From: Planctomycetota bacterium
Lineage (GTDB): Bacteria > Planctomycetota > Phycisphaerae > Phycisphaerales > SM1A02
Length of the DNA: 64,000 bases
Direction: 5' to 3'
Assembly: GCA_022574595.1 (NCBI GenBank)
Contig: JACZRS010000002.1
Span: 248,001-312,000, forward strand
Shown: piece after piece, positions 1-64,000 of the stretch
How positions within the stretch are numbered: position 1 is the first letter of the stretch
How the letters are laid out: every line of letters begins with the position of its first letter
Notes under the pieces: model-generated
Told to the model about the DNA's origin: nothing
Seen by the model: only the letters and a program-made list of their open reading frames with translations
Databases searched by the model: none
Made by a program: the position numbers and the translations under genes

Positions 1-2201
1 AAAATCGTTGGCAGGCGTTTCTGCAAACCTTTGCCGCCACTGGTATCTACTGCGTGATGGTGCTGCGTTGTTGCCAGTTTGTACTTGCCGCTGACTTTAG
101 TGATAGTTGCGCTGCTGACAAAACCCATCGCATCCGATCGACGCAACTTATAAAAATTAAAACCTGCGCCCTCAGCAATTCGACCAACCTGCGAGCGGCC
201 ATAACCAAGTGCCAGCGTTGCGGATTGCGGGTGTTGGCCGGGCGATACTAATACTGCTGCTGTTACTTTACTGCCATCAACCAGGGACACATCCACCATG
301 TCCCCACTGGCGACAGAAAAACTTTCCGCAGCTTTCGGCCCCAATATGACCGCATTATCCCAGGTGAGTTTGGTCAAGGGGTCAGGTAATTCCTGCAACC
401 AACCGTTATTTGCGAATCGTCCATCATAAACAGAAGCATCCGCAGCAAATACTAACTCAAGGCCTGTCGATCCTTTGGTAGAGTCACCGCGTGATGAAGA
501 AAGAATTAGTTTGCCAACTTCTTCTTGTATTACCGTTGGAGATACTGTTGGGTAAGCGCTGCCGGTTACAAATCCATCATGTAAAATACGTCGCCAATGA
601 CGCTCAAAGTCTTTATCGCCCGCCACGCCGCCGATTGCTCTGCGAACCAGATCGTAACCAGCTTTAATATCATCATTAATAATCTGTGCTAATAATTCAA
701 TGCAGCTTTTTCCGCCAAATAGAGGCTGAATCAGCGGTTGAGTTAATCCAATGGTTCCATCATAAGCTCGCGCATCCCCCCACGCCTCAAGGTAGTGTGC
801 GCGTGGCAAATGCCAATTGCATAGCTTGGAAGTTTCATCAACGTAATGGCTTAGATGTACTGTATTGGCAACCGAGCTGAGTTTGCTGGCAAAGTCCAGG
901 TCCGCAGGTGCGTTATATGCAGGATTACCGCCTAGGATTACCAGGGTATCGACAGATTTTGCATCAATTTCACTTACCAAGTCCGCAAGCGCTGCTGCAT
1001 GTGGTTGGCTATCGGGGCGAGTAGTATAAGTAACGGTTTTGCCAACATTACCCAGATGCTGGTTAATCAGATGGACAAGCGCATGAACTGAAGCGGGTTG
1101 TCTGGGTCCAGCAATAACTAAGCTTTCGCCATGATGAGCTTTTAGATCTTTTGCAATTTGCTCAATTAGAGACTTATCAATATCCGACGAACTAACCCAA
1201 ATAGCCGCTTCGGGAATCAATGCTTTGGCAATCTCACCCGTTGCAGCAGCGATATCACTACTTCTGATTGCCAGGCGATGATCTGCATTTGCGCCGGTTA
1301 AGCTGTAACCACTTTCAAGAACGTAAAGCCGATTCATCGACTTGTCAGGCCCATCCGCCCGCCGCCCTGATGCGAAATCGCGTGTGTATTTTACAGCTGC
1401 TGGATGCAGTAATAGAAAATCGCTATCAAGCGAAACGATTATCTTGGCTTTGTCAAAGTGATATTGAGCGCGATACTCCGTGCCAAAAGCGACGCGCATT
1501 CCCTGCACTTCATTATCATTGTTCAGAGGTTCATACATGAACCACTTGGCCATGGGGAAGTTGGCGAGAAGCCTCCTTTTCATGTCCAGAACGGTAGGTG
1601 AAGCTGTGGCCTCGCTTAGTATGCAAAGCCCTTTGCCTGATGCTTCATCTAAAGCCTTAAAGTGGCCATCCGCCCAACTGTTAAACTTATCCCATTTTGA
1701 TTCGCTAAGCTCTGAGCCACCGCCACCCTTCTTCACAACTCTACTGCGGTCAGGATCATAAAGATCTAAAACACTTGCCTGTGACCATGAATCCGTTGAC
1801 CCTTGATTGATTGGGTGCTGCGGATTTCCTTCGATCTTGATAGGTCGGCCGTCGTAGCTTGTTGCTAATAAGCCATGGCCGACTCCGCCCAATTCCATAG
1901 TCGTAGCAAATTGTTCAGGTACGCCGGGCAATCTTCCCTGGGGACGACTTGCATAAGGTGCGATAGTTTCTTCTGGCCATCTTCTGCATCCTTGCAGACC
2001 AAGACCCGCAAGTGCGAACGAAGCCCCCATTATTTTCAGGAAATCGCGGCGCTCATTTGAATCAAGCATCTCGCTGGCGCCTGCGGGAAACTCACGATAC
2101 ATAAACTCCCGAAACTCTTGCGTATCTGCAAGTTCATCCAGGCTTCGCCAGTAGGTATTTGATGGGGGCTTTGACTGCACTTTTTGATCTACCGATGGCA
2201 T
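1..2201 (-). CDS. actB: Alternative complex III subunit ActB (partial, molybdopterin-oxidoreductase-like)
   Basis: This is the N-terminal ~733 residues of a large protein that leaves the window at base 1. The start ATG at 2199-2201 opens MPSVDQKVQSK and then the ActB-typical N-terminus with YWRSLDELADT and EFPAGASE. A NERRDFLKIMGAS twin-arginine-like segment and LQGCRRPEE follow. After that come PIKIEGNPQHP and LYDPDRSR, typical of the molybdopterin-oxidoreductase fold. In the family, ActB is the periplasmic subunit of the quinol-oxidising alternative complex III. It keeps the fold, lost the molybdenum cofactor in its A half and carries iron-sulfur clusters in its C-terminal half, which is not visible here. 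It overlaps actA by 13 bp, so the two are probably translationally coupled, and actC-F would be expected left of the window. No other family fits as well; only the missing C-terminus limits certainty. Confidence 0.88.
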   Translation of the reverse strand, partial: MPSVDQKVQSKPPSNTYWRSLDELADTQEFREFMYREFPAGASEMLDSNERRDFLKIMGASFALAGLGLQGCRRWPEETIAPYASRPQGRLPGVPEQFATTMELGGVGHGLLATSYDGRPIKIEGNPQHPINQGSTDSWSQASVLDLYDPDRSRVVKKGGGGSELSESKWDKFNSWADGHFKALDEASGKGLCILSEATASPTVLDMKRRLLANFPMAKWFMYEPLNNDNEVQGMRVAFGTEYRAQYHFDKAKIIVSLDSDFLLLHPAAVKYTRDFASGRRADGPDKSMNRLYVLESGYSLTGANADHRLAIRSSDIAAATGEIAKALIPEAAIWVSSSDIDKSLIEQIAKDLKAHHGESLVIAGPRQPASVHALVHLINQHLGNVGKTVTYTTRPDSQPHAAALADLVSEIDAKSVDTLVILGGNPAYNAPADLDFASKLSSVANTVHLSHYVDETSKLCNWHLPRAHYLEAWGDARAYDGTIGLTQPLIQPLFGGKSCIELLAQIINDDIKAGYDLVRRAIGGVAGDKDFERHWRRILHDGFVTGSAYPTVSPTVIQEEVGKLILSSSRGDSTKGSTGLELVFAADASVYDGRFANNGWLQELPDPLTKLTWDNAVILGPKAAESFSVASGDMVDVSLVDGSKVTAAVLVSPGQHPQSATLALGYGRSQVGRIAEGAGFNFYKLRRSDAMGFVSSATITKVSGKYKLATTQHHHAVDTSGGKGLQKRLPTI

Positions 2202-2875
2202 GTTGAGCAATCCTGCGAAGGTGAAATGTTGTTGTGTTTAAGCCAAAATTCTGAATAATCTTCAAATGTTTTGAACTGAGCTTTAGCTGCAGAATCATCC
2301 TCGAATCTCCAGCCAAGATCAGTGACAGTTAATGGATCACGCACCCGCCCTTGTGGTTTGCGGTGACAATCTAAGCACCACCCCATGTTGAGAGGTTTCT
2401 CTTGCTTAATTTCTTCCATCTTGTCAACGCGTCCATGGCACTCCACACAGCTAACGCCGCGATTAACGTGAGCAGAGTGATTGAAGTAGGCATAGTCAGG
2501 AAGATCGTGTACGCGCTTCCATTTGACAGGCATACCTGTTGCGTAACTATCGAATAAAGCTGTCAGATTTATGCTTTCCTTATAAACCTGTGTGTGACAA
2601 TTCATGCAAGTTTGTGTTGGTGGAATCGCAGCCTTAGCTGCGACTTCAACTGTGTTGTGACAGTACCTGCAATCTATGCCGAGCTGCCCTACATGGATGC
2701 GATGACTGTAAGGCACAGGTTGCTCTGGTTGATAGCCAACATCCGTAGCAATCGGACTGAAGCCATAACTAACCAGAAAGAACGCATATACAGGCGCAGC
2801 AGCCCCTAATATGCCAACGCTTGGCAAGATGGCATTGCTCCATCGTGGAAAAACATAGTGGTAACGGCCCGTCAC
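2189..2875 (-). CDS. actA: Alternative complex III subunit ActA, pentaheme cytochrome c
   Basis: A 228-residue protein with one N-terminal membrane anchor (about residues 14-36) followed by five CxxCH heme c motifs: CRYCH, CMNCH, CVECH, CLDCH and a C-terminal CSTCH. Five hemes, a single anchor and direct coupling to an ActB-like gene fit ActA, the multiheme subunit that passes electrons from quinol in alternative complex III to a downstream acceptor. The start codon is GTG (2873-2875) and no strong ribosome binding site is visible. A good promoter lies just upstream, so this is the first gene of the operon. The motif PYSHRIHVGQLGIDC, shared with cytochrome c3-like folds, supports the assignment. 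Confidence 0.9.
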   Translation of the reverse strand: MTGRYHYVFPRWSNAILPSVGILGAAAPVYAFFLVSYGFSPIATDVGYQPEQPVPYSHRIHVGQLGIDCRYCHNTVEVAAKAAIPPTQTCMNCHTQVYKESINLTALFDSYATGMPVKWKRVHDLPDYAYFNHSAHVNRGVSCVECHGRVDKMEEIKQEKPLNMGWCLDCHRKPQGRVRDPLTVTDLGWRFEDDSAAKAQFKTFEDYSEFWLKHNNISPSQDCSTCHR

Positions 2876-2907
2876 GTTAGGTTGTGCCTTTTTTCACAAA
2901 GTCCGAG

Positions 2908-2936
2908 ATCGTATGGAAACCGCTGTTAAGTGTCAA
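2908..2936 (-). promoter_or_regulatory. Sigma70-like promoter of actAB
   Basis: Read on the minus strand, a perfect TTGACA (complement of 2931-2936) is followed by a 17-bp spacer and TACGAT (complement of 2908-2913). This would start transcription about 25 nt before the GTG of actA. Consensus match and spacing are good; there is no experimental support. Confidence 0.55.
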
Positions 2937-3019
2937 GAACGATCTGCAACCTTGTGTACATGCTAATAACTACTTATTTGCGTCACAACAACAGCGCAAA
3001 GTACTGCGAGAAAACACTT

Positions 3020-3042
3020 TAAAAAAGGAGACGAATCTCCTT
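3020..3042 (-). terminator. Intrinsic terminator with UUCG tetraloop
   Basis: On the minus strand the sequence reads AAGGAGA-TTCG-TCTCCTT followed by TTTT. It has a 7-bp stem closed by the very stable UUCG tetraloop and a T run. It lies about 185 bp downstream of the stop of the APC permease gene and would end that transcript before the actAB promoter. Confidence 0.7.
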
Positions 3043-3226
3043 AAAACACCGATTCCCCCCATGCCCACATGCCAGATAAGCTTACAAATACACCGAACAA
3101 TTCTTGAGATTTCGGCATGTTATGCGCCTTTTAGCCGCAGTTTTCATCGGCTGTGCGCTGGTATTGGGCTTTAGAGATTGATTATTGAGGCTCAATATGA
3201 GTAAAAACCTAATAACATATCTCCGG

Positions 3227-5326
3227 TTATGAACTTGTTGAATCATCGTGATATAGCTCATTGACCTGCGAAATCCCACTTGGTGAGCCGATGATCGTCA
3301 GTCGATCTTGCTCCTGGATTACTGTCCCGCCACGCGGCACAATAGTTGATCCACCTCGGTGAATAATCGCTACTAGACAGCCTTCAGGGATATTTAGCTC
3401 ACGCAGAGGTCGGCCGATCATTGGTGCTGCTTTGCTATTGGCCTGAACATAAATTGAAGCAAACCTGTCATTGCGAAGCAGAATTTCCTTTAGCTGCTGC
3501 TCACCGCTAGCTTTAAGCCAATCATCAATGAAACTATCCTTACTAACCTGGCCAGCTAACTCCGCAAGAATTCGCAAATGCTGCCTGGGGTCTTCATCGG
3601 GACTTACAAGAAAGAATATAGCGTGAGTTAATTCCGATGAATGCACTTGCCCAAAAACGTCGCCGGTTGAAATTCTAATTCCGCTTTCACTGCGCACCAG
3701 AATCAACTGCGCTGAATCAATACCCGGCATACGCAGATGCGGTAGCGCAATGCCCCCAGTTACCGGAGTGGCGCCGGTCCGCGTTCCTTGCATGAACCCA
3801 TCTAGAAGTGTCTGAGCTTCACACGGAAGACGCTTTGAAAGTAGTAACGAAGCACGTTGTGCTATCTCCTGGAAGGATGAACCAACCTCTGCGTCCATGG
3901 TGATGCTTCTGACAATTAGCTCATCAAACGGATCTTCTTCACGCAAGCCTTTTTCCTGCATTATCCCCCTTAATTCCCTATCTAAATCATCAAAGCGTCT
4001 CTGGCCTAAGCGGTCAAAAACGTGATAGATAGCGCCTTCTCTAGCAACTCGGTTGCGCGCGTAATACCTGAACCAAGCAATGCCAACAATGATTAAGCCT
4101 GCACTGAAAACAATGGATAACCAGCCCATTTCCGCAATAATTACCATGGGGCCAAAGATCCCTAATATCTGCATCCAAGGGTAAAACGGCGAGTGAAAGC
4201 CGGGATCATAAGACTCAATCTTGCTTTCGCGCATCACAATTACAGCTAGACATAGCAGCGCAAACATTACCAACTGAAAGGCACTGGCAAGCTTGGCAAT
4301 TCTTGTTGGATCCAGTACTAACAGGAAAAAGAGAATCGCTGCCACAGTGACAAAAATCGACACAGTTGGCGTGCCGCGCTTACCAACCGTACTGAAAATT
4401 TTCGGAAGAATATGGTCACGACTCATTGCCATGGGATATCGAGATGCACTCATTATTCCAGCATTGGCGACGGCTGCAAAGGCTAACAACGCAGCTACGG
4501 TAACAAGGGCTTTACCCCACTTGGATGCAAATGATTCTGCAACATCAGCAACAGGTGTCAGCGAGCCAGCCAAATTCTCATCGCCTAATACACCAATCAT
4601 CACACTCACACCAAGTGCGTAGACCAACACAGCCGTTCCTAGCGCCAGGAAAATCCCCAGAGGCAAATTTCGCTCTGGGTTCTTCACCTCCTCTGAAACG
4701 CTGGCGATATTTGTTACACCTACATAGCTAATAAAAACCAGCCCCGAAGCTGAGAGAATAGATGCTGATCCTTTATCAAAGAAGCCCGAAAAATTATCAA
4801 AGTTGATCGCAGTTGTGCCGTGGGCAATGAACCAGGTCAAAATCGCTAATAGCACGACTACCAAGAAAATCTGGAAAGTCCCCGTCTTCTTTGAACCCAG
4901 CAGATTGAGCGCACCAAAGAACAAAGCCAGGCCTACTGCGATAATTTGAAACGGCGCTTCCGGGAAGTACAAAGCGAGATATGCACCCATTCCCACCAAT
5001 GCGAACGCAGACTTAAGCACCAACGCCAACCACGTTCCAAACCCGCCAATCGTTCCTGCCAGCGGTCCCAAGCTTCGATCTAGAAAGTAATAAGCCCCAC
5101 CTGCACGAGGCATAGCTGTGGCTAACTCAACAATGCTGAACATTGCAGGCACTAATAGTGCAGCTGCAATCAAATAGCACAGAACAACCGCAGGCCCAGC
5201 TTCCGCTGCCGCCAGGCCGGGCAAGAGGAAGAAGCCAGCACTAAGCGTTGTGCCTGTAGCAATCGCATATACGCCAAATAGCGATAGTTCTTTCTTTAGT
5301 TTCTGATGTCCAGTTCCTACAGCCAT
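3227..5326 (-). CDS. APC-family amino acid permease fused to PTS EIIA-like and TrkA-C domains
   Basis: A 699-residue membrane protein. Residues ~10-425 are an APC superfamily transporter with about twelve hydrophobic segments. The APC signature region near TM1 is SAGFFLLPGLAAAEAGP, and a PRAGGAYYFLDR segment follows TM2. After a cytoplasmic linker, residues ~455-600 form a PTS EIIA type-2-like domain with the motif GGIALPHLRMPG; His530 occupies the phosphorylatable histidine position. The last ~70 residues (from about SIYVQANSKAAPMIGRPL) are a TrkA-C/RCK-C domain, a fold that binds small ligands in K+ channels and other transporters. Such three-part permeases are known in several phyla. The architecture implies import gated by a phosphorylation-like or ligand signal, which is inference. 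Substrate cannot be told. A TATAAA box lies ~35 nt upstream of the start. Confidence 0.88.
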   Translation of the reverse strand: MAVGTGHQKLKKELSLFGVYAIATGTTLSAGFFLLPGLAAAEAGPAVVLCYLIAAALLVPAMFSIVELATAMPRAGGAYYFLDRSLGPLAGTIGGFGTWLALVLKSAFALVGMGAYLALYFPEAPFQIIAVGLALFFGALNLLGSKKTGTFQIFLVVVLLAILTWFIAHGTTAINFDNFSGFFDKGSASILSASGLVFISYVGVTNIASVSEEVKNPERNLPLGIFLALGTAVLVYALGVSVMIGVLGDENLAGSLTPVADVAESFASKWGKALVTVAALLAFAAVANAGIMSASRYPMAMSRDHILPKIFSTVGKRGTPTVSIFVTVAAILFFLLVLDPTRIAKLASAFQLVMFALLCLAVIVMRESKIESYDPGFHSPFYPWMQILGIFGPMVIIAEMGWLSIVFSAGLIIVGIAWFRYYARNRVAREGAIYHVFDRLGQRRFDDLDRELRGIMQEKGLREEDPFDELIVRSITMDAEVGSSFQEIAQRASLLLSKRLPCEAQTLLDGFMQGTRTGATPVTGGIALPHLRMPGIDSAQLILVRSESGIRISTGDVFGQVHSSELTHAIFFLVSPDEDPRQHLRILAELAGQVSKDSFIDDWLKASGEQQLKEILLRNDRFASIYVQANSKAAPMIGRPLRELNIPEGCLVAIIHRGGSTIVPRGGTVIQEQDRLTIIGSPSGISQVNELYHDDSTSS

Positions 5327-5441
5327 TAACCCACAGCAACTCTCAGTTTGAGTTCATTTATACAACACCCTGCATCAAAGGCATTGAGATTGTACATTGC
5401 CCAATCAAAGCTCACTTGTGGCAAAGGTATTTAAGGTATTA

Positions 5442-6224
5442 ATGTTCGACACCCACTGTCATCTCACTTTCAAACACTTTGCTGGCCGAGTCGACCAGGT
5501 TCTCGCCGATGCCAAAGCTGAGGGTGTAAACGGCGTAATCACCGTAGCCACAAGCTCTCACAACTCCTTACTAAGCTTAGATTTAGCCAAGCAATACGAT
5601 TCGGTTTTCTGCTCAGCCGGGGCGCATCCTCTATATGCAGATGAACCTTGCGATTTCTCAATTATAGAGCAAGTCGCAAAACACCCTAAGTGCGTTGCCT
5701 GGGGAGAGTTAGGATTAGACAACCACTACGATAAACCTACAAGAAAACTCCAGGACAAGCTGCTTGAAGACCAGCTCGCATTCATTGAAGGGCAGCTAAA
5801 AGTTGGGATAACAAAGCCCATCATTGTTCACTGCCGCCAGGCTACGGATGAGCTGTTAGCAATTTTCAAGTCAGCTCCTTTTGATCCATCGAGATACGTT
5901 TTTCATTGTTTCAGCGAATCGCTGGATGATGCTCGCAAAATTCTGGATTTCGGCGCCTGGATCAGCTTTACGGGTATTGTCACATTCAAGAACGCACCAG
6001 AGGTAGCCGAGGCCGCCAAACTCGTGCCTGTGGATCGGATCATGGTCGAGACTGATTCTCCATATCTAACCCCCGAGCCTCACCGCAAAATCTTCCCAAA
6101 TGAACCTAAGTATGTTGTCCATACTGCTCGCCACATAGCTAATCTACGCAGCGTAACCCCCAAGGATTTCGAGCAAACCCTGGACGCCAACGCCGAGCGC
6201 TTTTTCGGGCTTAAAACGAATTGA
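5442..6224 (+). CDS. tatD: TatD-family metal-dependent hydrolase (DNase)
   Basis: A 260-residue TIM-barrel metallohydrolase. It opens with MFDTHCHLTF (metal-binding HxH) and later shows WGELGLDNHYD (metal-ligand Glu), PIIVHCRQA, FHCFSES and VETDSPYLTPEP. All of these are family signatures in the expected order. Known TatD enzymes are cytoplasmic 3'-5' DNases acting on damaged DNA, and the family also includes D-aminoacyl-tRNA-hydrolase-like activities. The start at 5442 is preferred because the family N-terminus begins at the MFDTH segment; a longer frame to 5397 adds 15 residues without homology. The gene is divergent from the permease gene, sharing a ~115-bp upstream region. Confidence 0.92.
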   Translation: MFDTHCHLTFKHFAGRVDQVLADAKAEGVNGVITVATSSHNSLLSLDLAKQYDSVFCSAGAHPLYADEPCDFSIIEQVAKHPKCVAWGELGLDNHYDKPTRKLQDKLLEDQLAFIEGQLKVGITKPIIVHCRQATDELLAIFKSAPFDPSRYVFHCFSESLDDARKILDFGAWISFTGIVTFKNAPEVAEAAKLVPVDRIMVETDSPYLTPEPHRKIFPNEPKYVVHTARHIANLRSVTPKDFEQTLDANAERFFGLKTN

Positions 6225-6359
6225 TCATGACTTGTTTAGTAGAAAACTTCATGAAATTTAGCCTTGAATATCGTGGGAGGCTGTTACACTGGTATGCCTA
6301 GGTCATGGCGATCAACCCCTACGACGCCATATCGGGAAGTCTCATTTCAAGCAGAGAGG

Positions 6360-6926
6360 ATGAAAGTGAAACACCTAATAATACTACTTGCAGCAGCAGC
6401 AACTCTAAGCAGCGCCCCAGCTTACGCCGACCTCGGTGATCAACTCTTCAAGCTCCTGCCAAACGACGGGGCGAAGAGGGCCCGGTTCGGCGTCTCCGTC
6501 GCGATCAGCGGCGCCACCGCCATCATCGGGGCCTACCACGACGACACCTCCGGCTCCGCATACCTCTTCGACACCACCACGGGTCAGCAGATCGCCAAGC
6601 TCCTGCCTAACGACCGCGGGCAGTTCGACAAATTTGGCATCTCGGTTGCGATCAGCGGCACCACCATCATCGTCGGGGCCTACGATGACGACGACAGCGG
6701 CTTGGACTCTGGCTCGGCATACCTCTTTGGCGCTGCTAGCCCTTCTGCGTGCCCGTAGGATCTTGAAGACAACGCAGTTGTGGGTGTGGCCGATCTGCTC
6801 TCGCTGCTTGTAAGTTGGGGCGCATGTCCGCCGAACGCGGACTGCTCCGCCGACTTCGATCGCGACGGCAACGTCAGCGTGTCTGACTTCCTTGACCTGC
6901 TCGCCAATTGGGGGCCGTGTGAGTAG
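6360..6926 (+). pseudogene. Decayed FG-GAP-like exported protein with in-frame amber stop before its dockerin tail
   Basis: The reading frame starts at ATG 6360 with a signal peptide (MKVKHLIILLAAAATLSS...AYA) and has two short FG-GAP-like units (FGVSVAISG..IIGAYHDD; FGISVAISG..IVGAYDDDD..SGSAYLF). It then reaches Ser-Ala-Cys-Pro followed by TAG at 6756-6758. The same frame continues for another 55 codons to TAG 6924-6926. It encodes the acidic-loop pair of a GC-type dockerin tail, ending LLANWGPCE. In the intact neighbours the residue after Cys-Pro is Trp or Ala, so a TGG to TAG change would explain the break. Only two repeat units remain, against about seven in the gene at 12351-13883, so an internal deletion is also likely. 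The region is clearly richer in G+C than its surroundings. A sequencing error is the main alternative. Confidence 0.7.
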
Positions 6927-7043
6927 AAGAAGGGGTCAGGAATCAGGTTGCTCGGAATCCGCCGAGGCGGGAGTCGGGAGTCAGGGAAGAGAAGAGATGA
7001 AAAGAGATGAAAAGACCCTCACCTCGCTTCGAGTCGCCTATGG

Positions 7044-7226
7044 AGACCCAACCCTCTCCCGGGAGGAGAGGGAGCAAGAAAATGGCATCGAGCGAAGAAG
7101 GCTTTTGGCGCAAGCGAATCGGAGCCTGCCTTTCTTGCCAAGCTCGAAGGCGACCCCATAGACATCGAGAAAATCCTTGATGCCAAGGCTTTGCGTATTT
7201 TCGGACCAAGAACAAATGGAGTCTGA
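7044..7226 (+). pseudogene. Probable 3' remnant of an unknown gene, carrying a palindromic repeat
   Basis: In the frame ending at TGA 7224-7226 the last ~45 codons read as plausible protein (…AFLAKLEGDPIDIEK, …ALRIFGPRTNGV). There is no start codon or ribosome binding site upstream. Translated back, the frame enters a CCCTCTCCC…GGAGAGGG palindrome (about 7051-7071), giving PNPLPGGEG, the same type of repeat found inside cstA. The simplest reading is a truncated gene end joined to a repeat element. I do not recognise the family. Confidence 0.3.
7051..7071. repeat. CCCTCTCCC palindromic repeat, copy 1
   Basis: The sequence CCCTCTCCCGGGAGGAGAGGG has near-perfect dyad symmetry and belongs to the same family as the copy inside cstA at 26714-26752. 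It sits in the decayed stretch between the FG-GAP pseudogene and the haloperoxidase-like gene. Confidence 0.5.
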
Positions 7227-7650
7227 TCACTTTCGATTCAATGAAATAACTGCCAAATAGGCCAAGTAAAGCCTATTTACCTTTGATGGCTAAATAAATC
7301 TTCATTTACCTTGACAAACTTGTCACTTTTAGCCTTGGCGCAGAGTCAAGACAGGGTGTAATATCTCCTTGTCGAGTTTATATTCTCAATAGGTATATCT
7401 CGCTGATTTTGGGATAATCAGGCTCGCTAAATATCCGCAGCAAGAAGAGCGATGGCTGCGGTAATGGAGGAGAATCAATCCAGCTATAAACGGCTGGTCC
7501 TATAGGGTAATTACTACCGGGCGGTCATTGACCATTGGTGATCCATAGTGTTGTAAACATAAACATCGCCTAGTGGAAAAAGAGCAAAGGATAATCGAGT
7601 AGCTCCCTCGATTAAAAGATCGACATATACAAGCAGGAAGAGGAAGTATC
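7227..7650 (+). promoter_or_regulatory. Long upstream region of the haloperoxidase-like gene
   Basis: About 420 bp without a credible gene. It contains an 8-bp inverted repeat AAATAGGC…GCCTATTT (7255-7278). A possible promoter has TTGGCG (7335-7340), a 16-bp spacer and TGTAAT (7357-7362). Two small hairpins lie in the putative leader: CCGCAGC…GCTGCGG near 7434-7460 and CCAGC…GCTGG near 7480-7497. No riboswitch class that I know matches. The promoter call is tentative. Confidence 0.3.
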
Positions 7651-9765
7651 ATGAAGAAGCTAATCATCAGTAAACGTAACTGGCTTAGTGCATTTGCCAG
7701 TAAGGCAAAAACAACAATTGCGCTTGTTCTAGCAGCGACTTTTGCCTCGCTGGCAACTTCTACATCAGCAGGCCCTCCACCACAAACTGTTGCAAGGCAA
7801 TGGAATGAAGCAATGCTTAATGCCATTCGCCATGATTACGCAAGGCCCACCGTCCACGCTCGTAATCTCTACCACGTTTCTGTGGCAATGTGGGATGCAT
7901 GGGCGGTGTATAGCGCTGATGCGGATCAGATCATCTTTCACGAAAAATCTGATCAAATAGATAACTCATCTGCACGCAGAGAATCTATCAGCTTTGCTGC
8001 GTACCGGGTATTAAATGCTCGATTCGCAAAATCACCAGGCGCAGATATTACAATTCCCGTCTTCGATAACCTGATGGATACGCTTGGTTATGACAAATCA
8101 TTTACAGGCACAGTAGGAAGTTCACCAGCAGCTATAGGCAACCGCTGCGCAATCGCAATCCTATCATTCGGCTTTAATGATGGCGCAAACGAACAAGGTG
8201 GATATGTAAACCAATATTACTACCCAGTCAACGAGCCACTACTTCCAGACTTCCCCGGCAACCCCGATTTAACCGAGCCCAACCGCTGGCAACCACTGGC
8301 ATTGGAATGGTTCAAAGACCAAGGTGGTAATATAGACCCAGGCGGCTACCCAGAATTCCTCAGCCCCGAATGGGGAATCGTAACTTCATTCTCACTTAAA
8401 ACTGAAGACTTGACTATTTACCAGCGTGATGGTTTTGACTATTGGGTATTCCACGATCCCGGACCGCCACCACACCTCGGCACTAAAACCGAATACTACT
8501 ACAAATGGGGCAATGAGCAGGTCTCAATCTGGTCCAGTCATCTTGATGCAACCGATGGCGTAATGTGGGATATCTCACCTGCCACGATCGGAAATTCAAT
8601 TCTACCTGATCCCGATGACTTTGAAGCCTTCTACGACCTCTTTAATGGTGGCGACTGGGGCACTGGTTACGATGTCAACCCTTATACTGGTAAGCCATAC
8701 GCACCCCAAATTGTCCCACGAGGCGACTATGCAAGAATTCTCGCTGAATTCTGGGCGGATGGTCCCGATTCAGAAACACCGCCCGGACACTGGTTCGTTC
8801 TGCTTAACTATGTAAATGATCATCCACTACTTGAAAAACGATTTGGCGGCGAAGGCCCCATTATTGCTGATCTACAGTGGGACGTCCAGGCCTACGTCCT
8901 TATGGCCGGAACCATGCACGATGTAGCAATCGCTGCCTGGGGTATAAAAGGCTGGTACGACTACATTCGTCCGATTTCCGCTATAAGATACATGAGCGAC
9001 CTTGGACAATGCACCGACCCCAAAGCACCTAGATTTGACCCACAGGGGATTAACCTGAGACCAGGATTTATTGAACTTATTACGCCTGAAACAGCAAAGA
9101 CTTATCACTCACACATAGCGGGCAAGAATAACGAGAACATTGACAAGATTGCCATCCTGGCGTGGCGCGGTCATGATTATATTAATGATCCGGATATAGA
9201 TGTTGCTGGTGTAGATTGGATTCTTGCGGAAAACTGGTGGCCCTATCAGCGACCCACCTTCGTAACGCCCCCATTTGCAGGATACGTCTCAGGGCATAGC
9301 ACTTACAGCCGAGCTGCAGCCATAATCATGTCGACGCTAACCGGAGATGAATACTTCCCCGGAGGAATAGGTGAATTTTTCTGCCCGCAAAATGAGTTCC
9401 TCGTCTTTGAAGATGGACCATCCATGGATGTAACTCTCCAATGGGCCAAATACAATGATGCCAGCGACCAATGCTCGCTTTCACGAATCTGGGGCGGAAT
9501 CCACCCAGGTGCTGATGACCTGCCCGGACGAATCATCGGGCAAGAGATCGGGCCTGATGCGTTCTGCCATGGAGCTAAAATCTTTAACGGTCAAATCTCC
9601 TGCCCAGCTGATATCGATGGTGATGGCGGCACGGGAGTCTCAGACCTTCTTGCACTTTTCGCAGTTTGGGATTCACAAGATTGCTACGCAGATATCAATG
9701 GCGACTTAATTGTTAATACATCAGACATCATAGAATTGTTCGCCAATTGGGGGCCATGCCCGTAA
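7651..9765 (+). CDS. Secreted vanadium-haloperoxidase-like / PAP2-superfamily enzyme with GC-type dockerin tail
   Basis: A 704-residue protein with a signal peptide ending near ATSTSAG. The complete PAP2/vanadium haloperoxidase signature is present in order: K433-x6-R440-P, then S547-G548-H549, then S611-R612-x5-H618-x3-D622. In the family these residues hold vanadate or phosphate and the last His is the covalent ligand. This indicates a vanadium-dependent haloperoxidase or a related phosphatase acting outside the cytoplasm; which of the two cannot be read from sequence. The last ~55 residues are a tail with two acidic Ca-loop-like units (ADIDGDGGTGVSDLLALF; ADINGDLIVNTSDIIELF) ending NWGPCP. 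This is presumably a surface-sorting signal shared with its neighbours. A ribosome binding site (GGAAGAGGAAG) precedes the ATG. Confidence 0.85.
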   Translation: MKKLIISKRNWLSAFASKAKTTIALVLAATFASLATSTSAGPPPQTVARQWNEAMLNAIRHDYARPTVHARNLYHVSVAMWDAWAVYSADADQIIFHEKSDQIDNSSARRESISFAAYRVLNARFAKSPGADITIPVFDNLMDTLGYDKSFTGTVGSSPAAIGNRCAIAILSFGFNDGANEQGGYVNQYYYPVNEPLLPDFPGNPDLTEPNRWQPLALEWFKDQGGNIDPGGYPEFLSPEWGIVTSFSLKTEDLTIYQRDGFDYWVFHDPGPPPHLGTKTEYYYKWGNEQVSIWSSHLDATDGVMWDISPATIGNSILPDPDDFEAFYDLFNGGDWGTGYDVNPYTGKPYAPQIVPRGDYARILAEFWADGPDSETPPGHWFVLLNYVNDHPLLEKRFGGEGPIIADLQWDVQAYVLMAGTMHDVAIAAWGIKGWYDYIRPISAIRYMSDLGQCTDPKAPRFDPQGINLRPGFIELITPETAKTYHSHIAGKNNENIDKIAILAWRGHDYINDPDIDVAGVDWILAENWWPYQRPTFVTPPFAGYVSGHSTYSRAAAIIMSTLTGDEYFPGGIGEFFCPQNEFLVFEDGPSMDVTLQWAKYNDASDQCSLSRIWGGIHPGADDLPGRIIGQEIGPDAFCHGAKIFNGQISCPADIDGDGGTGVSDLLALFAVWDSQDCYADINGDLIVNTSDIIELFANWGPCP

Positions 9766-9800
9766 AGAAGGCAAAAGACAAATAAAATAAAACTTCAACG

Positions 9801-9827
9801 CCCACGGATCCCAATCCGTGGGTTTTT
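9801..9827 (+). terminator. Intrinsic terminator after the haloperoxidase-like gene
   Basis: Perfect 9-bp stem CCCACGGAT / ATCCGTGGG with a four-base loop (CCCA), followed by TTTTT at 9823-9827. It lies 36 bp past the stop codon of the haloperoxidase-like gene. Confidence 0.9.
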
Positions 9828-9972
9828 AATATAATAAACGGCACATAGGCACCATGGCGCATTGGCATCTGGCGCAGCCCGCTTCAGCGGGCAGCGTCTC
9901 AGTGAACACAACCCAACGAGCAATCCCGATGCCACGATGCCTTGATGCCACGATACCACTATGCCTTCTTTA

Positions 9973-12051
9973 TCACGGGCACGGCCCCCAATTGGCGAAG
10001 AGAATTAATAGATCGTTTGTATCGACAGTACCACTTTCATCAAAGTCGGCTGGGCCTGCTGTACCCCATTGAGCAAAGAGTTCAAGCAGATCACCTGTAC
10101 CAACGGATCCTGAGCCATCAAGATCCCACGGGCAGGGCGATTCAGTTTGAAACTCATATGCGCCTATGTCCACAATGGGCGGATCGCCGAATCCGGTGTC
10201 TTTAGTCGCTGGATCATCAACAAATCTCGGGTTGCCATCAAGATCGGTCGTGATGTCCATGGGCACAGCGATGTTGTCAGCAGCGTCGATGCAGAGTGAG
10301 CCGGGCGACAGGTTGTAGTCATCGTTGCTCGGATCGACGAAGAGCGGATCGGCGTCGATGTTACCTGTGCCTGCGAATCCGCCCTGCACGTCGCTGTAAC
10401 TAACGGTTGCTGCTCCGCTGATCTCGTTGGGGCTGTTGCCCCAGAAAATGCAGTTGGTCACTGTTGGGTTACTGCTAGAGCTGTATATCCCGCCTCCGTT
10501 GCCTAAGGCTGAACCATTTGTGCTTAAAGTGCAGTTGATCAGCGTTGGGTTGCTGTTAATGGCGTTATACATAGCTCCGCCGTTGCAGTCGGCTGCGATG
10601 TTGTTTGTAAACTTGCAGTTGGTCAACACTGGACTGCTGTTGTGGTTAAAAATCCCGCCGCCATCTAAATGCGAATTATTTTGTGTAAACACCGAATTGT
10701 CAAGCGTAGGGCTGCTGGCGTTGTTATACATCCCGCCACCACCGCCGAATACGCTGTTGCCACTGAATATGCAATCAGTCAATATTGGGCTGCTGGCATC
10801 GTTTCTCATTCCGCCGCCAAAGCCACCGGCGATGTTGTCGGTGAAGCTGCAATTAAATAGCGTTGGCGTGCTGTTGAAGGAGTTGTACATCCCGCCACCA
10901 TTGTTAGAGTTGTTACCACTAAAAGCACAGTTGGTTAGTGTGGCAGTGCTTGCATGGTTGTACATCCCGCCCCCTCCGCCACTAGAAGTGTTCTCGCTGA
11001 ACAAGCAGTCTGTCAGCGTTGGGCTATTGGTGTTGTTATACATCCCACCGCCGATATTGTTTGCTGAGTTGTTCGTAAATTGACAGTTGCTCATCGTTAT
11101 ATTGCTGAGGCTTATGTTATAGATTGCGCCGCCTGTGTCGCTGGCCGTATTACCTGCAAATGTACAGTTGGCTAGCACTGGGCTGCTGCTGAAGCTATTG
11201 TACATCGCTGCGCCATCGAGTGCCGTATTCTCGGTGAACGAGCAACTGGTTAGTTCTGGATTGCTTGCTTGGTTGCGCATTCCAGCACCTTTCCCGAATA
11301 TGCCAGGTGCGCTATTCCCGCTGAAGGTGCAGTTAAATAGCATGGGGTTGCTGCCGTTATTGTACATCCCTCCTCCACCAGTAGAACCCGTAGCCATATT
11401 ATTGATAAACGTGCAGTTGGTCAGTGTGGGGCTGCTGTTGTCGCTATTATACATTCCGGCGCCAGTAGTTGCCTCATTAGAATTGAAAGTACAGTTAGTT
11501 AACGTCGGGTTGCTGTCGAATCGGTTATACATCCCGCTTCCACTGAGTGCGGTATTATGGCTGAATAAACAATCAATCAGCGTTGGATTGCTGCCGTCTT
11601 TGCTATGTACTCCGCCGCCCCGTGCTGCCGCATTCCCTACGAACACACAGTCGGCTATGGTGGGACTGCTGAACTGCATCAACATTCCACCCCCTTCCTG
11701 CACATAACCACCTCCAGTAATGGTAAAGCCTTGCAGGATGGTATCTGCGCTTTCAAACGTTACAAAACTGACAACGGTTGTCTCGAGACCTGTTGCATCA
11801 ATTACGGTTAGCACAGGGCCGTCAGTGCTGTAAACCGTGATTGCCTTGCCCAGGAAGTTGATGGTCTCGTTGTAGGTGCCCGGATGGACCTCCACCTCGT
11901 CACCATCCACAGCTGCAACGATGGCTGCCTGAATGGTCGGGTAGTCGCCGGGGACGTGGAGTATGTCGGCGGCGGCGGGAGATGTCCCGCCAATGAGGCA
12001 GAAACTAATCGCAACGACTGCTTGGATTGTGAAGCTTGACTTGAACCACAT
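9973..12051 (-). CDS. Exported beta-helix repeat protein with GC-type dockerin tail
   Basis: A 692-residue protein with a signal peptide (…VVAISFCLIGGTSPAAA). Next comes a segment typical of right-handed parallel beta-helix proteins (VPGDYPTIQAAIVAAVDGDEVEVHPGTY, an entry module also seen in pectate-lyase-like folds). Then follow about 15-20 repeats of roughly 20-22 residues built on GGGMYN, N(S/N)SPTLTNC and F(T/S)GN. The pattern resembles chlamydial polymorphic outer-membrane-protein repeats. A pectin-lyase-fold end cap (DADPLFVDPSNDDYNLSPGS) precedes the dockerin-like tail ending LLILFANWGPCP. It is probably a surface adhesin or structural protein; no catalytic residues are apparent. A strong GGAGG lies 7 nt before the ATG. 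The repeats create long open frames on the opposite strand, which are not genes. Confidence 0.88.
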   Translation of the reverse strand: MWFKSSFTIQAVVAISFCLIGGTSPAAADILHVPGDYPTIQAAIVAAVDGDEVEVHPGTYNETINFLGKAITVYSTDGPVLTVIDATGLETTVVSFVTFESADTILQGFTITGGGYVQEGGGMLMQFSSPTIADCVFVGNAAARGGGVHSKDGSNPTLIDCLFSHNTALSGSGMYNRFDSNPTLTNCTFNSNEATTGAGMYNSDNSSPTLTNCTFINNMATGSTGGGGMYNNGSNPMLFNCTFSGNSAPGIFGKGAGMRNQASNPELTSCSFTENTALDGAAMYNSFSSSPVLANCTFAGNTASDTGGAIYNISLSNITMSNCQFTNNSANNIGGGMYNNTNSPTLTDCLFSENTSSGGGGGMYNHASTATLTNCAFSGNNSNNGGGMYNSFNSTPTLFNCSFTDNIAGGFGGGMRNDASSPILTDCIFSGNSVFGGGGGMYNNASSPTLDNSVFTQNNSHLDGGGIFNHNSSPVLTNCKFTNNIAADCNGGAMYNAINSNPTLINCTLSTNGSALGNGGGIYSSSSNPTVTNCIFWGNSPNEISGAATVSYSDVQGGFAGTGNIDADPLFVDPSNDDYNLSPGSLCIDAADNIAVPMDITTDLDGNPRFVDDPATKDTGFGDPPIVDIGAYEFQTESPCPWDLDGSGSVGTGDLLELFAQWGTAGPADFDESGTVDTNDLLILFANWGPCP

Positions 12052-12350
12052 CGCTCAACCTCCTTAAAGGTAGAGGTCGCAAAGTGGTAGCACCTGCAAA
12101 AAGTCTATGGCCGCCCCGGAGACAGGTGTCACCCCAGCAACCACCACCATACTATCGCGCCCGCCCATTATTTGGAAGATTTCTTAGCAAAGGCGGGGAT
12201 TTGAGGGTTAAATCCAGCGTACAGGCTATCTGGTGGCATTATCTGCTTTGTGCAAGATCAAAACTTGGTTGAGCAACTCTGAAAATCGGCTGGAATATGG
12301 GCGCACAATCTAACCTACGCGCGCGTAGTCAAGATGTTTACACCTGCTTC
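12052..12350. other. Intergenic region upstream of the beta-helix gene
   Basis: About 300 bp between two minus-strand genes. It presumably holds the promoter of the beta-helix gene, but no box pair stands out. Frames here are short and lack ribosome binding sites. The sequence CTACGCGCGCGTAG (12315-12328) is a 14-bp perfect palindrome that could bind a dimeric regulator; this is only a suggestion. Confidence 0.4.
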
Positions 12351-13883
12351 CTACTTCGGACACGGCCCCCAATTGGCGAAGAGGATTAGTAGGTCGGTGG
12401 TGTTGACTAGGCCGTCACTGTTAAGGTCGGCGGGGCTTTGTGGGTTGGGACCCCACTGGGAGAATAATGCTAGTAGATCGCTGGTATTTACTGATCCATC
12501 ACCATCAAGATCGGCTGGGCATAGACATGCGCTGAGGTCGTAGGTGTAGGCTGCTCCCGCAGAGGGCGCTATTTCATCATCACCATGCGAGCCGATTATT
12601 GCTAGATTGCCACTGATGGATACCGATCGGCCGAAATCATCCAAAGCACCAGGATCAGATGCGGTCAGCTTGGCTTTTTCTAACCACGAATCAGTCTTAG
12701 GATCGTATTGAAATAAATATGCAGAACCCGAATCACATCCCGGATCCTCAGGACAAGCATCATCTTCCAGTCGCGCTCCCACAAGAATTAAATCGTTGCT
12801 CATAGATATGGATCCGCCAAGTTGATCGTTGGGCTGGGCATCTGATGCGGTTAGCTTATCTATTTCTGTCCACAAATCGATCTTAGGATCATACTTAAAT
12901 ACATATGCAGCGCCAGTATTCATCCCCCAATCATCATCGCCTATTGTTCCAATTACTACTAGATCATCGCTTAATGATACTGATGTAAAAAAATCATAAT
13001 CCTCGGCATCAGATGTTGTAAGTTTGGCTTCCTCGTTCCACAATCCTGTTTTAGGATCGTACTTAAATACATAGGCTGACCCAGCATATACGACCATATC
13101 CTTATTATTACTATCTCCAACAATCACAGCAACATCGCCTCTGACCGCAACTCCCCGGCCAAAGCCAGTCACTGTTGTACTGTCAAACGCAGAAAGTATG
13201 GCTTCTTCAACCCATTCATTGCTTTTGGGATCTTTACGAAATACATAGGCAGAACCTGCGATCTCTTCTCCAAAATTCTTTTCAGGCACACCGATAACCG
13301 CCACATCACCGTCAATCGAAAGAGCAGAACCAAAGCCATCACCTTGCGCAGTATCAGATGCGATCAATTTATCCTCTTCGATCCATTGCGATAGTTCGGG
13401 ATCAAATCGAAACACGTAAGCTGAACCAGAGTTGCAGAACTCCGGACTGTTAGGACAAGCCTCGTTATCAGCTGGAGCTCCAATGACTACCACATCGCCG
13501 TTTATAGAAACTGCAAAGCCAAATAGATCACCGAATTGACCAGGTTCAGCATCGGAAGCCGTGAGTATTTCTTGTTGTGTCCATGTCCCACTTAAAGTGT
13601 CGAATTGATAAACGTAAGCAGCTCCACTGTTATTTCCTATAGCGTTGTCTCCATAAGCTCCTACTACAGCAAACTCCCCGCTTATTGAGACTGAATACCC
13701 AAATAAATCACTATTCACCCCATCATGCAATGTGAGTTTTTCTATTTCACACTGACCCCACACACTATTTCCAAAAGTAAGCAGACAAACAAAAGCGGAA
13801 AGAGTGAAATATGCGCAGCGTCTAATGAGGAGACGCTCCATAGCTGCTAGTAGCCTCCATAGATTTTCTAGATATCTGCACAT
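12351..13883 (-). CDS. Exported FG-GAP-like repeat protein with GC-type dockerin tail
   Basis: A 510-residue protein with a signal peptide and about seven ~55-residue units of the form (D/E)LFG.SVSI.GD.AVIGA..D…GSAYVF..DP…W.E..KL.ASD. This is the FG-GAP-like, beta-propeller-forming repeat found in many surface proteins. The C-terminus carries the paired acidic-loop tail and ends ANWGPCPK. It is the intact relative of the decayed gene at 6360-6926. Two starts are possible. Position 13883 has a well-placed GAGAGG; position 13841 (MERLLIRRCAYF) gives a more standard signal peptide but its GGAGG lies 12 nt upstream. Function beyond surface display is unknown. Confidence 0.85.
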   Translation of the reverse strand: MCRYLENLWRLLAAMERLLIRRCAYFTLSAFVCLLTFGNSVWGQCEIEKLTLHDGVNSDLFGYSVSISGEFAVVGAYGDNAIGNNSGAAYVYQFDTLSGTWTQQEILTASDAEPGQFGDLFGFAVSINGDVVVIGAPADNEACPNSPEFCNSGSAYVFRFDPELSQWIEEDKLIASDTAQGDGFGSALSIDGDVAVIGVPEKNFGEEIAGSAYVFRKDPKSNEWVEEAILSAFDSTTVTGFGRGVAVRGDVAVIVGDSNNKDMVVYAGSAYVFKYDPKTGLWNEEAKLTTSDAEDYDFFTSVSLSDDLVVIGTIGDDDWGMNTGAAYVFKYDPKIDLWTEIDKLTASDAQPNDQLGGSISMSNDLILVGARLEDDACPEDPGCDSGSAYLFQYDPKTDSWLEKAKLTASDPGALDDFGRSVSISGNLAIIGSHGDDEIAPSAGAAYTYDLSACLCPADLDGDGSVNTSDLLALFSQWGPNPQSPADLNSDGLVNTTDLLILFANWGPCPK

Positions 13884-14064
13884 GCCAATTTCCTCTCATA
13901 CCGCTCCAAGGCCAGTTTAACCTCCAAAAGTGTATGGGCAATTTATTTATCACATATAGCAATTTGTCCGTATAATCCCTACCAACGATTTTGACTGTCC
14001 ATTATTTCTGATCCGTCGAAAATTGAATAAAAATGAAATTTGTGAAAAACTTTTCTATTCCCCA

Positions 14065-14089
14065 AGAACGCGACCAACGGTCGCGTTCT
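14065..14089 (-). terminator. Hairpin terminator-like structure at the end of ridA
   Basis: An 11-bp perfect stem AGAACGCGACC / GGTCGCGTTCT with a 3-base loop. It begins at the ridA stop codon on the minus strand. The following bases are only moderately T-rich, so termination is plausible rather than certain. Confidence 0.45.
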
Positions 14090-14553
14090 CATCCCACCTC
14101 CACAATCATCTCGACCTCGACCGAAGCTCCCAACGGCAATGCGATTGAACCCACTGCTGCCCTTGCGTGTCTACCTGCATTGCCGAATATGTCTAGGAGC
14201 AGTTCACTAGCACCATTGGCTACTTTTGGCTGGTCGGTGAAGCCTGGATCGCTTGCTACGAAAACTCCTAGCCTCACGATCTGCTTAACACAGTCCAAGT
14301 CCCCACCAACAGCATCCGCCAGGACCGCCAAACCATTAAGGACACATTGGCGGGCGGCTTTTTGTGCTTCTTCAACAGAAATAGTGGATCCAACTGGCCC
14401 TGTGGCCAGCAATTGGCCATTTTCAAAGGGCAGTTGCCCACTTATGAAGATCAAATTGCCTGTTTTAACAGCTGGAATGTACGCAGCAACCGGCTTGGGG
14501 GCATCTGGGAGAGAAAGTCCAAGATCAGAAATTCTCTGTGCAATACTGCTCAT
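14089..14553 (-). CDS. RidA/YjgF/UK114-family protein
   Basis: A 154-residue RidA-family protein (COG0251 type). The family core is visible as GNLIFISGQLPFENGQLL, a central helical stretch with AAR…LNGLAVLADAVG, and the C-terminal signature HARAAVGSIALPLGASVEVEMI. The Arg in HARAAVG lies where RidA enzymes bind the carboxylate of 2-aminoacrylate-type enamines. RidA enzymes hydrolyse reactive enamines and imines released by PLP enzymes in the cytoplasm; many subfamilies have other unknown roles. AGGAG precedes the ATG by 6 nt. It stands alone, without a metabolic operon partner. Confidence 0.88.
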   Translation of the reverse strand: MSSIAQRISDLGLSLPDAPKPVAAYIPAVKTGNLIFISGQLPFENGQLLATGPVGSTISVEEAQKAARQCVLNGLAVLADAVGGDLDCVKQIVRLGVFVASDPGFTDQPKVANGASELLLDIFGNAGRHARAAVGSIALPLGASVEVEMIVEVG

Positions 14554-15113
14554 TCTGGGCTCCTAGGGCTAAAAGAGGCGGTTTTGATGTGAATACGATA
14601 AATATAGAAGAATATCTTACGTTCCGAGAATATTGGAACTTGACGCTGCTCTACAACGGAGTACCTTATAGATGGCGGTTTATTCCGTCTGGCCAGCAGC
14701 GGCAAAAATTATACTGCGACCATATATGCCCTTATCCGCCGGTTACACCGGCAAATCATTCCCGCCGCAAAGGTCGACAATCAAGACCCTTTGAAGAAGC
14801 CTTTTGGTTCTGCAGCGGTAGAGTCAAACTCACAAACTTTGTGTATGACCAAAGGTTCCTGGCCTGAGGCGAAGCTTGACTATCAAATTGATATTCAGCC
14901 AAGCCCCGTAAAAAAAGGCAGTTGAACCTACTACCCAACCAAGGCAGAGATAAGTGCTTCGCAGTCGGCGGGAGGACCACAACTCCTAATACGGTGCAGC
15001 TTGCTAGATAATTAGCAGCGCATCTGATCACCGCATTACGAATTGGTGAGCTGACTGAATAAAGCTTCTGAGCCTGTGCGGGAGATGTCCCGTGGCGCTC
15101 CCGCACAGTTTTT
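14554..15113 (+). ncRNA. Hairpin-rich non-coding stretch ending in a terminator (candidate leader or ncRNA)
   Basis: About 560 bp without a convincing gene. Read on the plus strand it holds several stems in a row: GCCGGT…ACCGGC (14738-14752), AAAGGTC…GACCCTTT (about 14769-14792), CACAAA…TTTGTG, and GCTTG…TATCAA/TTGATA…CAAGC (about 14873-14906). It ends in a strong terminator 57 bp before the first pseudopilin gene. Reading frames across it (for example 14756-15139 on the minus strand) look random. It could be a regulatory leader with an attenuator or an independent small RNA. No known riboswitch consensus was recognised, including the two c-di-GMP classes. Confidence 0.3.
15074..15113 (+). 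terminator. Strong intrinsic terminator or attenuator upstream of the pseudopilins
   Basis: Perfect 11-bp stem CTGTGCGGGAG / CTCCCGCACAG (15074-15084, 15098-15108) followed by TTTTT. There is no plus-strand gene immediately upstream for it to terminate, so an attenuator role for the downstream pilin genes is possible. Confidence 0.8.
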
Positions 15114-15169
15114 CGATGGTATTTTGTTCCTGTTCTCATTCATAACCCTTATTTTTTGGAGACCAGATC

Positions 15170-16105
15170 ATGAAACGTAAAAGAGGTTTTACCCTCATCG
15201 AGTTGCTGGTGGTCATTGCGATCATCGCGCTGCTCATAGGCCTGCTGCTACCAGCACTCGCCAAAGCGCAGCGTAATGCTAAGACGCTCAAGGACGCTAC
15301 ACAGATCAATCAGATCCACAAAGCTGCCCTTATCTTTGCCCAACAGCACAAAAGTCGACTGCCAATCCCAGGCCTCATTAACCGTCTAATGGCGGATCTT
15401 GATGGTAGTGGCGTAGGCACTATAGAGCTGACAGGTGTTGGACCGGAAGATTTCGAGCAGAATACATCCTCGCGGCTTTATGCTTCAATGCTTGGCCAGC
15501 GATACTTCAACTCCGATATCCTTATTGGCACCACTGAAGAAAACCCTGTGATTGTCCAAGATGAAGACTACAACTACGAAATGTATAACCCAGCAGGAGA
15601 CACTTACTGGGACGACAGCTTCGAAATGGATGTCCACAACCCGAACGGTGAAGCCAACGCTTCCTACGCCCACATGGCTTTGATTGGCGAGCGAAAGATT
15701 CGCAAGTGGAAGGACAGCCAGGATGCAGGCGTTCCGGCCTTCAGTACACGCGGTACTGGACATGACACTAGCTATCATGGAGGCCAGCTTACAGGTGATA
15801 AGTATACAAAGTCATTAACACTATTACTGCATGGCTATCGCAAGCAGTGGGTTGGAAATGTCTGCTTTATGGATAACCATACAGTAACTCTAGAGACTTT
15901 CTACCCGCAACTTACTTCCTATGAAGCAAAGGATAGTGACCGTGATGTCAAAGACAACATCTTCGACGCTGAGTTTGAGGATGGTCCTGATCCACCAGCT
16001 CCTGCTCAAGCGAAATTTCAAGGCTCGAACGATGCCTTCCTAGTGATCTGCATCGGAGCAACAGAATTCGCCTGCACCAACAGGCACGACCCGTTGCTGC
16101 CGTAG
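15170..16105 (+). CDS. Type II secretion/type IV pilin-like pseudopilin (1)
   Basis: A 311-residue protein beginning MKRKRGFTLIELLVVIAII. This is a prepilin leader cleaved after Gly with Glu at mature position 5, continuing into the hydrophobic helix IGLLLPALAKAQRNAKT. The large extracytoplasmic domain has planctomycete features (YNYEMYNP, SYAHMALIGERKIRKW, a late MDNHTVTLETFYP). It is not a standard GspG-K; such long pseudopilins are numerous in Planctomycetota and of mostly unknown role. GGAGA precedes the ATG by 8 nt. It is paralogous to the next gene, which lies about 115 bp downstream. Confidence 0.85.
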   Translation: MKRKRGFTLIELLVVIAIIALLIGLLLPALAKAQRNAKTLKDATQINQIHKAALIFAQQHKSRLPIPGLINRLMADLDGSGVGTIELTGVGPEDFEQNTSSRLYASMLGQRYFNSDILIGTTEENPVIVQDEDYNYEMYNPAGDTYWDDSFEMDVHNPNGEANASYAHMALIGERKIRKWKDSQDAGVPAFSTRGTGHDTSYHGGQLTGDKYTKSLTLLLHGYRKQWVGNVCFMDNHTVTLETFYPQLTSYEAKDSDRDVKDNIFDAEFEDGPDPPAPAQAKFQGSNDAFLVICIGATEFACTNRHDPLLP

Positions 16106-16219
16106 TACCGAATCAGCGCCCCCGGATCCGCTGTGAAAGCGGCGGTTCCGGATTATATTGGTTATTTTCTCACTCACTATGATCTCTGCAAAAAAACACA
16201 TATACCGGAGAACAACAAA

Positions 16220-17161
16220 ATGAAACGCAAGCATGGTTTTACTCTCGTAGAATTGCTGGTTGTCATGGCCATCATCTCACTGCTAATCGGATTGCTACTG
16301 CCCGCATTGGCAAAAGCCCGAGCACAGGCGATGCTGACCAAAGACTCAGCGCAAATCAAAGAAATCCATCAGTCATGGGTTGTCTTTTCACGCGAACTGA
16401 GAGGCGCTCTGCCAACACCTGGACTCATTGATCGCCTGAAAGATCCTATTCTAGACGAAGAAATCCCCGGACGTGGACCTGAGGATTACGAGGCGAACTG
16501 GACCGGTCCACTCTTTTCTGTCTGCATTATGCGACACTATTTCACGCCGCAGCTTGCAATAGCTCCTAGTGAGCCAAGTGGTAATGTTCTGTCAATGGAT
16601 AACTATAACTACGACGCCTATCAGCCGTTGGGAGCGAATATAGATTGTCCAGATGATCCAGCTACGCCCCATAGTGATTCCTATTGGGATTGTAAATTTG
16701 ATGTTACTCTATTCGGAACATGTAACACCTCTTATGCACACATGCCGATTGCCGGCGAACGTAAAAAGCGTCACTGGAGAGACACCTTGGATTCAACCAT
16801 GGGTATGCTCGGTACTCGCGGTGTCAAAGATGGTGACTACTTAGCTGAGGCACAATACTACCGTTCAATAACCCTAGAGTTCCATGGCGGACACAAGGAA
16901 TGGGTGGGTCTCGTGGCTTTCAATGACAACCACGTAGAACGTCTCGATACATTCCTTCCTCAGCACCTTAACTATCATACCGTTGCTGCTGATGGTACAT
17001 CAACGCCTCATGCTGACAACATCTTTAACGATGACACCGGCGATGGTATGGGCGGATCTGGCCCCAATGACGAAGGCGGCTTTGATATTTGGTTGGTGAT
17101 TTACAAAGAAATCAATGATGATCCCGTTAATCCAGAAATCTCTCTCATTCAATGGGACTAA
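16220..17161 (+). CDS. Type II secretion/type IV pilin-like pseudopilin (2)
   Basis: A 313-residue paralogue of the preceding gene. It starts MKRKHGFTLVELLVVMAII with the same prepilin cleavage site and Glu5, and shares the segments GPEDYEANWTG, DNYNYDAYQP, SYAHMPIAGERKKRHWRD and FNDNHVERLDTF. The start at 16220 is chosen because it gives the leader peptide and has GGAG 9-12 nt upstream; the longer frame from 16133 adds a stretch without homology. An imperfect hairpin (16122-16151) lies in the gap after pilin 1. A terminator follows, so the pair forms one transcription unit. Confidence 0.85.
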   Translation: MKRKHGFTLVELLVVMAIISLLIGLLLPALAKARAQAMLTKDSAQIKEIHQSWVVFSRELRGALPTPGLIDRLKDPILDEEIPGRGPEDYEANWTGPLFSVCIMRHYFTPQLAIAPSEPSGNVLSMDNYNYDAYQPLGANIDCPDDPATPHSDSYWDCKFDVTLFGTCNTSYAHMPIAGERKKRHWRDTLDSTMGMLGTRGVKDGDYLAEAQYYRSITLEFHGGHKEWVGLVAFNDNHVERLDTFLPQHLNYHTVAADGTSTPHADNIFNDDTGDGMGGSGPNDEGGFDIWLVIYKEINDDPVNPEISLIQWD

Positions 17162-17241
17162 TCTCCTAGCCAGAATCGGCATTTGTCAGCTTCGCTCAAC
17201 TTGGAATTCTGCGTAGCCAGCAAAGCCAAACAAGTTTTTCG

Positions 17242-17277
17242 CATGGCCGATCCGCCGGGGATCGGCCATGTTCTTTT
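17242..17277 (+). terminator. Intrinsic terminator of the pseudopilin pair
   Basis: Perfect 12-bp stem CATGGCCGATCC / GGATCGGCCATG with loop GCCGG and a TTCTTTT tail, 80 bp after the second pilin. Confidence 0.85.
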
Positions 17278-17373
17278 GCACATGTGTGGCATAATCCCTT
17301 AATTTCAGTCAATTTCGTATCTAATCAGCGCAGTTCCGCCAGAGTTGCGTTTTGAATTCTATACTTATGCACA

Positions 17374-19179
17374 ATGTTCTTTCACACTGATTCAACCCTT
17401 CAGAGAAAACCACTTAGTGCAGCCACTAGAATTCCATTGATTTTGGCGGTGCTAGTGCTGTTGCTAGGGCAATTCCTGGATGCTGCAATCGCTTTCCAAG
17501 ACAAGGATTCAGCCGGTAGCCCAACAGCCGCAACTGCACGTGCAATCCCAGCTTCAAGGCAGGCTAATACAGTTGCGGTACTTACTATCCGAGAAGATAT
17601 AGACCGCATCACTTTGCGCTCGCTTGAAAGAAGAGTGCGCCAAGCCAACCGTGATGGTGCAAACGCGATCGTGCTGGAAATTGATACTAACGGTGGCGAT
17701 GCGTTTGTGACGCTTGATATCTGCAACCTTATCAAGACCGAAGCGCCTGTAAACAGTGTCGCATGGATCAACACAAAGGCTTACTCTGCTGGAACAATCA
17801 TAGCACTTGCTTGTAGAGAAATTGTAGTTGCACCAAAGTCAAAGTTTGGCGATGCCGCTCCCATCAAGGCACTCCCGGGTGTTGGGCTTATGCCTCTGCC
17901 TCCCGCTGAGCGTGCAAAGATCGAGTCCCCAATACTTAGCGAGGTTGTCGATTCTGCCAGGCAAAATCATTATGATGAAAACCTGGTTCAAGCATTTATT
18001 TCAGTTGGTGTTGAATTATGGATGATTGAAAACCTTAGTACGGGTGAACAATCATTTGTAAGTAAAGATGAATACAAATTAGTTATTGGCGAAGATCCTC
18101 CCAATCAAAAGATAAGCATTACTCCGCCGAAAACCGGTGACTCCGTTACAATTCGCCCAGTATTGCCGTGGTTTGATATATCGCATGATGGAGTTGTTGG
18201 CTCAGAAGAACAAGCTCCGAGCCCAGAGCAGATTAAACAAGAAATAGAGCTGGCGCAGGATCTTCCATCTTCGCGCATTGCTTTCACAGAAGCGGATCGC
18301 GGTAAATGGAAATTAGTGGGTCAAGTTATTGCCAATGACCGTTTGCTAATTGTTAATCAAAATGAGGCGATTCATTACGGCTTAGCTCAAACTGTTATTG
18401 CAAATGAAGAGGAGCTGAAAGCTTACTTTGGAGCAACTAAGATTATTCGTTACGATCGCTCTTGGTCGGAATCGTTAGTTAGATTTTTGACAAACCCAAT
18501 TGTAATGGGTGTGCTAATTGTCATAATGATTGTTTGTGGGCTAATCGAATTGGCAGCCCCGGGGTTAAGTGTCTTTGGCGCAACAGCAGCGATTGCATTC
18601 CTAATTCTAGTAGGAGCACCATCACTTGCGGACATGGCCCAGTGGTGGGAGATATTGCTTATGCTCATAGGCTTTGTACTAGTTGTCGCTGAAATCTTCG
18701 TAATTCCAGGCTTAGGCATAGCGGGTATTGCGGGAGTCATTTGTCTGTTAATAGGTCTAGTTGGAATGTTTGTTACTGGAAATGTTACCGCTCCAACGCA
18801 ACAATCAGAATTGATCGTAGGCGCTGTTGCTACTTTAACTTCATTCTTGGCTGCAGGAGTAATACTCTGGCTTGTTGCAAAACAAGTAGAATCGATTCCG
18901 GTACTAAATCGTCTTGTCCTTAAATCTGAGGTCGGTGATTCACAAGCTGGAGCTACCGCACAAGTGGGATTACTTGAAGCAATGGGCCCGAGGCACCGGG
19001 CACTTGAACCAAATGATACGGGTGTAGCTGCAACGGACTTAAGGCCGGCAGGCAGAGCAATGTTTGATGGCCGACCCGTTGATGTAAAATCTGTAGGATC
19101 TTATATAGAACGTGGCAAACCCGTTCGTGTTGTTACAGTGGACCGATTCGTTATAGAAGTCGAGGAAATCGAAACATGA
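17374..19179 (+). CDS. NfeD-family membrane-bound ClpP-class serine protease (NfeD1b/PH1510-type)
   Basis: A 601-residue protein with an N-terminal signal or anchor. Then comes a ClpP/crotonase-fold protease domain (residues ~65-230): LEIDTNGGDAFVTLDIC (oxyanion-hole GG) and NTKAYSAGTIIALA, where Ser138 is the expected nucleophile, followed by APKSKFGDAAPI. In archaeal PH1510-N the dyad is Ser-Lys and cleaves the C-terminal tail of a stomatin partner. Residues ~370-490 hold 4-5 membrane segments (NfeD region), and the last ~90 residues form the NfeD OB-fold with PAGRAMFDGRPVDVKSVG. Its stop overlaps the next gene by 4 bp (ATGA). The stomatin-like partner here is FloA two genes on. Confidence 0.88.
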   Translation: MFFHTDSTLQRKPLSAATRIPLILAVLVLLLGQFLDAAIAFQDKDSAGSPTAATARAIPASRQANTVAVLTIREDIDRITLRSLERRVRQANRDGANAIVLEIDTNGGDAFVTLDICNLIKTEAPVNSVAWINTKAYSAGTIIALACREIVVAPKSKFGDAAPIKALPGVGLMPLPPAERAKIESPILSEVVDSARQNHYDENLVQAFISVGVELWMIENLSTGEQSFVSKDEYKLVIGEDPPNQKISITPPKTGDSVTIRPVLPWFDISHDGVVGSEEQAPSPEQIKQEIELAQDLPSSRIAFTEADRGKWKLVGQVIANDRLLIVNQNEAIHYGLAQTVIANEEELKAYFGATKIIRYDRSWSESLVRFLTNPIVMGVLIVIMIVCGLIELAAPGLSVFGATAAIAFLILVGAPSLADMAQWWEILLMLIGFVLVVAEIFVIPGLGIAGIAGVICLLIGLVGMFVTGNVTAPTQQSELIVGAVATLTSFLAAGVILWLVAKQVESIPVLNRLVLKSEVGDSQAGATAQVGLLEAMGPRHRALEPNDTGVAATDLRPAGRAMFDGRPVDVKSVGSYIERGKPVRVVTVDRFVIEVEEIET

Positions 19180-19745
19180 GTGTGTTGTTAGCCCAAGCTG
19201 CGGATGCTTCAAACAACGAAGCTTATTTATGGTGGGGCATAGCGCTTACTGTTGTTGCTTTAGTTCTTTTCCTTGTCGAGTTTGCAATTCCATCTGGCGG
19301 GCTAATAGCTCTACTTAGCGGAACAGCAGCTATTGGTTCAATAGCTGCTTTTTTTATGTATAGTAACGCAGCTGGAGCAACAGCGCTTGGCATTTATGTG
19401 GTTGGTACTCCGATTTTATTGGTCTTCGTTTTTAAGCTTTGGCTCAATTCACCACTGTCTAATCGCATGGTGCTGGGTGGGAACAAAGATCTCACAGAAC
19501 CCGGTGAAGAAAGCTATCACGAATCCGTAAAAGTTCGGGCAGAGCGACTTTCGCAATCACAAGGCCTGATTGGCGCTAAAGGAAAGACTATTACATCGCT
19601 TAGACCTGTTGGAGTTGTGAAAATCGATGGGCAGCGTATTGATGCCATGGCAGAAAGTGGTGTCATCGAGTCTAATATTGAGGTGGTCGTTACAGAGATA
19701 TATGACAATCAGGTTAAGGTAAAGCCTTCTGATGAAATAAAATAA
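19176..19745 (+). CDS. Short NfeD-like membrane protein
   Basis: A 189-residue protein with three hydrophobic segments (about residues 20-95) and a C-terminal OB-fold-like domain. That domain contains GLIGAKGKTITSLRPVGVVKIDGQRIDAMAESG, the NfeD C-terminal signature. It lacks a protease domain. It overlaps the protease gene by 4 bp and lies 109 bp before floA, so it is part of the same unit. In the family these proteins pair with flotillins or stomatins in membrane microdomains. Confidence 0.88.
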   Translation: MSVLLAQAADASNNEAYLWWGIALTVVALVLFLVEFAIPSGGLIALLSGTAAIGSIAAFFMYSNAAGATALGIYVVGTPILLVFVFKLWLNSPLSNRMVLGGNKDLTEPGEESYHESVKVRAERLSQSQGLIGAKGKTITSLRPVGVVKIDGQRIDAMAESGVIESNIEVVVTEIYDNQVKVKPSDEIK

Positions 19746-19854
19746 TCTGTATAATAAAAGCAATATCGCTCAGCATTTGATAGAATAGAGAAATAGGCGA
19801 TAGATACCGCCTGCATTACTTGTGTGAAATACACGCACTTTCAGGTAAAAAACC

Positions 19855-20892
19855 ATGAATTCACTAACATCACAATTAACACTCGCAGCAGTTAGCCCTT
19901 GGCTGATAGTTCTGGCTATAGCCATCATTCCTGTTCTTTTCATTTTGTACTTCATATTCCAGGTCGCAGGTTTGTGGGTACAAGCATTTGTATCAGGAGC
20001 TCGTGTTCGATTGATCGATCTGATCATGATGAAATTGCGTAAAGTCAATCCACGCGAAATCGTTTACAACCGAATCAGTGCCAAAAAAGCCGGTATTGAT
20101 CTGCCAACGGATTTTCTTGAAGCCCATTACCTTGCAGGCGGTCGAGTCACGACGGTTGTTAGATCAATGATCGCAGCGGATAAAGCCAACATAGAGCTGC
20201 CTTGGGAAAGGGCAACGGCAATTGATCTGGCAGGCAGAGATATTCTCGAAGCAGTTAAAACATCGGTTGATCCCAAGGTTATTGACGTTCCTCATCCAGG
20301 TGGAGGTAAAACTACCATTGATGCTGTGGCTAAAGACGGCATCCAACTTAAAGCCAAAGCGCGAGTTACTGTGCGAACAAATATCGCGCGCTTAGTCGGA
20401 GGAGCAACTGAAGAAACCATCGTCGCTCGAGTTGGTGAAGGAATTGTTTCAGCGATCGGCTCAGCTGCATCGCATAAGGCTGTGCTGGAAAATCCAGATG
20501 CGATCTCAAAAGCTGTGCTCGCAAAAGGTCTCGATGCCGGCACAGCTTACGAAATTCTCTCAATTGATATCGCTGATGTAGATGTCGGAGCGAATATCGG
20601 AGCAGCACTACAAGCAGACCAAGCGGAAGCTGATAAGAAAAGATTCCAGGCGGAAGCGGAGCAACGTCGAGCCATGGCTATTGCCCAAGAAGCGGAATTT
20701 GTAGCCGAGATGCAAAAGAATCGCGCGCTGGTTATTCTCGCAGAAGCCGAAGTTCCCAAGGCCATGGCCGAAGCCTTCCGCAAAGGCAATATGGGGATCA
20801 TGGACTATTACCGAATGAAAAACGTCATGGCCGACACTGCAATGCGTGGCTCAATAGCAGGCGATCAAAAGCAGCCCGAGCCACCAAGCTAA
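19855..20892 (+). CDS. floA: Flotillin-like protein FloA
   Basis: A 345-residue SPFH-domain protein. An N-terminal hydrophobic hairpin (residues ~15-50) is followed by the FloA-specific segment [34 protein letters not shown]. Then come the SPFH core ([41 protein letters not shown]) and a long Ala/Glu-rich coiled coil with [25 protein letters not shown]. Flotillins scaffold cholesterol-like-lipid or isoprenoid-rich membrane domains at the inner face of the membrane. A TATAAT box at 19750-19755 may give floA its own promoter within the unit. Two membrane-glycan genes follow at 7-bp gaps. Confidence 0.95.
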
Positions 20893-20899
20893 ACCATAG

Positions 20900-21676
20900 G
20901 TGCCTATCCTTTTTGTTGTCATTCCGGTTTACAACGAAGTCGCCACAGCTAAGCAGTGTGTGAAGTTAGTAGTTGATGCTCCTCTAGTTGATGGTTGGTC
21001 CAAGACTCTTGTCATAGTTGACGATCATTCCGACGATGAAGCCGCGGCGTTACTCAAAACGTTGACAGACGAGTTAGCTAATGATGGTGTTAACATTACG
21101 CTGCATTGCCACGATGTTAATCGCGGCAAAGGCGCAGCATTAAATACCGGCTTTGACTTTGTATTGCAATCACAGCCACACGATGATGATTTGGTAATCA
21201 TTCAAGATGCGGATTTGGAATATGACCCTGATGATTACCCCGCGCTTATGAAGCCGATTATTGAGGGACGGGCCCAAGCGGTTGTTGGTTCGCGTTGGGG
21301 AACTCACAATCAATTGCAAAGCCTCGGCAGAAAACTGCACCGCCAAGGTAATGGATTTGTTTCTTCATTTAGCAATCTAATGACAGGCTATCGACTTACA
21401 GATATGGAATGTTGCTACAAGGTTTTTTCGATTAAAGTGCTGCGAAAATTGAGGCCGATGCTTACGGAAAATAGATTCGGCATTGAGCCTCAGATGATTG
21501 CATCGTTATCAAAGCTTAAAGTGAAAATTGAGCAAGTGCCTGTCAGTTACAATCCCCGATCAGTTGCAGCGGGTAAGAAAATTGGTTGGGTGGATGGCAT
21601 ACGTGCGTTCTACGTTGTCTTGCGTGAGCGTTTTCGGCCGATGAAGAAGCTGCGGACAGATCCCAACAACCATTGA
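20900..21676 (+). CDS. Family 2 glycosyltransferase, dolichyl/polyprenyl-phosphate sugar synthase type
   Basis: A 258-residue GT-A enzyme. It opens with a GTG start and PILFVVIPVYNEVATAKQC. It then shows VDDHSDDEAAALL, HDVNRGKGAALNTGFD, and the metal-binding region IIQDADLEYDPDDYPALM, all typical of DPM1/GtrB-like enzymes that put a sugar on polyprenyl phosphate. There is no membrane segment at the C-terminus, as in soluble DPM1 types. It sits 7 bp after floA and 7 bp before a flippase-like membrane protein, which suggests that its lipid-linked product is handled at the membrane by its neighbour (inference). Confidence 0.88.
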   Translation: MPILFVVIPVYNEVATAKQCVKLVVDAPLVDGWSKTLVIVDDHSDDEAAALLKTLTDELANDGVNITLHCHDVNRGKGAALNTGFDFVLQSQPHDDDLVIIQDADLEYDPDDYPALMKPIIEGRAQAVVGSRWGTHNQLQSLGRKLHRQGNGFVSSFSNLMTGYRLTDMECCYKVFSIKVLRKLRPMLTENRFGIEPQMIASLSKLKVKIEQVPVSYNPRSVAAGKKIGWVDGIRAFYVVLRERFRPMKKLRTDPNNH

Positions 21677-21683
21677 GCGAATT

Positions 21684-22649
21684 GTGACCGAACAAACAAC
21701 CAACGAAACGCGATTACTTTCCCCCAAGAAAGTGATTTTGCAGCTTATTGGCTTTGCAATTGGAGCAGCTCTGCTTATTTGGTGCATCAAATTAGCCATA
21801 TCTGGCGGGGATTGGTCAAAGTTGGCCGATGCAGATCCACTATTGATCGCAGCCCTTCTAGGTTGCACCTGCGTTAGCCTGTTTATAAACGGCACAACAT
21901 TTTGGATTACCGCACAACCAATCAAACAAATGAATCTTTGGGATCTGCAGCGACTGAACCTGGCTTGTAATTTGCTTAACTACGCACCCATTAGAGCTGG
22001 AGCGATCGCACGAGTTTTATATCACATGCGTTTGGATAAATTGAGTTTGCTTCAAGTTGGCGCATGGTTCGCTGCAATCGCTTACATCATGGCTATAGGC
22101 GTGGGTGCTTGTTTGGCTGCGACATTAATTAGAGTAAATCTCGATTGGGTTTGGGCTGTTATCGTTATAGGATTACTAATCCTTGGCGGCTTACTAACAA
22201 GAGTTATTATTTCACACCGCCTGTTCGCAAAGTATGGCCAAGGTGTTGATCGTATATTATTGAATCATAAAGCCTATTGGATAGCGACAGTACTTCGCTT
22301 AATTGATCTCGGCGCATTTGTTGGACGAATGGCAGCGGCGGTGGCAATCCTTGATCTAACTGAACAATTGCAACCCCATCATCTAGTAATCCTGGCAATT
22401 GTTGCATTTGCAGCAAGACTCATTCCGCTGGGCAGAGTTGGATTTGCGGAATTTGCAGTTACAGCGTTGGCAGCCCGACTAGCGACTTTGGGAATGCAAG
22501 GAGCAACCATAGATGCGGTAATAAATGAGTCCGGCCCGTGGGCGCAGCTGGCATTAGTCGAATCCGCAGGTGAAGCCTTGATACTTATCCCAACCGGAGC
22601 AATAGCTCTTATTTGGCTGCGAAAGAGGTGGATAACTAAAAGCAAGTAA
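21684..22649 (+). CDS. Flippase-like integral membrane protein (lysylphosphatidylglycerol synthase TM-region family)
   Basis: A 321-residue protein with about eight hydrophobic segments and the order typical of the LPG_synthase_TM/UPF0104 family. It has a first helix ending CIKLAISGGDWSKL, the segment NLLNYAPIRAGAIARVLYHM, and late AARLIPLGRVGFAEFAVTALAARL. Family members without the MprF catalytic domain are thought to move lipids or lipid-linked sugars. The start is GTG at 21684. The close spacing to the glycosyltransferase suggests joint action on a lipid carrier; the substrate is unknown. Confidence 0.75.
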   Translation: MTEQTTNETRLLSPKKVILQLIGFAIGAALLIWCIKLAISGGDWSKLADADPLLIAALLGCTCVSLFINGTTFWITAQPIKQMNLWDLQRLNLACNLLNYAPIRAGAIARVLYHMRLDKLSLLQVGAWFAAIAYIMAIGVGACLAATLIRVNLDWVWAVIVIGLLILGGLLTRVIISHRLFAKYGQGVDRILLNHKAYWIATVLRLIDLGAFVGRMAAAVAILDLTEQLQPHHLVILAIVAFAARLIPLGRVGFAEFAVTALAARLATLGMQGATIDAVINESGPWAQLALVESAGEALILIPTGAIALIWLRKRWITKSK

Positions 22650-22701
22650 AAGCTATGAAAATGTCTGCCACATTTTGTGGTTTATGGGTACGCTATTGAC
22701 C

Positions 22702-23766
22702 ATGAGCAAAATCAATCGAAGAGCGTTCCTCGCAGCATCCGCAGCAGCGGTGCCGATGCTTCCAGTAATTACCTCGAGCGCTAAAGCAACTGTAAAAAGT
22801 AATGCCAAAGGCGGACCCATCGCAATCAGTTCAGGCAACGGCCTGCCAGCTGTTACCAAAGCAGTTGAATTAATGCGCGCTGGTTCACAACCAACTGAAG
22901 CAGTAGTACAAGGCGTGGCAATCGTCGAAAGCAACCCCAACGATATGTCAGTAGGTTACGGCGGTCTGCCAAACGAAAACGGAATCGTACAACTCGATTC
23001 ATCAGTTATGGATGGGCCGACGCACAAAGCCGGTGCGGTCGCTGCGATTGAAAATATTATGAATCCCGCGCAAGTAGCGCTGAAAGTTCTGCGCAGAACC
23101 GATCACGTTCTATTAGTTGGAGATGGAGCCAAACAATTTGCATTAGCGCATGGCTTTAAGGCTGAGGATCTTCTAACAGATAAAGCCCGCAAAGCCTGGC
23201 TTAAATGGAAAGAAAACCTAAATCCCAACGATGATTGGCTTGACCACGATCAACACATCGAAAAAGATCCACGACAAGCCAGAGCTGAGCAATTAGGCAT
23301 CCCCTACCACTACGGGACAATTCACTGCTCAGCCCTTGATGCCAACGGCGATCTCGGTGCATGCACCACAACCAGCGGCCTAAGCTACAAAATACCAGGA
23401 CGGGCTGGTGATTCACCAATCATCGGCGCAGGTATGTATGTGCAAAACGAAGTAGGTTCCGCAGGCGCAACCGGACGCGGAGAATCACTAATGCAATCCT
23501 GTGGCTCATTTCAAATAGTCCAACACATGGCCAACGGCGACGACCCAACCCAAGCCTGCTTAAAAGTCCTAAAATGGATCGCAGACCACACCAAACGCAA
23601 AGTATTACTTAACTCCAAAGGCCAACCAAATTTCGGCGCAACTCTATATGCATTACGAAAGGATGGAGCCTACGGCTGCGCCACAATGCGCGGCGGAGCA
23701 GCTTTCACAGTCCACGATGGAACCAAAGCAAGAAGAGAACGATCAGCGTTCCTATACGAAAAGTGA
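22702..23766 (+). CDS. Exported N4-(beta-N-acetylglucosaminyl)-L-asparaginase (Ntn hydrolase)
   Basis: A 354-residue protein with a twin-arginine-type signal (MSKINRRAFLAASAAA…). Family blocks follow: GPIAISSGNGLPAVTKAVELM, VGYGGLPNENGIVQLDSSVMDG, and the autocleavage site HYGTIHC. Thr206 of that site becomes the N-terminal nucleophile after self-processing. TTTSGLSYKIPGRAGDSPIIGAG and ATGRGES follow. The enzyme class cleaves GlcNAc-Asn linkages of degraded glycopeptides or acts as an isoaspartyl/asparaginase relative. The start at 22702 gives the signal peptide. It is probably the last gene of the flotillin unit, 52 bp after the flippase-like gene, and it converges with the HNH gene. Confidence 0.9.
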   Translation: MSKINRRAFLAASAAAVPMLPVITSSAKATVKSNAKGGPIAISSGNGLPAVTKAVELMRAGSQPTEAVVQGVAIVESNPNDMSVGYGGLPNENGIVQLDSSVMDGPTHKAGAVAAIENIMNPAQVALKVLRRTDHVLLVGDGAKQFALAHGFKAEDLLTDKARKAWLKWKENLNPNDDWLDHDQHIEKDPRQARAEQLGIPYHYGTIHCSALDANGDLGACTTTSGLSYKIPGRAGDSPIIGAGMYVQNEVGSAGATGRGESLMQSCGSFQIVQHMANGDDPTQACLKVLKWIADHTKRKVLLNSKGQPNFGATLYALRKDGAYGCATMRGGAAFTVHDGTKARRERSAFLYEK

Positions 23767-23785
23767 GAAGTCAAGTGCCACGTCT

Positions 23786-24940
23786 CTATATCTGCCCTCG
23801 AGCTTGCGCTGTTGCCACGCTTCGAGCGACCGACATCACTGCCTCTGGTAGACCTTCTCCTGTGAGCTCCCATCCACTTGTGCGAGAGGTAGCAAGAGTG
23901 ATTTTAATCATTTCTGCAGGAACATTTGGATTAGCAGCAGACTGTAGAATTCCCGCAAATTCCCCATCGACAAAACACTCGCGTGTACCTCCTGATGGAA
24001 TTGGTTCACTCGTATTCATTGGCAACAGGCCGACTGAATCTTCCACTATTTCAACTTTTATTGGGTTACTCTCCTCTGAGAGTTGCAGATGATGATCGTA
24101 TTCCCATTTGACTTCTGCCCTGAAGATTCTGACAGGAATCTTCGAGTTGTTTGCGATAGTAACTGCAAGGCGCTCGTGAGGATAACGCGGTGATTTTTCA
24201 GCTCTCACGGCAATAGTTAGATCCTGCCCAGACGTATCTTCGGGTATCCGATCTTCATCACTCAAAAGGTGCTCGGGAAACGGGTGTTGTGCCGCCACTC
24301 TTGCGAACGCCGCGACTTGTTCTGCGGAAATATTCCATCGATTACCGTCACTGTCGAGAACTCCAATTTGAGTGACTTCACTACCGTTGCATTCTAATTC
24401 ACCGAGGAACTCGTGGGAATCTCGCTCTTGTAGAACAACTGGAAGTGAATCATGCACCTTCTCAGCAAGTCGATACGTCACACAACTTCCTTCATTCCAA
24501 CTGTGGTGCCAAGCTATTATTCGTATCGGCCGAATCCCGATGTTCTCTAATCTCACTTGCGCTAATGAGGTTCTCCCAGAGCGTGTCGAACAAGCTGTAA
24601 TCTTCAACTGCTGAGGATTCGCATTACTTGCTCCGTTTGAGTCTTGTGTCTCAAGTTCGCTGATCATTCGATCTCGATAACTCTTCACCTCATTGATTGT
24701 TATCCCTTTCGACACGCTTGATCTCGAGTCGTATTGATCGTGATGAAGCAGGCAAAGATAAGCAAGATTATCGATTGACGAATTGGAGGGATTATTATCG
24801 AGGTGAGCAATCTGTCCTTTAACTTCTTCACGCTTATTTTCCAGATAATAACAGAGACAGCACCGCCGCCTAGATCTTGTCAAGACCTCAGTTTCTGTAC
24901 TCACTGGGGTCGTCTTCCGCTTTTGCTTTGTCTTTGCCAT
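23786..24940 (-). CDS. HNH-nuclease-domain protein with a long unassigned C-terminal half
   Basis: A 384-residue protein. Residues ~20-90 form an HNH/beta-beta-alpha-metal zinc module: C27-x2-C30, H46, N58, C63, and H66-H67, reading GQIAHLDNNPSN…DNLAYLCLLHHDQYDSR. This is a type common in uncharacterised bacterial HNH proteins. Residues ~110-384 contain two predicted beta-rich blocks (around ITACSTRSGRTSLAQVRLENIGIRPIRII and LTIAVRAEKSPRYPHERLAVTIANNSKIPVRIFRAEVKWEYD), which look like two immunoglobulin-like sandwiches. I recognise no family for them. It lies alone on the minus strand, convergent to the asparaginase gene and divergent from cstA, with no visible ribosome binding site. A DNA-cutting role, possibly in defence, is inference. 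Confidence 0.65.
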   Translation of the reverse strand: MAKTKQKRKTTPVSTETEVLTRSRRRCCLCYYLENKREEVKGQIAHLDNNPSNSSIDNLAYLCLLHHDQYDSRSSVSKGITINEVKSYRDRMISELETQDSNGASNANPQQLKITACSTRSGRTSLAQVRLENIGIRPIRIIAWHHSWNEGSCVTYRLAEKVHDSLPVVLQERDSHEFLGELECNGSEVTQIGVLDSDGNRWNISAEQVAAFARVAAQHPFPEHLLSDEDRIPEDTSGQDLTIAVRAEKSPRYPHERLAVTIANNSKIPVRIFRAEVKWEYDHHLQLSEESNPIKVEIVEDSVGLLPMNTSEPIPSGGTRECFVDGEFAGILQSAANPNVPAEMIKITLATSRTSGWELTGEGLPEAVMSVARSVATAQARGQI

Positions 24941-25091
24941 TTGAAGTATATTCCAAGAAAGCGTAGAACAGCATATGATGAAGGTCTACATTCGTTTTAA
25001 TGACTTGTCGATTGCCTGATTTATGCATAATAACAATACTCATGTCCCTTAACAATGGCGGATATCCTCAGGTCCGCGGAGCTTTTTACCT

Positions 25092-27251
25092 ATGGGAACA
25101 CTGCTGATTGCTGTAGGAGCTTTGGTTGGGTATTTGATTGCGTATCACACCTATGGGCGGTGGCTGAGCAGGAAGATTTTTAAGCTCGATAAAGATGCTC
25201 TGGTTCCCAGTATTGAGCTAAATGATGATGTTGATTATGTGCCTACGAAAAAGGCAATTGTGTTTGGACATCACTTTACTTCAATTGCAGGAACCGGCCC
25301 AATTGTTGGACCCGCCATTGCGGTAATGTGGGGTTGGCTTCCAGCTTTGTTATGGGTGTTCTTGGGCTCGATTCTTATTGGTGCGGTTCATGATTTTGGC
25401 GCGTTAGTAGTATCACTTAGAAATAGAGGGCAAACCGTTGGCGATATTGCGGGACGAATGCTCAATAAACGCGTGCGCATTATGTTCCTGCTGATTCTTT
25501 TCATGGCTTTAACCATCGTCTTAGCCATCTTCGGCTTAGTTATCGCAGCGGTATTTAAACAATACCCCGCAGCAATCTTCCCATGCACAGTGCAAATTCC
25601 GATCGCAATCGTTATCGGTATTTACCTGCATCGCAAAGGCGTGAATATTCTCATCCCCTCAATCATCGCACTAATGTTGATGTACACCACTGTGATTTTC
25701 GGCGATGTGAATTTCTTTACCATTGGTGATTCAAAAGAGCTTGGCCTGGGCGCGCTCAACGCATGGATGGCATCCTGGCCCACAATTGTCTGGGTTATTG
25801 TGCTTTTGGTTTATTCATATTTCGCTTCGGTGTTGCCGGTGTGGACACTACTTCAGCCACGCGATTTTATTAACAGTTTGCAACTATTAACTGCATTAGG
25901 TCTTATTCTAATCGGTTTAGTTGTAGCAGCGTTCCTCGGCGGAGCGCCCGCAGTTGAAGGCGCAGCAAGGCAGCCGCTTGAGATCGTTGCGCCAATGGTT
26001 CGCTGGTCACCTGAAGGTGCACCGATGCTGATTCCATTTCTATTCATAACTATTGCATGCGGCGCCATCAGCGGTTTTCACTGTTTGGTAAGCTCAGGCA
26101 CATCATCAAAGCAACTGAAGTGCGAAACCGATGCACAGTTCGTTGGCTACGGCTCAATGCTCACCGAAGGATTTTTAGCAACATTAGTAATTCTAGCGTG
26201 CGTTGCGGGGTTAGGGCTAGGTATACCGCTTGATGGGAAAGTAATCAATAACAATAAAACACTCGTAGCTGACTATGTCGAATCTAATGGAACTAAAACG
26301 AAATTGTACCTGTTTGCAGATGAGCTTCATCCAAACCTTCAAGATTCTTCGGATAACTTTGGTGTAACGGATGTGGGTGCTTCCAATGAGAGAAACCATG
26401 AGAATTACGACAATAGTGTAGTAGTCCTACCAGGCAGTCTTGAAGCGCAACTCATAGGTGCTGCAGCATACAACACTCGATATCGCTCCTGGTCAGAAGC
26501 AGGTGGACTTGGCGCAAAGGTTGGAGCGTTTGTAGATGGATCAGCTAATTTTTTGAAAGCTCTGGGAATACCTGCGGGGATTGCGGTTGCGATGATGGGT
26601 GTACTCGTTGCATCGTTTGCGGGAACGACGCTAGATACTGCTTGTCGATTGCAGAGGTACGTTATTCAGGAATTAGCTTCGACTTTTGTTCGCCGCTCGC
26701 CTAGTACTAAAGAACCCTCACCCCCAACCCCTCTCCCAAGGGGAGAGGGGAGTCAGAATCCTCTTACTTGGCTAACCAACAAACATGGCGCTACGATCTT
26801 TGCCATAACTATTGCAGCTTTAGTGGCTGCGTTACCCAAGCCGGGCGCGGAATGGACTTTGCAAACTGCGGGTACAGGCGGGCTTATACTCTGGCCGCTA
26901 TTTGGCGCGACCAATCAACTGCTGGGGGGCCTGGCATTTTTAGTCATAGCCTTTTATCTCTGGCGAAGAAGATTGCCTGTTTGGTTTATTATTTTCCCCA
27001 TGCTATTCATGCTGGTTATGCCAGCCTTTGCGATGATTATTCAAATACCCAAATGGATTAGTGCGGATTCACCCAATTGGACTGTGATTATTATCGCAAT
27101 AGCCACCATGGCTCTCGAGGCCTGGATGATTATCGAGGCAATTATGCTTTGGCCCAAAGCCAGGGGCGAAATTGAGCAGGCTCTGCCACCGCTTGCTATA
27201 AGGCCTGTTGCGGGCGTCGGTTCTACTAATCAAGGAGGCAGATCCTGTTGA
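25092..27251 (+). CDS. cstA: Carbon starvation protein CstA-type transporter
   Basis: A 719-residue integral membrane protein with the CstA family order: GYLIAYHTYGRWLSRKIFKLD, VDYVPTKKAIVFGHHFTSIAGTGPIVGPAIAVMWGWLPALLW, HDFGALVVSLRNRGQTVGDIAG, CGAISGFHCLVSSGTSSKQL and FAGTTLDTACRLQRYVIQEL. CstA proteins take up peptides or pyruvate. A hydrophilic loop at residues ~536-556 is encoded by an inserted palindromic repeat (26714-26752) translated as PSPPTPLPRGEG. The loop sits between the family-conserved TLDTACR helix and the final membrane segments, and the frame is kept. No regulatory CsrA or cyclic-AMP site was looked for beyond simple reading. Confidence 0.93.
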   Translation: MGTLLIAVGALVGYLIAYHTYGRWLSRKIFKLDKDALVPSIELNDDVDYVPTKKAIVFGHHFTSIAGTGPIVGPAIAVMWGWLPALLWVFLGSILIGAVHDFGALVVSLRNRGQTVGDIAGRMLNKRVRIMFLLILFMALTIVLAIFGLVIAAVFKQYPAAIFPCTVQIPIAIVIGIYLHRKGVNILIPSIIALMLMYTTVIFGDVNFFTIGDSKELGLGALNAWMASWPTIVWVIVLLVYSYFASVLPVWTLLQPRDFINSLQLLTALGLILIGLVVAAFLGGAPAVEGAARQPLEIVAPMVRWSPEGAPMLIPFLFITIACGAISGFHCLVSSGTSSKQLKCETDAQFVGYGSMLTEGFLATLVILACVAGLGLGIPLDGKVINNNKTLVADYVESNGTKTKLYLFADELHPNLQDSSDNFGVTDVGASNERNHENYDNSVVVLPGSLEAQLIGAAAYNTRYRSWSEAGGLGAKVGAFVDGSANFLKALGIPAGIAVAMMGVLVASFAGTTLDTACRLQRYVIQELASTFVRRSPSTKEPSPPTPLPRGEGSQNPLTWLTNKHGATIFAITIAALVAALPKPGAEWTLQTAGTGGLILWPLFGATNQLLGGLAFLVIAFYLWRRRLPVWFIIFPMLFMLVMPAFAMIIQIPKWISADSPNWTVIIIAIATMALEAWMIIEAIMLWPKARGEIEQALPPLAIRPVAGVGSTNQGGRSC
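26714..26752. repeat. CCCCTCTCCC palindromic repeat inside cstA, copy 2
   Basis: The core CCCCTCTCCC-AAG-GGGAGAGGGG (26728-26750) is a perfect 10-bp inverted repeat preceded by CCCTCACCCCCAA. It encodes PTPLPRGEG in the cstA frame. The other copy is near 7051-7071. Repeats of this kind occur widely in bacterial genomes as short palindromic elements. Confidence 0.85.
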
Positions 27252-27402
27252 TAACAACTTATTTGCCTGTAATTTCATACATTTAGTACCTAACTAATAC
27301 TACTGAGAATGTAATCGCCTGGCTGGATCGACGAATCGTGCCGTTTTCCTTATGATCTAGATTCGATTACAGCCAATTATCTGAGCCACAAGGGAGAAGC
27401 AA

Positions 27403-28674
27403 GTGCCAACCACTACTACAACACAGGATCAACCAGCCATCCTTGGTGGATCGCGCGCTGTAACGCTTGACCAATCCGATGCCAACCGCTGGCCCATCAT
27501 CACAGATGAAGAAGAGAATGCAGTCCTTTCGGTTCTGCGCTCAGGCCAACTATCAATCAACGACGAAGTACAAGCTCTAGAGCAAGACTATTGCAAATGG
27601 TTAGGCGTTTCTCACGCGCTTGCCCACTGTAATGGAACGTCCGCAATACTCGCAGCCTTGCACGCTTTTGACTTATCACCAGGTGATGAAGTAATCGTGC
27701 CATCCGCAACCTACTGGGCGTCGGCAACGCCGATCCTTCATTGCGGTGGTATTCCAGTTTTTGCAGAAACCGAAGTGCAATGCCTGGGCCTCGACCCGCA
27801 AGATGTAGAGAAAAAAATCACACCACGCACAAAAGCCATAATCGTCGTACATTTGTTCGGTTTACCTTCGAGGATGGAAGAACTTTTAGCGATCGCTAAA
27901 AAACATAACCTGCGCGTATTAGAAGATGCATCGCACGCACATGGCGCAACCTACCAAGGCAAACCAATTGGAACGTTAGGTGATGCAGCGGTATTCTCCA
28001 TGCAGACAAACAAACTCTGCCCCGCAGGTGAAGGCGGCATGCTTGTAACTAATGATGCAGAAATTCATGAACGTGCAGTTCTTCTTGGCCACTTCGAAAG
28101 AGTATTACATCTACAAACTCCAAACCGTCGCTTTGCAGCAACCGGTATGGGGTTAAAACTGAGGATGTCGCCATTAAATGCTGCGGTTGCGCGGGTACAA
28201 CTCAAACACCTCACTGAGCGCAACAAAAGGCGAAACGAAAATGTTATTTATCTATCCAGCAAGCTTGAAAAGCTAGGGTTTGAAACTTATCTATCTCGGC
28301 CCAATACTGAAAGAGTTTACTTTGAGTTTTTAGTTCGATACGACGAGAAGCAAACGGGATTACCGACTTGTGATCTTATTACCGCATTAGGAGCTGAAGG
28401 CGCAGCGGTAAATCGGCCGCGATATCCGCTGCTACATCAACAACCACTATTTACCGAAGGCCAGTGGGCGAAGATTGCTCGGTTATCCGCTACTCCCGAT
28501 TGGCCTTTACCGATTTATGATCCAAAGGCATTACCGAAAACTGAAGCAGCAAATGGATCGCTTGTAAAGTTACCGAGCTTCCCTAATGCAACAACAGAAC
28601 TATTAGATCAATATGCGACTGCGTTCGAGAAAGTTTTAAAGCACGCTGACACCTTGCCGCGAGAGGAAGCATGA
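27403..28674 (+). CDS. DegT/DnrJ/EryC1/StrS-family PLP aminotransferase
   Basis: A 423-residue fold-type-I PLP enzyme of the sugar-aminotransferase family. It has the motifs SGQLSINDEVQALEQDYCKWLGVSHALAHCNGTSAILAAL, DEVIVPSATYWASATPILHCGGIPVFAE, VLEDASHAHGATYQGKPIGTLGDAAVFSMQTNK204 and EGGMLVTND. Lys204 is the Schiff-base lysine, and the preceding D in VLEDASHAHG binds the pyridine nitrogen. These enzymes act on keto-sugars or similar scaffolds (AHBA synthase-like, perosamine synthase-like). GTG start with AGGGAG upstream. It overlaps the acyltransferase gene by 4 bp, so they are coupled. Confidence 0.9.
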   Translation: MPTTTTTQDQPAILGGSRAVTLDQSDANRWPIITDEEENAVLSVLRSGQLSINDEVQALEQDYCKWLGVSHALAHCNGTSAILAALHAFDLSPGDEVIVPSATYWASATPILHCGGIPVFAETEVQCLGLDPQDVEKKITPRTKAIIVVHLFGLPSRMEELLAIAKKHNLRVLEDASHAHGATYQGKPIGTLGDAAVFSMQTNKLCPAGEGGMLVTNDAEIHERAVLLGHFERVLHLQTPNRRFAATGMGLKLRMSPLNAAVARVQLKHLTERNKRRNENVIYLSSKLEKLGFETYLSRPNTERVYFEFLVRYDEKQTGLPTCDLITALGAEGAAVNRPRYPLLHQQPLFTEGQWAKIARLSATPDWPLPIYDPKALPKTEAANGSLVKLPSFPNATTELLDQYATAFEKVLKHADTLPREEA

Positions 28675-29438
28675 ACGAAAACGGTCGCATAATAGCCCCA
28701 ACAGCACAGGAGATTCAGCGGCGCTTTAAGAGTCCCGCAGTAGTTATCTCCAGGCCTGTGATTCTTGGCGCGATAGGTGTACTGCGAGCAGCCAGGCGCT
28801 TTGGTTGGAATGGTGAAGGTCTATCTAACATCAAAAATCTTGATGGCCCAATCGTATTTGCTGCAAATCATCAGAGTCATACTGATACCGCAGCGATTTT
28901 AGGTACACTCCCCAAACGTATGCGTGATCGTACAGCAGTTGCAGCTGCGCTTGATGTCTTTGGAGGAAATGGCACCGGTGCACCTCCGTCACTAAAGCGT
29001 GAATGTTTACAACTGTTCGTAGCCGCAGGTTTTCATGCATTTGCATTTGACAGGCATCGATCACCACTGAGGTCTATTCGAACAGCTGCAGAATTAATCG
29101 AAAACGGTTGGAACTTGCTCTTATATCCTGAAGGAACTCGCAGCCGCACTGGTAAAATGGCTCAATTCAAGGCTGGAGTAGGAGTTTTGGCGCGCTTTAC
29201 ACAAAGACCTGTTGTACCGATTCACGTAGCAGGAGGTCGAGCGATACTTCCTTGCGGCGCAACCATCCCCAGGCCTGGTCGCTTAACTGTCCGGTACGGA
29301 AAGCCTGTTTTCTTTGAGCAGGGCGAGTCAACCGCCCAATTTACGCAGCGAATACAAGATTGCGTGCGAAATCTTAGTCCTGCTTACAAAAGCGGATCAC
29401 TATTGCCAAACGACAAGGTACAACTTCAACAAACCTGA
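28671..29438 (+). CDS. plsC: 1-acyl-sn-glycerol-3-phosphate acyltransferase (PlsC family)
   Basis: A 255-residue protein with the four LPLAT blocks: NHQSHTD (H67-x4-D72 catalytic dyad), a second block near AFAFDRHRSPLRSIRTAAELI, LLLYPEGTRSRTGKM (EGTR phosphate site) and RPVVPIHVAGGRAILPCG. It acylates lysophosphatidic acid or a related acceptor at the membrane. Translationally coupled to the aminotransferase (ATGA overlap); the pairing of a sugar aminotransferase with an acyltransferase is unusual but may only reflect operon layout. No membrane helix stands out. Confidence 0.88.
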   Translation: MNENGRIIAPTAQEIQRRFKSPAVVISRPVILGAIGVLRAARRFGWNGEGLSNIKNLDGPIVFAANHQSHTDTAAILGTLPKRMRDRTAVAAALDVFGGNGTGAPPSLKRECLQLFVAAGFHAFAFDRHRSPLRSIRTAAELIENGWNLLLYPEGTRSRTGKMAQFKAGVGVLARFTQRPVVPIHVAGGRAILPCGATIPRPGRLTVRYGKPVFFEQGESTAQFTQRIQDCVRNLSPAYKSGSLLPNDKVQLQQT

Positions 29439-29515
29439 GCATCGTGTCGATCTTACCATTGCCTTATCATAGATGGCCAATGTTGTGTTGCGCCAAATAA
29501 TCATAGAGGGACAAT

Positions 29516-30787
29516 ATGTTCGGCTTCTCGGCCGTTGACATCTCGTTATTAGCGATCATTCCCGTATTGCTTTTTTTAAGTGGATTCTTCTCTGGTTCGG
29601 AGACCGCACTATTTGGGTTATCCGAAACCCAACGAATGCAGCTTAGAAAAAGGGCGAGCACCTCATCACGGGCAGTTGAAGCTCTACTGGCAGATCAGCG
29701 CATGCTACTTATCACTGTGTTGCTCGGCAATATGACAGTAAATGTGTTGTACTTTGTCATAAGCTCGGTCTTATTAATGAAAGCTGAAACCTCAGCAATC
29801 GCAGCTTCAGCTATTGCAGTGTTATCTCTACTTTTAATTATCCTGTTTGGTGAAGTCTTACCCAAGCTACTGGCAAGCGATCACAGGATTGGTTTTACAA
29901 ACGTAATAGCCACGCCCTTGTTGATTTTGCATCGAGTCATTAGCCCACTGCGCAACACCCTGGAAAAGCTTGTAATTACGCCACTAAACAGACTGACCGC
30001 TCCTACAAATAAGCCTCCACAGCTAGATCGTGATGAATTGGCTGCACTTCTAGATTTATCTTCAGATGCAGGCGTAATTGACACAGAGGAAGAAAGGCTT
30101 CTGCAGGATGTTATAAATCTTGGGAACTTGAAGGTTCGTGATGTGATGACGCCACGCGTTAGAGTTACAGCTGTACCTGCAAGCGCATCGCGTGAAGATG
30201 TTATCGAACTTGTTAAACAAACAAAGCTCACGAAACTTCCTGTTTATAAAGATGATCTGGACAACATCGTCGGCATGCTGCATGTAAAAAGTTTTCTCAT
30301 TAATCAAGATAATGATCGCTCTCTCGCAGAGCAAGCAGAGCAACTGAATTACGTACCTGAAATGGCAACTCTCGATCAATTGTTAAAACACTTTCAAGAA
30401 AGTAAAACACAGATAGCGATTGTAGTAGATGAATTTGGCGGAACGGCTGGGCTTGTGGTAATTGAAGATGTTGTTGAGGAGATCGTTGGTGATATTAGTG
30501 ATCGAAAAGATGTGCATCTTCAGCCTGAGAAAATAGACTTGAACCATTGGCGCGTTCCCGGAGGGTTGAGCGTACATGAATGGGCGGATGCCTTCGGCCA
30601 AACTATAATCTCGCCACGCATAGCAACTGTTGGAGGCTTGATAACTCAACAACTTGGCCGAGCCGCCATTAAAGGAGATTCCGTTGAAATCTCCAACGTA
30701 CAATTGGATGTAGAAAAGGTAGAAAAAGGCAGAATAATCAGCGCCATCGTAACGCTCATCGGCGAGGATGGAGCGGAATCACAATGA
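29516..30787 (+). CDS. DUF21/CBS/CorC-HlyC transporter-like protein (CNNM/MpfA type)
   Basis: A 423-residue protein. The N-terminal DUF21 domain has four hydrophobic segments (FLSGFFSGSETALFGLSETQRMQL; LLGNMTVNVLYFV; ILFGEVLPKLLA). A CBS pair follows (VRDVMTPRVRVTAVPAS; DNIVGMLHVKSF; IAIVVDEFGGTAGLVVIEDVVEEIVGDI), then a C-terminal CorC/HlyC domain (WRVPGGLSVHEWADAFG…TVGGLITQQLGR). In the family this is a Mg2+/Co2+ efflux or Mg-handling protein gated by ATP-binding CBS domains. GAGGGA lies just upstream of the ATG. It overlaps a paralogue by 4 bp. Confidence 0.9.
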   Translation: MFGFSAVDISLLAIIPVLLFLSGFFSGSETALFGLSETQRMQLRKRASTSSRAVEALLADQRMLLITVLLGNMTVNVLYFVISSVLLMKAETSAIAASAIAVLSLLLIILFGEVLPKLLASDHRIGFTNVIATPLLILHRVISPLRNTLEKLVITPLNRLTAPTNKPPQLDRDELAALLDLSSDAGVIDTEEERLLQDVINLGNLKVRDVMTPRVRVTAVPASASREDVIELVKQTKLTKLPVYKDDLDNIVGMLHVKSFLINQDNDRSLAEQAEQLNYVPEMATLDQLLKHFQESKTQIAIVVDEFGGTAGLVVIEDVVEEIVGDISDRKDVHLQPEKIDLNHWRVPGGLSVHEWADAFGQTIISPRIATVGGLITQQLGRAAIKGDSVEISNVQLDVEKVEKGRIISAIVTLIGEDGAESQ

Positions 30788-31764
30788 CCAACGCAATTAT
30801 TGCTTATACATCACTTGGTTTAATAGGGATATTTCTCAGCGCGCTTTTTTCAGGAATGGAGACCGGAGTATATTCACTTAACCGAGTCAGACTACTTGTA
30901 CGTGCTGGGAGAGGCGACAGACAAGCAATTCGACTTCAACGTGAATTTGCAGATTCAAACCGTCTGCTAAGCACGCTACTTATAGGGAATAATATTGCAA
31001 ATTACATGGGGATATTTGGCGTTGCGGGTATACTTACCGAGCTTGGCTATGGACCGACACAAGTTATAGTTATCAATGCAGCAATTCTAATTCCGCTACT
31101 GTTTGTTTTTGGCGAAACTTTGCCAAAGGATCTATTTAGAACACATAGTGATAGATGGTCTTATACATTGTCAGCTTGGTTTGTTGGTACGCGCAGGATT
31201 CTTAGTTGGATTGGTTTAGTACTAATCGTTAAAGGTTTTGGCGCAATTTTTATTAAACTATTTGGTGGTAGTGCACAGCTTCCCTTAACTGAACGACAAC
31301 GCATCAGTAATCTGATGAAGGAAGGTGTGGGATCAGGTGCATTAAGCGAAGCGCAAACCGCGCTTGCTGACCGAGCTTTATCGCTGGGCAATAGAACCGT
31401 AGCTGACGAAATGATCCCATGGGAAGAAGTGGCAAGTATTAGTGCGGATGCAAATGATGATGAACGCGAGCATAAGCAACAAACCAAGTACACGCGATTG
31501 CCAGTCTTGGACTCGTCTGGATTAGTGGTTGGCACGCTTTCAATCTTGGATATGCTGCTGACAAGGGATAAGGTGCCGGGCGAGTTGATGACTGATGCAA
31601 TGTTGCTTGGGCCTGCTACTACTGTCAGGACTGCTTTACGTACTATGAGGGCGCAGCATCAGACTTTGGCGGTCGTGGTAGATCCGAGTAGTGAGAGGCC
31701 CATTGGCTTGGTTACGCTGAAAAATCTCGTTGAGCCGTTTACGGGCAAGTTGGCAGCCTGGTAA
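30784..31764 (+). CDS. Second DUF21/CBS protein, lacking the CorC-HlyC domain
   Basis: A 326-residue paralogue of the upstream protein: DUF21 region with FLSALFSGMETGVYSLNRVRLLVRAGRG, LLIGNNIANYMGIFG and FGETLPKDLFR. A CBS pair follows (VADEMIPWEEVASISADA; RLPVLDSSGLVVGTLSILDML; LAVVVDPSSERPIGLVTLKNLVEPFTG). It ends after the second CBS and has no CorC/HlyC domain. The 4-bp overlap with the upstream paralogue suggests a two-subunit complex, as is seen for tandem DUF21 genes elsewhere (inference). Confidence 0.88.
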   Translation: MTNAIIAYTSLGLIGIFLSALFSGMETGVYSLNRVRLLVRAGRGDRQAIRLQREFADSNRLLSTLLIGNNIANYMGIFGVAGILTELGYGPTQVIVINAAILIPLLFVFGETLPKDLFRTHSDRWSYTLSAWFVGTRRILSWIGLVLIVKGFGAIFIKLFGGSAQLPLTERQRISNLMKEGVGSGALSEAQTALADRALSLGNRTVADEMIPWEEVASISADANDDEREHKQQTKYTRLPVLDSSGLVVGTLSILDMLLTRDKVPGELMTDAMLLGPATTVRTALRTMRAQHQTLAVVVDPSSERPIGLVTLKNLVEPFTGKLAAW

Positions 31765-31927
31765 ACTCAAAATCAGCCCAATAAGGCACTTTCTGATGGA
31801 TTTTTCAATGAAAATCACAGATTCGCAACAGAATTAGCAGCCAAGTTGGGAATCAACACGAAGAAGATACGGTTAGAGGCTGTTATTCTAAGTATGATGT
31901 TTGTGTAGAAATCGATGGAGTTTCCCT

Positions 31928-33514
31928 ATGCTCAGGAGAACCCATTTGCCCACTAAGAATTCTTGCTGCGATCCTGTGAGCAAGGCGAATGTATATCTGC
32001 GCCTAGGTGCTACTGCTACTTTTTTAGCTGGGCTGGTAACTGCGTCAAGTTTCGGCCACTCTGCTCCGGTTCGCAATTATGCGCCGCAGCAAGTAACTGA
32101 TCCTGCTAATACGCAAGATCCTCTTTTCTATCCTAGGGCCACCGGTCGCGCTAGGCCGGGCGATTCTCCTGTGGATCAACTTCTGATTAAGTTCCTGGAT
32201 CTGCATACCGCAATGAAATACCAGAGTGCCGTTGAAGTTGCCAGGCAGATTGTTCAATTGCGTCCTGAGCATAAGGATTCACATTACAACCTTGCCTGTG
32301 CGCTAGCCAGGCTTGATCGATCAAAGCATGCGCTTGACGAATTAAAACTCGCAATCGACTTCGGTTGGCGCGACACAACGCATCTAGCATTAGACCCAGA
32401 TCTGGATAGCATACGACATAATCGTCGTTACATTGTATTACTAAAAAATATTACCAAGCTCACCATTTTGGAGAGAGTTGTTCCAGGTAAATTGCGAACT
32501 GAGTCTTGGGAAGAGATTGCTGAGGATTTATCACAAGATATTCCCTCATTAATGAAGCGATACCATGTGCCCGGCACATCGGTTGCGCTTTTGCGAAATG
32601 GTCAAGTTGTATGGAACACGGGGTTCGGCGTACAGGACTTAAGTACTGCTAATCCGGTAGATCAATATACAGTGTTCCCTGCACCGGGTTCGGATCAGTT
32701 GTTTGCAGCAATTGCAACCATGCAGCTATACGAACAAGGCTCATTAGTATTCTCTACAACAAACCAATCAAACCAAACAAGCCAACGGATTCTGCCGGTT
32801 GTTCTAAGGACAAGTGTATTAGATCAAGAAAGTGAGCAAGATGGTTGGCGTGTTGGACGGTTAACTTTGTTTGCCAGCTCTAAAGGTCTAAGCAAAGTTA
32901 GAAGCAATGAATCCGGTTGGGTAAATGCAATACCTGCTGCTAGCGCAATGACGCTATCTTTGCAAAAAGACCCACGCGTTAAACCACAAGGATATTTTGC
33001 AGCTATTGCTGCGGTCGAAGCGATTTCGGATCAACCCTTTGCAGAGTATTGTCAGGAAAATCTTTTTAAGCCTATCGAGGCGAATAGAACTTGGCTAGGT
33101 ATTCCAGAAACTGATGAAGATGCTCAAATTGCAACCGGATATAGCAGACTCACCACGCCGGTTACACAATCGCTTGCATTAAGTGATTCTTCCTTAAATG
33201 TGCATTGTACTTCAACCGATTTAGCACGATTGATGACGCAGCTGATGTTCGAACCCCCCGGGGAATCAACAACACTATTGGATAATGTCACAATTATGCA
33301 ATTAGCTCAAGTTGCTAAAGACTTTGGCTTTGATGCTTCGGTTGACCATGCTGCGGATGCACTTCGTATGCAGCTTCACAAGGTTTCCAACGGCGCTGGT
33401 ATGTTAATGCGTTGGTACCCCTCCCAAAGATGCGGCATAGTCGTTCTCTACAACAGCGAAACCGGACACGATGCAGCAATCCGCATAGCCCACCAAGCCC
33501 TAGGCGGCTCCTGA
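31928..33514 (+). CDS. TPR plus serine-beta-lactamase-fold protein with a lost catalytic lysine
   Basis: A 528-residue exported protein. After a basic start and hydrophobic segment (LGATATFLAGLVTASSFG), residues ~75-165 hold a short TPR region (SAVEVARQIVQLRPEHKDSHYNLACALARLDR), and residues ~185-525 the class C beta-lactamase/DD-peptidase fold. In that family the nucleophile motif is S-x-x-K. Here the equivalent position reads S255-D-Q-L258, so the general-base lysine is missing. The Y-x-N and H-x-G motifs are also not evident. It is therefore probably a binding pseudoenzyme or decaying gene. Start 31928 is chosen for the GGAG 7 nt upstream; a TTG at 31901 would extend it by nine residues. 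Confidence 0.75.
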   Translation: MLRRTHLPTKNSCCDPVSKANVYLRLGATATFLAGLVTASSFGHSAPVRNYAPQQVTDPANTQDPLFYPRATGRARPGDSPVDQLLIKFLDLHTAMKYQSAVEVARQIVQLRPEHKDSHYNLACALARLDRSKHALDELKLAIDFGWRDTTHLALDPDLDSIRHNRRYIVLLKNITKLTILERVVPGKLRTESWEEIAEDLSQDIPSLMKRYHVPGTSVALLRNGQVVWNTGFGVQDLSTANPVDQYTVFPAPGSDQLFAAIATMQLYEQGSLVFSTTNQSNQTSQRILPVVLRTSVLDQESEQDGWRVGRLTLFASSKGLSKVRSNESGWVNAIPAASAMTLSLQKDPRVKPQGYFAAIAAVEAISDQPFAEYCQENLFKPIEANRTWLGIPETDEDAQIATGYSRLTTPVTQSLALSDSSLNVHCTSTDLARLMTQLMFEPPGESTTLLDNVTIMQLAQVAKDFGFDASVDHAADALRMQLHKVSNGAGMLMRWYPSQRCGIVVLYNSETGHDAAIRIAHQALGGS

Positions 33515-33533
33515 TCCCCCTTATTTCCTGATC

Positions 33534-33713
33534 TAATTAATTAGCCCCAGGTGAATACACCTGGGGCGAAGTGCGCTCGCCTACTTTGTTACGTTCGATC
33601 CCGCAACAAATCATGGTATGCCAAAGATTACTGTGTTTGTGCAGGTCATCTGAAAATCGCACGCTCTCCGCCCGCCGTGTATTCACGGCGGGCTAAATGG
33701 GGATGTAGTTTTT
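33534..33713. repeat. Twin-hairpin repeat, copy A
   Basis: A ~180-bp unit with two 10-bp perfect hairpins: GCCCCAGGTG-AATA-CACCTGGGGC (33544-33567) and GCCCGCCGTG-TATT-CACGGCGGGC (33670-33693). The central decamers GTGAATACAC and GTGTATTCAC are reverse complements of each other, so the two hairpins carry the same core in opposite orientation. A second copy lies exactly 971 bp downstream at 34505-34684. Confidence 0.9.
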
Positions 33714-33755
33714 ATCTGGCCCATTAAGTGTATTGTTGGCATATACTTTCTTGCC

Positions 33756-34499
33756 GTGAAACGCCGCCTATTCAAACTTGCATTGTTTCTTATTCTCGGC
33801 GCGATAGTTAATGTCGCCGTGGCGTGGGGGTGTGCAAAATGGATAAAATTAGATTATCGAGTGAATACAACGGGTTCTAGTAGTGGCTATCCATATGGTG
33901 AGGATATTGCTGTTGTCATAATGCAGTCGAAAGGGGCGATGTTGATAAAATCGAACTTGACAATTGACTGGGACAGCATTGAGAAAAGATGGGTGCCCTT
34001 CAATCCAAGGAGCGAGATGAGTGAGCGAACCAAAGCGGCGATCGATATCAGTGCACGATATAAGTTTGTTCATCCCTCCCATGCCAATCTACAAGAAATG
34101 AAAGGTGTTATAAGAGTTCTAACAGCCCACGGTTGGCCGAGACTGGCTCTTTGGTCCGGATACGAAATAGGATACGGGGGCGATGGTCCCAGTAGCAAAC
34201 CTAGAGGCTATTGGACAATCTGGTCAGGAATGCGTATATCTGGCACACAACACGATTATTCAGTAGGACTTAATGCCGTTCCGCGATCGTTACCCTATCG
34301 CCCCATCTGGTCGGGCTTTGCAATCAACACGCTATTCTATGCTGCGATTCTTTGGATTTTGTGGTCAAGTTCATCTGCTGCGAGGAGACTCATCCGCCGC
34401 AAGCGCGGGTTGTGCATCAAATGCGGTTACGACTTGCGTGGAAATTCCGGGGGTGACGTTTGCCCGGAATGTGGTATCACAATTACCGCCCCCAACTAA
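33756..34499 (+). CDS. Membrane protein with C-terminal CGYDLRG zinc ribbon, unknown function
   Basis: A 247-residue protein starting at GTG 33756. It has an N-terminal membrane helix (residues ~6-28), an outward-facing domain of about 160 residues without recognisable family (PSSKPRGYWTIWSGMRISG), and a second helix (residues ~190-210). The C-terminal tail is cytoplasmic with four zinc-ligand cysteines: C-x2-CGYDLRG…C-x2-C. This ribbon is very common in Planctomycetota proteins. The gene is bracketed by the two direct copies of the twin-hairpin repeat, 42 bp after copy A and 5 bp before copy B. Confidence 0.75.
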   Translation: MKRRLFKLALFLILGAIVNVAVAWGCAKWIKLDYRVNTTGSSSGYPYGEDIAVVIMQSKGAMLIKSNLTIDWDSIEKRWVPFNPRSEMSERTKAAIDISARYKFVHPSHANLQEMKGVIRVLTAHGWPRLALWSGYEIGYGGDGPSSKPRGYWTIWSGMRISGTQHDYSVGLNAVPRSLPYRPIWSGFAINTLFYAAILWILWSSSSAARRLIRRKRGLCIKCGYDLRGNSGGDVCPECGITITAPN

Positions 34500-34504
34500 T
34501 TAAT

Positions 34505-34684
34505 TAGTTAATTAGCCCCAGGTGAAAACACCTGGGGCGAAGCGCGCTGGCAAACTCTGTTACGTTCGATACCGCAACAAGTCATGGTATGTCAACAATT
34601 ACTGTGTTTGTGTTCATTATATGGAAATCGCACACTCCCCGCCCGCCGTGTATTCACGGCGGGCTAAATGGGGATGTATTTATT
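34505..34684. repeat. Twin-hairpin repeat, copy B
   Basis: Direct repeat of 33534-33713 with about 20 mismatches in ~165 aligned bases and no gaps until its last bases. Hairpin 1 has loop AAAA instead of AATA; hairpin 2 is identical to copy A. It begins 5 bp after the stop codon of the bracketed gene and ends 39 bp before the stop codon of the converging gene at 34724. Confidence 0.9.
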
Positions 34685-34723
34685 TATCTCACCGCCAGAA
34701 ATAACTCCTTTACAGTTTCAACT

Positions 34724-35299
34724 TCATGCTGCGGCTGGTGCAGCATCTTCAGTATCAAACAATTCCGACATCCGATTTGTGCTGTTAGCAGTTGACCACA
34801 TAGTCTCGAGTCCCACTGCTGATCTAAACGCAGCATTATCTGCAAGCTGCCAAAGTACAATTTGTGATTGTTGGATTTGCTGCTCATTGATTGGGCTGGC
34901 GTCCAGCTGCGTCCTGCGAAACGCAGCCAGAGCATCAGCAATTCCAGCCCGCATGGACTCATTTACGGTTTCGCCAACATCATGAGTCTGGTCAAGGAAG
35001 TCCAGTAGTCCCTTTAGCGCCACAGCAGATCCTGCTAAGGATTGGGAGAAATGCCCGTTAGTTCGCTGCATTTGTGTCAATCTCATAGCAAGTTCTGCTG
35101 CCAGGGGAGTGGGTGCGTAAGTCAGTTCGCAACACCTTTGCAAAGCCAGGCCAAAGGCTGCTGCCTCAACAGCGTCTGATCGCATAAGCAGCATCGAGTG
35201 TCCCGTGCTAATGCTCCTCCCATTAGCTAGGATTCGCTGCACAAGCCTCTCGTAAACTTCATGGCGAATCATTCGATCAATATGGTTGAGGCTAATCAT
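34724..35299 (-). CDS. Hypothetical helical protein
   Basis: A 191-residue protein I do not recognise. It is rich in Ala, Leu, Gln and Ser, probably all-helical, and has no signal peptide or membrane segment. It has a repeat-like middle (SLAGSAVALKGLLDFLDQTHD) and an acidic-Ala C-terminus (LFDTEDAAPAAA). GAGGAG lies just before the ATG, which supports it as a real gene. It is a single gene, convergent with the repeat-bracketed gene and divergent from the GspG-like pair. Confidence 0.55.
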   Translation of the reverse strand: MISLNHIDRMIRHEVYERLVQRILANGRSISTGHSMLLMRSDAVEAAAFGLALQRCCELTYAPTPLAAELAMRLTQMQRTNGHFSQSLAGSAVALKGLLDFLDQTHDVGETVNESMRAGIADALAAFRRTQLDASPINEQQIQQSQIVLWQLADNAAFRSAVGLETMWSTANSTNRMSELFDTEDAAPAAA

Positions 35300-35547
35300 A
35301 ACCTGGCTCCTCTTAACACACCATCATCCGTACGGCTTATGTTTGGGTATTATCGCCAGTTTGTCAAGTTTTATGTTAGGGTTTTGTAAGATTTTTTAAA
35401 AATATCTTAAAACCCCGATCTAGCCTGTAACAAGGCAGGTTGCATTCCCAAACATCAATTAGAGCGGGTTATATTTTTGTGTGTGCTACTCAGCATATGT
35501 TGTGTTGTAAGCTAAACGCAAAGAACAACCTTTCAGGGAGGTTAGCC

Positions 35548-36402
35548 ATGAGTTCCCAACCAACAGCCCAAATTCAGCAGCCAAATATGCCTTATATAAT
35601 GGTTCCAGTCCGTGAACGAAATGGTCTGGGCGTGGCTGGCTTTCTAATTGCATTCATTGGCCTTTTCATCCCCACGGGCATCGTGGCGCTGCTTGGAATG
35701 TTGATCAGCTTAGTTGCGCTAGGCAAAGGGCCGCGCTTTTTCGCAGGTCTTGGCGTACTTACAGGCCTCTTCGGCACTGTTATTTGGCTGGTAATTACCA
35801 TCCTGGCACTGATCGGATTGCTCGTCGGTTCAGTGGTGGCTGTGGTCTTCTCAGTAGGCGCATTCATAATCACCCAGCCAGAGGTCGTAGAAGTCAGCTC
35901 GGACATGATCAATGTGACTATTGCCGTAGCTGAATACGAAAAGAAAAACAACAAACTCCCAGAAGATGTTGCTTCGCTAGGCCTTGGTGTTTCGACTCTA
36001 ACTGACCCGTGGGGCAACGCTTACAACTACCAAATCATCGATGCTGATCCAGGCTTTGATGTGATTAGTAGCGGCAGTGATGGCGAATTTGATACCGATG
36101 ATGATATGAAATTGAGCGGCCTCGACCAAATATGGGAAACGGCATTTGAAAGCTTCGGCACCAAAATCCAAGAGCTATGCGAAAAGCTCGAAGGCTTGGA
36201 GGGCACGCACATGAACTTTGATCCCCGCCATGGCCACAGACACAGCAAGACTAAAACTGTCAGAATATCCGTAAACGATGATCCCTCAGAGCGTTACCGC
36301 AAGGCAGCTATCGAGGCAGCTATCAAGGAAGCTGCTGAGCAAGTTCAGGTTGACCAGGTCATTGAGGTTGAAGTTGAATCTGATTCTGGCGACTCTAACT
36401 GA
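35548..36402 (+). CDS. Membrane protein with GspG-like C-terminal domain (1)
   Basis: A 284-residue protein. The N-terminal ~120 residues have a short polar Gln-rich head and about three hydrophobic segments of a DUF4190-like kind (GLGVAGFLIAFIGLFIPTGIVALLGMLISLVALGKGPR). Residues ~125-195 match the extracytoplasmic part of GspG pseudopilins: YEKKNNKLPEDVASL, TDPWGNAYNYQ, DVISSGSDGEFDTDDD. The last Asp-rich block is the calcium-binding region in GspG. There is no prepilin cleavage motif. The C-terminus is charged and His-rich. The start at 35548 has CAGGGAGG 6 nt upstream; the frame open back to 35440 lacks one. A paralogue follows 93 bp downstream. Confidence 0.75.
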   Translation: MSSQPTAQIQQPNMPYIMVPVRERNGLGVAGFLIAFIGLFIPTGIVALLGMLISLVALGKGPRFFAGLGVLTGLFGTVIWLVITILALIGLLVGSVVAVVFSVGAFIITQPEVVEVSSDMINVTIAVAEYEKKNNKLPEDVASLGLGVSTLTDPWGNAYNYQIIDADPGFDVISSGSDGEFDTDDDMKLSGLDQIWETAFESFGTKIQELCEKLEGLEGTHMNFDPRHGHRHSKTKTVRISVNDDPSERYRKAAIEAAIKEAAEQVQVDQVIEVEVESDSGDSN

Positions 36403-36495
36403 TTGATTAAGCTCGGCCTCAGATTCATTCAAGCAGGAATAGAACAAAGTAGATAGGCTACACCAAACGCATTAAATGCGTGAAGGAGTCATGCT

Positions 36496-37197
36496 ATGAG
36501 TCAAACAGATTTTCCAGCCGTAGACGTACCAGTTCCACAACAGAATACTCTGGCAATAGTGGGATTAGTAGTTTCTGTATTAGGCTTACTTGGATCTGGC
36601 GGAATACTCTGCCCAATTGGATTGATCATTAGCTTGATAGCATTGGGAAAACCCTATGGGCGTGGCTGGGCGATAGGTGGGGTTGTTGTAGGACTACTTG
36701 GAACTTGCTTTGGTGTTGTTGCGATAGTCTTTCTAGGTGCAGCCGTCATGGCTGCTATTGCCGTAGTAGGCGCAGGCTTAGGTGTATTTGCGCTAGTTGC
36801 CACACAGGGTGAGAATATCCAAATCAGCGCAGACATGCTCAGCATTGCGGACAGTGTGGTTATTTATGAAGATAAGAATGGTTCCTTGCCCGAAGATCTG
36901 GATGCGCTTGATATTGATAAGCCAACTCTGATGGATCCTTGGGGTAGACCATATCGTTATATCCTCACAGAGCGTAAGCCCGGCTTTGAAATTACAAGCT
37001 GGGGTGCTGATGGTCAGCCAGCTACTGATGATGATGTTCGGGTCACAGAGTTGGATATGGCTTGGGATCGTGCATTTGAGAATATGGAAAATTTCGAGGC
37101 TCAGATAACAAAATGGATTGAGCGAATGAAGCGGTTGAAACGTGCTGGTGTGGTTAAGAGTGATTACAAGATTACGGAAAAACCAGATGCGCCCTAA
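36496..37197 (+). CDS. Membrane protein with GspG-like C-terminal domain (2)
   Basis: A 233-residue paralogue of the preceding gene with the same order: DUF4190-like hydrophobic segments (NTLAIVGLVVSVLGLLGSGG; GLIISLIALGKPYGRGWAIGG), then the GspG-like block YEDKNGSLPEDLDAL, MDPWGRPYRYI, EITSWGADGQPATDDD. A basic C-terminal helix follows. GAAGGAG is well placed. Two such genes in tandem suggest a shared membrane role; the domain fusion argues against an ordinary pilus subunit. Confidence 0.75.
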   Translation: MSQTDFPAVDVPVPQQNTLAIVGLVVSVLGLLGSGGILCPIGLIISLIALGKPYGRGWAIGGVVVGLLGTCFGVVAIVFLGAAVMAAIAVVGAGLGVFALVATQGENIQISADMLSIADSVVIYEDKNGSLPEDLDALDIDKPTLMDPWGRPYRYILTERKPGFEITSWGADGQPATDDDVRVTELDMAWDRAFENMENFEAQITKWIERMKRLKRAGVVKSDYKITEKPDAP

Positions 37198-37310
37198 GCC
37201 CCGCCATTCTGGCAGGAAATCACTGCCTTCATGCACAAATAGACTGGTTAACCCCCTCTAACACACCTAAAAAACCAGTTTCTGATGGTATCGCACTTGC
37301 CATATCTTTA

Positions 37311-37339
37311 TTGACGGCTGGGTAAGTACCCAGATACCA
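37311..37339 (+). promoter_or_regulatory. Possible dnaK promoter with palindromic operator in the spacer
   Basis: TTGACG (37311-37316) resembles a -35 box. A perfect inverted repeat CTGGGTA-AG-TACCCAG (37318-37333) fills the spacer, with a weak -10-like ATACCA after it. No CIRCE element is present. A repressor on the palindrome would block the promoter. Confidence 0.35.
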
Positions 37340-37377
37340 CACGCTTTCAGTACCTCTAGATAGAAGGGGAAATAACC

Positions 37378-39303
37378 ATGTCAAAAATCATCGGCATCGA
37401 CCTTGGCACCACAAACTCTGTGGTCGCAGTAATGGAAGGCGCTCAGCCTAAGGTGCTTATTAATTCCAGTGGCAACCGCGTTACACCTTCGGTTGTCGCA
37501 TTCACCGATAAGGGCGAACGCCTTGTGGGTCAACCTGCAAAACATCAGCAGGTAACCAACCCCGAGCACACCGTCTTTTCAATAAAGCGATTCATGGGAA
37601 GACGCCACAGCGAGGTTCACTCCGAAGAAAAACTTGTTCCATACGAAATCGTTGGCGGGCCAAATGATCCGGTCAGCGTCAAAGTGAGAGACAAGGTTCA
37701 CACGCCACAGGAAATCTCCGCAATGATCCTACAGGATTTAAAAAAGACTGCGGAAGATTACCTAGGCGAAAAAGTCGAAGCAGCGGTAATTACAGTCCCT
37801 GCGTATTTCAACGATTCGCAGAGAACTGCAACCAAAGAAGCGGGCGAAATTGCGGGATTAAAAGTCGAAAGAATCATCAACGAGCCTACCGCAGCTGCAC
37901 TAGCCTACGGCTTGGAAAAGAAAAAGAACGCCAAGATCGTCGTCTTCGACTTCGGTGGCGGAACATTTGATATCTCCATTCTCGACGTAGGTGATGTCGA
38001 GGGAACAAACGTTGTAGAAGTTCTCGCAACCAACGGCGACACCCATCTGGGCGGCGATGACCTCGATCAACGACTTATTGAATTTTTAGCTGAAGAATTC
38101 CGTAAACAAAATGGAATCGACCTGCGCCAAGATCCCATGGCACTCCAGCGCCTTAAAGAAGCATCGGAAAAAGCCAAGTGTGAACTTTCACAACAGATGG
38201 AGACATCTATTAATCTGCCCTTTATTACTGCAGATCAAAGCGGACCTAAGCATTTGCAGCAAACTATTTCACGTGCAAAATTTGAATCGCTTTGCGAAGA
38301 TCTGTTTGATCGACTGCGCGGCCCGTGCCAGACCGCACTTACTGATGCAAAAATCAAACCAACAGATATTACTGAAGTGGTAATGGTTGGCGGCTCAATT
38401 CGAGTTCCCAAAGTACAGGAAATCGCTAAGGAAATCTTCGAAACTCAGGAGCTTGACAAATCAATTAACCCAGATGAAGTCGTGGCAATCGGAGCAGCAT
38501 TGCAGGCTGGTGTTTTGCAAGGTGATGTCAAGGATGTATTACTTCTCGATGTAACCCCACTTTCACTAGGCGTTGAAACACTTGGCGGAGTTATGGCCAG
38601 ACTCATCGAGAAAAACACTACAATTCCTACTTCACGCAAAGAAGTATTTTCAACCGCAGCAGATGGTCAAACTTCTGTAACCATTCACGCACTGCAAGGT
38701 GAACGTGAATTTGCTAATGATAATCGTACGCTTGGCAGGTTTGATCTAACCGGCATCCCGCCATCACAGAGAGGTTTGCCACAGATCGAAGTCGAATTCT
38801 CAATCGATGCCAACGGCATCCTTAATGTTCAGGCAACCGATAAAGCCACCGGCAAAAGTCAATCCATTGAGATCACTGGCTCAACTGGTTTATCATCTGA
38901 AGAAATCGATCGCATGAAATCCGAAGCCCAAGAACACGCAGCCGATGACAAGGCTCGTCGTGAGTTAATTGATCTAAAAAATCAAGCGGACCATATTGTT
39001 TACTCGACGAAAAAGTCGCTTGAAGAGCATGGCGAAAAAGTTTCCCCAGAAGCGCGAGGCAATATCGAATCAGCTCTATCTAATCTAGAAGATAAGATCA
39101 AGGGCGATGACAAAGACGCCATCGAAGCTGCTATGAAACAGCTCAACGATGTTTCAATCGAACTCGGCAAGGCGGTATACGAAGCAGCCGCAGCTGAAGG
39201 AACCGATGCAGCAGAAGCTTCAACTGAAGCAGCAGATACAGACGATTCATCGCCAAAGGAAGATATCATCGACGCTGAGTATGAAGTAAAGGACGACAAG
39301 TAA
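37378..39303 (+). CDS. dnaK: Hsp70 chaperone DnaK
   Basis: A 641-residue Hsp70 of normal length. It has the ATPase signatures [42 protein letters not shown] and [18 protein letters not shown], then the linker [18 protein letters not shown]. The substrate-binding and lid domains follow, and the C-terminus [14 protein letters not shown] is typical. In the third signature the usual Thr/Ser is replaced by Ile ([12 protein letters not shown]). Neither grpE nor dnaJ is adjacent, so it stands as a single-gene unit closed by its own terminator. GAAGGGG precedes the ATG. Confidence 0.97.
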
Positions 39304-39340
39304 GTAAGCGTCTCAATTAACGATTAATTAACCATCAAAG

Positions 39341-39368
39341 CCCAGGGATTCCTCTCCCTGGGTTTTTT
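39341..39368 (+). terminator. Intrinsic terminator of dnaK
   Basis: CCCAGGGA / TCCCTGGG 8-bp perfect stem with a six-base loop and TTTTTT (39363-39368), 38 bp after the dnaK stop. Confidence 0.92.
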
Positions 39369-39411
39369 CATACTAAATACGTAGGGGAAGTTGAGAATTA
39401 TTGTATTTTTC

Positions 39412-40965
39412 CTACTCTAACTCCCCTAATGCCCTTAGCTCAGTTGCTGAACTGTGATATTCATAAAAAGTAGTAACTTTTGTTTGCATCGATTGCTTAA
39501 AGAAATCTGCAGCTTCTGAATTGTTGCCAGCAATCAACTCAACAGAACCTATATAAAAATAGGATTCACACTTTCGCTGAGCGGTTTGTAAAGGTATGTC
39601 AGTTTGAGCTATCTCTAGTAGATCATTGCTTGATAGATCACCCAGCAAGTAAACAACCAGCTTGCCCGGCCAATCATCTTCATCAACATCAGTAATGTGG
39701 GACTTACGAATTATTGCATATTCCCGCAAAAGTTTCTCTGCCAGGCTTTGATCATTTGCTCTCGCATGACTTAACCAAAGATATAGCTGCGCATAATCAA
39801 TATCGTTTTCCTTAATAGTTACAGCTAGATTTAGATATTCTGCTGCTTGTGAAAAGTTACCCTGGTGATATTGATTTACTCCCAAACCCATGTGCCGATA
39901 AAAGCTGGAAGGCTCTAAAACTACTAACCTCTCAAAGTCTGTTTGCGCTTTCATAAGATCGCCTTTAGCCCATGACAGCCAGGCCCGCTCGGCTAACAGA
40001 TACGTAGCATCAGGATCATAAGTTAATGATTCATCAAGATCTGAGTACGCACCATCATAATCGCCAAGATCCCGTTTTATTCGCGCGCGAATCAATGATC
40101 CTTTTGATTGAACGATATTTTGCAGATCAACTGCTTGGTTGGCAATTTCAAGTGCTTCCTTGAACTTACCTGTTTCATGCAAGAGCCTGGCGTAATCTGC
40201 AGAAATATAATAGCTGTTGGGCGCAATTTTCTGCGCCTTCTTGATATCCATAATTGCTGCATCATGATTATACATTTCCTGCCAGGCGAAAGCGCGCTGG
40301 CGATACACGTGCGCCCAATTGGGATAATGAGTTATCGCTTGAGTATAATCATCAATGGAAGCCTGAATGTGACCTGCTTTATTATTAGCCCATGCTCTGC
40401 CACTTATGTAGCGAGAGTTCTCCCCACTAGAATCCATAGCAGATGTGTAATCCTCAACCGCGCCCTCATAATCACCAGTGCTAACCCTAATTGACGCTCT
40501 AGATCCATAAACTTCAGCATCACCTTGGCCTGACTCTATTAATGTGCTGTAGTCTTTTAATGCTTGCTTTGTTTGCTCTTTCAATAAGTACAATTTTGCT
40601 CTAGCTTTAAGAGTTAATGCATCTTCAGGATCAGTTTTAAGTGCTGCGTTATAGTCGTCCATTGCGGAAGTTAATTCTGCAAGCTGCTCATAAGCTTGTC
40701 CCCTTACCCTGTAAGCCTCAACATCCTCTGGATCCTCTTCAATCCGCAATGTCATATCTGAAATATTTTTAGAGAATTGTTCATACTGATTGTATTGCTG
40801 GCGAGGAAATGAACGCATCTGCCCAAAAGTTTGTGGTGCAGATGGCACAGGACCAGGCGCAGGCTGGGTAACAAAATATCCATTAACAATAAAAAGTGCG
40901 CCCCCACCCATAACCACAATAAATGCGATTGTAATTATCAGCAGATTAGTATTCTCTCGGTCCAT
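39412..40965 (-). CDS. Membrane-anchored TPR protein
   Basis: A 517-residue protein with one N-terminal membrane helix (ITIAFIVVMGGGALFIVNGYFV), a Pro-rich linker, then about ten TPR units from residue ~70 (e.g. AYRVRGQAYEQLAELTSAMDDYNAALKTDPEDA; RQRAFAWQEMYNHDAAIMDIKKAQKIAP). The TPR solenoid faces the periplasm and presumably binds partner proteins. It is convergent with dnaK and not in an operon. Function cannot be narrowed down. Confidence 0.85.
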   Translation of the reverse strand: MDRENTNLLIITIAFIVVMGGGALFIVNGYFVTQPAPGPVPSAPQTFGQMRSFPRQQYNQYEQFSKNISDMTLRIEEDPEDVEAYRVRGQAYEQLAELTSAMDDYNAALKTDPEDALTLKARAKLYLLKEQTKQALKDYSTLIESGQGDAEVYGSRASIRVSTGDYEGAVEDYTSAMDSSGENSRYISGRAWANNKAGHIQASIDDYTQAITHYPNWAHVYRQRAFAWQEMYNHDAAIMDIKKAQKIAPNSYYISADYARLLHETGKFKEALEIANQAVDLQNIVQSKGSLIRARIKRDLGDYDGAYSDLDESLTYDPDATYLLAERAWLSWAKGDLMKAQTDFERLVVLEPSSFYRHMGLGVNQYHQGNFSQAAEYLNLAVTIKENDIDYAQLYLWLSHARANDQSLAEKLLREYAIIRKSHITDVDEDDWPGKLVVYLLGDLSSNDLLEIAQTDIPLQTAQRKCESYFYIGSVELIAGNNSEAADFFKQSMQTKVTTFYEYHSSATELRALGELE

Positions 40966-41054
40966 CGGGGTAAACCCCTTTTCCTGAAATGGCGCTCAGT
41001 CATATTTTACCTAATTTCTAAGCCCTCGTCATTGGGAAAGACAACAAATAAAAC

Positions 41055-41079
41055 AGCCCGTAGCGGCCTGCCACGGGCT
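41055..41079 (-). terminator. Terminator of the Bax inhibitor-1-like gene
   Basis: AGCCCGT / ACGGGCT stem around an eleven-base loop, followed on the minus strand by GTTTTATTTGTTG. It lies 35 bp after the stop codon of the Bax inhibitor-1-like gene. Confidence 0.65.
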
Positions 41080-41113
41080 ATTTGTAACATTATTGAAATT
41101 TCAAGCTATTAGA

Positions 41114-41941
41114 TCAGTCGCGTCCGCCGAAAAGGATCGACAATCTCAGGACGAGCTTGACCGCTTCTATGTAGATCCAGGCGATGGTAACTAATAAGGC
41201 AAATCCGCAATACCATTCCATATACTTTGGCGCACCTGCCTTCACTTTATCCTCAATAAGCTTGAAATCGAGGATCAGAAACAGTGATACCAATACCAGC
41301 ATGAAAACATTGATGCCTAGGCCGAGATACCCCATTATACCGTGATCATTAACCGCACTGGCGAAACCTATCAAAGGCAGCTCTTTTCCCCAAACTATCA
41401 TCATTATAAACGACACAAGGTAGGCAAGCATTGCGGCTCCGAAGAGAGTGAACAGCACAGCCTGGAATGTTCTTGTTGGTTTGATAAGCCCGGTTCGGTA
41501 AGCAAACAACATGCTGCCGACGCAACTGCCGGTGACAATAAACGCCTGCAACCCAACACCCCCCACAACATCCAGGCCTCGATTTATCAGAATCCCATCC
41601 ACCATGGCTGTCAAAGCACCGAGAAAAATACCTTCGACAACTGCATAGACCGGAGCCACTATCGGCGCAAGCTGAGGTTTACCTGCTAGGAGAAAATAGA
41701 ATCCAAGGACAATGATAAACGACGCACCAGCGCTGATATACAATATTGAAGGCATCGACTGGACCAGCGCGTATCCACCCGCACCTGAAGCGACTGCGAT
41801 AGCAATAAGCAACGAGGTCTTGTTTATGACTCCGGACATAGTTGTAACATTCGCCTTATCTGCGAACATGTTTTTGCCATAGACTTCGCTGAATGCGTTT
41901 TTGTTATTTAGAGCTGGGTTTGATGATTGAAATTGGAACAT
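41114..41941 (-). CDS. Bax inhibitor-1/YccA-family membrane protein
   Basis: A 275-residue protein with seven hydrophobic segments and the bacterial BI-1 N-terminus SSNPALNNKNAF and MSGVINKTSLLIAIA. The segment APVYAVVEGIFLGALTAMVDG carries the family Glu, and the last helices contain WYCGFALLVTIAWIYIEAVKLVLRL. BI-1 proteins form pH-sensitive Ca2+ leaks in the membrane. GGAG lies 8 nt upstream of the ATG. Single gene with its own terminator. Confidence 0.9.
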   Translation of the reverse strand: MFQFQSSNPALNNKNAFSEVYGKNMFADKANVTTMSGVINKTSLLIAIAVASGAGGYALVQSMPSILYISAGASFIIVLGFYFLLAGKPQLAPIVAPVYAVVEGIFLGALTAMVDGILINRGLDVVGGVGLQAFIVTGSCVGSMLFAYRTGLIKPTRTFQAVLFTLFGAAMLAYLVSFIMMIVWGKELPLIGFASAVNDHGIMGYLGLGINVFMLVLVSLFLILDFKLIEDKVKAGAPKYMEWYCGFALLVTIAWIYIEAVKLVLRLSILFGGRD

Positions 41942-42086
41942 GTTTGAATCTCCGGAACTTTATACCCTGTATCGAGTTGCTGCACTATATCCTCGACGAA
42001 GCGGGACATAAAGGCTCACATTCTACTTTATAGCTAACTTATGATGCTAATTTCAAGAAAGCTCAGACTGCTATATTATTAACTTA

Positions 42087-43631
42087 GTGTCAAACAATGA
42101 TAATTCATCATCACGCTCAAAAACCGCATTAGGACTTATCCTAACCGGAGCGATCATTTCCCTGGTTGCGCTTGTAATATCGCTAGCCAAGATGCACCTT
42201 GATCGCTCGCCCACAATCGAAGCAGGCCAAGCTAATCTGCACAATCTGTGGCCGTTTTGGATCTCATCTGCCTCATGCTGGATCGCACTCACCGCACTTT
42301 GGCTTTACCTAAGAAAGTCACAACAACGCAATATAAATTTTTGGGCCATAACGATTGTTATCTTCTTGGTAGCAGTTAGCGCACGAATCGCAGTTGTGCT
42401 GACTCACCAACCAACATTAAGTGATGATATATATAGATACATCTTTGATGGGCGAAACCTCGCCAATTCTATCAATCCCTATTTACATGCACCGGCTGAG
42501 CGTTTGGGCCTATCCACTGATGAAATAATGGAGAGGCCGCTCGGGGTCTTAATGGAAAGTGGGGTTGATCTGGTAGATGACGAGCATTGGCCGGGCGAAG
42601 CGAAACTCTTGCCACTGATAAATAATCCAGAACTGCATACGATTTATTTGCCTACAAGCCAATACGTCTTTGCTGTTGCTGCTTTTTTTATAAGTGATGC
42701 AGCAGCCGACCCTCAAACAAGCTCGCGCATTTTGCGCTATGTACTTATAGTCATAGAACTATTCGCCATTGGATTGATCCTTTTAGCACTTAAACATGCA
42801 GATCGATCAGCTTGGTGGGCAGCGTTATACGCCTGGCATCCTATTGCCATTACAGAAATCGCAGGGTCCGGCCATCAGGATGTAATTGGTGTTGCGCTAA
42901 TGATGCTTGGGCTGGTAATGTTCAGCAATGTGCCAAAGAAAGTTTGGCAGTGGACAATCGCGCTTGCTGTCGCTTCCTTAGCCAAACCAGTTACTATCCC
43001 ACTCGCAGCCATTATGTTAAAAGGCCAATCGTGGCGCAGATGGTTTATTAGTGGCGCAGTAGGCGGAGCGGTTTGTATCGCTCTTTGCGCGCCACTTTTA
43101 TTAACACATAACGGCCAACCTTTATCAAACTTAATTGATACTGCATCGCGCTTCAGCCAAAAGTGGGCACACTTCGGATCGGTTTATGAACCCACAATGT
43201 GGACGTTAAGCAAAGTTGATCCCATTGAGGATGAACAAACAGGTTGGCAAAAACGCGAATCACACGAAAAAATCGCACGGTTAATTTGTTTAGCACTGGT
43301 GGGGATTGTAATTATCGCAGTCTTTTTTAGTTCTTTAGATGTTTGGGCAAGCTGCCGCGTCATTCTCTTTGCCATGGTTCTATTTTCCAGCACCGCTCAT
43401 CCGTGGTATTTGCTTTGGGCGCTTGTAATACTTCCGCGCGCACCAAGCCCCGCAGTGTGGATTGCAACTCTAACTTTACCCTGGGGCTACGCGCAGCTTG
43501 GCGATGTCATCGATTGGACCGTTCCTACTTGGGTGATATACGCAGCATATTGTCCTGTGTATCTTGCGCTTATGATCGATATCGTAATGAGCTACAAAAA
43601 ACGCACAACTTTGAAAAAAAGTATAGAGTAG
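42087..43631 (+). CDS. GT-C-type integral membrane glycosyltransferase
   Basis: A 514-residue protein with about eleven hydrophobic segments and, after the first pair, the acidic loop SDDIYRYIFDGRNLANSINPYLHAP. This loop is typical of polyprenyl-phosphate-dependent GT-C enzymes, whose catalytic acid sits in this first outer loop. Further features are HPIAITEIAGSGHQDVIGVALMM and STAHPWYLLWALVILPRA. It probably transfers a sugar from a polyprenyl-phosphate donor on the outer face of the membrane. GTG start at 42087. It is closely followed by the Nif3-like gene with a 4-bp gap. Confidence 0.8.
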   Translation: MSNNDNSSSRSKTALGLILTGAIISLVALVISLAKMHLDRSPTIEAGQANLHNLWPFWISSASCWIALTALWLYLRKSQQRNINFWAITIVIFLVAVSARIAVVLTHQPTLSDDIYRYIFDGRNLANSINPYLHAPAERLGLSTDEIMERPLGVLMESGVDLVDDEHWPGEAKLLPLINNPELHTIYLPTSQYVFAVAAFFISDAAADPQTSSRILRYVLIVIELFAIGLILLALKHADRSAWWAALYAWHPIAITEIAGSGHQDVIGVALMMLGLVMFSNVPKKVWQWTIALAVASLAKPVTIPLAAIMLKGQSWRRWFISGAVGGAVCIALCAPLLLTHNGQPLSNLIDTASRFSQKWAHFGSVYEPTMWTLSKVDPIEDEQTGWQKRESHEKIARLICLALVGIVIIAVFFSSLDVWASCRVILFAMVLFSSTAHPWYLLWALVILPRAPSPAVWIATLTLPWGYAQLGDVIDWTVPTWVIYAAYCPVYLALMIDIVMSYKKRTTLKKSIE

Positions 43632-43635
43632 ATCC

Positions 43636-44754
43636 ATGAAAGCTCTCGAAGTAATCAACAGTCTCGAATCTATAGCACCGCTAGAGTACGCAGCCGATTG
43701 GGACAACGTCGGCTTATTGATCGGCAGCTCGAATTGGGATGCGAATAATATTTTGCTTACTATCGATCTAACTGAATCAGTGCTGCGCGAAGCGATACGC
43801 AACTCAGCTCAGATGATCGTTGCTTATCATCCGCCTATCTTCGAGCCTCTTTCATCACTAACAGATGTTGAAACTAAACAGCGAATTGTCCTTGAATCTG
43901 CACGCGCGGGGATTGCGGTTTACAGCCCTCATACAGCCTTAGACGCAGCACCGGGTGGAGTTAACGATTGGATTGTAGCTGGCCTTGGTAGTGGAGATAA
44001 TCGGGCATTGGAAGCTAGCGCGACCTTACCTGAAAGTGAGCAATATAAACTCGTAACTTTTTGCCCCGCAGATGATGTTGATAGAATTCGTAACACACTC
44101 GCAGTATCTGGAGCTGGTCGCATCGGTAAGTATGAACTTTGCTCTTTTGAATTAAAAGGGACAGGCACATTCCTAGCGGGTAAAGGAACAAATCCAGCGA
44201 TTGGTAAAAAAGGAGCGATTGAAAAAGTAGATGAGGTTCGTTTGGAAATGGTTTGTCCAAAGGCTGCGCTGGCCCTTGCGGTTACCACGATCAAGCAATT
44301 TCATCCCTATGAAGAGCCACCGATTGAAATATACAAGCTGCAAGCTCGCCCTCAGCGCCAGGTTGGTCAGGGTAGGCGACTTGTTTTAGATCAAAAGGTT
44401 TCGCTAAACGAGTTAGTAGAACGTATAAAAAACCGTCTTGGGGTGAAGCAAGTGCGCGTTGCGCTTGGTGAGAACGCACCTCGTCGATTTCGCTCTATTG
44501 GGCTATGCGCAGGTGCAGGTGGCTCACTTCGTGAAGAAGCGACGCAGCAAGGTTGTCAAGTGTTTCTTACCGGCGAAATGCGCCACCACGATGTCCTGGC
44601 CGCACAGGATCAGGGATGCACCATTATTCTTGCTGGTCACACAAATACCGAACGCGGATACCTCAAAGTACTCCGCAAACGCTTGCGCAGGGACTTGCCC
44701 AGCGCCACGGTTATGATATCAAAAAAAGATAGCGATCCCTTGCGTGTGATGTAG
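43636..44754 (+). CDS. Nif3-like dinuclear-metal-center protein (YbgI family)
   Basis: A 372-residue protein of the long Nif3 form: N-terminal half with MKALEVINSLESIAPLEYAADWDNVGLLIGS (metal-ligand region) and IVAYHPPIFEPL with the metal His. A central CutA-like insertion (YKLVTFCPADDVDRIRNTLAVSGAGRIGKYELCSFELKGTGTF) follows, then the C-terminal half with IGLCAGAGGSLREEATQQGCQVFLTGEMRHHDVLAA and ILAGHTNTERGYL. Proteins of this family bind two metals and form toroidal hexamers; the biochemical role is debated. Probably co-transcribed with the GT-C gene. Confidence 0.92.
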   Translation: MKALEVINSLESIAPLEYAADWDNVGLLIGSSNWDANNILLTIDLTESVLREAIRNSAQMIVAYHPPIFEPLSSLTDVETKQRIVLESARAGIAVYSPHTALDAAPGGVNDWIVAGLGSGDNRALEASATLPESEQYKLVTFCPADDVDRIRNTLAVSGAGRIGKYELCSFELKGTGTFLAGKGTNPAIGKKGAIEKVDEVRLEMVCPKAALALAVTTIKQFHPYEEPPIEIYKLQARPQRQVGQGRRLVLDQKVSLNELVERIKNRLGVKQVRVALGENAPRRFRSIGLCAGAGGSLREEATQQGCQVFLTGEMRHHDVLAAQDQGCTIILAGHTNTERGYLKVLRKRLRRDLPSATVMISKKDSDPLRVM

Positions 44755-44886
44755 CAAATATTGGATAGTACATAGTTATTTTCGGACGTAAATCAGAGAG
44801 TTTTTTGCTCCGATATAGATTAAGCTACGTTTTGCTGGCCTACCGCAAAGGCAAATCGATAAAGTAATAAGTGCAGGGAGAGAAAG

Positions 44887-45399
44887 ATGTACGAGCAGCC
44901 AACCTCGCAAGAAAACCAACTGCAATCGCAGCAACAACCAATGAGCAGCCAATCTGCATCATTTAATCAACCTCAATTTGACGATCAACTAACAACAAAG
45001 CAACCTGGCTGGTGGAAACGCAATTGGATTTGGGCGGTTCCTTCTATCTGCGTTACGTTTGTTGTTGGCGGGATCGGATTATTCGTAGGACTCTTCGCGC
45101 TGGTCTTTGGCGTGCTGAAGAGTACCGAAGTATACGAAACCGCGCTATTTGAAGCGCAAACAAATCCTGCGGTAATCGCAGAGCTAGGAAACAAAATAGA
45201 AGATGGCTTGATGTTTACCGGCAATATGGAAGTAAATCCAACGTCCGGCTATGCGGATATTGTGATTCCAATTTCCGGCCAAATGGGGTCCGGCTCACTT
45301 TACCTTCAAGCAGAGAAAACTAACGGCATTTGGGAATACTACACTATGGAAGTAGTAATCGCAGAGACTGGCGAGTCTATTGATTTGCTTGGTGACTAA
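44887..45399 (+). CDS. Coa1-like single-pass membrane protein
   Basis: A 170-residue protein. It has a Gln/Ser-rich cytoplasmic head (residues 1-45), a basic boundary WWKRNWIWAVP, one membrane helix (residues ~52-80), and an outer domain. The domain pattern VLKSTEVYETALFEAQTNPAVIAELGNKIEDGLMFTGN…ADIVIPISGQMGSGSLYLQAEK..GIWEY resembles cytochrome c oxidase assembly protein 1 (Coa1). Bacterial members are common but uncharacterised, and no oxidase genes lie nearby, so a role in oxidase assembly is not supported by context. GGGAGAG precedes the ATG. Confidence 0.7.
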   Translation: MYEQPTSQENQLQSQQQPMSSQSASFNQPQFDDQLTTKQPGWWKRNWIWAVPSICVTFVVGGIGLFVGLFALVFGVLKSTEVYETALFEAQTNPAVIAELGNKIEDGLMFTGNMEVNPTSGYADIVIPISGQMGSGSLYLQAEKTNGIWEYYTMEVVIAETGESIDLLGD

Positions 45400-45443
45400 C
45401 AAGCAAGCTATTGCCAAAGTACATAGGTGATGGTCAAGGGTTC

Positions 45444-48400
45444 TTATTTTTTACCCTTACCCTTTGATATGGCTTTGTCGATGAGCTTTCCTATATCAAA
45501 CCCTTTACCACCAATTTCCGATTCAATAAATCCTTTTAACCCTGCTTTTGCTATAGCGCCTGCCATATCGAAATCTGGATCTATCTTTGTTTCTAAGTTG
45601 CCGAACTTGCCACGTGTTACTAAGGGAACAATGATATCATCCATGTACTTTTCTAGTTTCTTATCATTAAAAGCAAGTGCAACGAACGGCAGCTCTGTAC
45701 GCACATTTACCATTTGAGTATTTAGATCAATGCTCCCAGAATAGGCTAATTTGTACTTACCGATCAAAACCTCAAAGCGCTCATAAGTGACTATGCCTTT
45801 TTTTATCCTAACACTTATGGGTTCTATATAACCGGGAATGGTTTTGGCGTTTGTTGTATTAAGTATCGATAACAGGCCAAGCGTTACCGATCCGCTGTCT
45901 AATTCCACTTTTCCTATTGTAATTTCTATTCTTGCTGTTAGCTTGCTAATATCATTATCTAGCGGCAAGAACGCTTGCTTTGCGGATATACGTACGGGTT
46001 GCTCTGTGCTGCGAATATCCGCTAATAGAGGGTGGATCTTTGCTAAAAGACGCTGACTAAGTGGTGGAGTTATTTGCAGTTCACATTCAAGCGGTGTTTT
46101 TTTGGGTAGGATCAGCCCATTATTGCGCCCAACAATACGCCCCTTCATGGAACCATTGGTTGTGGTTAATTCCCCCACTATTGCGCCGGAATAGGCAGAG
46201 AAATTTTTGGCAGTAAATGTTGAGTTCATTGTCGGGCCGACTGCTGCCACTAACATTCCATCCAAGCCTAACAGCGCATCGGCTATATTTGTGGGAATAT
46301 CTTTTACTACACCATTAACGCTGAGCTTACGGTTATCTAATTGGAGAATCTTATTCTCGCTAACTAAGTGGGTAATTTTACCTTCAAGACTAATTTCGCC
46401 TGCTCGTGCAGATTTACCCTTTGCGGTTTCGGTAAGCGTGAAGTTGATGCGCTCTGCTATATCATCACTTGTGAAATTGATCTTCATGTTATTGATGCCT
46501 GAGTTATTACCCTCAGCATCAGTCATCACAAGCGGGCCTCCCGTTAGAGTTATATCAAGATCCACTGCTGCGGTATCGAACGGTTTGGACTGCAACATGG
46601 ATAACGGGAACTTGAGCTTTGATATCTCAAGAGATAACGGCACATCATTGGCGACAGTATAAACACGAGCTTTGCTGCCAGAATCTTTGCTGGATATTTG
46701 CTTGTTCATGGATGCTTCAATTGCAGCTTTTTGAAGCGTAATTGTCGCAGTATCTGCCTGGATTTGAACCATCTCATCAACTAGCGATGCAGTAAATACG
46801 CCATCTAAATATGGGAATTTAGCTATAAACTTAGTTGCCGAGGCAGAGTCCGAGTGATTTACCGTTGCGGTTAGCTCACCCTTTTTCCCAAACCACTTGC
46901 TTAGTGCGCCCTTTTGGGCTCCCATCATTCTCTCAAGGTAAATTAGCTGCAATGCGCGCAAAGTTACAGAACCAACACCAGACAGTTTGCCGCCCGCTAA
47001 TTTCGCATTCAGATCGTAATTCAACCTGGCTAAAGTCTGATCGTGCGCAGAGCGAATTACAATTGCGCTCCCTTTAACTGCGTAGTCTTCATTTGCAATA
47101 TTGCTTGTTATCCTGGCTTTTATGTCACGCAAACTAACCGGCTCGACTAATGAAGGAATGTTATCCAGCAGCGCTTCTTTAGCTGTAATGTTTACGATGA
47201 TTGGCTGATCATTAAGCGCGTAACGCTTTAACTTTTCATCATATGATAATTTAAACGGAGATATATCTATTGCAATTAAAGTTGGCTTGGTTAACTTTAC
47301 AGGCTCTTCAGAATCACTTTGCAAAGCTGCAACCATCTTGGGCGTGAGAACTGCAACTGCACTGGCTTTATCTATTGAAATAGTTTGGCCGACCCTACTT
47401 GCAGTGATCTTAAGTTCGTTTTCACCTGCATAAGCTGCGATCTGTAATCCTTGGCCAAGACTAGCTGTTTCAAATTCAACTCGAAAATTTTCAAATGTCT
47501 GCTTGCCAAGGCCGCTTGATGGAATTGTTACTGTGAGAGGCTTATCTGTTGTAATGGTCCCTTTAGCAGCAATGGAGTTAATCCCTATTTGCCCATCACT
47601 ATCCGGGCTCATACTGAACTGCGTAACGTCCACTACGATCAGAATGCGTTCTTCAACTTCTATATCCGCAATATCTTTTAGCAGAGCTGGATGAATTGAA
47701 CTAGTTACGTGTAAGCGTTTGCTTACCATAGATCCATCACTTGCATTTACAGTCGCAATAAGCTCGGCATTAAACTGCTTGGCGGTAAGTTTGATAGAAA
47801 CATCTTTAGGCGTTGACGAAGTAAAATCAGCTTGCACGTCAATAGTTGGGCCTATATCACGACTCGCAAGAATCGGCGTACCTTCAAGTAGTAGCTGCAC
47901 AAGCGTCGTGGGTACTGATTTACCTCTTATCTGGCCTGTAATTCGATCCAAACTCAAATCAAGTGATCCATCGCTTCCAACTATATTTATTGCACTCAAC
48001 TCTCCCTCAAGAGTTCCAGCCCCTGCGGACTCAATCGACGCAGCCACAACAAAGGAAAGATCAACTCGCTTTGACAAGTTGTCTGTACTTAGCTGCAAAG
48101 ATGCGGATTGCAGCTCAGTTTGCTGCTTGGAAAATGGGAGGACGATGTTGGCAAGCTCAGCATCGATCCTGGCGGATGTCTTAGCAAGCGATAATTTGCC
48201 ATGCTCATCAATTAAATTATCAATCGAGCCATCAATCGAAACCGATCCCGTTTTACCTGAGGACTTGGTTTTCCCTTGCGCTTTAATTGTAATTTTCCCG
48301 TTAGGTACATACGCAAGCTCGCCCGACAATTCACTAATCGTTAGAGTTTGATTCGCAGCTTCATCTTCTCCGTCTAGTTCTACAGTTAATTGACTAAAGC

Positions 48401-48869
48401 GAACAGTCGTGCGGCCTAAGTTAAAAGCTTGGGATTGTTCAGCTTTAGGATCTTCTTGTTCATCCTGCTTTACAAGATCGTGGAAAGTAGTAGAACCATC
48501 TTCTCTTAATGTACCCTTAATAGAACCGGTGATATCAATTTCCAGATGCTCAACTTCACTTACAAATAAGTCATATAGCCCTGCACTTATTTGAATGTCT
48601 AAATCTAGCGCTTTTTCTCCATTGGAGTTAGCGATGGTTAAACCACTAATTTCTTGTGGCCCAAACCAACCTAAATCCAATTTGCCAAACTCGACTGTGC
48701 CGTTGACTTGTTTTTCAATTGCAGATGCAAGTATCCCCTGCCCTAACCCCAAATTGACAAACGTTGGGCCTAGTGCCACCAGCCCCATAGCCATAATAAG
48801 CAGTACAAAAATTCCAATGAAAATCTTCTTGAAGCGCTTCCTGGAACGTTTAGCAGTTTTGTTTGACAT
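45444..48869 (-). CDS. AsmA/YhdP-like very large periplasmic protein
   Basis: A 1141-residue protein with an N-terminal membrane helix (FIGIFVLLIMAMGLVALGPTFV) and an AsmA-type start (ILASAIEKQVNGTVEFGKLDLGWFGPQEISGLTIANSNGEKALDLDIQISAG). Long beta-rich repeats follow, and a C-terminal segment LLSILNTTNAKTIPGYIEPISVRIKKGIVTYERFEVLIGKYKLAYSGSIDLNTQMV of the AsmA/DUF748 type. AsmA-like proteins are bridge-like, elongated and implicated in phospholipid transport between membranes. A typical beta-taco groove is expected but not proven from sequence. The gene is convergent with the Coa1-like gene. Confidence 0.85.
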   Translation of the reverse strand: MSNKTAKRSRKRFKKIFIGIFVLLIMAMGLVALGPTFVNLGLGQGILASAIEKQVNGTVEFGKLDLGWFGPQEISGLTIANSNGEKALDLDIQISAGLYDLFVSEVEHLEIDITGSIKGTLREDGSTTFHDLVKQDEQEDPKAEQSQAFNLGRTTVRFSQLTVELDGEDEAANQTLTISELSGELAYVPNGKITIKAQGKTKSSGKTGSVSIDGSIDNLIDEHGKLSLAKTSARIDAELANIVLPFSKQQTELQSASLQLSTDNLSKRVDLSFVVAASIESAGAGTLEGELSAINIVGSDGSLDLSLDRITGQIRGKSVPTTLVQLLLEGTPILASRDIGPTIDVQADFTSSTPKDVSIKLTAKQFNAELIATVNASDGSMVSKRLHVTSSIHPALLKDIADIEVEERILIVVDVTQFSMSPDSDGQIGINSIAAKGTITTDKPLTVTIPSSGLGKQTFENFRVEFETASLGQGLQIAAYAGENELKITASRVGQTISIDKASAVAVLTPKMVAALQSDSEEPVKLTKPTLIAIDISPFKLSYDEKLKRYALNDQPIIVNITAKEALLDNIPSLVEPVSLRDIKARITSNIANEDYAVKGSAIVIRSAHDQTLARLNYDLNAKLAGGKLSGVGSVTLRALQLIYLERMMGAQKGALSKWFGKKGELTATVNHSDSASATKFIAKFPYLDGVFTASLVDEMVQIQADTATITLQKAAIEASMNKQISSKDSGSKARVYTVANDVPLSLEISKLKFPLSMLQSKPFDTAAVDLDITLTGGPLVMTDAEGNNSGINNMKINFTSDDIAERINFTLTETAKGKSARAGEISLEGKITHLVSENKILQLDNRKLSVNGVVKDIPTNIADALLGLDGMLVAAVGPTMNSTFTAKNFSAYSGAIVGELTTTNGSMKGRIVGRNNGLILPKKTPLECELQITPPLSQRLLAKIHPLLADIRSTEQPVRISAKQAFLPLDNDISKLTARIEITIGKVELDSGSVTLGLLSILNTTNAKTIPGYIEPISVRIKKGIVTYERFEVLIGKYKLAYSGSIDLNTQMVNVRTELPFVALAFNDKKLEKYMDDIIVPLVTRGKFGNLETKIDPDFDMAGAIAKAGLKGFIESEIGGKGFDIGKLIDKAISKGKGKK

Positions 48870-49015
48870 GGCTTCTTCTCAATAACTCCAATCGATCGCT
48901 AAGAGCAAATAGTTCCTTACCTATAATCTTAGACACCGATTAGTAGATCAGCTTCCTTAGAATGTCCCGCGTTCCATAGCTCAGTAGAAAGGGCAATTAT
49001 CCTAACAACCCTTTG

Positions 49016-49354
49016 CTATGCAGCCCGATCGAGCATCGAAGCCATCACATCGATCGAACAATCAGCAAACTGCATTGCGATTGTGGTTCGACCTTCATCT
49101 GTTTTCAAGGAGCGAACCACGCTGGTTGGAAGCATCTGATCACCAAGAATGAAGCCTTGACGCCGCTTAAGGGCAATACCTAGAAATAGTGGCTCGCCCG
49201 GCTGGGCGACAACAGGCCTGGTCATTTCAACCAAAGCTCCACCATCTGATAGATTCCATACTGTTCCCAGCACATATTTGCCAGACTTTGGGTCAAAGAC
49301 CTTGCAGGGTCGGGCAAGATTTATCCGCTCATGGGCTCGTCGATCTGTTTCCAT
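49016..49354 (-). CDS. PilZ-domain protein, probable c-di-GMP receptor
   Basis: A 112-residue single-domain protein. The PilZ ligand motifs are both present: RRAHER near the N-terminus (RxxxR) and NLSDGGALVEM (D/NxSxxG). This makes binding of cyclic di-GMP likely. It is cytoplasmic and has no output domain, as in YcgR-like or adapter PilZ proteins. GGAGG lies 8 nt before the ATG. Its target cannot be told from context, although two pseudopilins lie 32 kb away. Confidence 0.9.
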   Translation of the reverse strand: METDRRAHERINLARPCKVFDPKSGKYVLGTVWNLSDGGALVEMTRPVVAQPGEPLFLGIALKRRQGFILGDQMLPTSVVRSLKTDEGRTTIAMQFADCSIDVMASMLDRAA

Positions 49355-49491
49355 GACTGGAACCTCCGGATTGGGACGGCTTCCGGCTTGTATTATCGGT
49401 TGTCAAAAGACAGCACTTTTGCCTACTTCTTGAAGTAAATACTTACTTAAGAAAATACTTGGTGATCGCATAGGAGCTATCCTTAGCCTAC

Positions 49492-50394
49492 ATGGTCAGA
49501 ACCCTGACAACACTGGCACCGGCTAAGCTCAATCTTGCGCTATCGGTCGGCCCACCTAATAGCGATGGCATGCACCCCATCTGCTCCTGGATGGTATCAG
49601 TGGGTTTGTGCGATGAACTTACTGTGACAATGTTGCAACCCGATCGCCTATCTCGATATGCAATTCTGTGGCATGAAGAAGCAAAAAGTACCAGCGATAT
49701 AGATTGGTCAATCACCAAAGATTTAGCGGTTAGGGCGCATCTTGCGCTACAAGAGCACACAAAAAGACAATTGCCGGTGCAACTAAAACTTGAAAAACGC
49801 ATCCCCGTAGGTGGAGGACTCGGAGGCGGATCATCTAACGCAGCAGCAATGCTTAACGCAGTTAACCAGTTATTTGAACTTGACCTATCTAAAGATGAAC
49901 TAATAAAGATCGCAGCCAACCTGGGATCTGATGTTCCTTTTTTCGTCTCAGGCGGAAGCGCGGTTGTGACAGGGCTTGGCGATCAAATTGACTTGCACGA
50001 TCAAATGCCCATCATTAATGCGGTGATTGTTTTTCCACAGATAAAATGTCCAACCAGCAGCGTCTATCGTGCCTTTGATGAACTTTCACCAAGCTCGCTT
50101 AATAGCGAGGCTGTATCTTTAGCAGCTAAGAACAACAATTCATCGATACAACCAGATGCAATATTTAACGATCTAACACAAGCAGCTATTGATACCGCAC
50201 CACAGCTTAAAGAACACATGCAGCAATTATCCGATCTCGCTCAGCGAAAAGTCCACATTGCTGGTAGCGGTTCAAGTCTTTTTATACTCTGCGACGACGA
50301 ATTACACTCACAACACCTTTGTGATGCAATTGAAACGAAATTGGATTTGCCTGCTGTTGCGGTACAATCTTGCGAGATGCAAAATGCCAACTGA
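49492..50394 (+). CDS. ispE: 4-diphosphocytidyl-2-C-methyl-D-erythritol kinase
   Basis: A 300-residue GHMP kinase. It opens with TLAPAKLNLALSVGPPNSDGMHPICSWM (substrate site), carries the ATP loop PVGGGLGGGSSNAAAML, and ends with the third motif KVHIAGSGSSLFI. It phosphorylates CDP-ME in the MEP isoprenoid pathway in the cytoplasm. Its stop overlaps the lspA start by 11 bp, giving an ispE-lspA pair. No clear ribosome binding site is close to the ATG. Confidence 0.94.
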   Translation: MVRTLTTLAPAKLNLALSVGPPNSDGMHPICSWMVSVGLCDELTVTMLQPDRLSRYAILWHEEAKSTSDIDWSITKDLAVRAHLALQEHTKRQLPVQLKLEKRIPVGGGLGGGSSNAAAMLNAVNQLFELDLSKDELIKIAANLGSDVPFFVSGGSAVVTGLGDQIDLHDQMPIINAVIVFPQIKCPTSSVYRAFDELSPSSLNSEAVSLAAKNNNSSIQPDAIFNDLTQAAIDTAPQLKEHMQQLSDLAQRKVHIAGSGSSLFILCDDELHSQHLCDAIETKLDLPAVAVQSCEMQNAN

Positions 50395-51004
50395 GACTGA
50401 TTCAAACAAACCTTTACCCAAGCGTGCAGGCAATGATATGAAAGCAATTATCATTGCACTTGTTGTGATGTTTTGTGCGCTAGGCAGCGACCTTTTTGTA
50501 AAAAATTTAGCCTTTCATAACGTTGCGGGATACGTAGTTAACCCCAATGATATACCCCATCACGATGCAGTAAATTTAATTCCAAGCATTTTGAGCCTGA
50601 AGCTTGTCGCCAATCGCGGAGCAGTCTTTGGAATCGGACAAGGCCAACGCTGGATGTTCATAATCCTGGGGATAATCGCAATTGTAGTAATCGTTACTAC
50701 ATTTCTTAAGAGTGCAGCCCATCGACGTTGGATGCATATCGCCCTGGCAATGATACTCGCAGGAGCATTAGGAAATCTATACGACCGGGTGATGATAGGC
50801 GCAGTCCGCGATATGCTTTGGCTTTTCCCTGGCGTAAAACTTCCCTTTGGCTGGCATTGGCCACGAGGCAATGATGAACTATACCCCTGGGTATTTAATA
50901 TCGCTGACATGGCTCTATTATTTGGGCTGGGTATTATTTTAATAGTATTGTGGCGTGACGATAGTAAGAGTGCCAAGAAAAAAGCACTCGATGTCGAGGG
51001 GTGA
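50384..51004 (+). CDS. lspA: Lipoprotein signal peptidase (SPase II)
   Basis: A 206-residue membrane protein. Family blocks are present: ALGSDLFVKNLAF, LKLVANRGAVFGIGQGQ, GALGNLYDRVMIGAVRDML (first catalytic Asp region) and VFNIADMALLFG (second catalytic Asp). A longer loop of about 20 residues lies between the two Asp blocks (PGVKLPFGWHWPRGNDELYPW) compared with E. coli LspA. Start at 50384, inside the end of ispE; an open frame reaching back to 50189 is only the shadow of ispE. It cleaves prolipoproteins at the lipid-modified Cys. Confidence 0.93.
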   Translation: MPTETDSNKPLPKRAGNDMKAIIIALVVMFCALGSDLFVKNLAFHNVAGYVVNPNDIPHHDAVNLIPSILSLKLVANRGAVFGIGQGQRWMFIILGIIAIVVIVTTFLKSAAHRRWMHIALAMILAGALGNLYDRVMIGAVRDMLWLFPGVKLPFGWHWPRGNDELYPWVFNIADMALLFGLGIILIVLWRDDSKSAKKKALDVEG

Positions 51005-51033
51005 AACTGAAAAACAGAATATCCATTGCGCTA

Positions 51034-51549
51034 TCACTTGCTTTTGCGCCCCTTAGTGGCCTGCTTATAAAGCGCACGAATAGTTTTTATCTGTCCGGTG
51101 TGGTACGCATCGTGCATCGCAATACCAGTGATATGCGCAAGCGAAACTCCTATATTTTTGTCATTTGAATTTAGCTTAGACCACGGTGCAGTAGCGATTG
51201 CTTTGCGAAGCGTTTGATGCGCATCAGTTAGGATCGTGACGTACTGCTTCCATTGAGTATCACTGAGCTTTCTGGGCACAGCAAACCAATCGCTTCCGGC
51301 AAAGGGGAACGATCCCCGTTTTCCGCCGGTGATTCGCCGGGCTGTTACGTATTTGTAGTAGGCGTCGTGCAAAACGATCTCGGCGATGGAGTGTCGGCCG
51401 GGGCGCGGCCGCCACGCTGCTTCCTTTGCGGAAACTCGGCGAATTGCACTAAGAAGACTTACCTCCATCCACCCAATCTTGTCGTAACCTTCATCAATAA
51501 GACCCAATAGCATTTCACGCTGAGCTGTCTGAATGGTCAACTTGGCCAT
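51034..51549 (-). CDS. DinB-family four-helix protein
   Basis: A 171-residue DinB/YfiT-like protein with the three metal-ligand histidines: one in AEIVLHDAYYKYVTARR and two in GIAMHDAYHTGQI. Members are metal-binding, sometimes thiol transferases (mycothiol or bacillithiol dependent), sometimes stress proteins. The start codon is set by GGAGG just upstream. Convergent with lspA. Confidence 0.85.
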   Translation of the reverse strand: MAKLTIQTAQREMLLGLIDEGYDKIGWMEVSLLSAIRRVSAKEAAWRPRPGRHSIAEIVLHDAYYKYVTARRITGGKRGSFPFAGSDWFAVPRKLSDTQWKQYVTILTDAHQTLRKAIATAPWSKLNSNDKNIGVSLAHITGIAMHDAYHTGQIKTIRALYKQATKGRKSK

Positions 51550-51689
51550 TGATTCCTCCTAGGCCCTGACGAGCCTAAAACAGGGTAAATATCTCATAGA
51601 GTAACTATCTAATACAATTTAGAGTATTACAAAGTTGAATCATATGGCGAAATCGGTAATAGTCAAGAGAAATATAGGTAATTACAGCA

Positions 51690-52262
51690 ATGGATGAACC
51701 TTGGATAGAACTGCTCAACAGCGACTGGCATGATTACATGGGCAAGAGTCCGCCCCAGGATCGATTGGAGGATCCCCAATGGTTGCAAAAATTCCTTGCC
51801 CAATGGCAGTTATCCCGGTCCGTGATCGCCGCTAAAACTACTCTCAATAGTCTTAGCCAACTGCGTTCGTTGTTGAAGCAACTCGTTCTCAGAATCATCA
51901 AGGGGCATTGCCTTCGTTCGGATGATATTAAAAAGCTAAATGCATACCTCGCGGATGGACCCTTCCATTGCCAGATTCAACAAGCGCCCGAAGCAGACCA
52001 CGAATATCGCCTGTGGTTTGATTCGGTAGAAAACAATCTAAAGACGACACTGGCTCATATTGCCAAATCCTTTGCTGATATTCTAGTTGAGGGTGATCCA
52101 GCAAGGATCAAGCTATGTGAGAATCCAGATTGTCGCTGGGTATTCTACGACAGCAGCCGCAGCAGAACTAGAAGATGGTGCGAAGGTGCCAGTGGCTGTG
52201 GCAACCTTCTGAAAGTCAGACGATTTCGAGAACGTAAGAAAAAGAAGAGTCGCTCCAATTAA
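51690..52262 (+). CDS. CGNR-type zinc-finger protein (ABATE domain), variant
   Basis: A 190-residue protein. The N-terminal ~135 residues are a helical ABATE-like sensor region. The C-terminal zinc module is C-ENPD-CRWVFYDSSRSRTRRWC…CGNLLKVRRFRERKKKK, the CGNR fold of probable DNA-binding one-component regulators. The residue after CGN is Leu, where the family normally has Arg. The strongly basic end suggests DNA contact. No operon partner; target unknown. Confidence 0.82.
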   Translation: MDEPWIELLNSDWHDYMGKSPPQDRLEDPQWLQKFLAQWQLSRSVIAAKTTLNSLSQLRSLLKQLVLRIIKGHCLRSDDIKKLNAYLADGPFHCQIQQAPEADHEYRLWFDSVENNLKTTLAHIAKSFADILVEGDPARIKLCENPDCRWVFYDSSRSRTRRWCEGASGCGNLLKVRRFRERKKKKSRSN

Positions 52263-52345
52263 TTAAACTATTGATCTAGCACAATTCCCTTCGTAAGCTG
52301 ACCTCTTTCCTTAAGAAACTGAAAACTCAAATAGAAACAAACCCT

Positions 52346-54052
52346 ATGACAACACTTACTACCTCCGAATTCGTGCCGGTTGAACTTGACGCCAGCAAAT
52401 GGGAAAACCTTCAGCCGCTATATCAAGGGCTTATTGATCGTGAACTTAAATGTAGCGGTTGCCTGGAAGCTTTGCTCCTTGATCGCAGCGAGCTGGATGC
52501 AGCAGCAAGCGAAGCCTACGCCAACTTACATATAAACATGACTTGCCACACTGATGATGAGAAGGCCAAGGACGCGTATCTTGCGTTAGTTGAAAATGTA
52601 TTGCCGCAGCTAAAACTAGTTGGCTTCGAATTAGATAAAAAAATCGTTTCGTGTCCGCATACCAAAGACTTAGATCAAAAACGTTATGAGGTCATGCTGC
52701 GCGAACTTGAATGCGATGTTGAAATCTTCCGTGATGAAAATGTGCCACTCCAAACCCAAGACACAAAGCTTGGCCAACAGTTCAGCGAATTATGCGGAGC
52801 TATGACGGTTACTTTCCAAGGCGAAGAAAAAACCCTGCCACAGATGGCTAAGTTTCTAGAGGAAACCGACCGAGCCCTGCGCGAAGAAGTTTGGCGTTTA
52901 GTTGCGGATCGACGCTATCAAGATCACGATAAACTCAACGACATTTTCGATGAGATGATCAAACTCCGCCACAAAATCGCACAAAACGCAGGATTTGATA
53001 ATTATCGAGATTACATGTTCAAAGCTAAGCATCGCTTTGATTACACGCCCAAAGATTGTGAAGATTTTCATCAGGGTGCAGAAGAAGTTTGTGTGCCACT
53101 ATTTCGCAAGTTAAACAAACAGCGAGCTGAAGCGCTTGGTGTTGAAACGCTACGGCCTTGGGATCTTGCAGTTGATACCAAAGGTCGTGACCCGCTGCGC
53201 CCCTTTGAAAATGCGGATCAAATGGTGGCTGGCACATCACGAATCTTTCATCGTATGGGTGCATCGTTAGGTGAAATGTTCGATACTCTGCGCGGCGGAG
53301 ATTGCCTGGACCTTGATTCACGAAAAGGTAAAGCGCCCGGCGGATATCAACAAATGCGCGACCGCAAACGTGAGCCGTTCATCTTCATGAATGCAGCCGG
53401 TATGCAAGGCGATCTGGAAACCATGATCCACGAAGCCGGCCACGCTTTTCATTCCATACTTTCTAAGCAAGAACCGCTGCTCCACTATCGACATTCGCCA
53501 CTGGAGTTTGCCGAAGTTGCATCAATGAGTATGGAGCTTTTGGCCCATCCATTTTTCGATGAGTTTTATTCAGACCAATCCCAAGCGGATCGAGCCAGAA
53601 GAACACACTTAGAGGATCTTGCAAGATTACTGCCTTGGATCGCAACAATCGATGCTTTTCAGCATTGGATTTACACCAACCCCGAACATACCCGCGAAGA
53701 CAGAACCGCAAAATGGCTAGAGCTTGACACACGTTTCGGCGCAGCAGTAAATTGGGAAAGCCTCGAGCAATACAAACAAGTAACCTGGCAACGACAACTA
53801 CACCTCTTTGAAGTCCCCTTCTACTACATAGAATACGGCATAGCCCAAATTGGCGCACTACAACTCTGGCTTCAATACAAAAAAGACCCCCAAGCAGCAC
53901 TAAAAAACTACCAAACCGCCCTTACCATAGGCGGCGCACGCCCTCTACCCGAACTATTCAAAGCAGCCGGCCTAGAGTTCAACTTCGGCCCAAAAACCAT
54001 GAGCCGCCTAATGAATGAGGTTCAATCGGAGTTGGATACTCTGCCGCTGTAA
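52346..54052 (+). CDS. M3-family zinc oligoendopeptidase (PepF-like)
   Basis: A 568-residue gluzincin. The zinc motif H362-E-A-G-H366 lies in MIHEAGHAFHSILSKQEPLLHYRHSPLEFAEVASMSMELL, with the third ligand Glu in EFAEVASM. The preceding block RDRKREPFIFMNAAGMQGDLETMIHEAGH is typical of the M3B/PepF group. It cleaves short peptides in the cytoplasm; no signal peptide. Length is in the normal range. Confidence 0.93.
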   Translation: MTTLTTSEFVPVELDASKWENLQPLYQGLIDRELKCSGCLEALLLDRSELDAAASEAYANLHINMTCHTDDEKAKDAYLALVENVLPQLKLVGFELDKKIVSCPHTKDLDQKRYEVMLRELECDVEIFRDENVPLQTQDTKLGQQFSELCGAMTVTFQGEEKTLPQMAKFLEETDRALREEVWRLVADRRYQDHDKLNDIFDEMIKLRHKIAQNAGFDNYRDYMFKAKHRFDYTPKDCEDFHQGAEEVCVPLFRKLNKQRAEALGVETLRPWDLAVDTKGRDPLRPFENADQMVAGTSRIFHRMGASLGEMFDTLRGGDCLDLDSRKGKAPGGYQQMRDRKREPFIFMNAAGMQGDLETMIHEAGHAFHSILSKQEPLLHYRHSPLEFAEVASMSMELLAHPFFDEFYSDQSQADRARRTHLEDLARLLPWIATIDAFQHWIYTNPEHTREDRTAKWLELDTRFGAAVNWESLEQYKQVTWQRQLHLFEVPFYYIEYGIAQIGALQLWLQYKKDPQAALKNYQTALTIGGARPLPELFKAAGLEFNFGPKTMSRLMNEVQSELDTLPL

Positions 54053-54059
54053 TACACTA

Positions 54060-54500
54060 ATGAGAAAAAAAGACCCCCATCGCTTTTTTAATCCTAAACT
54101 CATACTCCTGTTACTGATTGGGTTTATGGCATTTTTGTATGTAACATGGCGCGGTTACCATGAATTTATACCACGGAATTACCCTGATCCGAATCCTATT
54201 GCCTTCCTTTCCAAATATGATCATGGCGAAGTTTGGTCACCTTCAAATGACCGAGTAGTTCATGTATACATCAGTTCAACGGCGAGTGCTCCATACGGAG
54301 CATGGCGCCTTTGGTTGACCGAATATACTTTGCTAGGAGGGAAGACAGTTGTATGGCAGGGCTGGGTAGATAACCCTTCTCCGCCATCGATTCGCTGGCT
54401 CGATGACAACCGACTTGAATTATACGCTTTTAAGCCACAAGATCTTAGCCTAGGCCGCTCTGAACGGGAAGAAAAACGCATCGTTGTTGAATTTCCGTAG
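54060..54500 (+). CDS. Small membrane-anchored hypothetical protein
   Basis: A 146-residue protein with an N-terminal helix (LILLLLIGFMAFLYVTW) and an outer domain with SPSNDRVVHVYISSTASAPYGAWRLWL and IRWLDDNRLELY, suggesting a small beta-rich fold. I do not recognise the family. The ATG at 54060 lies 7 bp after the peptidase stop, so it is probably in the same transcript. Confidence 0.55.
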   Translation: MRKKDPHRFFNPKLILLLLIGFMAFLYVTWRGYHEFIPRNYPDPNPIAFLSKYDHGEVWSPSNDRVVHVYISSTASAPYGAWRLWLTEYTLLGGKTVVWQGWVDNPSPPSIRWLDDNRLELYAFKPQDLSLGRSEREEKRIVVEFP

Positions 54501-54579
54501 TTTGTAGTTGCAACGAATACAACTGCCAACGATAAGAAGCGTTGCAGGAGAGAAAGATAAAAAGGATGGGAGTCTTTGT

Positions 54580-55935
54580 TTAGGGGGTTATTGAATAATC
54601 GCCGGAACGTGGGCCTGGGATGAGTGTGTAACCACTATTTAATTTCAGTGTCCAACCTTCACCTTGGTACTCATTGGTTGAGAATTTGCCGGTGTCTTGT
54701 GGTGCAGGGACTAGAATGCGTCTTAGCCCCTTTGGGGTTTCGATCATTAATGCGCCGCCTGTTACTTTTAGTATTCCCCATGGTGCGCTTAACTCCATAG
54801 TTCCGTAGACGGTTCCTATGCCATCCAGCGCCTGCATATTACCGGGGTTAAACGAGTAGTTATAATCGCCGATCATATCTAGTAATAAAAGCGGTGCATC
54901 GACGTATTTCTTGCGGTACGCAGCTAGTTTTTCCTTGCGCGCATTGTCTCGATCAATTTCTTCTTTGGATAGTTTTTCAAAGTTATATTGTTCTGCTCGA
55001 CTTAGAGCCTGCTGCTTAAGATCGCGAGGCAGACGATATCCAATCGCTCTCTGCAACTGCTTTCCATAATCCACTGTTTTACCAGGTTCACGTTGCCAAC
55101 CTGGTTTAGCTTTATCCAGTAATAATCCATAAGCTGGTCCGGACCCATAGGCGAATCTTCTCACTAACGGACTACTCTGATCGTGCATCTTCAGGTTCAT
55201 GACTGCGCGCTTATATTGGGTTTGCTCATCTGCGCCACATAGCTTGATTCCGGTGTACTCCGCCAAGCCTTCATTCAGTTCAAGCAGGCGTTCTTCTTTT
55301 TTCGCTAACTTAAATAATGATCTACGATAATTGCGGAAAATAAGTGCATCTCGCAGCGCAGCAGAATCCAAAGGCTCTACCTCATTTAGCGTTTTAGCAA
55401 GCGCGCGATACTCAAGGCGAAGCCAAATACGACCATCAGCGGTATCCAGATGGTGATTATCCGGGCTTGACAGTTTAAGCCCTAACTTGGGTTGAATGCG
55501 ATGAAAAGATTCGTGCAGCAATAACGATGCTGCCCATTCTGGATCGCGTGGAGGAGGCCACATCACCATGGCCCAACTAACACCCGCCCATTTCGTTGTT
55601 GTGTTAGCAATGCCTATCTCATCAGGAAGTATGCCTACATAAACATCCTCAGAGTGTTTGGTTAATTGTTGCTGTTTATCAATTTTATTAGTAACAATCA
55701 TTCGCGATTGCGGGTCAACAAATAGTATTGGGCCATATAGTCTAACCCCCCAGAGTTTGCCACCATCTGCATCGGATAGCGTTTTAGCAAGTGCGAATAA
55801 CTGACTGGCCCTATCTATATTAATAGGTTTGTTAGGCTTACTATCCTGTGTAATGGCCTGGGCGTTTGCAGTAGCTACAGTACAAAGTAATGCAAACACC
55901 GCCAATAAATAACCTTTGACCTTGATTGGAACCAT
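54580..55935 (-). CDS. Secreted metallopeptidase-like protein (HExxH), unknown family
   Basis: A 451-residue protein with a cleavable signal peptide (…TVATANAQA). The sequence H141-E-S-F-H145 in SLLLHESFHRIQPKLG is a zinc-type HExxH, and a distal Glu-rich block LLELNEGLAEYTGIKLCG supplies a plausible third ligand, so a gluzincin-like fold is likely. The C-terminal ~90 residues (YGTMELSAPWGILKVTGGALMIETPKGLRRILVPAP) look like a separate beta domain. I do not recognise a named family. The start has GGAG upstream. Confidence 0.65.
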   Translation of the reverse strand: MVPIKVKGYLLAVFALLCTVATANAQAITQDSKPNKPINIDRASQLFALAKTLSDADGGKLWGVRLYGPILFVDPQSRMIVTNKIDKQQQLTKHSEDVYVGILPDEIGIANTTTKWAGVSWAMVMWPPPRDPEWAASLLLHESFHRIQPKLGLKLSSPDNHHLDTADGRIWLRLEYRALAKTLNEVEPLDSAALRDALIFRNYRRSLFKLAKKEERLLELNEGLAEYTGIKLCGADEQTQYKRAVMNLKMHDQSSPLVRRFAYGSGPAYGLLLDKAKPGWQREPGKTVDYGKQLQRAIGYRLPRDLKQQALSRAEQYNFEKLSKEEIDRDNARKEKLAAYRKKYVDAPLLLLDMIGDYNYSFNPGNMQALDGIGTVYGTMELSAPWGILKVTGGALMIETPKGLRRILVPAPQDTGKFSTNEYQGEGWTLKLNSGYTLIPGPRSGDYSITP

Positions 55936-56020
55936 ACCTCAAACTCCGCGCTTAAAGTCTGTCAACTTAGATGCGCTAAACGCAAAAAGACTTCACGAAA
56001 TCTGAATTGCTTTATGCGCT

Positions 56021-57046
56021 TTATCGTGATCGAGCATTCCAAGCTGCAAGAACTTGTTTTTCGCGCTGGGCGGTCATGCCAAAGGAGTCTTCTTCTGATC
56101 CAAACTCGTAATTCTCGCCGCGCGTTTCTTTATGCCAACTTATGGTATCTCTAGCGGTTTCCGCAAGTGGCCTAAATGTCAACCCCATACTTAGGGCTTT
56201 ATCAATATTTACTTGATCTTGACCTGCGGATTCTTCGCCGGGAATCCAGAGCGGCAATTCCTGCCAAGGCGTTACTTGCTGCGAATTAAGAAACTCGGGA
56301 TCTACCCAGGTAAAAGTAACATTACTATTTGTCGCAGCTCGACAACCGTAGATCATCTGGGCCATGGTCAGCTGAGCCTCCGGGCCGGTTGCGTTATATA
56401 CTCCTTCATGCCCATCTTCGATCATTTTAATGATCCATTTTGCAAGGTCGCGCACATCAATAAACTGAACTGGTTTATCTTTAGGTAATGGCGCAAGCAC
56501 TTCCCCGCCACGATCCACTCGAACCGGCCAATATGTAAACCTATCCGTGGGATCGTCTGGCCCGACAATTAATCCGGGGCGAATATTAGTTACACGTCCT
56601 GGCATTACCTTTTCAGCTACTTGTTCGCATAGAGCTTTAAGTGGGCCATAGGCTTCGGGTGTAACCTTATTTATAGTTTCATCTGCAATCTTTCCCACCG
56701 CATCTGTTTCAACTAGCCCTATCTTGGAGAAATCTGCATATACAGAGACTGTTGAGATAAAAACATATTGTTTAATGTTTGGTGCTAGAAGTTCTGTTGA
56801 TGCTCTAACCAATTTTGGTATGTAGCCTGAAGTATCAATCACCGCATCCCATTTTTTGCCTCTTAGCGCGCTGAGTCCTTGGCCTTTATCAGGATTACGA
56901 TCGCCGCGCAGATTCACCAGGTTTGGAAACAGACCTTGGCGCGTGCGGCCACGATTAAACAGCGTCATCTTATGCCCGCGTTTTAGAGCTTCTCTAACAG
57001 TATGTGGGCCAAGGAATCCAGTACCGCCAAGGATCAGCAGATTCAT
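56021..57046 (-). CDS. NAD-dependent epimerase/dehydratase (SDR, atypical)
   Basis: A 341-residue SDR protein with the nucleotide loop LLILGGTGFLGPHTVREALKRGHKMTLFNRGRT, the VFISTVSVYADFS active-site block and PEAYGPLKALCEQVAE. Here the usual Y-x-x-x-K reads Y-GPL-K, so the catalytic Tyr-Lys pair is present. RPGLIVGPDDPTDRF and VQFIDVRDLAKWI are also found. The arrangement fits atypical SDRs acting on sugars or isoflavone-like substrates, but the substrate cannot be told. GGAG lies 8 nt upstream. Divergent from the decarboxylase gene. Confidence 0.85.
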   Translation of the reverse strand: MNLLILGGTGFLGPHTVREALKRGHKMTLFNRGRTRQGLFPNLVNLRGDRNPDKGQGLSALRGKKWDAVIDTSGYIPKLVRASTELLAPNIKQYVFISTVSVYADFSKIGLVETDAVGKIADETINKVTPEAYGPLKALCEQVAEKVMPGRVTNIRPGLIVGPDDPTDRFTYWPVRVDRGGEVLAPLPKDKPVQFIDVRDLAKWIIKMIEDGHEGVYNATGPEAQLTMAQMIYGCRAATNSNVTFTWVDPEFLNSQQVTPWQELPLWIPGEESAGQDQVNIDKALSMGLTFRPLAETARDTISWHKETRGENYEFGSEEDSFGMTAQREKQVLAAWNARSR

Positions 57047-57109
57047 TGCTTGTTCTCCATGTTTAGATCATAGCGAGTACAAATACCTTGCGTCGCCTAA
57101 TATCTCTGT

Positions 57110-58540
57110 ATGCCTGAGACAACTAACTACCACATGAATTCCGAGGATTTTCGCAAGCAAGGGCACGCGATGATCGATTGGATTGCTGCTTACATGGACA
57201 ATGTAGAGAGCTATCCTGTGATGTCGCGGGTTGAGCCTGGTGAAATTCGCTCAATGCTGCCTAAGAGTCCACCCTTAAAGAGCGAATCTATGGAAGCGAT
57301 GATGCGTGATGTAGATGAATTCATCATGCCCGGCATCACACATTGGCAGTCGCCAAACTTCTTTGGTTTTTTTCCCGCAAATAATTCTGGCCCATCGATA
57401 CTTGGTGATCTCCTTTCAAGTGGGCTATGTGTTCAGGGGATGCTCTGGGCCACAAGTCCTGCATGCACTGAGCTTGAAACGCATATCTTGGATTGGCTAG
57501 TGTATATGCTCGATCTACCTGAGAGTTTTAAGTCATCAACAGATGGCGGAGGAGTAATTCAAGATACTGCATCAAGCGCAACGCTTTGCGCGCTTTTAGC
57601 TGCGCGCGAACGAGCGACAAACTTTGTGGCAAATGAATCAGGATTTGACCAAACACTAATCGCATACTGCTCCAACCAAGCGCACTCATCTGTTGAAAAA
57701 GCCATCAAAATCGCAGGGCTAGGTAAATCTAACCTAAGACTCATAGATGTTGATGATTCGTTTGCAATGAAGCCGAGCGATCTGGCAAAGGCAATTGATA
57801 AAGATAAAGTGGCCGGCCTGGTACCATGCTTTGTTTGCGCAACCGTTGGCACAACATCATCCAACGGCCTCGACCCCTTACGCCCAATCGGCGAAATCTG
57901 CAAAAGCAACAATATCTTCCTGCACGTTGATGCAGCAATGAGCGGGACAGCTGCTCTTTGCCCAGAATTTCGCTACATCCATGATGGGCTTGAATTAGCG
58001 GATAGCTATTGCTTTAACCCGCATAAATGGATGTTTACCAACTTTGATTGTGATTGTTTTTTCGTAGCCAACCGTGCGGAACTGATTAAGACGCTAAGCA
58101 TTTTGCCTGAGTATTTGAAAAATAAAGCCACCGAGTCCGGTGCGGTTTTTGATTATCGAGATTGGCAAATTCCATTGGGCAGAAGATTTAGAGCGCTAAA
58201 ACTATGGTTTGTAATTCGCCATTACGGTATCGAAGGCTTACAACATCACATACGCGAACATGTAAAGATTGCACAAGACTTTGCATCATGGGTAAAAGCC
58301 GATGATCGCTTTGAGCTTGTAGTCGATCCGCCACTGAATCTAGTATGTTTCAGACTTACAACTGGCGATGATGCAACTCAACAATTGCTAGATGATCTAA
58401 ATGACTCAGGCAAAATATTTCTAACTCATACGAAACTAAACGACAAACTAACCCTTCGCTTTGCCATAGGCCAAACCAAAACAGCGCGCATTCATGTTGA
58501 GCATGCCTGGCAATTGATTCAGCAAACAATAGAAGGATAA
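57110..58540 (+). CDS. Aromatic-L-amino-acid decarboxylase-type PLP enzyme
   Basis: A 476-residue group II decarboxylase. Blocks are MIDWIAAYMDNVESYPVMSRVEPGEIR, HWQSPNFFGFFPANNSGPSILGDLLSSGL, GGGVIQDTASSATLCALLAARERA, HVDAAMSGTAALCPEFR and NPHK306WM, with Lys306 binding PLP. The whole N-terminus matches DDC/TyrDC-type enzymes. The activity is probably decarboxylation of an aromatic amino acid, though some relatives are aldehyde synthases. Cytoplasmic; single gene. Confidence 0.92.
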   Translation: MPETTNYHMNSEDFRKQGHAMIDWIAAYMDNVESYPVMSRVEPGEIRSMLPKSPPLKSESMEAMMRDVDEFIMPGITHWQSPNFFGFFPANNSGPSILGDLLSSGLCVQGMLWATSPACTELETHILDWLVYMLDLPESFKSSTDGGGVIQDTASSATLCALLAARERATNFVANESGFDQTLIAYCSNQAHSSVEKAIKIAGLGKSNLRLIDVDDSFAMKPSDLAKAIDKDKVAGLVPCFVCATVGTTSSNGLDPLRPIGEICKSNNIFLHVDAAMSGTAALCPEFRYIHDGLELADSYCFNPHKWMFTNFDCDCFFVANRAELIKTLSILPEYLKNKATESGAVFDYRDWQIPLGRRFRALKLWFVIRHYGIEGLQHHIREHVKIAQDFASWVKADDRFELVVDPPLNLVCFRLTTGDDATQQLLDDLNDSGKIFLTHTKLNDKLTLRFAIGQTKTARIHVEHAWQLIQQTIEG

Positions 58541-58562
58541 TAAGGAAAAAAGAGGGGTAAAT

Positions 58563-58602
58563 GGAGACAGGCTTACTTTTATTAAATAAGTAGCCTGTCC
58601 CC
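58563..58602. repeat. GGGGAC-type palindrome, left copy
   Basis: Arms GGAGACAGGCTTACTT and AAGTAGCCTGTCCCC pair with one mismatch and one bulge around loop TTATTAAAT. The arm shares GG(A/G)GAC(A/G)G and an A/T-rich TTA-containing loop with the copy at 60307-60347. It lies 23 bp after the decarboxylase stop and 15 bp before the VOC gene's stop. Confidence 0.75.
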
Positions 58603-58616
58603 TTGTTACTGCCACC

Positions 58617-59210
58617 TTATTTAGATTTCGGCACGTGCTGGTCGACATAGATTGTATTGCCGTCCGGATCGACGATCACAAAACTTGCTGGGCCTTTGGT
58701 CGCAGGGTCAGCTTCTGTCACGAGAGTAATTCCGCGCTTTTTGATGGTCGCCTGCAGGTCACGCACGTCTTGAAATTTCTCAAGCGTTTCCGCTTTGTGG
58801 TTCCACCCCGGATTGAAAGTCAGAATGTTCTTTTCGAACATTCCTTGAAACAAACCAATTGTGGTGGTGCCGTTTTGCATGATCACATAATTTTGTTCAA
58901 GGTCGCCGGAGACTTGCTGGAAATCCAGCTTTTCATAAAACGCCTTCGAAGCTTTAATGTCCTTGACAGCGAGACTGACCGAGAAATTCCCGAAATGCAT
59001 TTTATCTTCGCCCATTGGTTGCTGTTTCCCGTTTTTCTGATTTCCTTGCTTTTGATCGGTTGCTGTTGGTTTCTGTTTTGATTGATTGGTCGTCTTGGCG
59101 TTTTTCTGCAGGTTGATTGTGCGGGAGTCGGCGGTTCGGTTGGCAAACGCCATCGCAGAAATCGCGAACAGCAAACTGCCGAAAATGGCCGTGATTTTCA
59201 ATGCACTCAT
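58617..59210 (-). CDS. Exported VOC (glyoxalase/bleomycin-resistance-like) protein
   Basis: A 197-residue protein: signal peptide (MSALKITAIFGSLLFAISAMAFA), Lys/Gln/Asn-rich linker, then one VOC half-barrel from FSVSLAVKDIKASKAFYEKLDF to ASFVIVDPDGNTIYVDQH. Such exported VOC proteins are mostly uncharacterised. The start at 59210 follows a strong GGAGG 6 nt upstream; an upstream ATG (59261) lacks one. Its third-position G+C looks higher than that of the flanking genes. It is divergent from an AraC/GyrI gene, and both lie between the two GGGGAC palindromes. Confidence 0.8.
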   Translation of the reverse strand: MSALKITAIFGSLLFAISAMAFANRTADSRTINLQKNAKTTNQSKQKPTATDQKQGNQKNGKQQPMGEDKMHFGNFSVSLAVKDIKASKAFYEKLDFQQVSGDLEQNYVIMQNGTTTIGLFQGMFEKNILTFNPGWNHKAETLEKFQDVRDLQATIKKRGITLVTEADPATKGPASFVIVDPDGNTIYVDQHVPKSK

Positions 59211-59323
59211 GAAAGCCTCCTTTGGCGGACGCGCGGTCCGATTGGTTCTTAAATTGTCCAAACTTTTGCGATTATGGACGGTTTATTATGCGTGCTAATA
59301 TGACATAATTACGAACTCATCGC

Positions 59324-59352
59324 TTGACAAATCTTGCGGAATCTGAAATAAA
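59324..59352 (+). promoter_or_regulatory. Promoter-like sequence ahead of the AraC/GyrI gene
   Basis: A perfect TTGACA (59324-59329), a 17-bp spacer and AATAAA (59347-59352). Start of transcription would fall about 3 nt before the annotated TTG, so the message would be nearly leaderless. Either that or a downstream start is real. Confidence 0.4.
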
Positions 59353-59361
59353 AGGTGAACT

Positions 59362-60288
59362 TTGCCAGCCGACCCCACCCAAGCAGACTACATAGAGCGC
59401 ACCAACGCGGCGATCGATTTTATCGTTGGCAATCTTGATGGTGAACTGAATCTGGAAAAAGTTGCCCAAGTCGCCTGCTTTTCACCGTTTCATTTTCATC
59501 GTGTGTTCCGTTCGCTGTTGGGCGAAACGTTGAACCAATTCGTCAAACGTCAACGATTGGAGCGAGCGTTGTATTTGATGTCGCATGCTCCGGGCCGTTC
59601 CTTGACCGAGATTTCTCTCGAGTGCGGCTTCTCTTCGTCATCTGATTTTTCTCGTAGCTTCAAGAGTCGATACGGCACGGCACCCAGCGCGTTTGACGTC
59701 GATCATTTCCGCGCATCAAAGCGAAAAGAATTTGAAGCCGCGATGGCCAGTTACGAAAACGGGCCGCACCTTACTCGACTACCAGTTGGAGAGAATCCGG
59801 ACGGCTTTGAAGTTACGATGCGCGATCTGCCCGCCCGGACCGTTGCCTACATTCGCGTTCTCGACCCGTATAATTCAAATTCAAGTGCAGTTATGGACGC
59901 TTGCAAACGGTTGGTGGATTGGGCTGAGCAGCGTGGTCTCGCCGACGGTGCGTGGCTTGGTTATATGTGGGAAGACCCCGAGATCGTTGCTCTTGAGGAT
60001 TGCCGGTACGACGTCGCGGTGGTGGTTGATGACAGCCGGTTCGATTTCCATCCTGAGGGAGAAATCGGCCGATTTGAGTTTCCTTCAATGCTAGTGGCCG
60101 ACGTAGCTATTCGCGGAGACATTCAATTGGAACAGCGCGCAATCGACTGGCTGTTCGGAACATGGCTACCGCGGAGTGGTTTTGTCCCGGACGATCAGCC
60201 TGCGTTCGAGGCCTGGAACGGCCGGCCGTTTGAACACGGATACGAACACTTCGAAATTAGCTGCCAGTTACCCGTCAAACGCGCTTGA
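59362..60288 (+). CDS. AraC-type regulator with GyrI-like ligand domain
   Basis: A 308-residue protein: N-terminal AraC helix-turn-helix pair (INFI-type VGNLDGELNLEKVAQVACFSPFHFHRVFRSLLGETLNQFVKRQRLERAL and SLTEISLECGFSSSSDFSRSFKSRYG), followed by a GyrI-like effector domain (MRDLPARTVAYIRVLDPYN…GYEHFEISCQLPV). It binds DNA and probably a small drug-like or cationic ligand. The annotated start is TTG at 59362. Divergent transcription suggests that it regulates the VOC gene. Third-position G+C looks higher than that of the neighbours. Confidence 0.85.
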   Translation: MPADPTQADYIERTNAAIDFIVGNLDGELNLEKVAQVACFSPFHFHRVFRSLLGETLNQFVKRQRLERALYLMSHAPGRSLTEISLECGFSSSSDFSRSFKSRYGTAPSAFDVDHFRASKRKEFEAAMASYENGPHLTRLPVGENPDGFEVTMRDLPARTVAYIRVLDPYNSNSSAVMDACKRLVDWAEQRGLADGAWLGYMWEDPEIVALEDCRYDVAVVVDDSRFDFHPEGEIGRFEFPSMLVADVAIRGDIQLEQRAIDWLFGTWLPRSGFVPDDQPAFEAWNGRPFEHGYEHFEISCQLPVKRA

Positions 60289-60306
60289 GCAGCTATTCGA
60301 GGTAAC

Positions 60307-60347
60307 AAAGGGGACGGCAGTCATTAATAAAGACTGCCGTCCCCTTT
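60307..60347. repeat. GGGGAC-type palindrome, right copy
   Basis: AAAGGGGACGGCAGTC and GACTGCCGTCCCCTTT form a perfect 16-bp inverted repeat with loop ATTAATAAA. It sits 18 bp after the AraC/GyrI stop and 20 bp before the stop of the converging gene. It is related to the copy at 58563-58602. Confidence 0.88.
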
Positions 60348-60367
60348 AATTTAAGCTGTTGATGTTG

Positions 60368-61768
60368 TTAATCCGTAGAATTTACAGGTTTGCGTACGCG
60401 CACGATTAACCAATCTTCGTATTCGAGTGATTCTCCCGAATCACTGAGCTGGGAGGGGATTGAAAATATAACTGCATCGCCTAGCTTTGTAATTGTTGCA
60501 GAGGAAACCGTTCGCATTTTGCGCAATGTTTGATCGATTGAACCTTCAGTTGATGATGAGCCCAGCGCTACGCTGCGTGAAGTAATTTTAGTGCCAGGCA
60601 CCCATGCCATCTGCACATCAATTGTTACTTTGTCAGAATCTGGTTGAAGTAATGGCAATACGATTAGCTCAAAGCCATCGGTTGAGGTTGCGGTTAGTGG
60701 CACAAACGCATTAACCCCGTCCCCGACCGTTGCTTTTAAGCCTGAAACTATATCACGCTGCGCAAGGGCGCTATACCACAAGCGCGAGCCGTTAAAACCA
60801 CTTACTGTGCTGCGAAATAGTACGCCTTCGGAATTTGGCGCCCAGGCAAGTTGCGTTGCCTGCTGTGATGTTATGTGCGGGAAACTTTTACCGATTTTTG
60901 CGCGTAGTTCCGCAGCTTTATCAAGTCGCAAGCGCACAATTGCTGCATCACCTTCAAGCGGTTCTGGATGGTTTGCGCGAATCATGGAAAATAGATTCGC
61001 TACCTTCTGGTGGCCTCGAATAGTTTGTCTAATAAAAAATGTGGAATCAAAGACACGGACTGAGCCAGTTTCACCTCCATTGTCAATCCAACTGTCAGGT
61101 TTAACTAGCTCCAGGAGTAGATCGATTATACCGCCTATCAATTCCATTTCGCTGAGGCGGTCGGGGCCGTCTAATGCATCACCATAGATGCCTCCACCAC
61201 TGCCACCACCACCTCCACGCCTAACTTCACCGCCAACAAATTCTCTGCCGGTTAGTTTCAGACCCAGCACAGGTGTGTTAGCAAACCTTCGCAGCGCGTA
61301 ACCACTTTCAATAAGGTCTGTCACATCATAAGTGCGTAGGACGGTTGGCTCGCGAACGATTGCTTCGGTTGAAATCATCAGAATGCCGCTGCTTACAATA
61401 TATTTCACAAGATCCGTTGAGCCGCTAGCCTCGCGCAGCACGATATCCAGCACAGTTTCTATTGGTACCTGTTTTAGTTTGATCTCAATACGATGATCTC
61501 GGCGAACGCCAACTTTTTCCAGCTGCCCCCATGAAACGTGGATATTAAGGCCGAATCTGTCACGCCAATCATCAACCACACGATCAAAGTCGATGCGGTC
61601 ATAGGATGCATCTACAAGCGTCTCCTGCAGCATGCGCACGATCGCTTCATCCTGATTTTTAGCCGTTACAGTAGCGTTTGTAGCTTGTCCCGGCTTTTGA
61701 GCGCAAACAACTGAGCTAAAGACTAACATAACACTTATGCTAAAATAGCGCAAAACAAATGTAGTCAT
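60368..61768 (-). CDS. Exported protein with secretin-N/STN-like domain, function unknown
   Basis: A 466-residue protein with a signal peptide (…LVFSSVVCA). Its N-terminal third has a secretin-short-domain-like segment (DFDRVVDDWRDRFGLNIHVSWGQLEKVGVRRDHRIEIKLKQVPIETVLDIVLREA), as in the N-domains of GspD/PilQ. A glycine-rich linker (GGGGGSGGG) follows, then a beta-rich C-terminal region without a clear family. It lacks the secretin channel domain, so it is not a pore; similar stand-alone proteins are abundant in planctomycetes. GGGAGG precedes the ATG. Confidence 0.65.
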   Translation of the reverse strand: MTTFVLRYFSISVMLVFSSVVCAQKPGQATNATVTAKNQDEAIVRMLQETLVDASYDRIDFDRVVDDWRDRFGLNIHVSWGQLEKVGVRRDHRIEIKLKQVPIETVLDIVLREASGSTDLVKYIVSSGILMISTEAIVREPTVLRTYDVTDLIESGYALRRFANTPVLGLKLTGREFVGGEVRRGGGGGSGGGIYGDALDGPDRLSEMELIGGIIDLLLELVKPDSWIDNGGETGSVRVFDSTFFIRQTIRGHQKVANLFSMIRANHPEPLEGDAAIVRLRLDKAAELRAKIGKSFPHITSQQATQLAWAPNSEGVLFRSTVSGFNGSRLWYSALAQRDIVSGLKATVGDGVNAFVPLTATSTDGFELIVLPLLQPDSDKVTIDVQMAWVPGTKITSRSVALGSSSTEGSIDQTLRKMRTVSSATITKLGDAVIFSIPSQLSDSGESLEYEDWLIVRVRKPVNSTD

Positions 61769-61923
61769 GATTAACCTCCCTAAAGATAAATGACTAAACT
61801 GAAAAATAATAAACTGTCTATGAGACCGGGGGGTAACCAGATACTATCTACGCAACTCGGGTTGCAGTGGTTTCAATAATTCTCACGCTTAATCTCAACT
61901 TCCCGAAATAATGAACTCTATCA

Positions 61924-64000
61924 ATGGTAAATATTAGCAAACATCCCACATCCGGCGGCGGATGGCGCGCAATTGCTTATGCATTCCACAAAGCCCGACA
62001 AGGTGGGGGATTTCTGGGGGTGTCGGGTGTGTGGCGGATGTACCGGGCGCTCAGGTCTAAGAACGCTTGTAAAACCTGCGCTTTAGGAATGGGCGGCCAA
62101 AGAGGTGGGATGGTTAACGAGGCAGGAAAGTTCCCAGAAGTTTGCAAAAAGTCCATACAAGCGATGGCTGCGGACATGCAGGGGGCCATTCACCCGCACT
62201 TTGCAAGCGATTTTGACCTGAATAAATTGCGCAGTTTTTCTTCACGTGAATTAGAAGCAGCAGGACGATTAACTGATCCGCTTTACGCTGGCCCGCTTGA
62301 TTTGAATTACCGAAACATAAGTTGGGATGAGGCGATTGAGCGAATCAGCAACAAATTAAAGCAAACTGATCCCGCAGAAAGTTTCTTTTATTTTTCTGGC
62401 AGATCTTCAAATGAAGCTGGCTTCCTGTTGCAGCTATTTGCTAGACTCTTTGGCACCAACAACGTCAATAGCTGCTCGTACTACTGCCACCAGGCATCGG
62501 GTGTGGGACTTACAAGCGTTACTGGCTCAGGCACCGCAACCATTGTCCTGGAAGATATAGCTGAATGCGATCTGATATTCCTCATTGGCGCTAATCCTGC
62601 GTCCAACCATCCGCGCTTAATGCGCGAACTCATTAAGCTGCGAAGACGAGGTGGAAAGGTTATCGTCATCAATCCGCTGCGCGAAATAGGGCTTGTGAAT
62701 TTTAAGGTTCCATCAGATATCCGAAGTTTGCTCTTTGGGTCGAAGATTGCGGATATATATGCCCAGCCACACATCGGCGGAGATATCGCATTGTTGACCG
62801 GCATACTAAAAGCCATCATCGAGCAAAACGCTACAGATGAGCACTTTACAGCTAAATATTGCGATGATTGGGATCATTTTAAGGAACATATAGATGCCAT
62901 TTCTTGGGAAGTGATTTTACATCAATCAGGCGTGACGCGCGACACTATTAGCAAGATCGCACAAATCTACGCAAAGTCGAAGAAAACAATTTTCTGCTGG
63001 GCTATGGGAATCACGCATCACGAGCATGGTGTAGAAAATGTGCAAATGATCGCAAACCTTGCCATGGCTCGTGGAATGTTGGGGCGGAACGGCACTGGCC
63101 TATTGCCTTTGCGCGGACACTCCAATGTGCAAGGTATTGGTTCCATGGGTGTTTCTCCCAAACTTAAGGATGCAGTATTTGAGCGCTTGCAGGAAACGTT
63201 TGGAGTAAAACTGCCAACTACTGCGGGTATGGATACGCTTGATGGAATTCTCGCAGCTGATCAAAACAGTATTCGTTTTGCATGGTGTCTGGGTGGCAAT
63301 CTATACGGATCTAATCCTGATTCCGCGTTTGCTGCCAGGGCCATGAGCAAGATCGACATGACGGTTTACTTAAACACCACCCTAAATACCGGACACGCTT
63401 GGGGTCGGGGCAAGGAAACGATTATCCTTCCTGTGCGGGCGCGCGATGAAGAATCACAATCAACCACACAGGAATCAATGTTTAATTATGTACGCCTAAG
63501 TGATGGAGGAAAACCACGCCACGATGGCCCACGCGGAGAAGTGCAGGTCATTGCGGATATCGCCCAGCAAGTTTTAGGTAATAACACAGGTGTTGATTGG
63601 AACGAAATGCGCCAGCATGGATCGATCCGCAAAGCTATCTCGAAGATAATCCCCGGCTACGAAAAAATCGCAGACATCGACGAAACCAAGCAAGAGTTTC
63701 ATATTAAGGGCAGAACTTTTCATGAACCATCGTTCGCAACCGATACCGGCAAAGCTAAATTTCACCCGATCAATTTGCCAACGCTTATGGATAACACCAA
63801 TAACGAACTTCGCTTAATGACCGTCAGATCGGAAGGTCAATTTAATACTGTTGTTTATGAAGAGCACGATATTTATAGAGGGCAAGATCGCCGTGATGTG
63901 ATCATGTTGCATCCGGAAGATATTTCCCGATTGAATTTAGTGATTGATCAGCAAGTAACTGTAAAAAGTAAATGTGGTGAGCTTGGCAATTTGCTGGTGA
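61924..64000 (+). CDS. FdhF/YdeP-family molybdopterin oxidoreductase (partial)
   Basis: The first ~692 residues of a molybdopterin enzyme that leaves the window at base 64000. It has a CxxC pair (C49-x2-C52) in CKTCALGMGGQRGGM, then DLNYRNISWDEAIERISNKLK, FYFSGRSSNEAGFLLQLFARLFGTNNVNSC and YYC188HQASGVGL. Cys188 aligns with the selenocysteine/cysteine Mo ligand of FdhH. VIVINPLREIGLVNFK and GRNGTGLLPLRGHSNVQGIG follow. This layout, with only two N-terminal Cys instead of four, is typical of YdeP-like proteins linked to acid or oxalate stress and formate chemistry. The start at 61924 fits the family N-terminus. Confidence 0.88.
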   Translation, partial: MVNISKHPTSGGGWRAIAYAFHKARQGGGFLGVSGVWRMYRALRSKNACKTCALGMGGQRGGMVNEAGKFPEVCKKSIQAMAADMQGAIHPHFASDFDLNKLRSFSSRELEAAGRLTDPLYAGPLDLNYRNISWDEAIERISNKLKQTDPAESFFYFSGRSSNEAGFLLQLFARLFGTNNVNSCSYYCHQASGVGLTSVTGSGTATIVLEDIAECDLIFLIGANPASNHPRLMRELIKLRRRGGKVIVINPLREIGLVNFKVPSDIRSLLFGSKIADIYAQPHIGGDIALLTGILKAIIEQNATDEHFTAKYCDDWDHFKEHIDAISWEVILHQSGVTRDTISKIAQIYAKSKKTIFCWAMGITHHEHGVENVQMIANLAMARGMLGRNGTGLLPLRGHSNVQGIGSMGVSPKLKDAVFERLQETFGVKLPTTAGMDTLDGILAADQNSIRFAWCLGGNLYGSNPDSAFAARAMSKIDMTVYLNTTLNTGHAWGRGKETIILPVRARDEESQSTTQESMFNYVRLSDGGKPRHDGPRGEVQVIADIAQQVLGNNTGVDWNEMRQHGSIRKAISKIIPGYEKIADIDETKQEFHIKGRTFHEPSFATDTGKAKFHPINLPTLMDNTNNELRLMTVRSEGQFNTVVYEEHDIYRGQDRRDVIMLHPEDISRLNLVIDQQVTVKSKCGELGNLLV

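Follow-up and report, generated by a model that had tools for sequence, protein, structure and literature searches.

REPIN-like hairpin pairs and a putative promoter module at the head of genes of an expanded planctomycete family

The window, i.e., the whole 64,000-nt stretch of planctomycete DNA analysed here, contains a CGYDLRG-family gene encoding a 247 aa protein (33756..34499, forward strand), which lies between two direct copies of a 180-nt repeat (33534-33713 and 34505-34684). A repeat search of the window places both copies in one family, with an offset of 971 nt and 87% identity without gaps, in agreement with the original prediction, which had also described the gene and its zinc ribbon correctly. 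Each copy holds a REPIN-like element on the forward strand (33541..33696, from the TTAG foot to CTAA, and 34512..34667) that consists of two inverted, TTAG-footed, covarying palindromes with 10-bp stems and 4-nt loops, the very inverted pair of REP-like hairpins that had been proposed. In copy 1, the outer (A) hairpin is GCCCCAGGTG-AATA-CACCTGGGGC (33544-33567) and the gene-proximal (B) hairpin is GCCCGCCGTG-TATT-CACGGCGGGC (33670-33693); those of copy 2 are located at 34515-34538 (A) and 34641-34664 (B). The predicted core decamers hold except in copy 2, whose first core is GTGAAAACAC rather than GTGAATACAC. Folded as single-stranded DNA, copies 1 and 2 have z-scores of -6.0 and -5.3, respectively, relative to dinucleotide shuffles, none of which (0/200) folds as stably.

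Copy 1 is separated from the gene by a leader (33697..33755, forward strand), a putative promoter judging by its conservation, which is found only at element-headed genes and includes a -10-like TATACT (33742-33747) 8 nt upstream of the GTG start codon. The locus is flanked on the left by a TPR/beta-lactamase-like gene (31901..33514, forward strand) and on the right by a gene (34724..35299, reverse strand) that is conserved in the related genomes G003 and G027. Behind copy 2, a 26-nt fragment (34678..34703, forward strand) matches the leader at C10:40.7 kb with a score reached by 0 of 500 shuffles and is followed by the right-hand gene, 3' end first. We take copy 2 to head a second module that no longer has its gene, with the fragment as the truncated remnant of its leader. 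Given that the 87% identity of the two window copies barely exceeds that of copies at different sites (up to 86%, the C31 pair excepted), the bracket around the gene appears to represent two modules in tandem and no recent cassette. A composite transposon was rejected, the flanking elements being only ~155 bp long with no transposase gene inside, and an assembly artefact is unlikely, with the units located inside contigs and most of them differing by 13-30%. Elsewhere in the window, the tract TTCGCCAATTGGGGGCC and its complement recur at 6882, 9721, 9976 and 12357 (within 6882-12491), resembling the coding end of a dockerin-like domain, and a 78-nt periodic repeat occupies 10460-11463.

The repeat unit recurs genome-wide. 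A covariance model search of the 4.09-Mb assembly (G000) identified 43 hairpin matches, namely 12 inverted pairs, one opposite pair and 17 singles. In the pairs, the A hairpin is mostly GCCCCAGG and the B hairpin mostly GCCCGCC, with a spacer of ~85 nt. The TTAG foot is invariant in all 30 aligned genomic hairpins, 99.7% of the stem cells in these copies are paired, and 39 compensatory double changes are observed compared to 10.6 in shuffles. Such variation of the stems by compensatory change is as expected under selection for the folded form. A search of Rfam produced no match near the gathering scores. Of the closely spaced repeat pairs in the genome, nearly all bracket either a CGYDLRG-family gene or the transposase gene.

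The original prediction noted that no transposase gene is adjacent to the repeats, which is true within the window, and proposed a search for a RAYT elsewhere in the genome; such a gene is indeed present on C31. It is the genome's sole representative of its HuH/Y1 transposase subfamily (C31:23.8-24.3 kb), lies between two hairpin pairs and encodes a small protein with the motifs H86-V-H88 and Y141. The arrangement in which repeats flank the transposase gene is conserved across Planctomycetota. In G044, the gene is located between two pairs (C156), and in G008 there are hairpins on both sides (C32); among the 22 closer relatives in GTDB genomes, nearly all of them planctomycete and one labelled Vicinamibacteraceae, most have hairpins on either side of the transposase start, ~50 bp before it and 500 bp after it, and those in the planctomycete relatives mostly carry the TTAG foot. 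Similarity to characterised transposases is limited. Pfam PF01797 scores 14 bits against the transposase (cut-off 23) and, at E<=0.1, detects 7 of 17 relatives (best 1e-7), whereas the G008 homologue scores 16 bits with both NF033573 (cut-off 55) and NF047646 (cut-off 80). A profile comparison with a bona fide Y1 protein gave a weak alignment confined to the HuH neighbourhood, and a PDB sequence search placed ISDra2/IS200 transposases at the top with E of only 0.04-0.3. Because the scores with curated models are below cut-off, the RAYT name is based on motif, size and arrangement. An IS200/IS605 insertion sequence was rejected, since the subfamily is represented by one copy in the genome and the next relatives are 26-29% identical. 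Further Y1-type genes, 26-29% identical to the RAYT, are found at C27:44368-44895 and C29:17277-17768, one of them with an in-frame TAA. Between glyA and a small gene that precedes the EF-G gene, G044 has an element-RAYT-element arrangement (L179:1023-1869) and G000, at the same position, a single REP (C21:106163-106205, L127); the transposase gene has apparently been lost or relocated.

The CGYDLRG family includes about 45 ORFs in this genome, often in tandem arrays, with a conserved N-terminal signal anchor, a variable middle part, and a C-terminal membrane segment followed by a zinc ribbon, the membrane topology being predicted; no usable structure match was obtained for the window gene. 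Eight of the 12 hairpin pairs are located upstream of a gene of this family, always with the A hairpin outward (8/8) and with 211-217 bp separating the outer foot and the start codon, and two further pairs, copy 2 of the window and the third pair on C31, are directly beside such units. The sequence shared among the eight units begins 0-9 nt before the outer TTAG in all 28 comparisons, and over the 60 nt beyond the outer foot, identity is 0.330, the same as in shuffled sequences (0.330). On the inner side, homology continues through the leader and, for most pairs, is lost 270-309 nt in, past the signal anchor. TATACT is conserved in the leaders of the headed units; the leaders of headed genes show an identity of 0.555 vs 0.334 for the other family genes of this genome. 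In four relatives, inspection of about 35 family genes revealed neither the leader nor a nearby REP. CGYDLRG genes on C4 and C5 also adjoin a duplicated 2-kb block (C4:62536-64543 and C5:36015-37982, 72% identical) with a gene whose product starts with MANxVYQIVTDRVIELLERGVVPW. ORFs with long internal repeats of a period of about 126-170 bp are found at C7:4145-5527, C26:24525-25913, C13:114208-114870 and C28:25504-26301, some of them shared between contigs at 65-79% identity.

The histories of the element, the leader and the gene body can be compared across the eight headed units. Mean identity among units is 70-90% in the element and drops to 36% in the central part of the gene. Distances between elements correlate with distances between leaders (r = 0.63, p = 0.003, a test based on eight units; r = 0.49, p = 0.035 without the unit C31g1) and show no correlation with those of the N-terminus, body or C-terminus, the coding sequence giving an r of about 0. 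In the tree of gene bodies, headed genes are scattered, requiring 8 changes compared to a shuffled mean of 7.2, and the body of C31g1 is the sister of an element-less gene on C4 (support 98/96), to which it is 80% identical over 612 bp, with both gene ends outside the match. The suggestion that the gene was duplicated or carried with its repeats is not borne out by these data, and a gene duplicated with its repeats can be discarded, the gene bodies being unrelated to the history of the elements. Because element distances track the leader only and the headed bodies are scattered, the element and the promoter leader are inherited together, with bodies exchanged beneath them, although the sharing of leaders may partly reflect selection on the promoter. 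The constant spacing between outer foot and start codon could also be explained if elements had inserted independently and site-specifically in front of family genes in which the leader was already present. This scenario is highly improbable and ranks last among the alternatives considered: leader and element have one history, and among the family genes examined in the present genome and in four relatives, the leader never occurs unless the element is there too.

We hypothesize that a hairpin-bounded module, composed of the element and the leader, spread by recombination among CGYDLRG genes, which we consider the probable, if not secure, explanation. Under this hypothesis, the window repeats would be REPIN-like elements of a TTAG-footed REP/RAYT system, one of which landed beside the promoter of a CGYDLRG gene, about 50 bp before the gene start. 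Element and leader would then have become a single module (about 215 bp) that is sharply delimited on its outer side by the outer REP foot, and the conserved first ~85 coding nt on the inner side would permit joining to other family members by homologous recombination, such that the module now heads at least eight of them. The window gene would be one such hybrid and the rear element a second module minus its gene. The outer edge could derive from RAYT strand cleavage and joining at the REP foot (single-strand cutting and joining near this foot is described for RAYTs from other bacteria; PMC8266576), and the inner edge from RecA-type recombination. The anatomy of the elements, the cognate transposase gene, the sharp outer edge, the joint inheritance of element and leader, the decoupled bodies and the absence of the locus in relatives are observed; the roles of the transposase and of RecA-type recombination in forming the two edges are inferred.

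Comparison with relatives bears on how the units reached their sites. In G003 and G027, the left neighbour of the window locus is directly followed by the right one, with neither the gene nor any repeat copy between them; the original prediction had proposed to look for an empty locus with one repeat copy, and here the locus is empty of both, in draft assemblies that, like all comparison genomes, are from outside the source genus and in which edges are not resolved to the base. In G044, the neighbours of the C25 site are present with a short gap and nothing inserted, the C2b site contains another gene instead, and the C10b site, before fabF, has one element-less family gene. These absences at the window and C25 sites would also be expected if the RAYT started at the outer REP foot and moved the element with the whole gene in a one-ended transposition, similar to ISCR-type mobilisation, with the bodies diverging or being replaced later. 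The body exchange that we attribute to the module could equally follow such whole-unit transposition, which is likewise compatible with the sharp outer edge at the REP feet in 8 of 8 units and with the REP or element found 3' of four of them. However, the other four units have no REP on the 3' side, the bodies are not co-inherited with the elements, and the family reaches 20-60 matches in relatives that lack element-linked copies (60 in G003, 41 in G044, 30 in G031 and 21 in G039), so that the absence of a locus from a site is, by itself, no proof that the elements moved the gene. We regard one-ended transposition as unlikely, albeit the first among the alternatives.

Given that relatives have expanded CGYDLRG families without the repeats, the repeats are not needed for expansion. 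Elements as drivers of family expansion were rejected on the same grounds: in G003, no REP matches were found despite the 60 family matches, and the REPs of G044 are located away from its 41 family matches. Such element-free expansion is in line with passive hitch-hiking, whereby ordinary duplication and recombination carry the element along, or the element is retained as a regulatory hairpin, the transposase being idle after the first insertion; the conserved position and orientation of the element beside the promoter fit this possibility as well. Hitch-hiking leaves unexplained, however, the common outer foot with unrelated flanks in 8 of 8 copies and the element-sized tract of 98% identity on C31, and we rank it below one-ended transposition as a rather doubtful scenario. 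This tract comes from two adjacent C31 elements (C31:22687-23762; L116:4688-5763), the leaders of which are 79% identical and the genes 57/35%. Since the elements retain 98% identity despite the diverged leaders and genes, it appears that they are also homogenised on their own. The homogenised stretch adjoins the transposase gene.

Returning to the hairpin-bounded module, the system to which it belongs is of the REPIN/RAYT kind, and the fusion of the module to a promoter and gene start is a new variant. As in REPIN/RAYT systems and REPtrons (Bertels and Rainey, 2011, PMC3116915; PMC6006769), the palindromes are short, share a conserved foot and occur in inverted pairs, dispersed with conserved structure (43 matches, strong covariation), and there are a single cognate HuH/Y1 transposase gene flanked by repeats, lineage-specific stems and element-sized copying. 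The differences are the TTAG foot in place of the GTAG (GTRG) 5' foot, the small number of copies (43), and the fusion of 8 of the 12 pairs to, and their inheritance with, the promoter of one gene family; REPINs or REPtrons carrying gene parts are not reported in PMC3116915 or PMC6006769. The GTAG-tagged REP families, which are present in Planctomycetes, similarly combine a stem-loop bearing a tetranucleotide at its 5' foot, dimers and a REP-flanked RAYT, but their feet vary at positions 2-3 (GYRG, GTMG), whereas here the first base differs; a few of these families are noted as tied to other DNA tracts, none to a promoter and gene start (PMC3733652). Two other kinds of mobile system show partial resemblance. 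One defined end and the carriage of neighbouring DNA are reminiscent of ISCR/IS91 elements, which belong to the Y2 HuH class and capture whole genes by one-ended mobilisation, unlike the system described here with its Y1 transposase and bodies that are not co-inherited. An integron cassette likewise places a gene and a folded site in tandem, but the folded recombination site (attC) is 3' of the gene and an integron integrase belongs to the system, whereas here the element is 5' of its gene and the palindromes are REP-like, solo and paired, and accompanied by a Y1 transposase.

A parallel is seen in G008, which represents another genus. Here, hairpins of the same class, mostly in pairs, are located 5-110 bp behind 14 dockerin-like genes (loci L194-L197 and L343-L353, e.g., L197:3545-3632), which belong to a family of ~140 members with a C-terminal double dockerin-like domain. 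They account for 14 out of about 19 REP clusters, an association with a chance probability of 6e-15 to 7e-11 if the family makes up 5-10% of the genes. Identity after the stop codon is 0.53 among nine REP-bearing genes vs 0.26 among 20 others. In 87 of 91 pairs the gene bodies show no relationship, and most comparisons have the homology ending on the distal side of the second hairpin. G008 is a second genus with a different family and the opposite gene end but the same logic, an independent case of this repeat class being coupled to the end of a modular family.

REPINs are usually regarded as small repeats, either selfish or regulatory, that move on their own. We tentatively propose, as a speculative extension, that the planctomycete TTAG-type RAYT/REP system might serve to shuffle gene ends, whether selected for this or only incidentally: REP pairs would cap terminal modules, comprising the promoter and signal anchor in G000 and the double dockerin-like domain with the 3' end in G008, cleavage at the foot would set the outer edge of the copied piece, and expression and targeting modules would be redistributed among expanded modular families. 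The same repeat class is seen here in two genera, at opposite gene ends, where it is co-inherited with the conserved terminus of an expanded gene family and delimits the common segment on its outer side. The analysis also exposes a very large, lineage-specific membrane-protein family with fixed ends and hypervariable middles. If the transposase is involved, a domesticated transposase would be linked to the shuffling of domains and the exchange of promoters in bacteria, and the role of RAYTs in their hosts would become testable.
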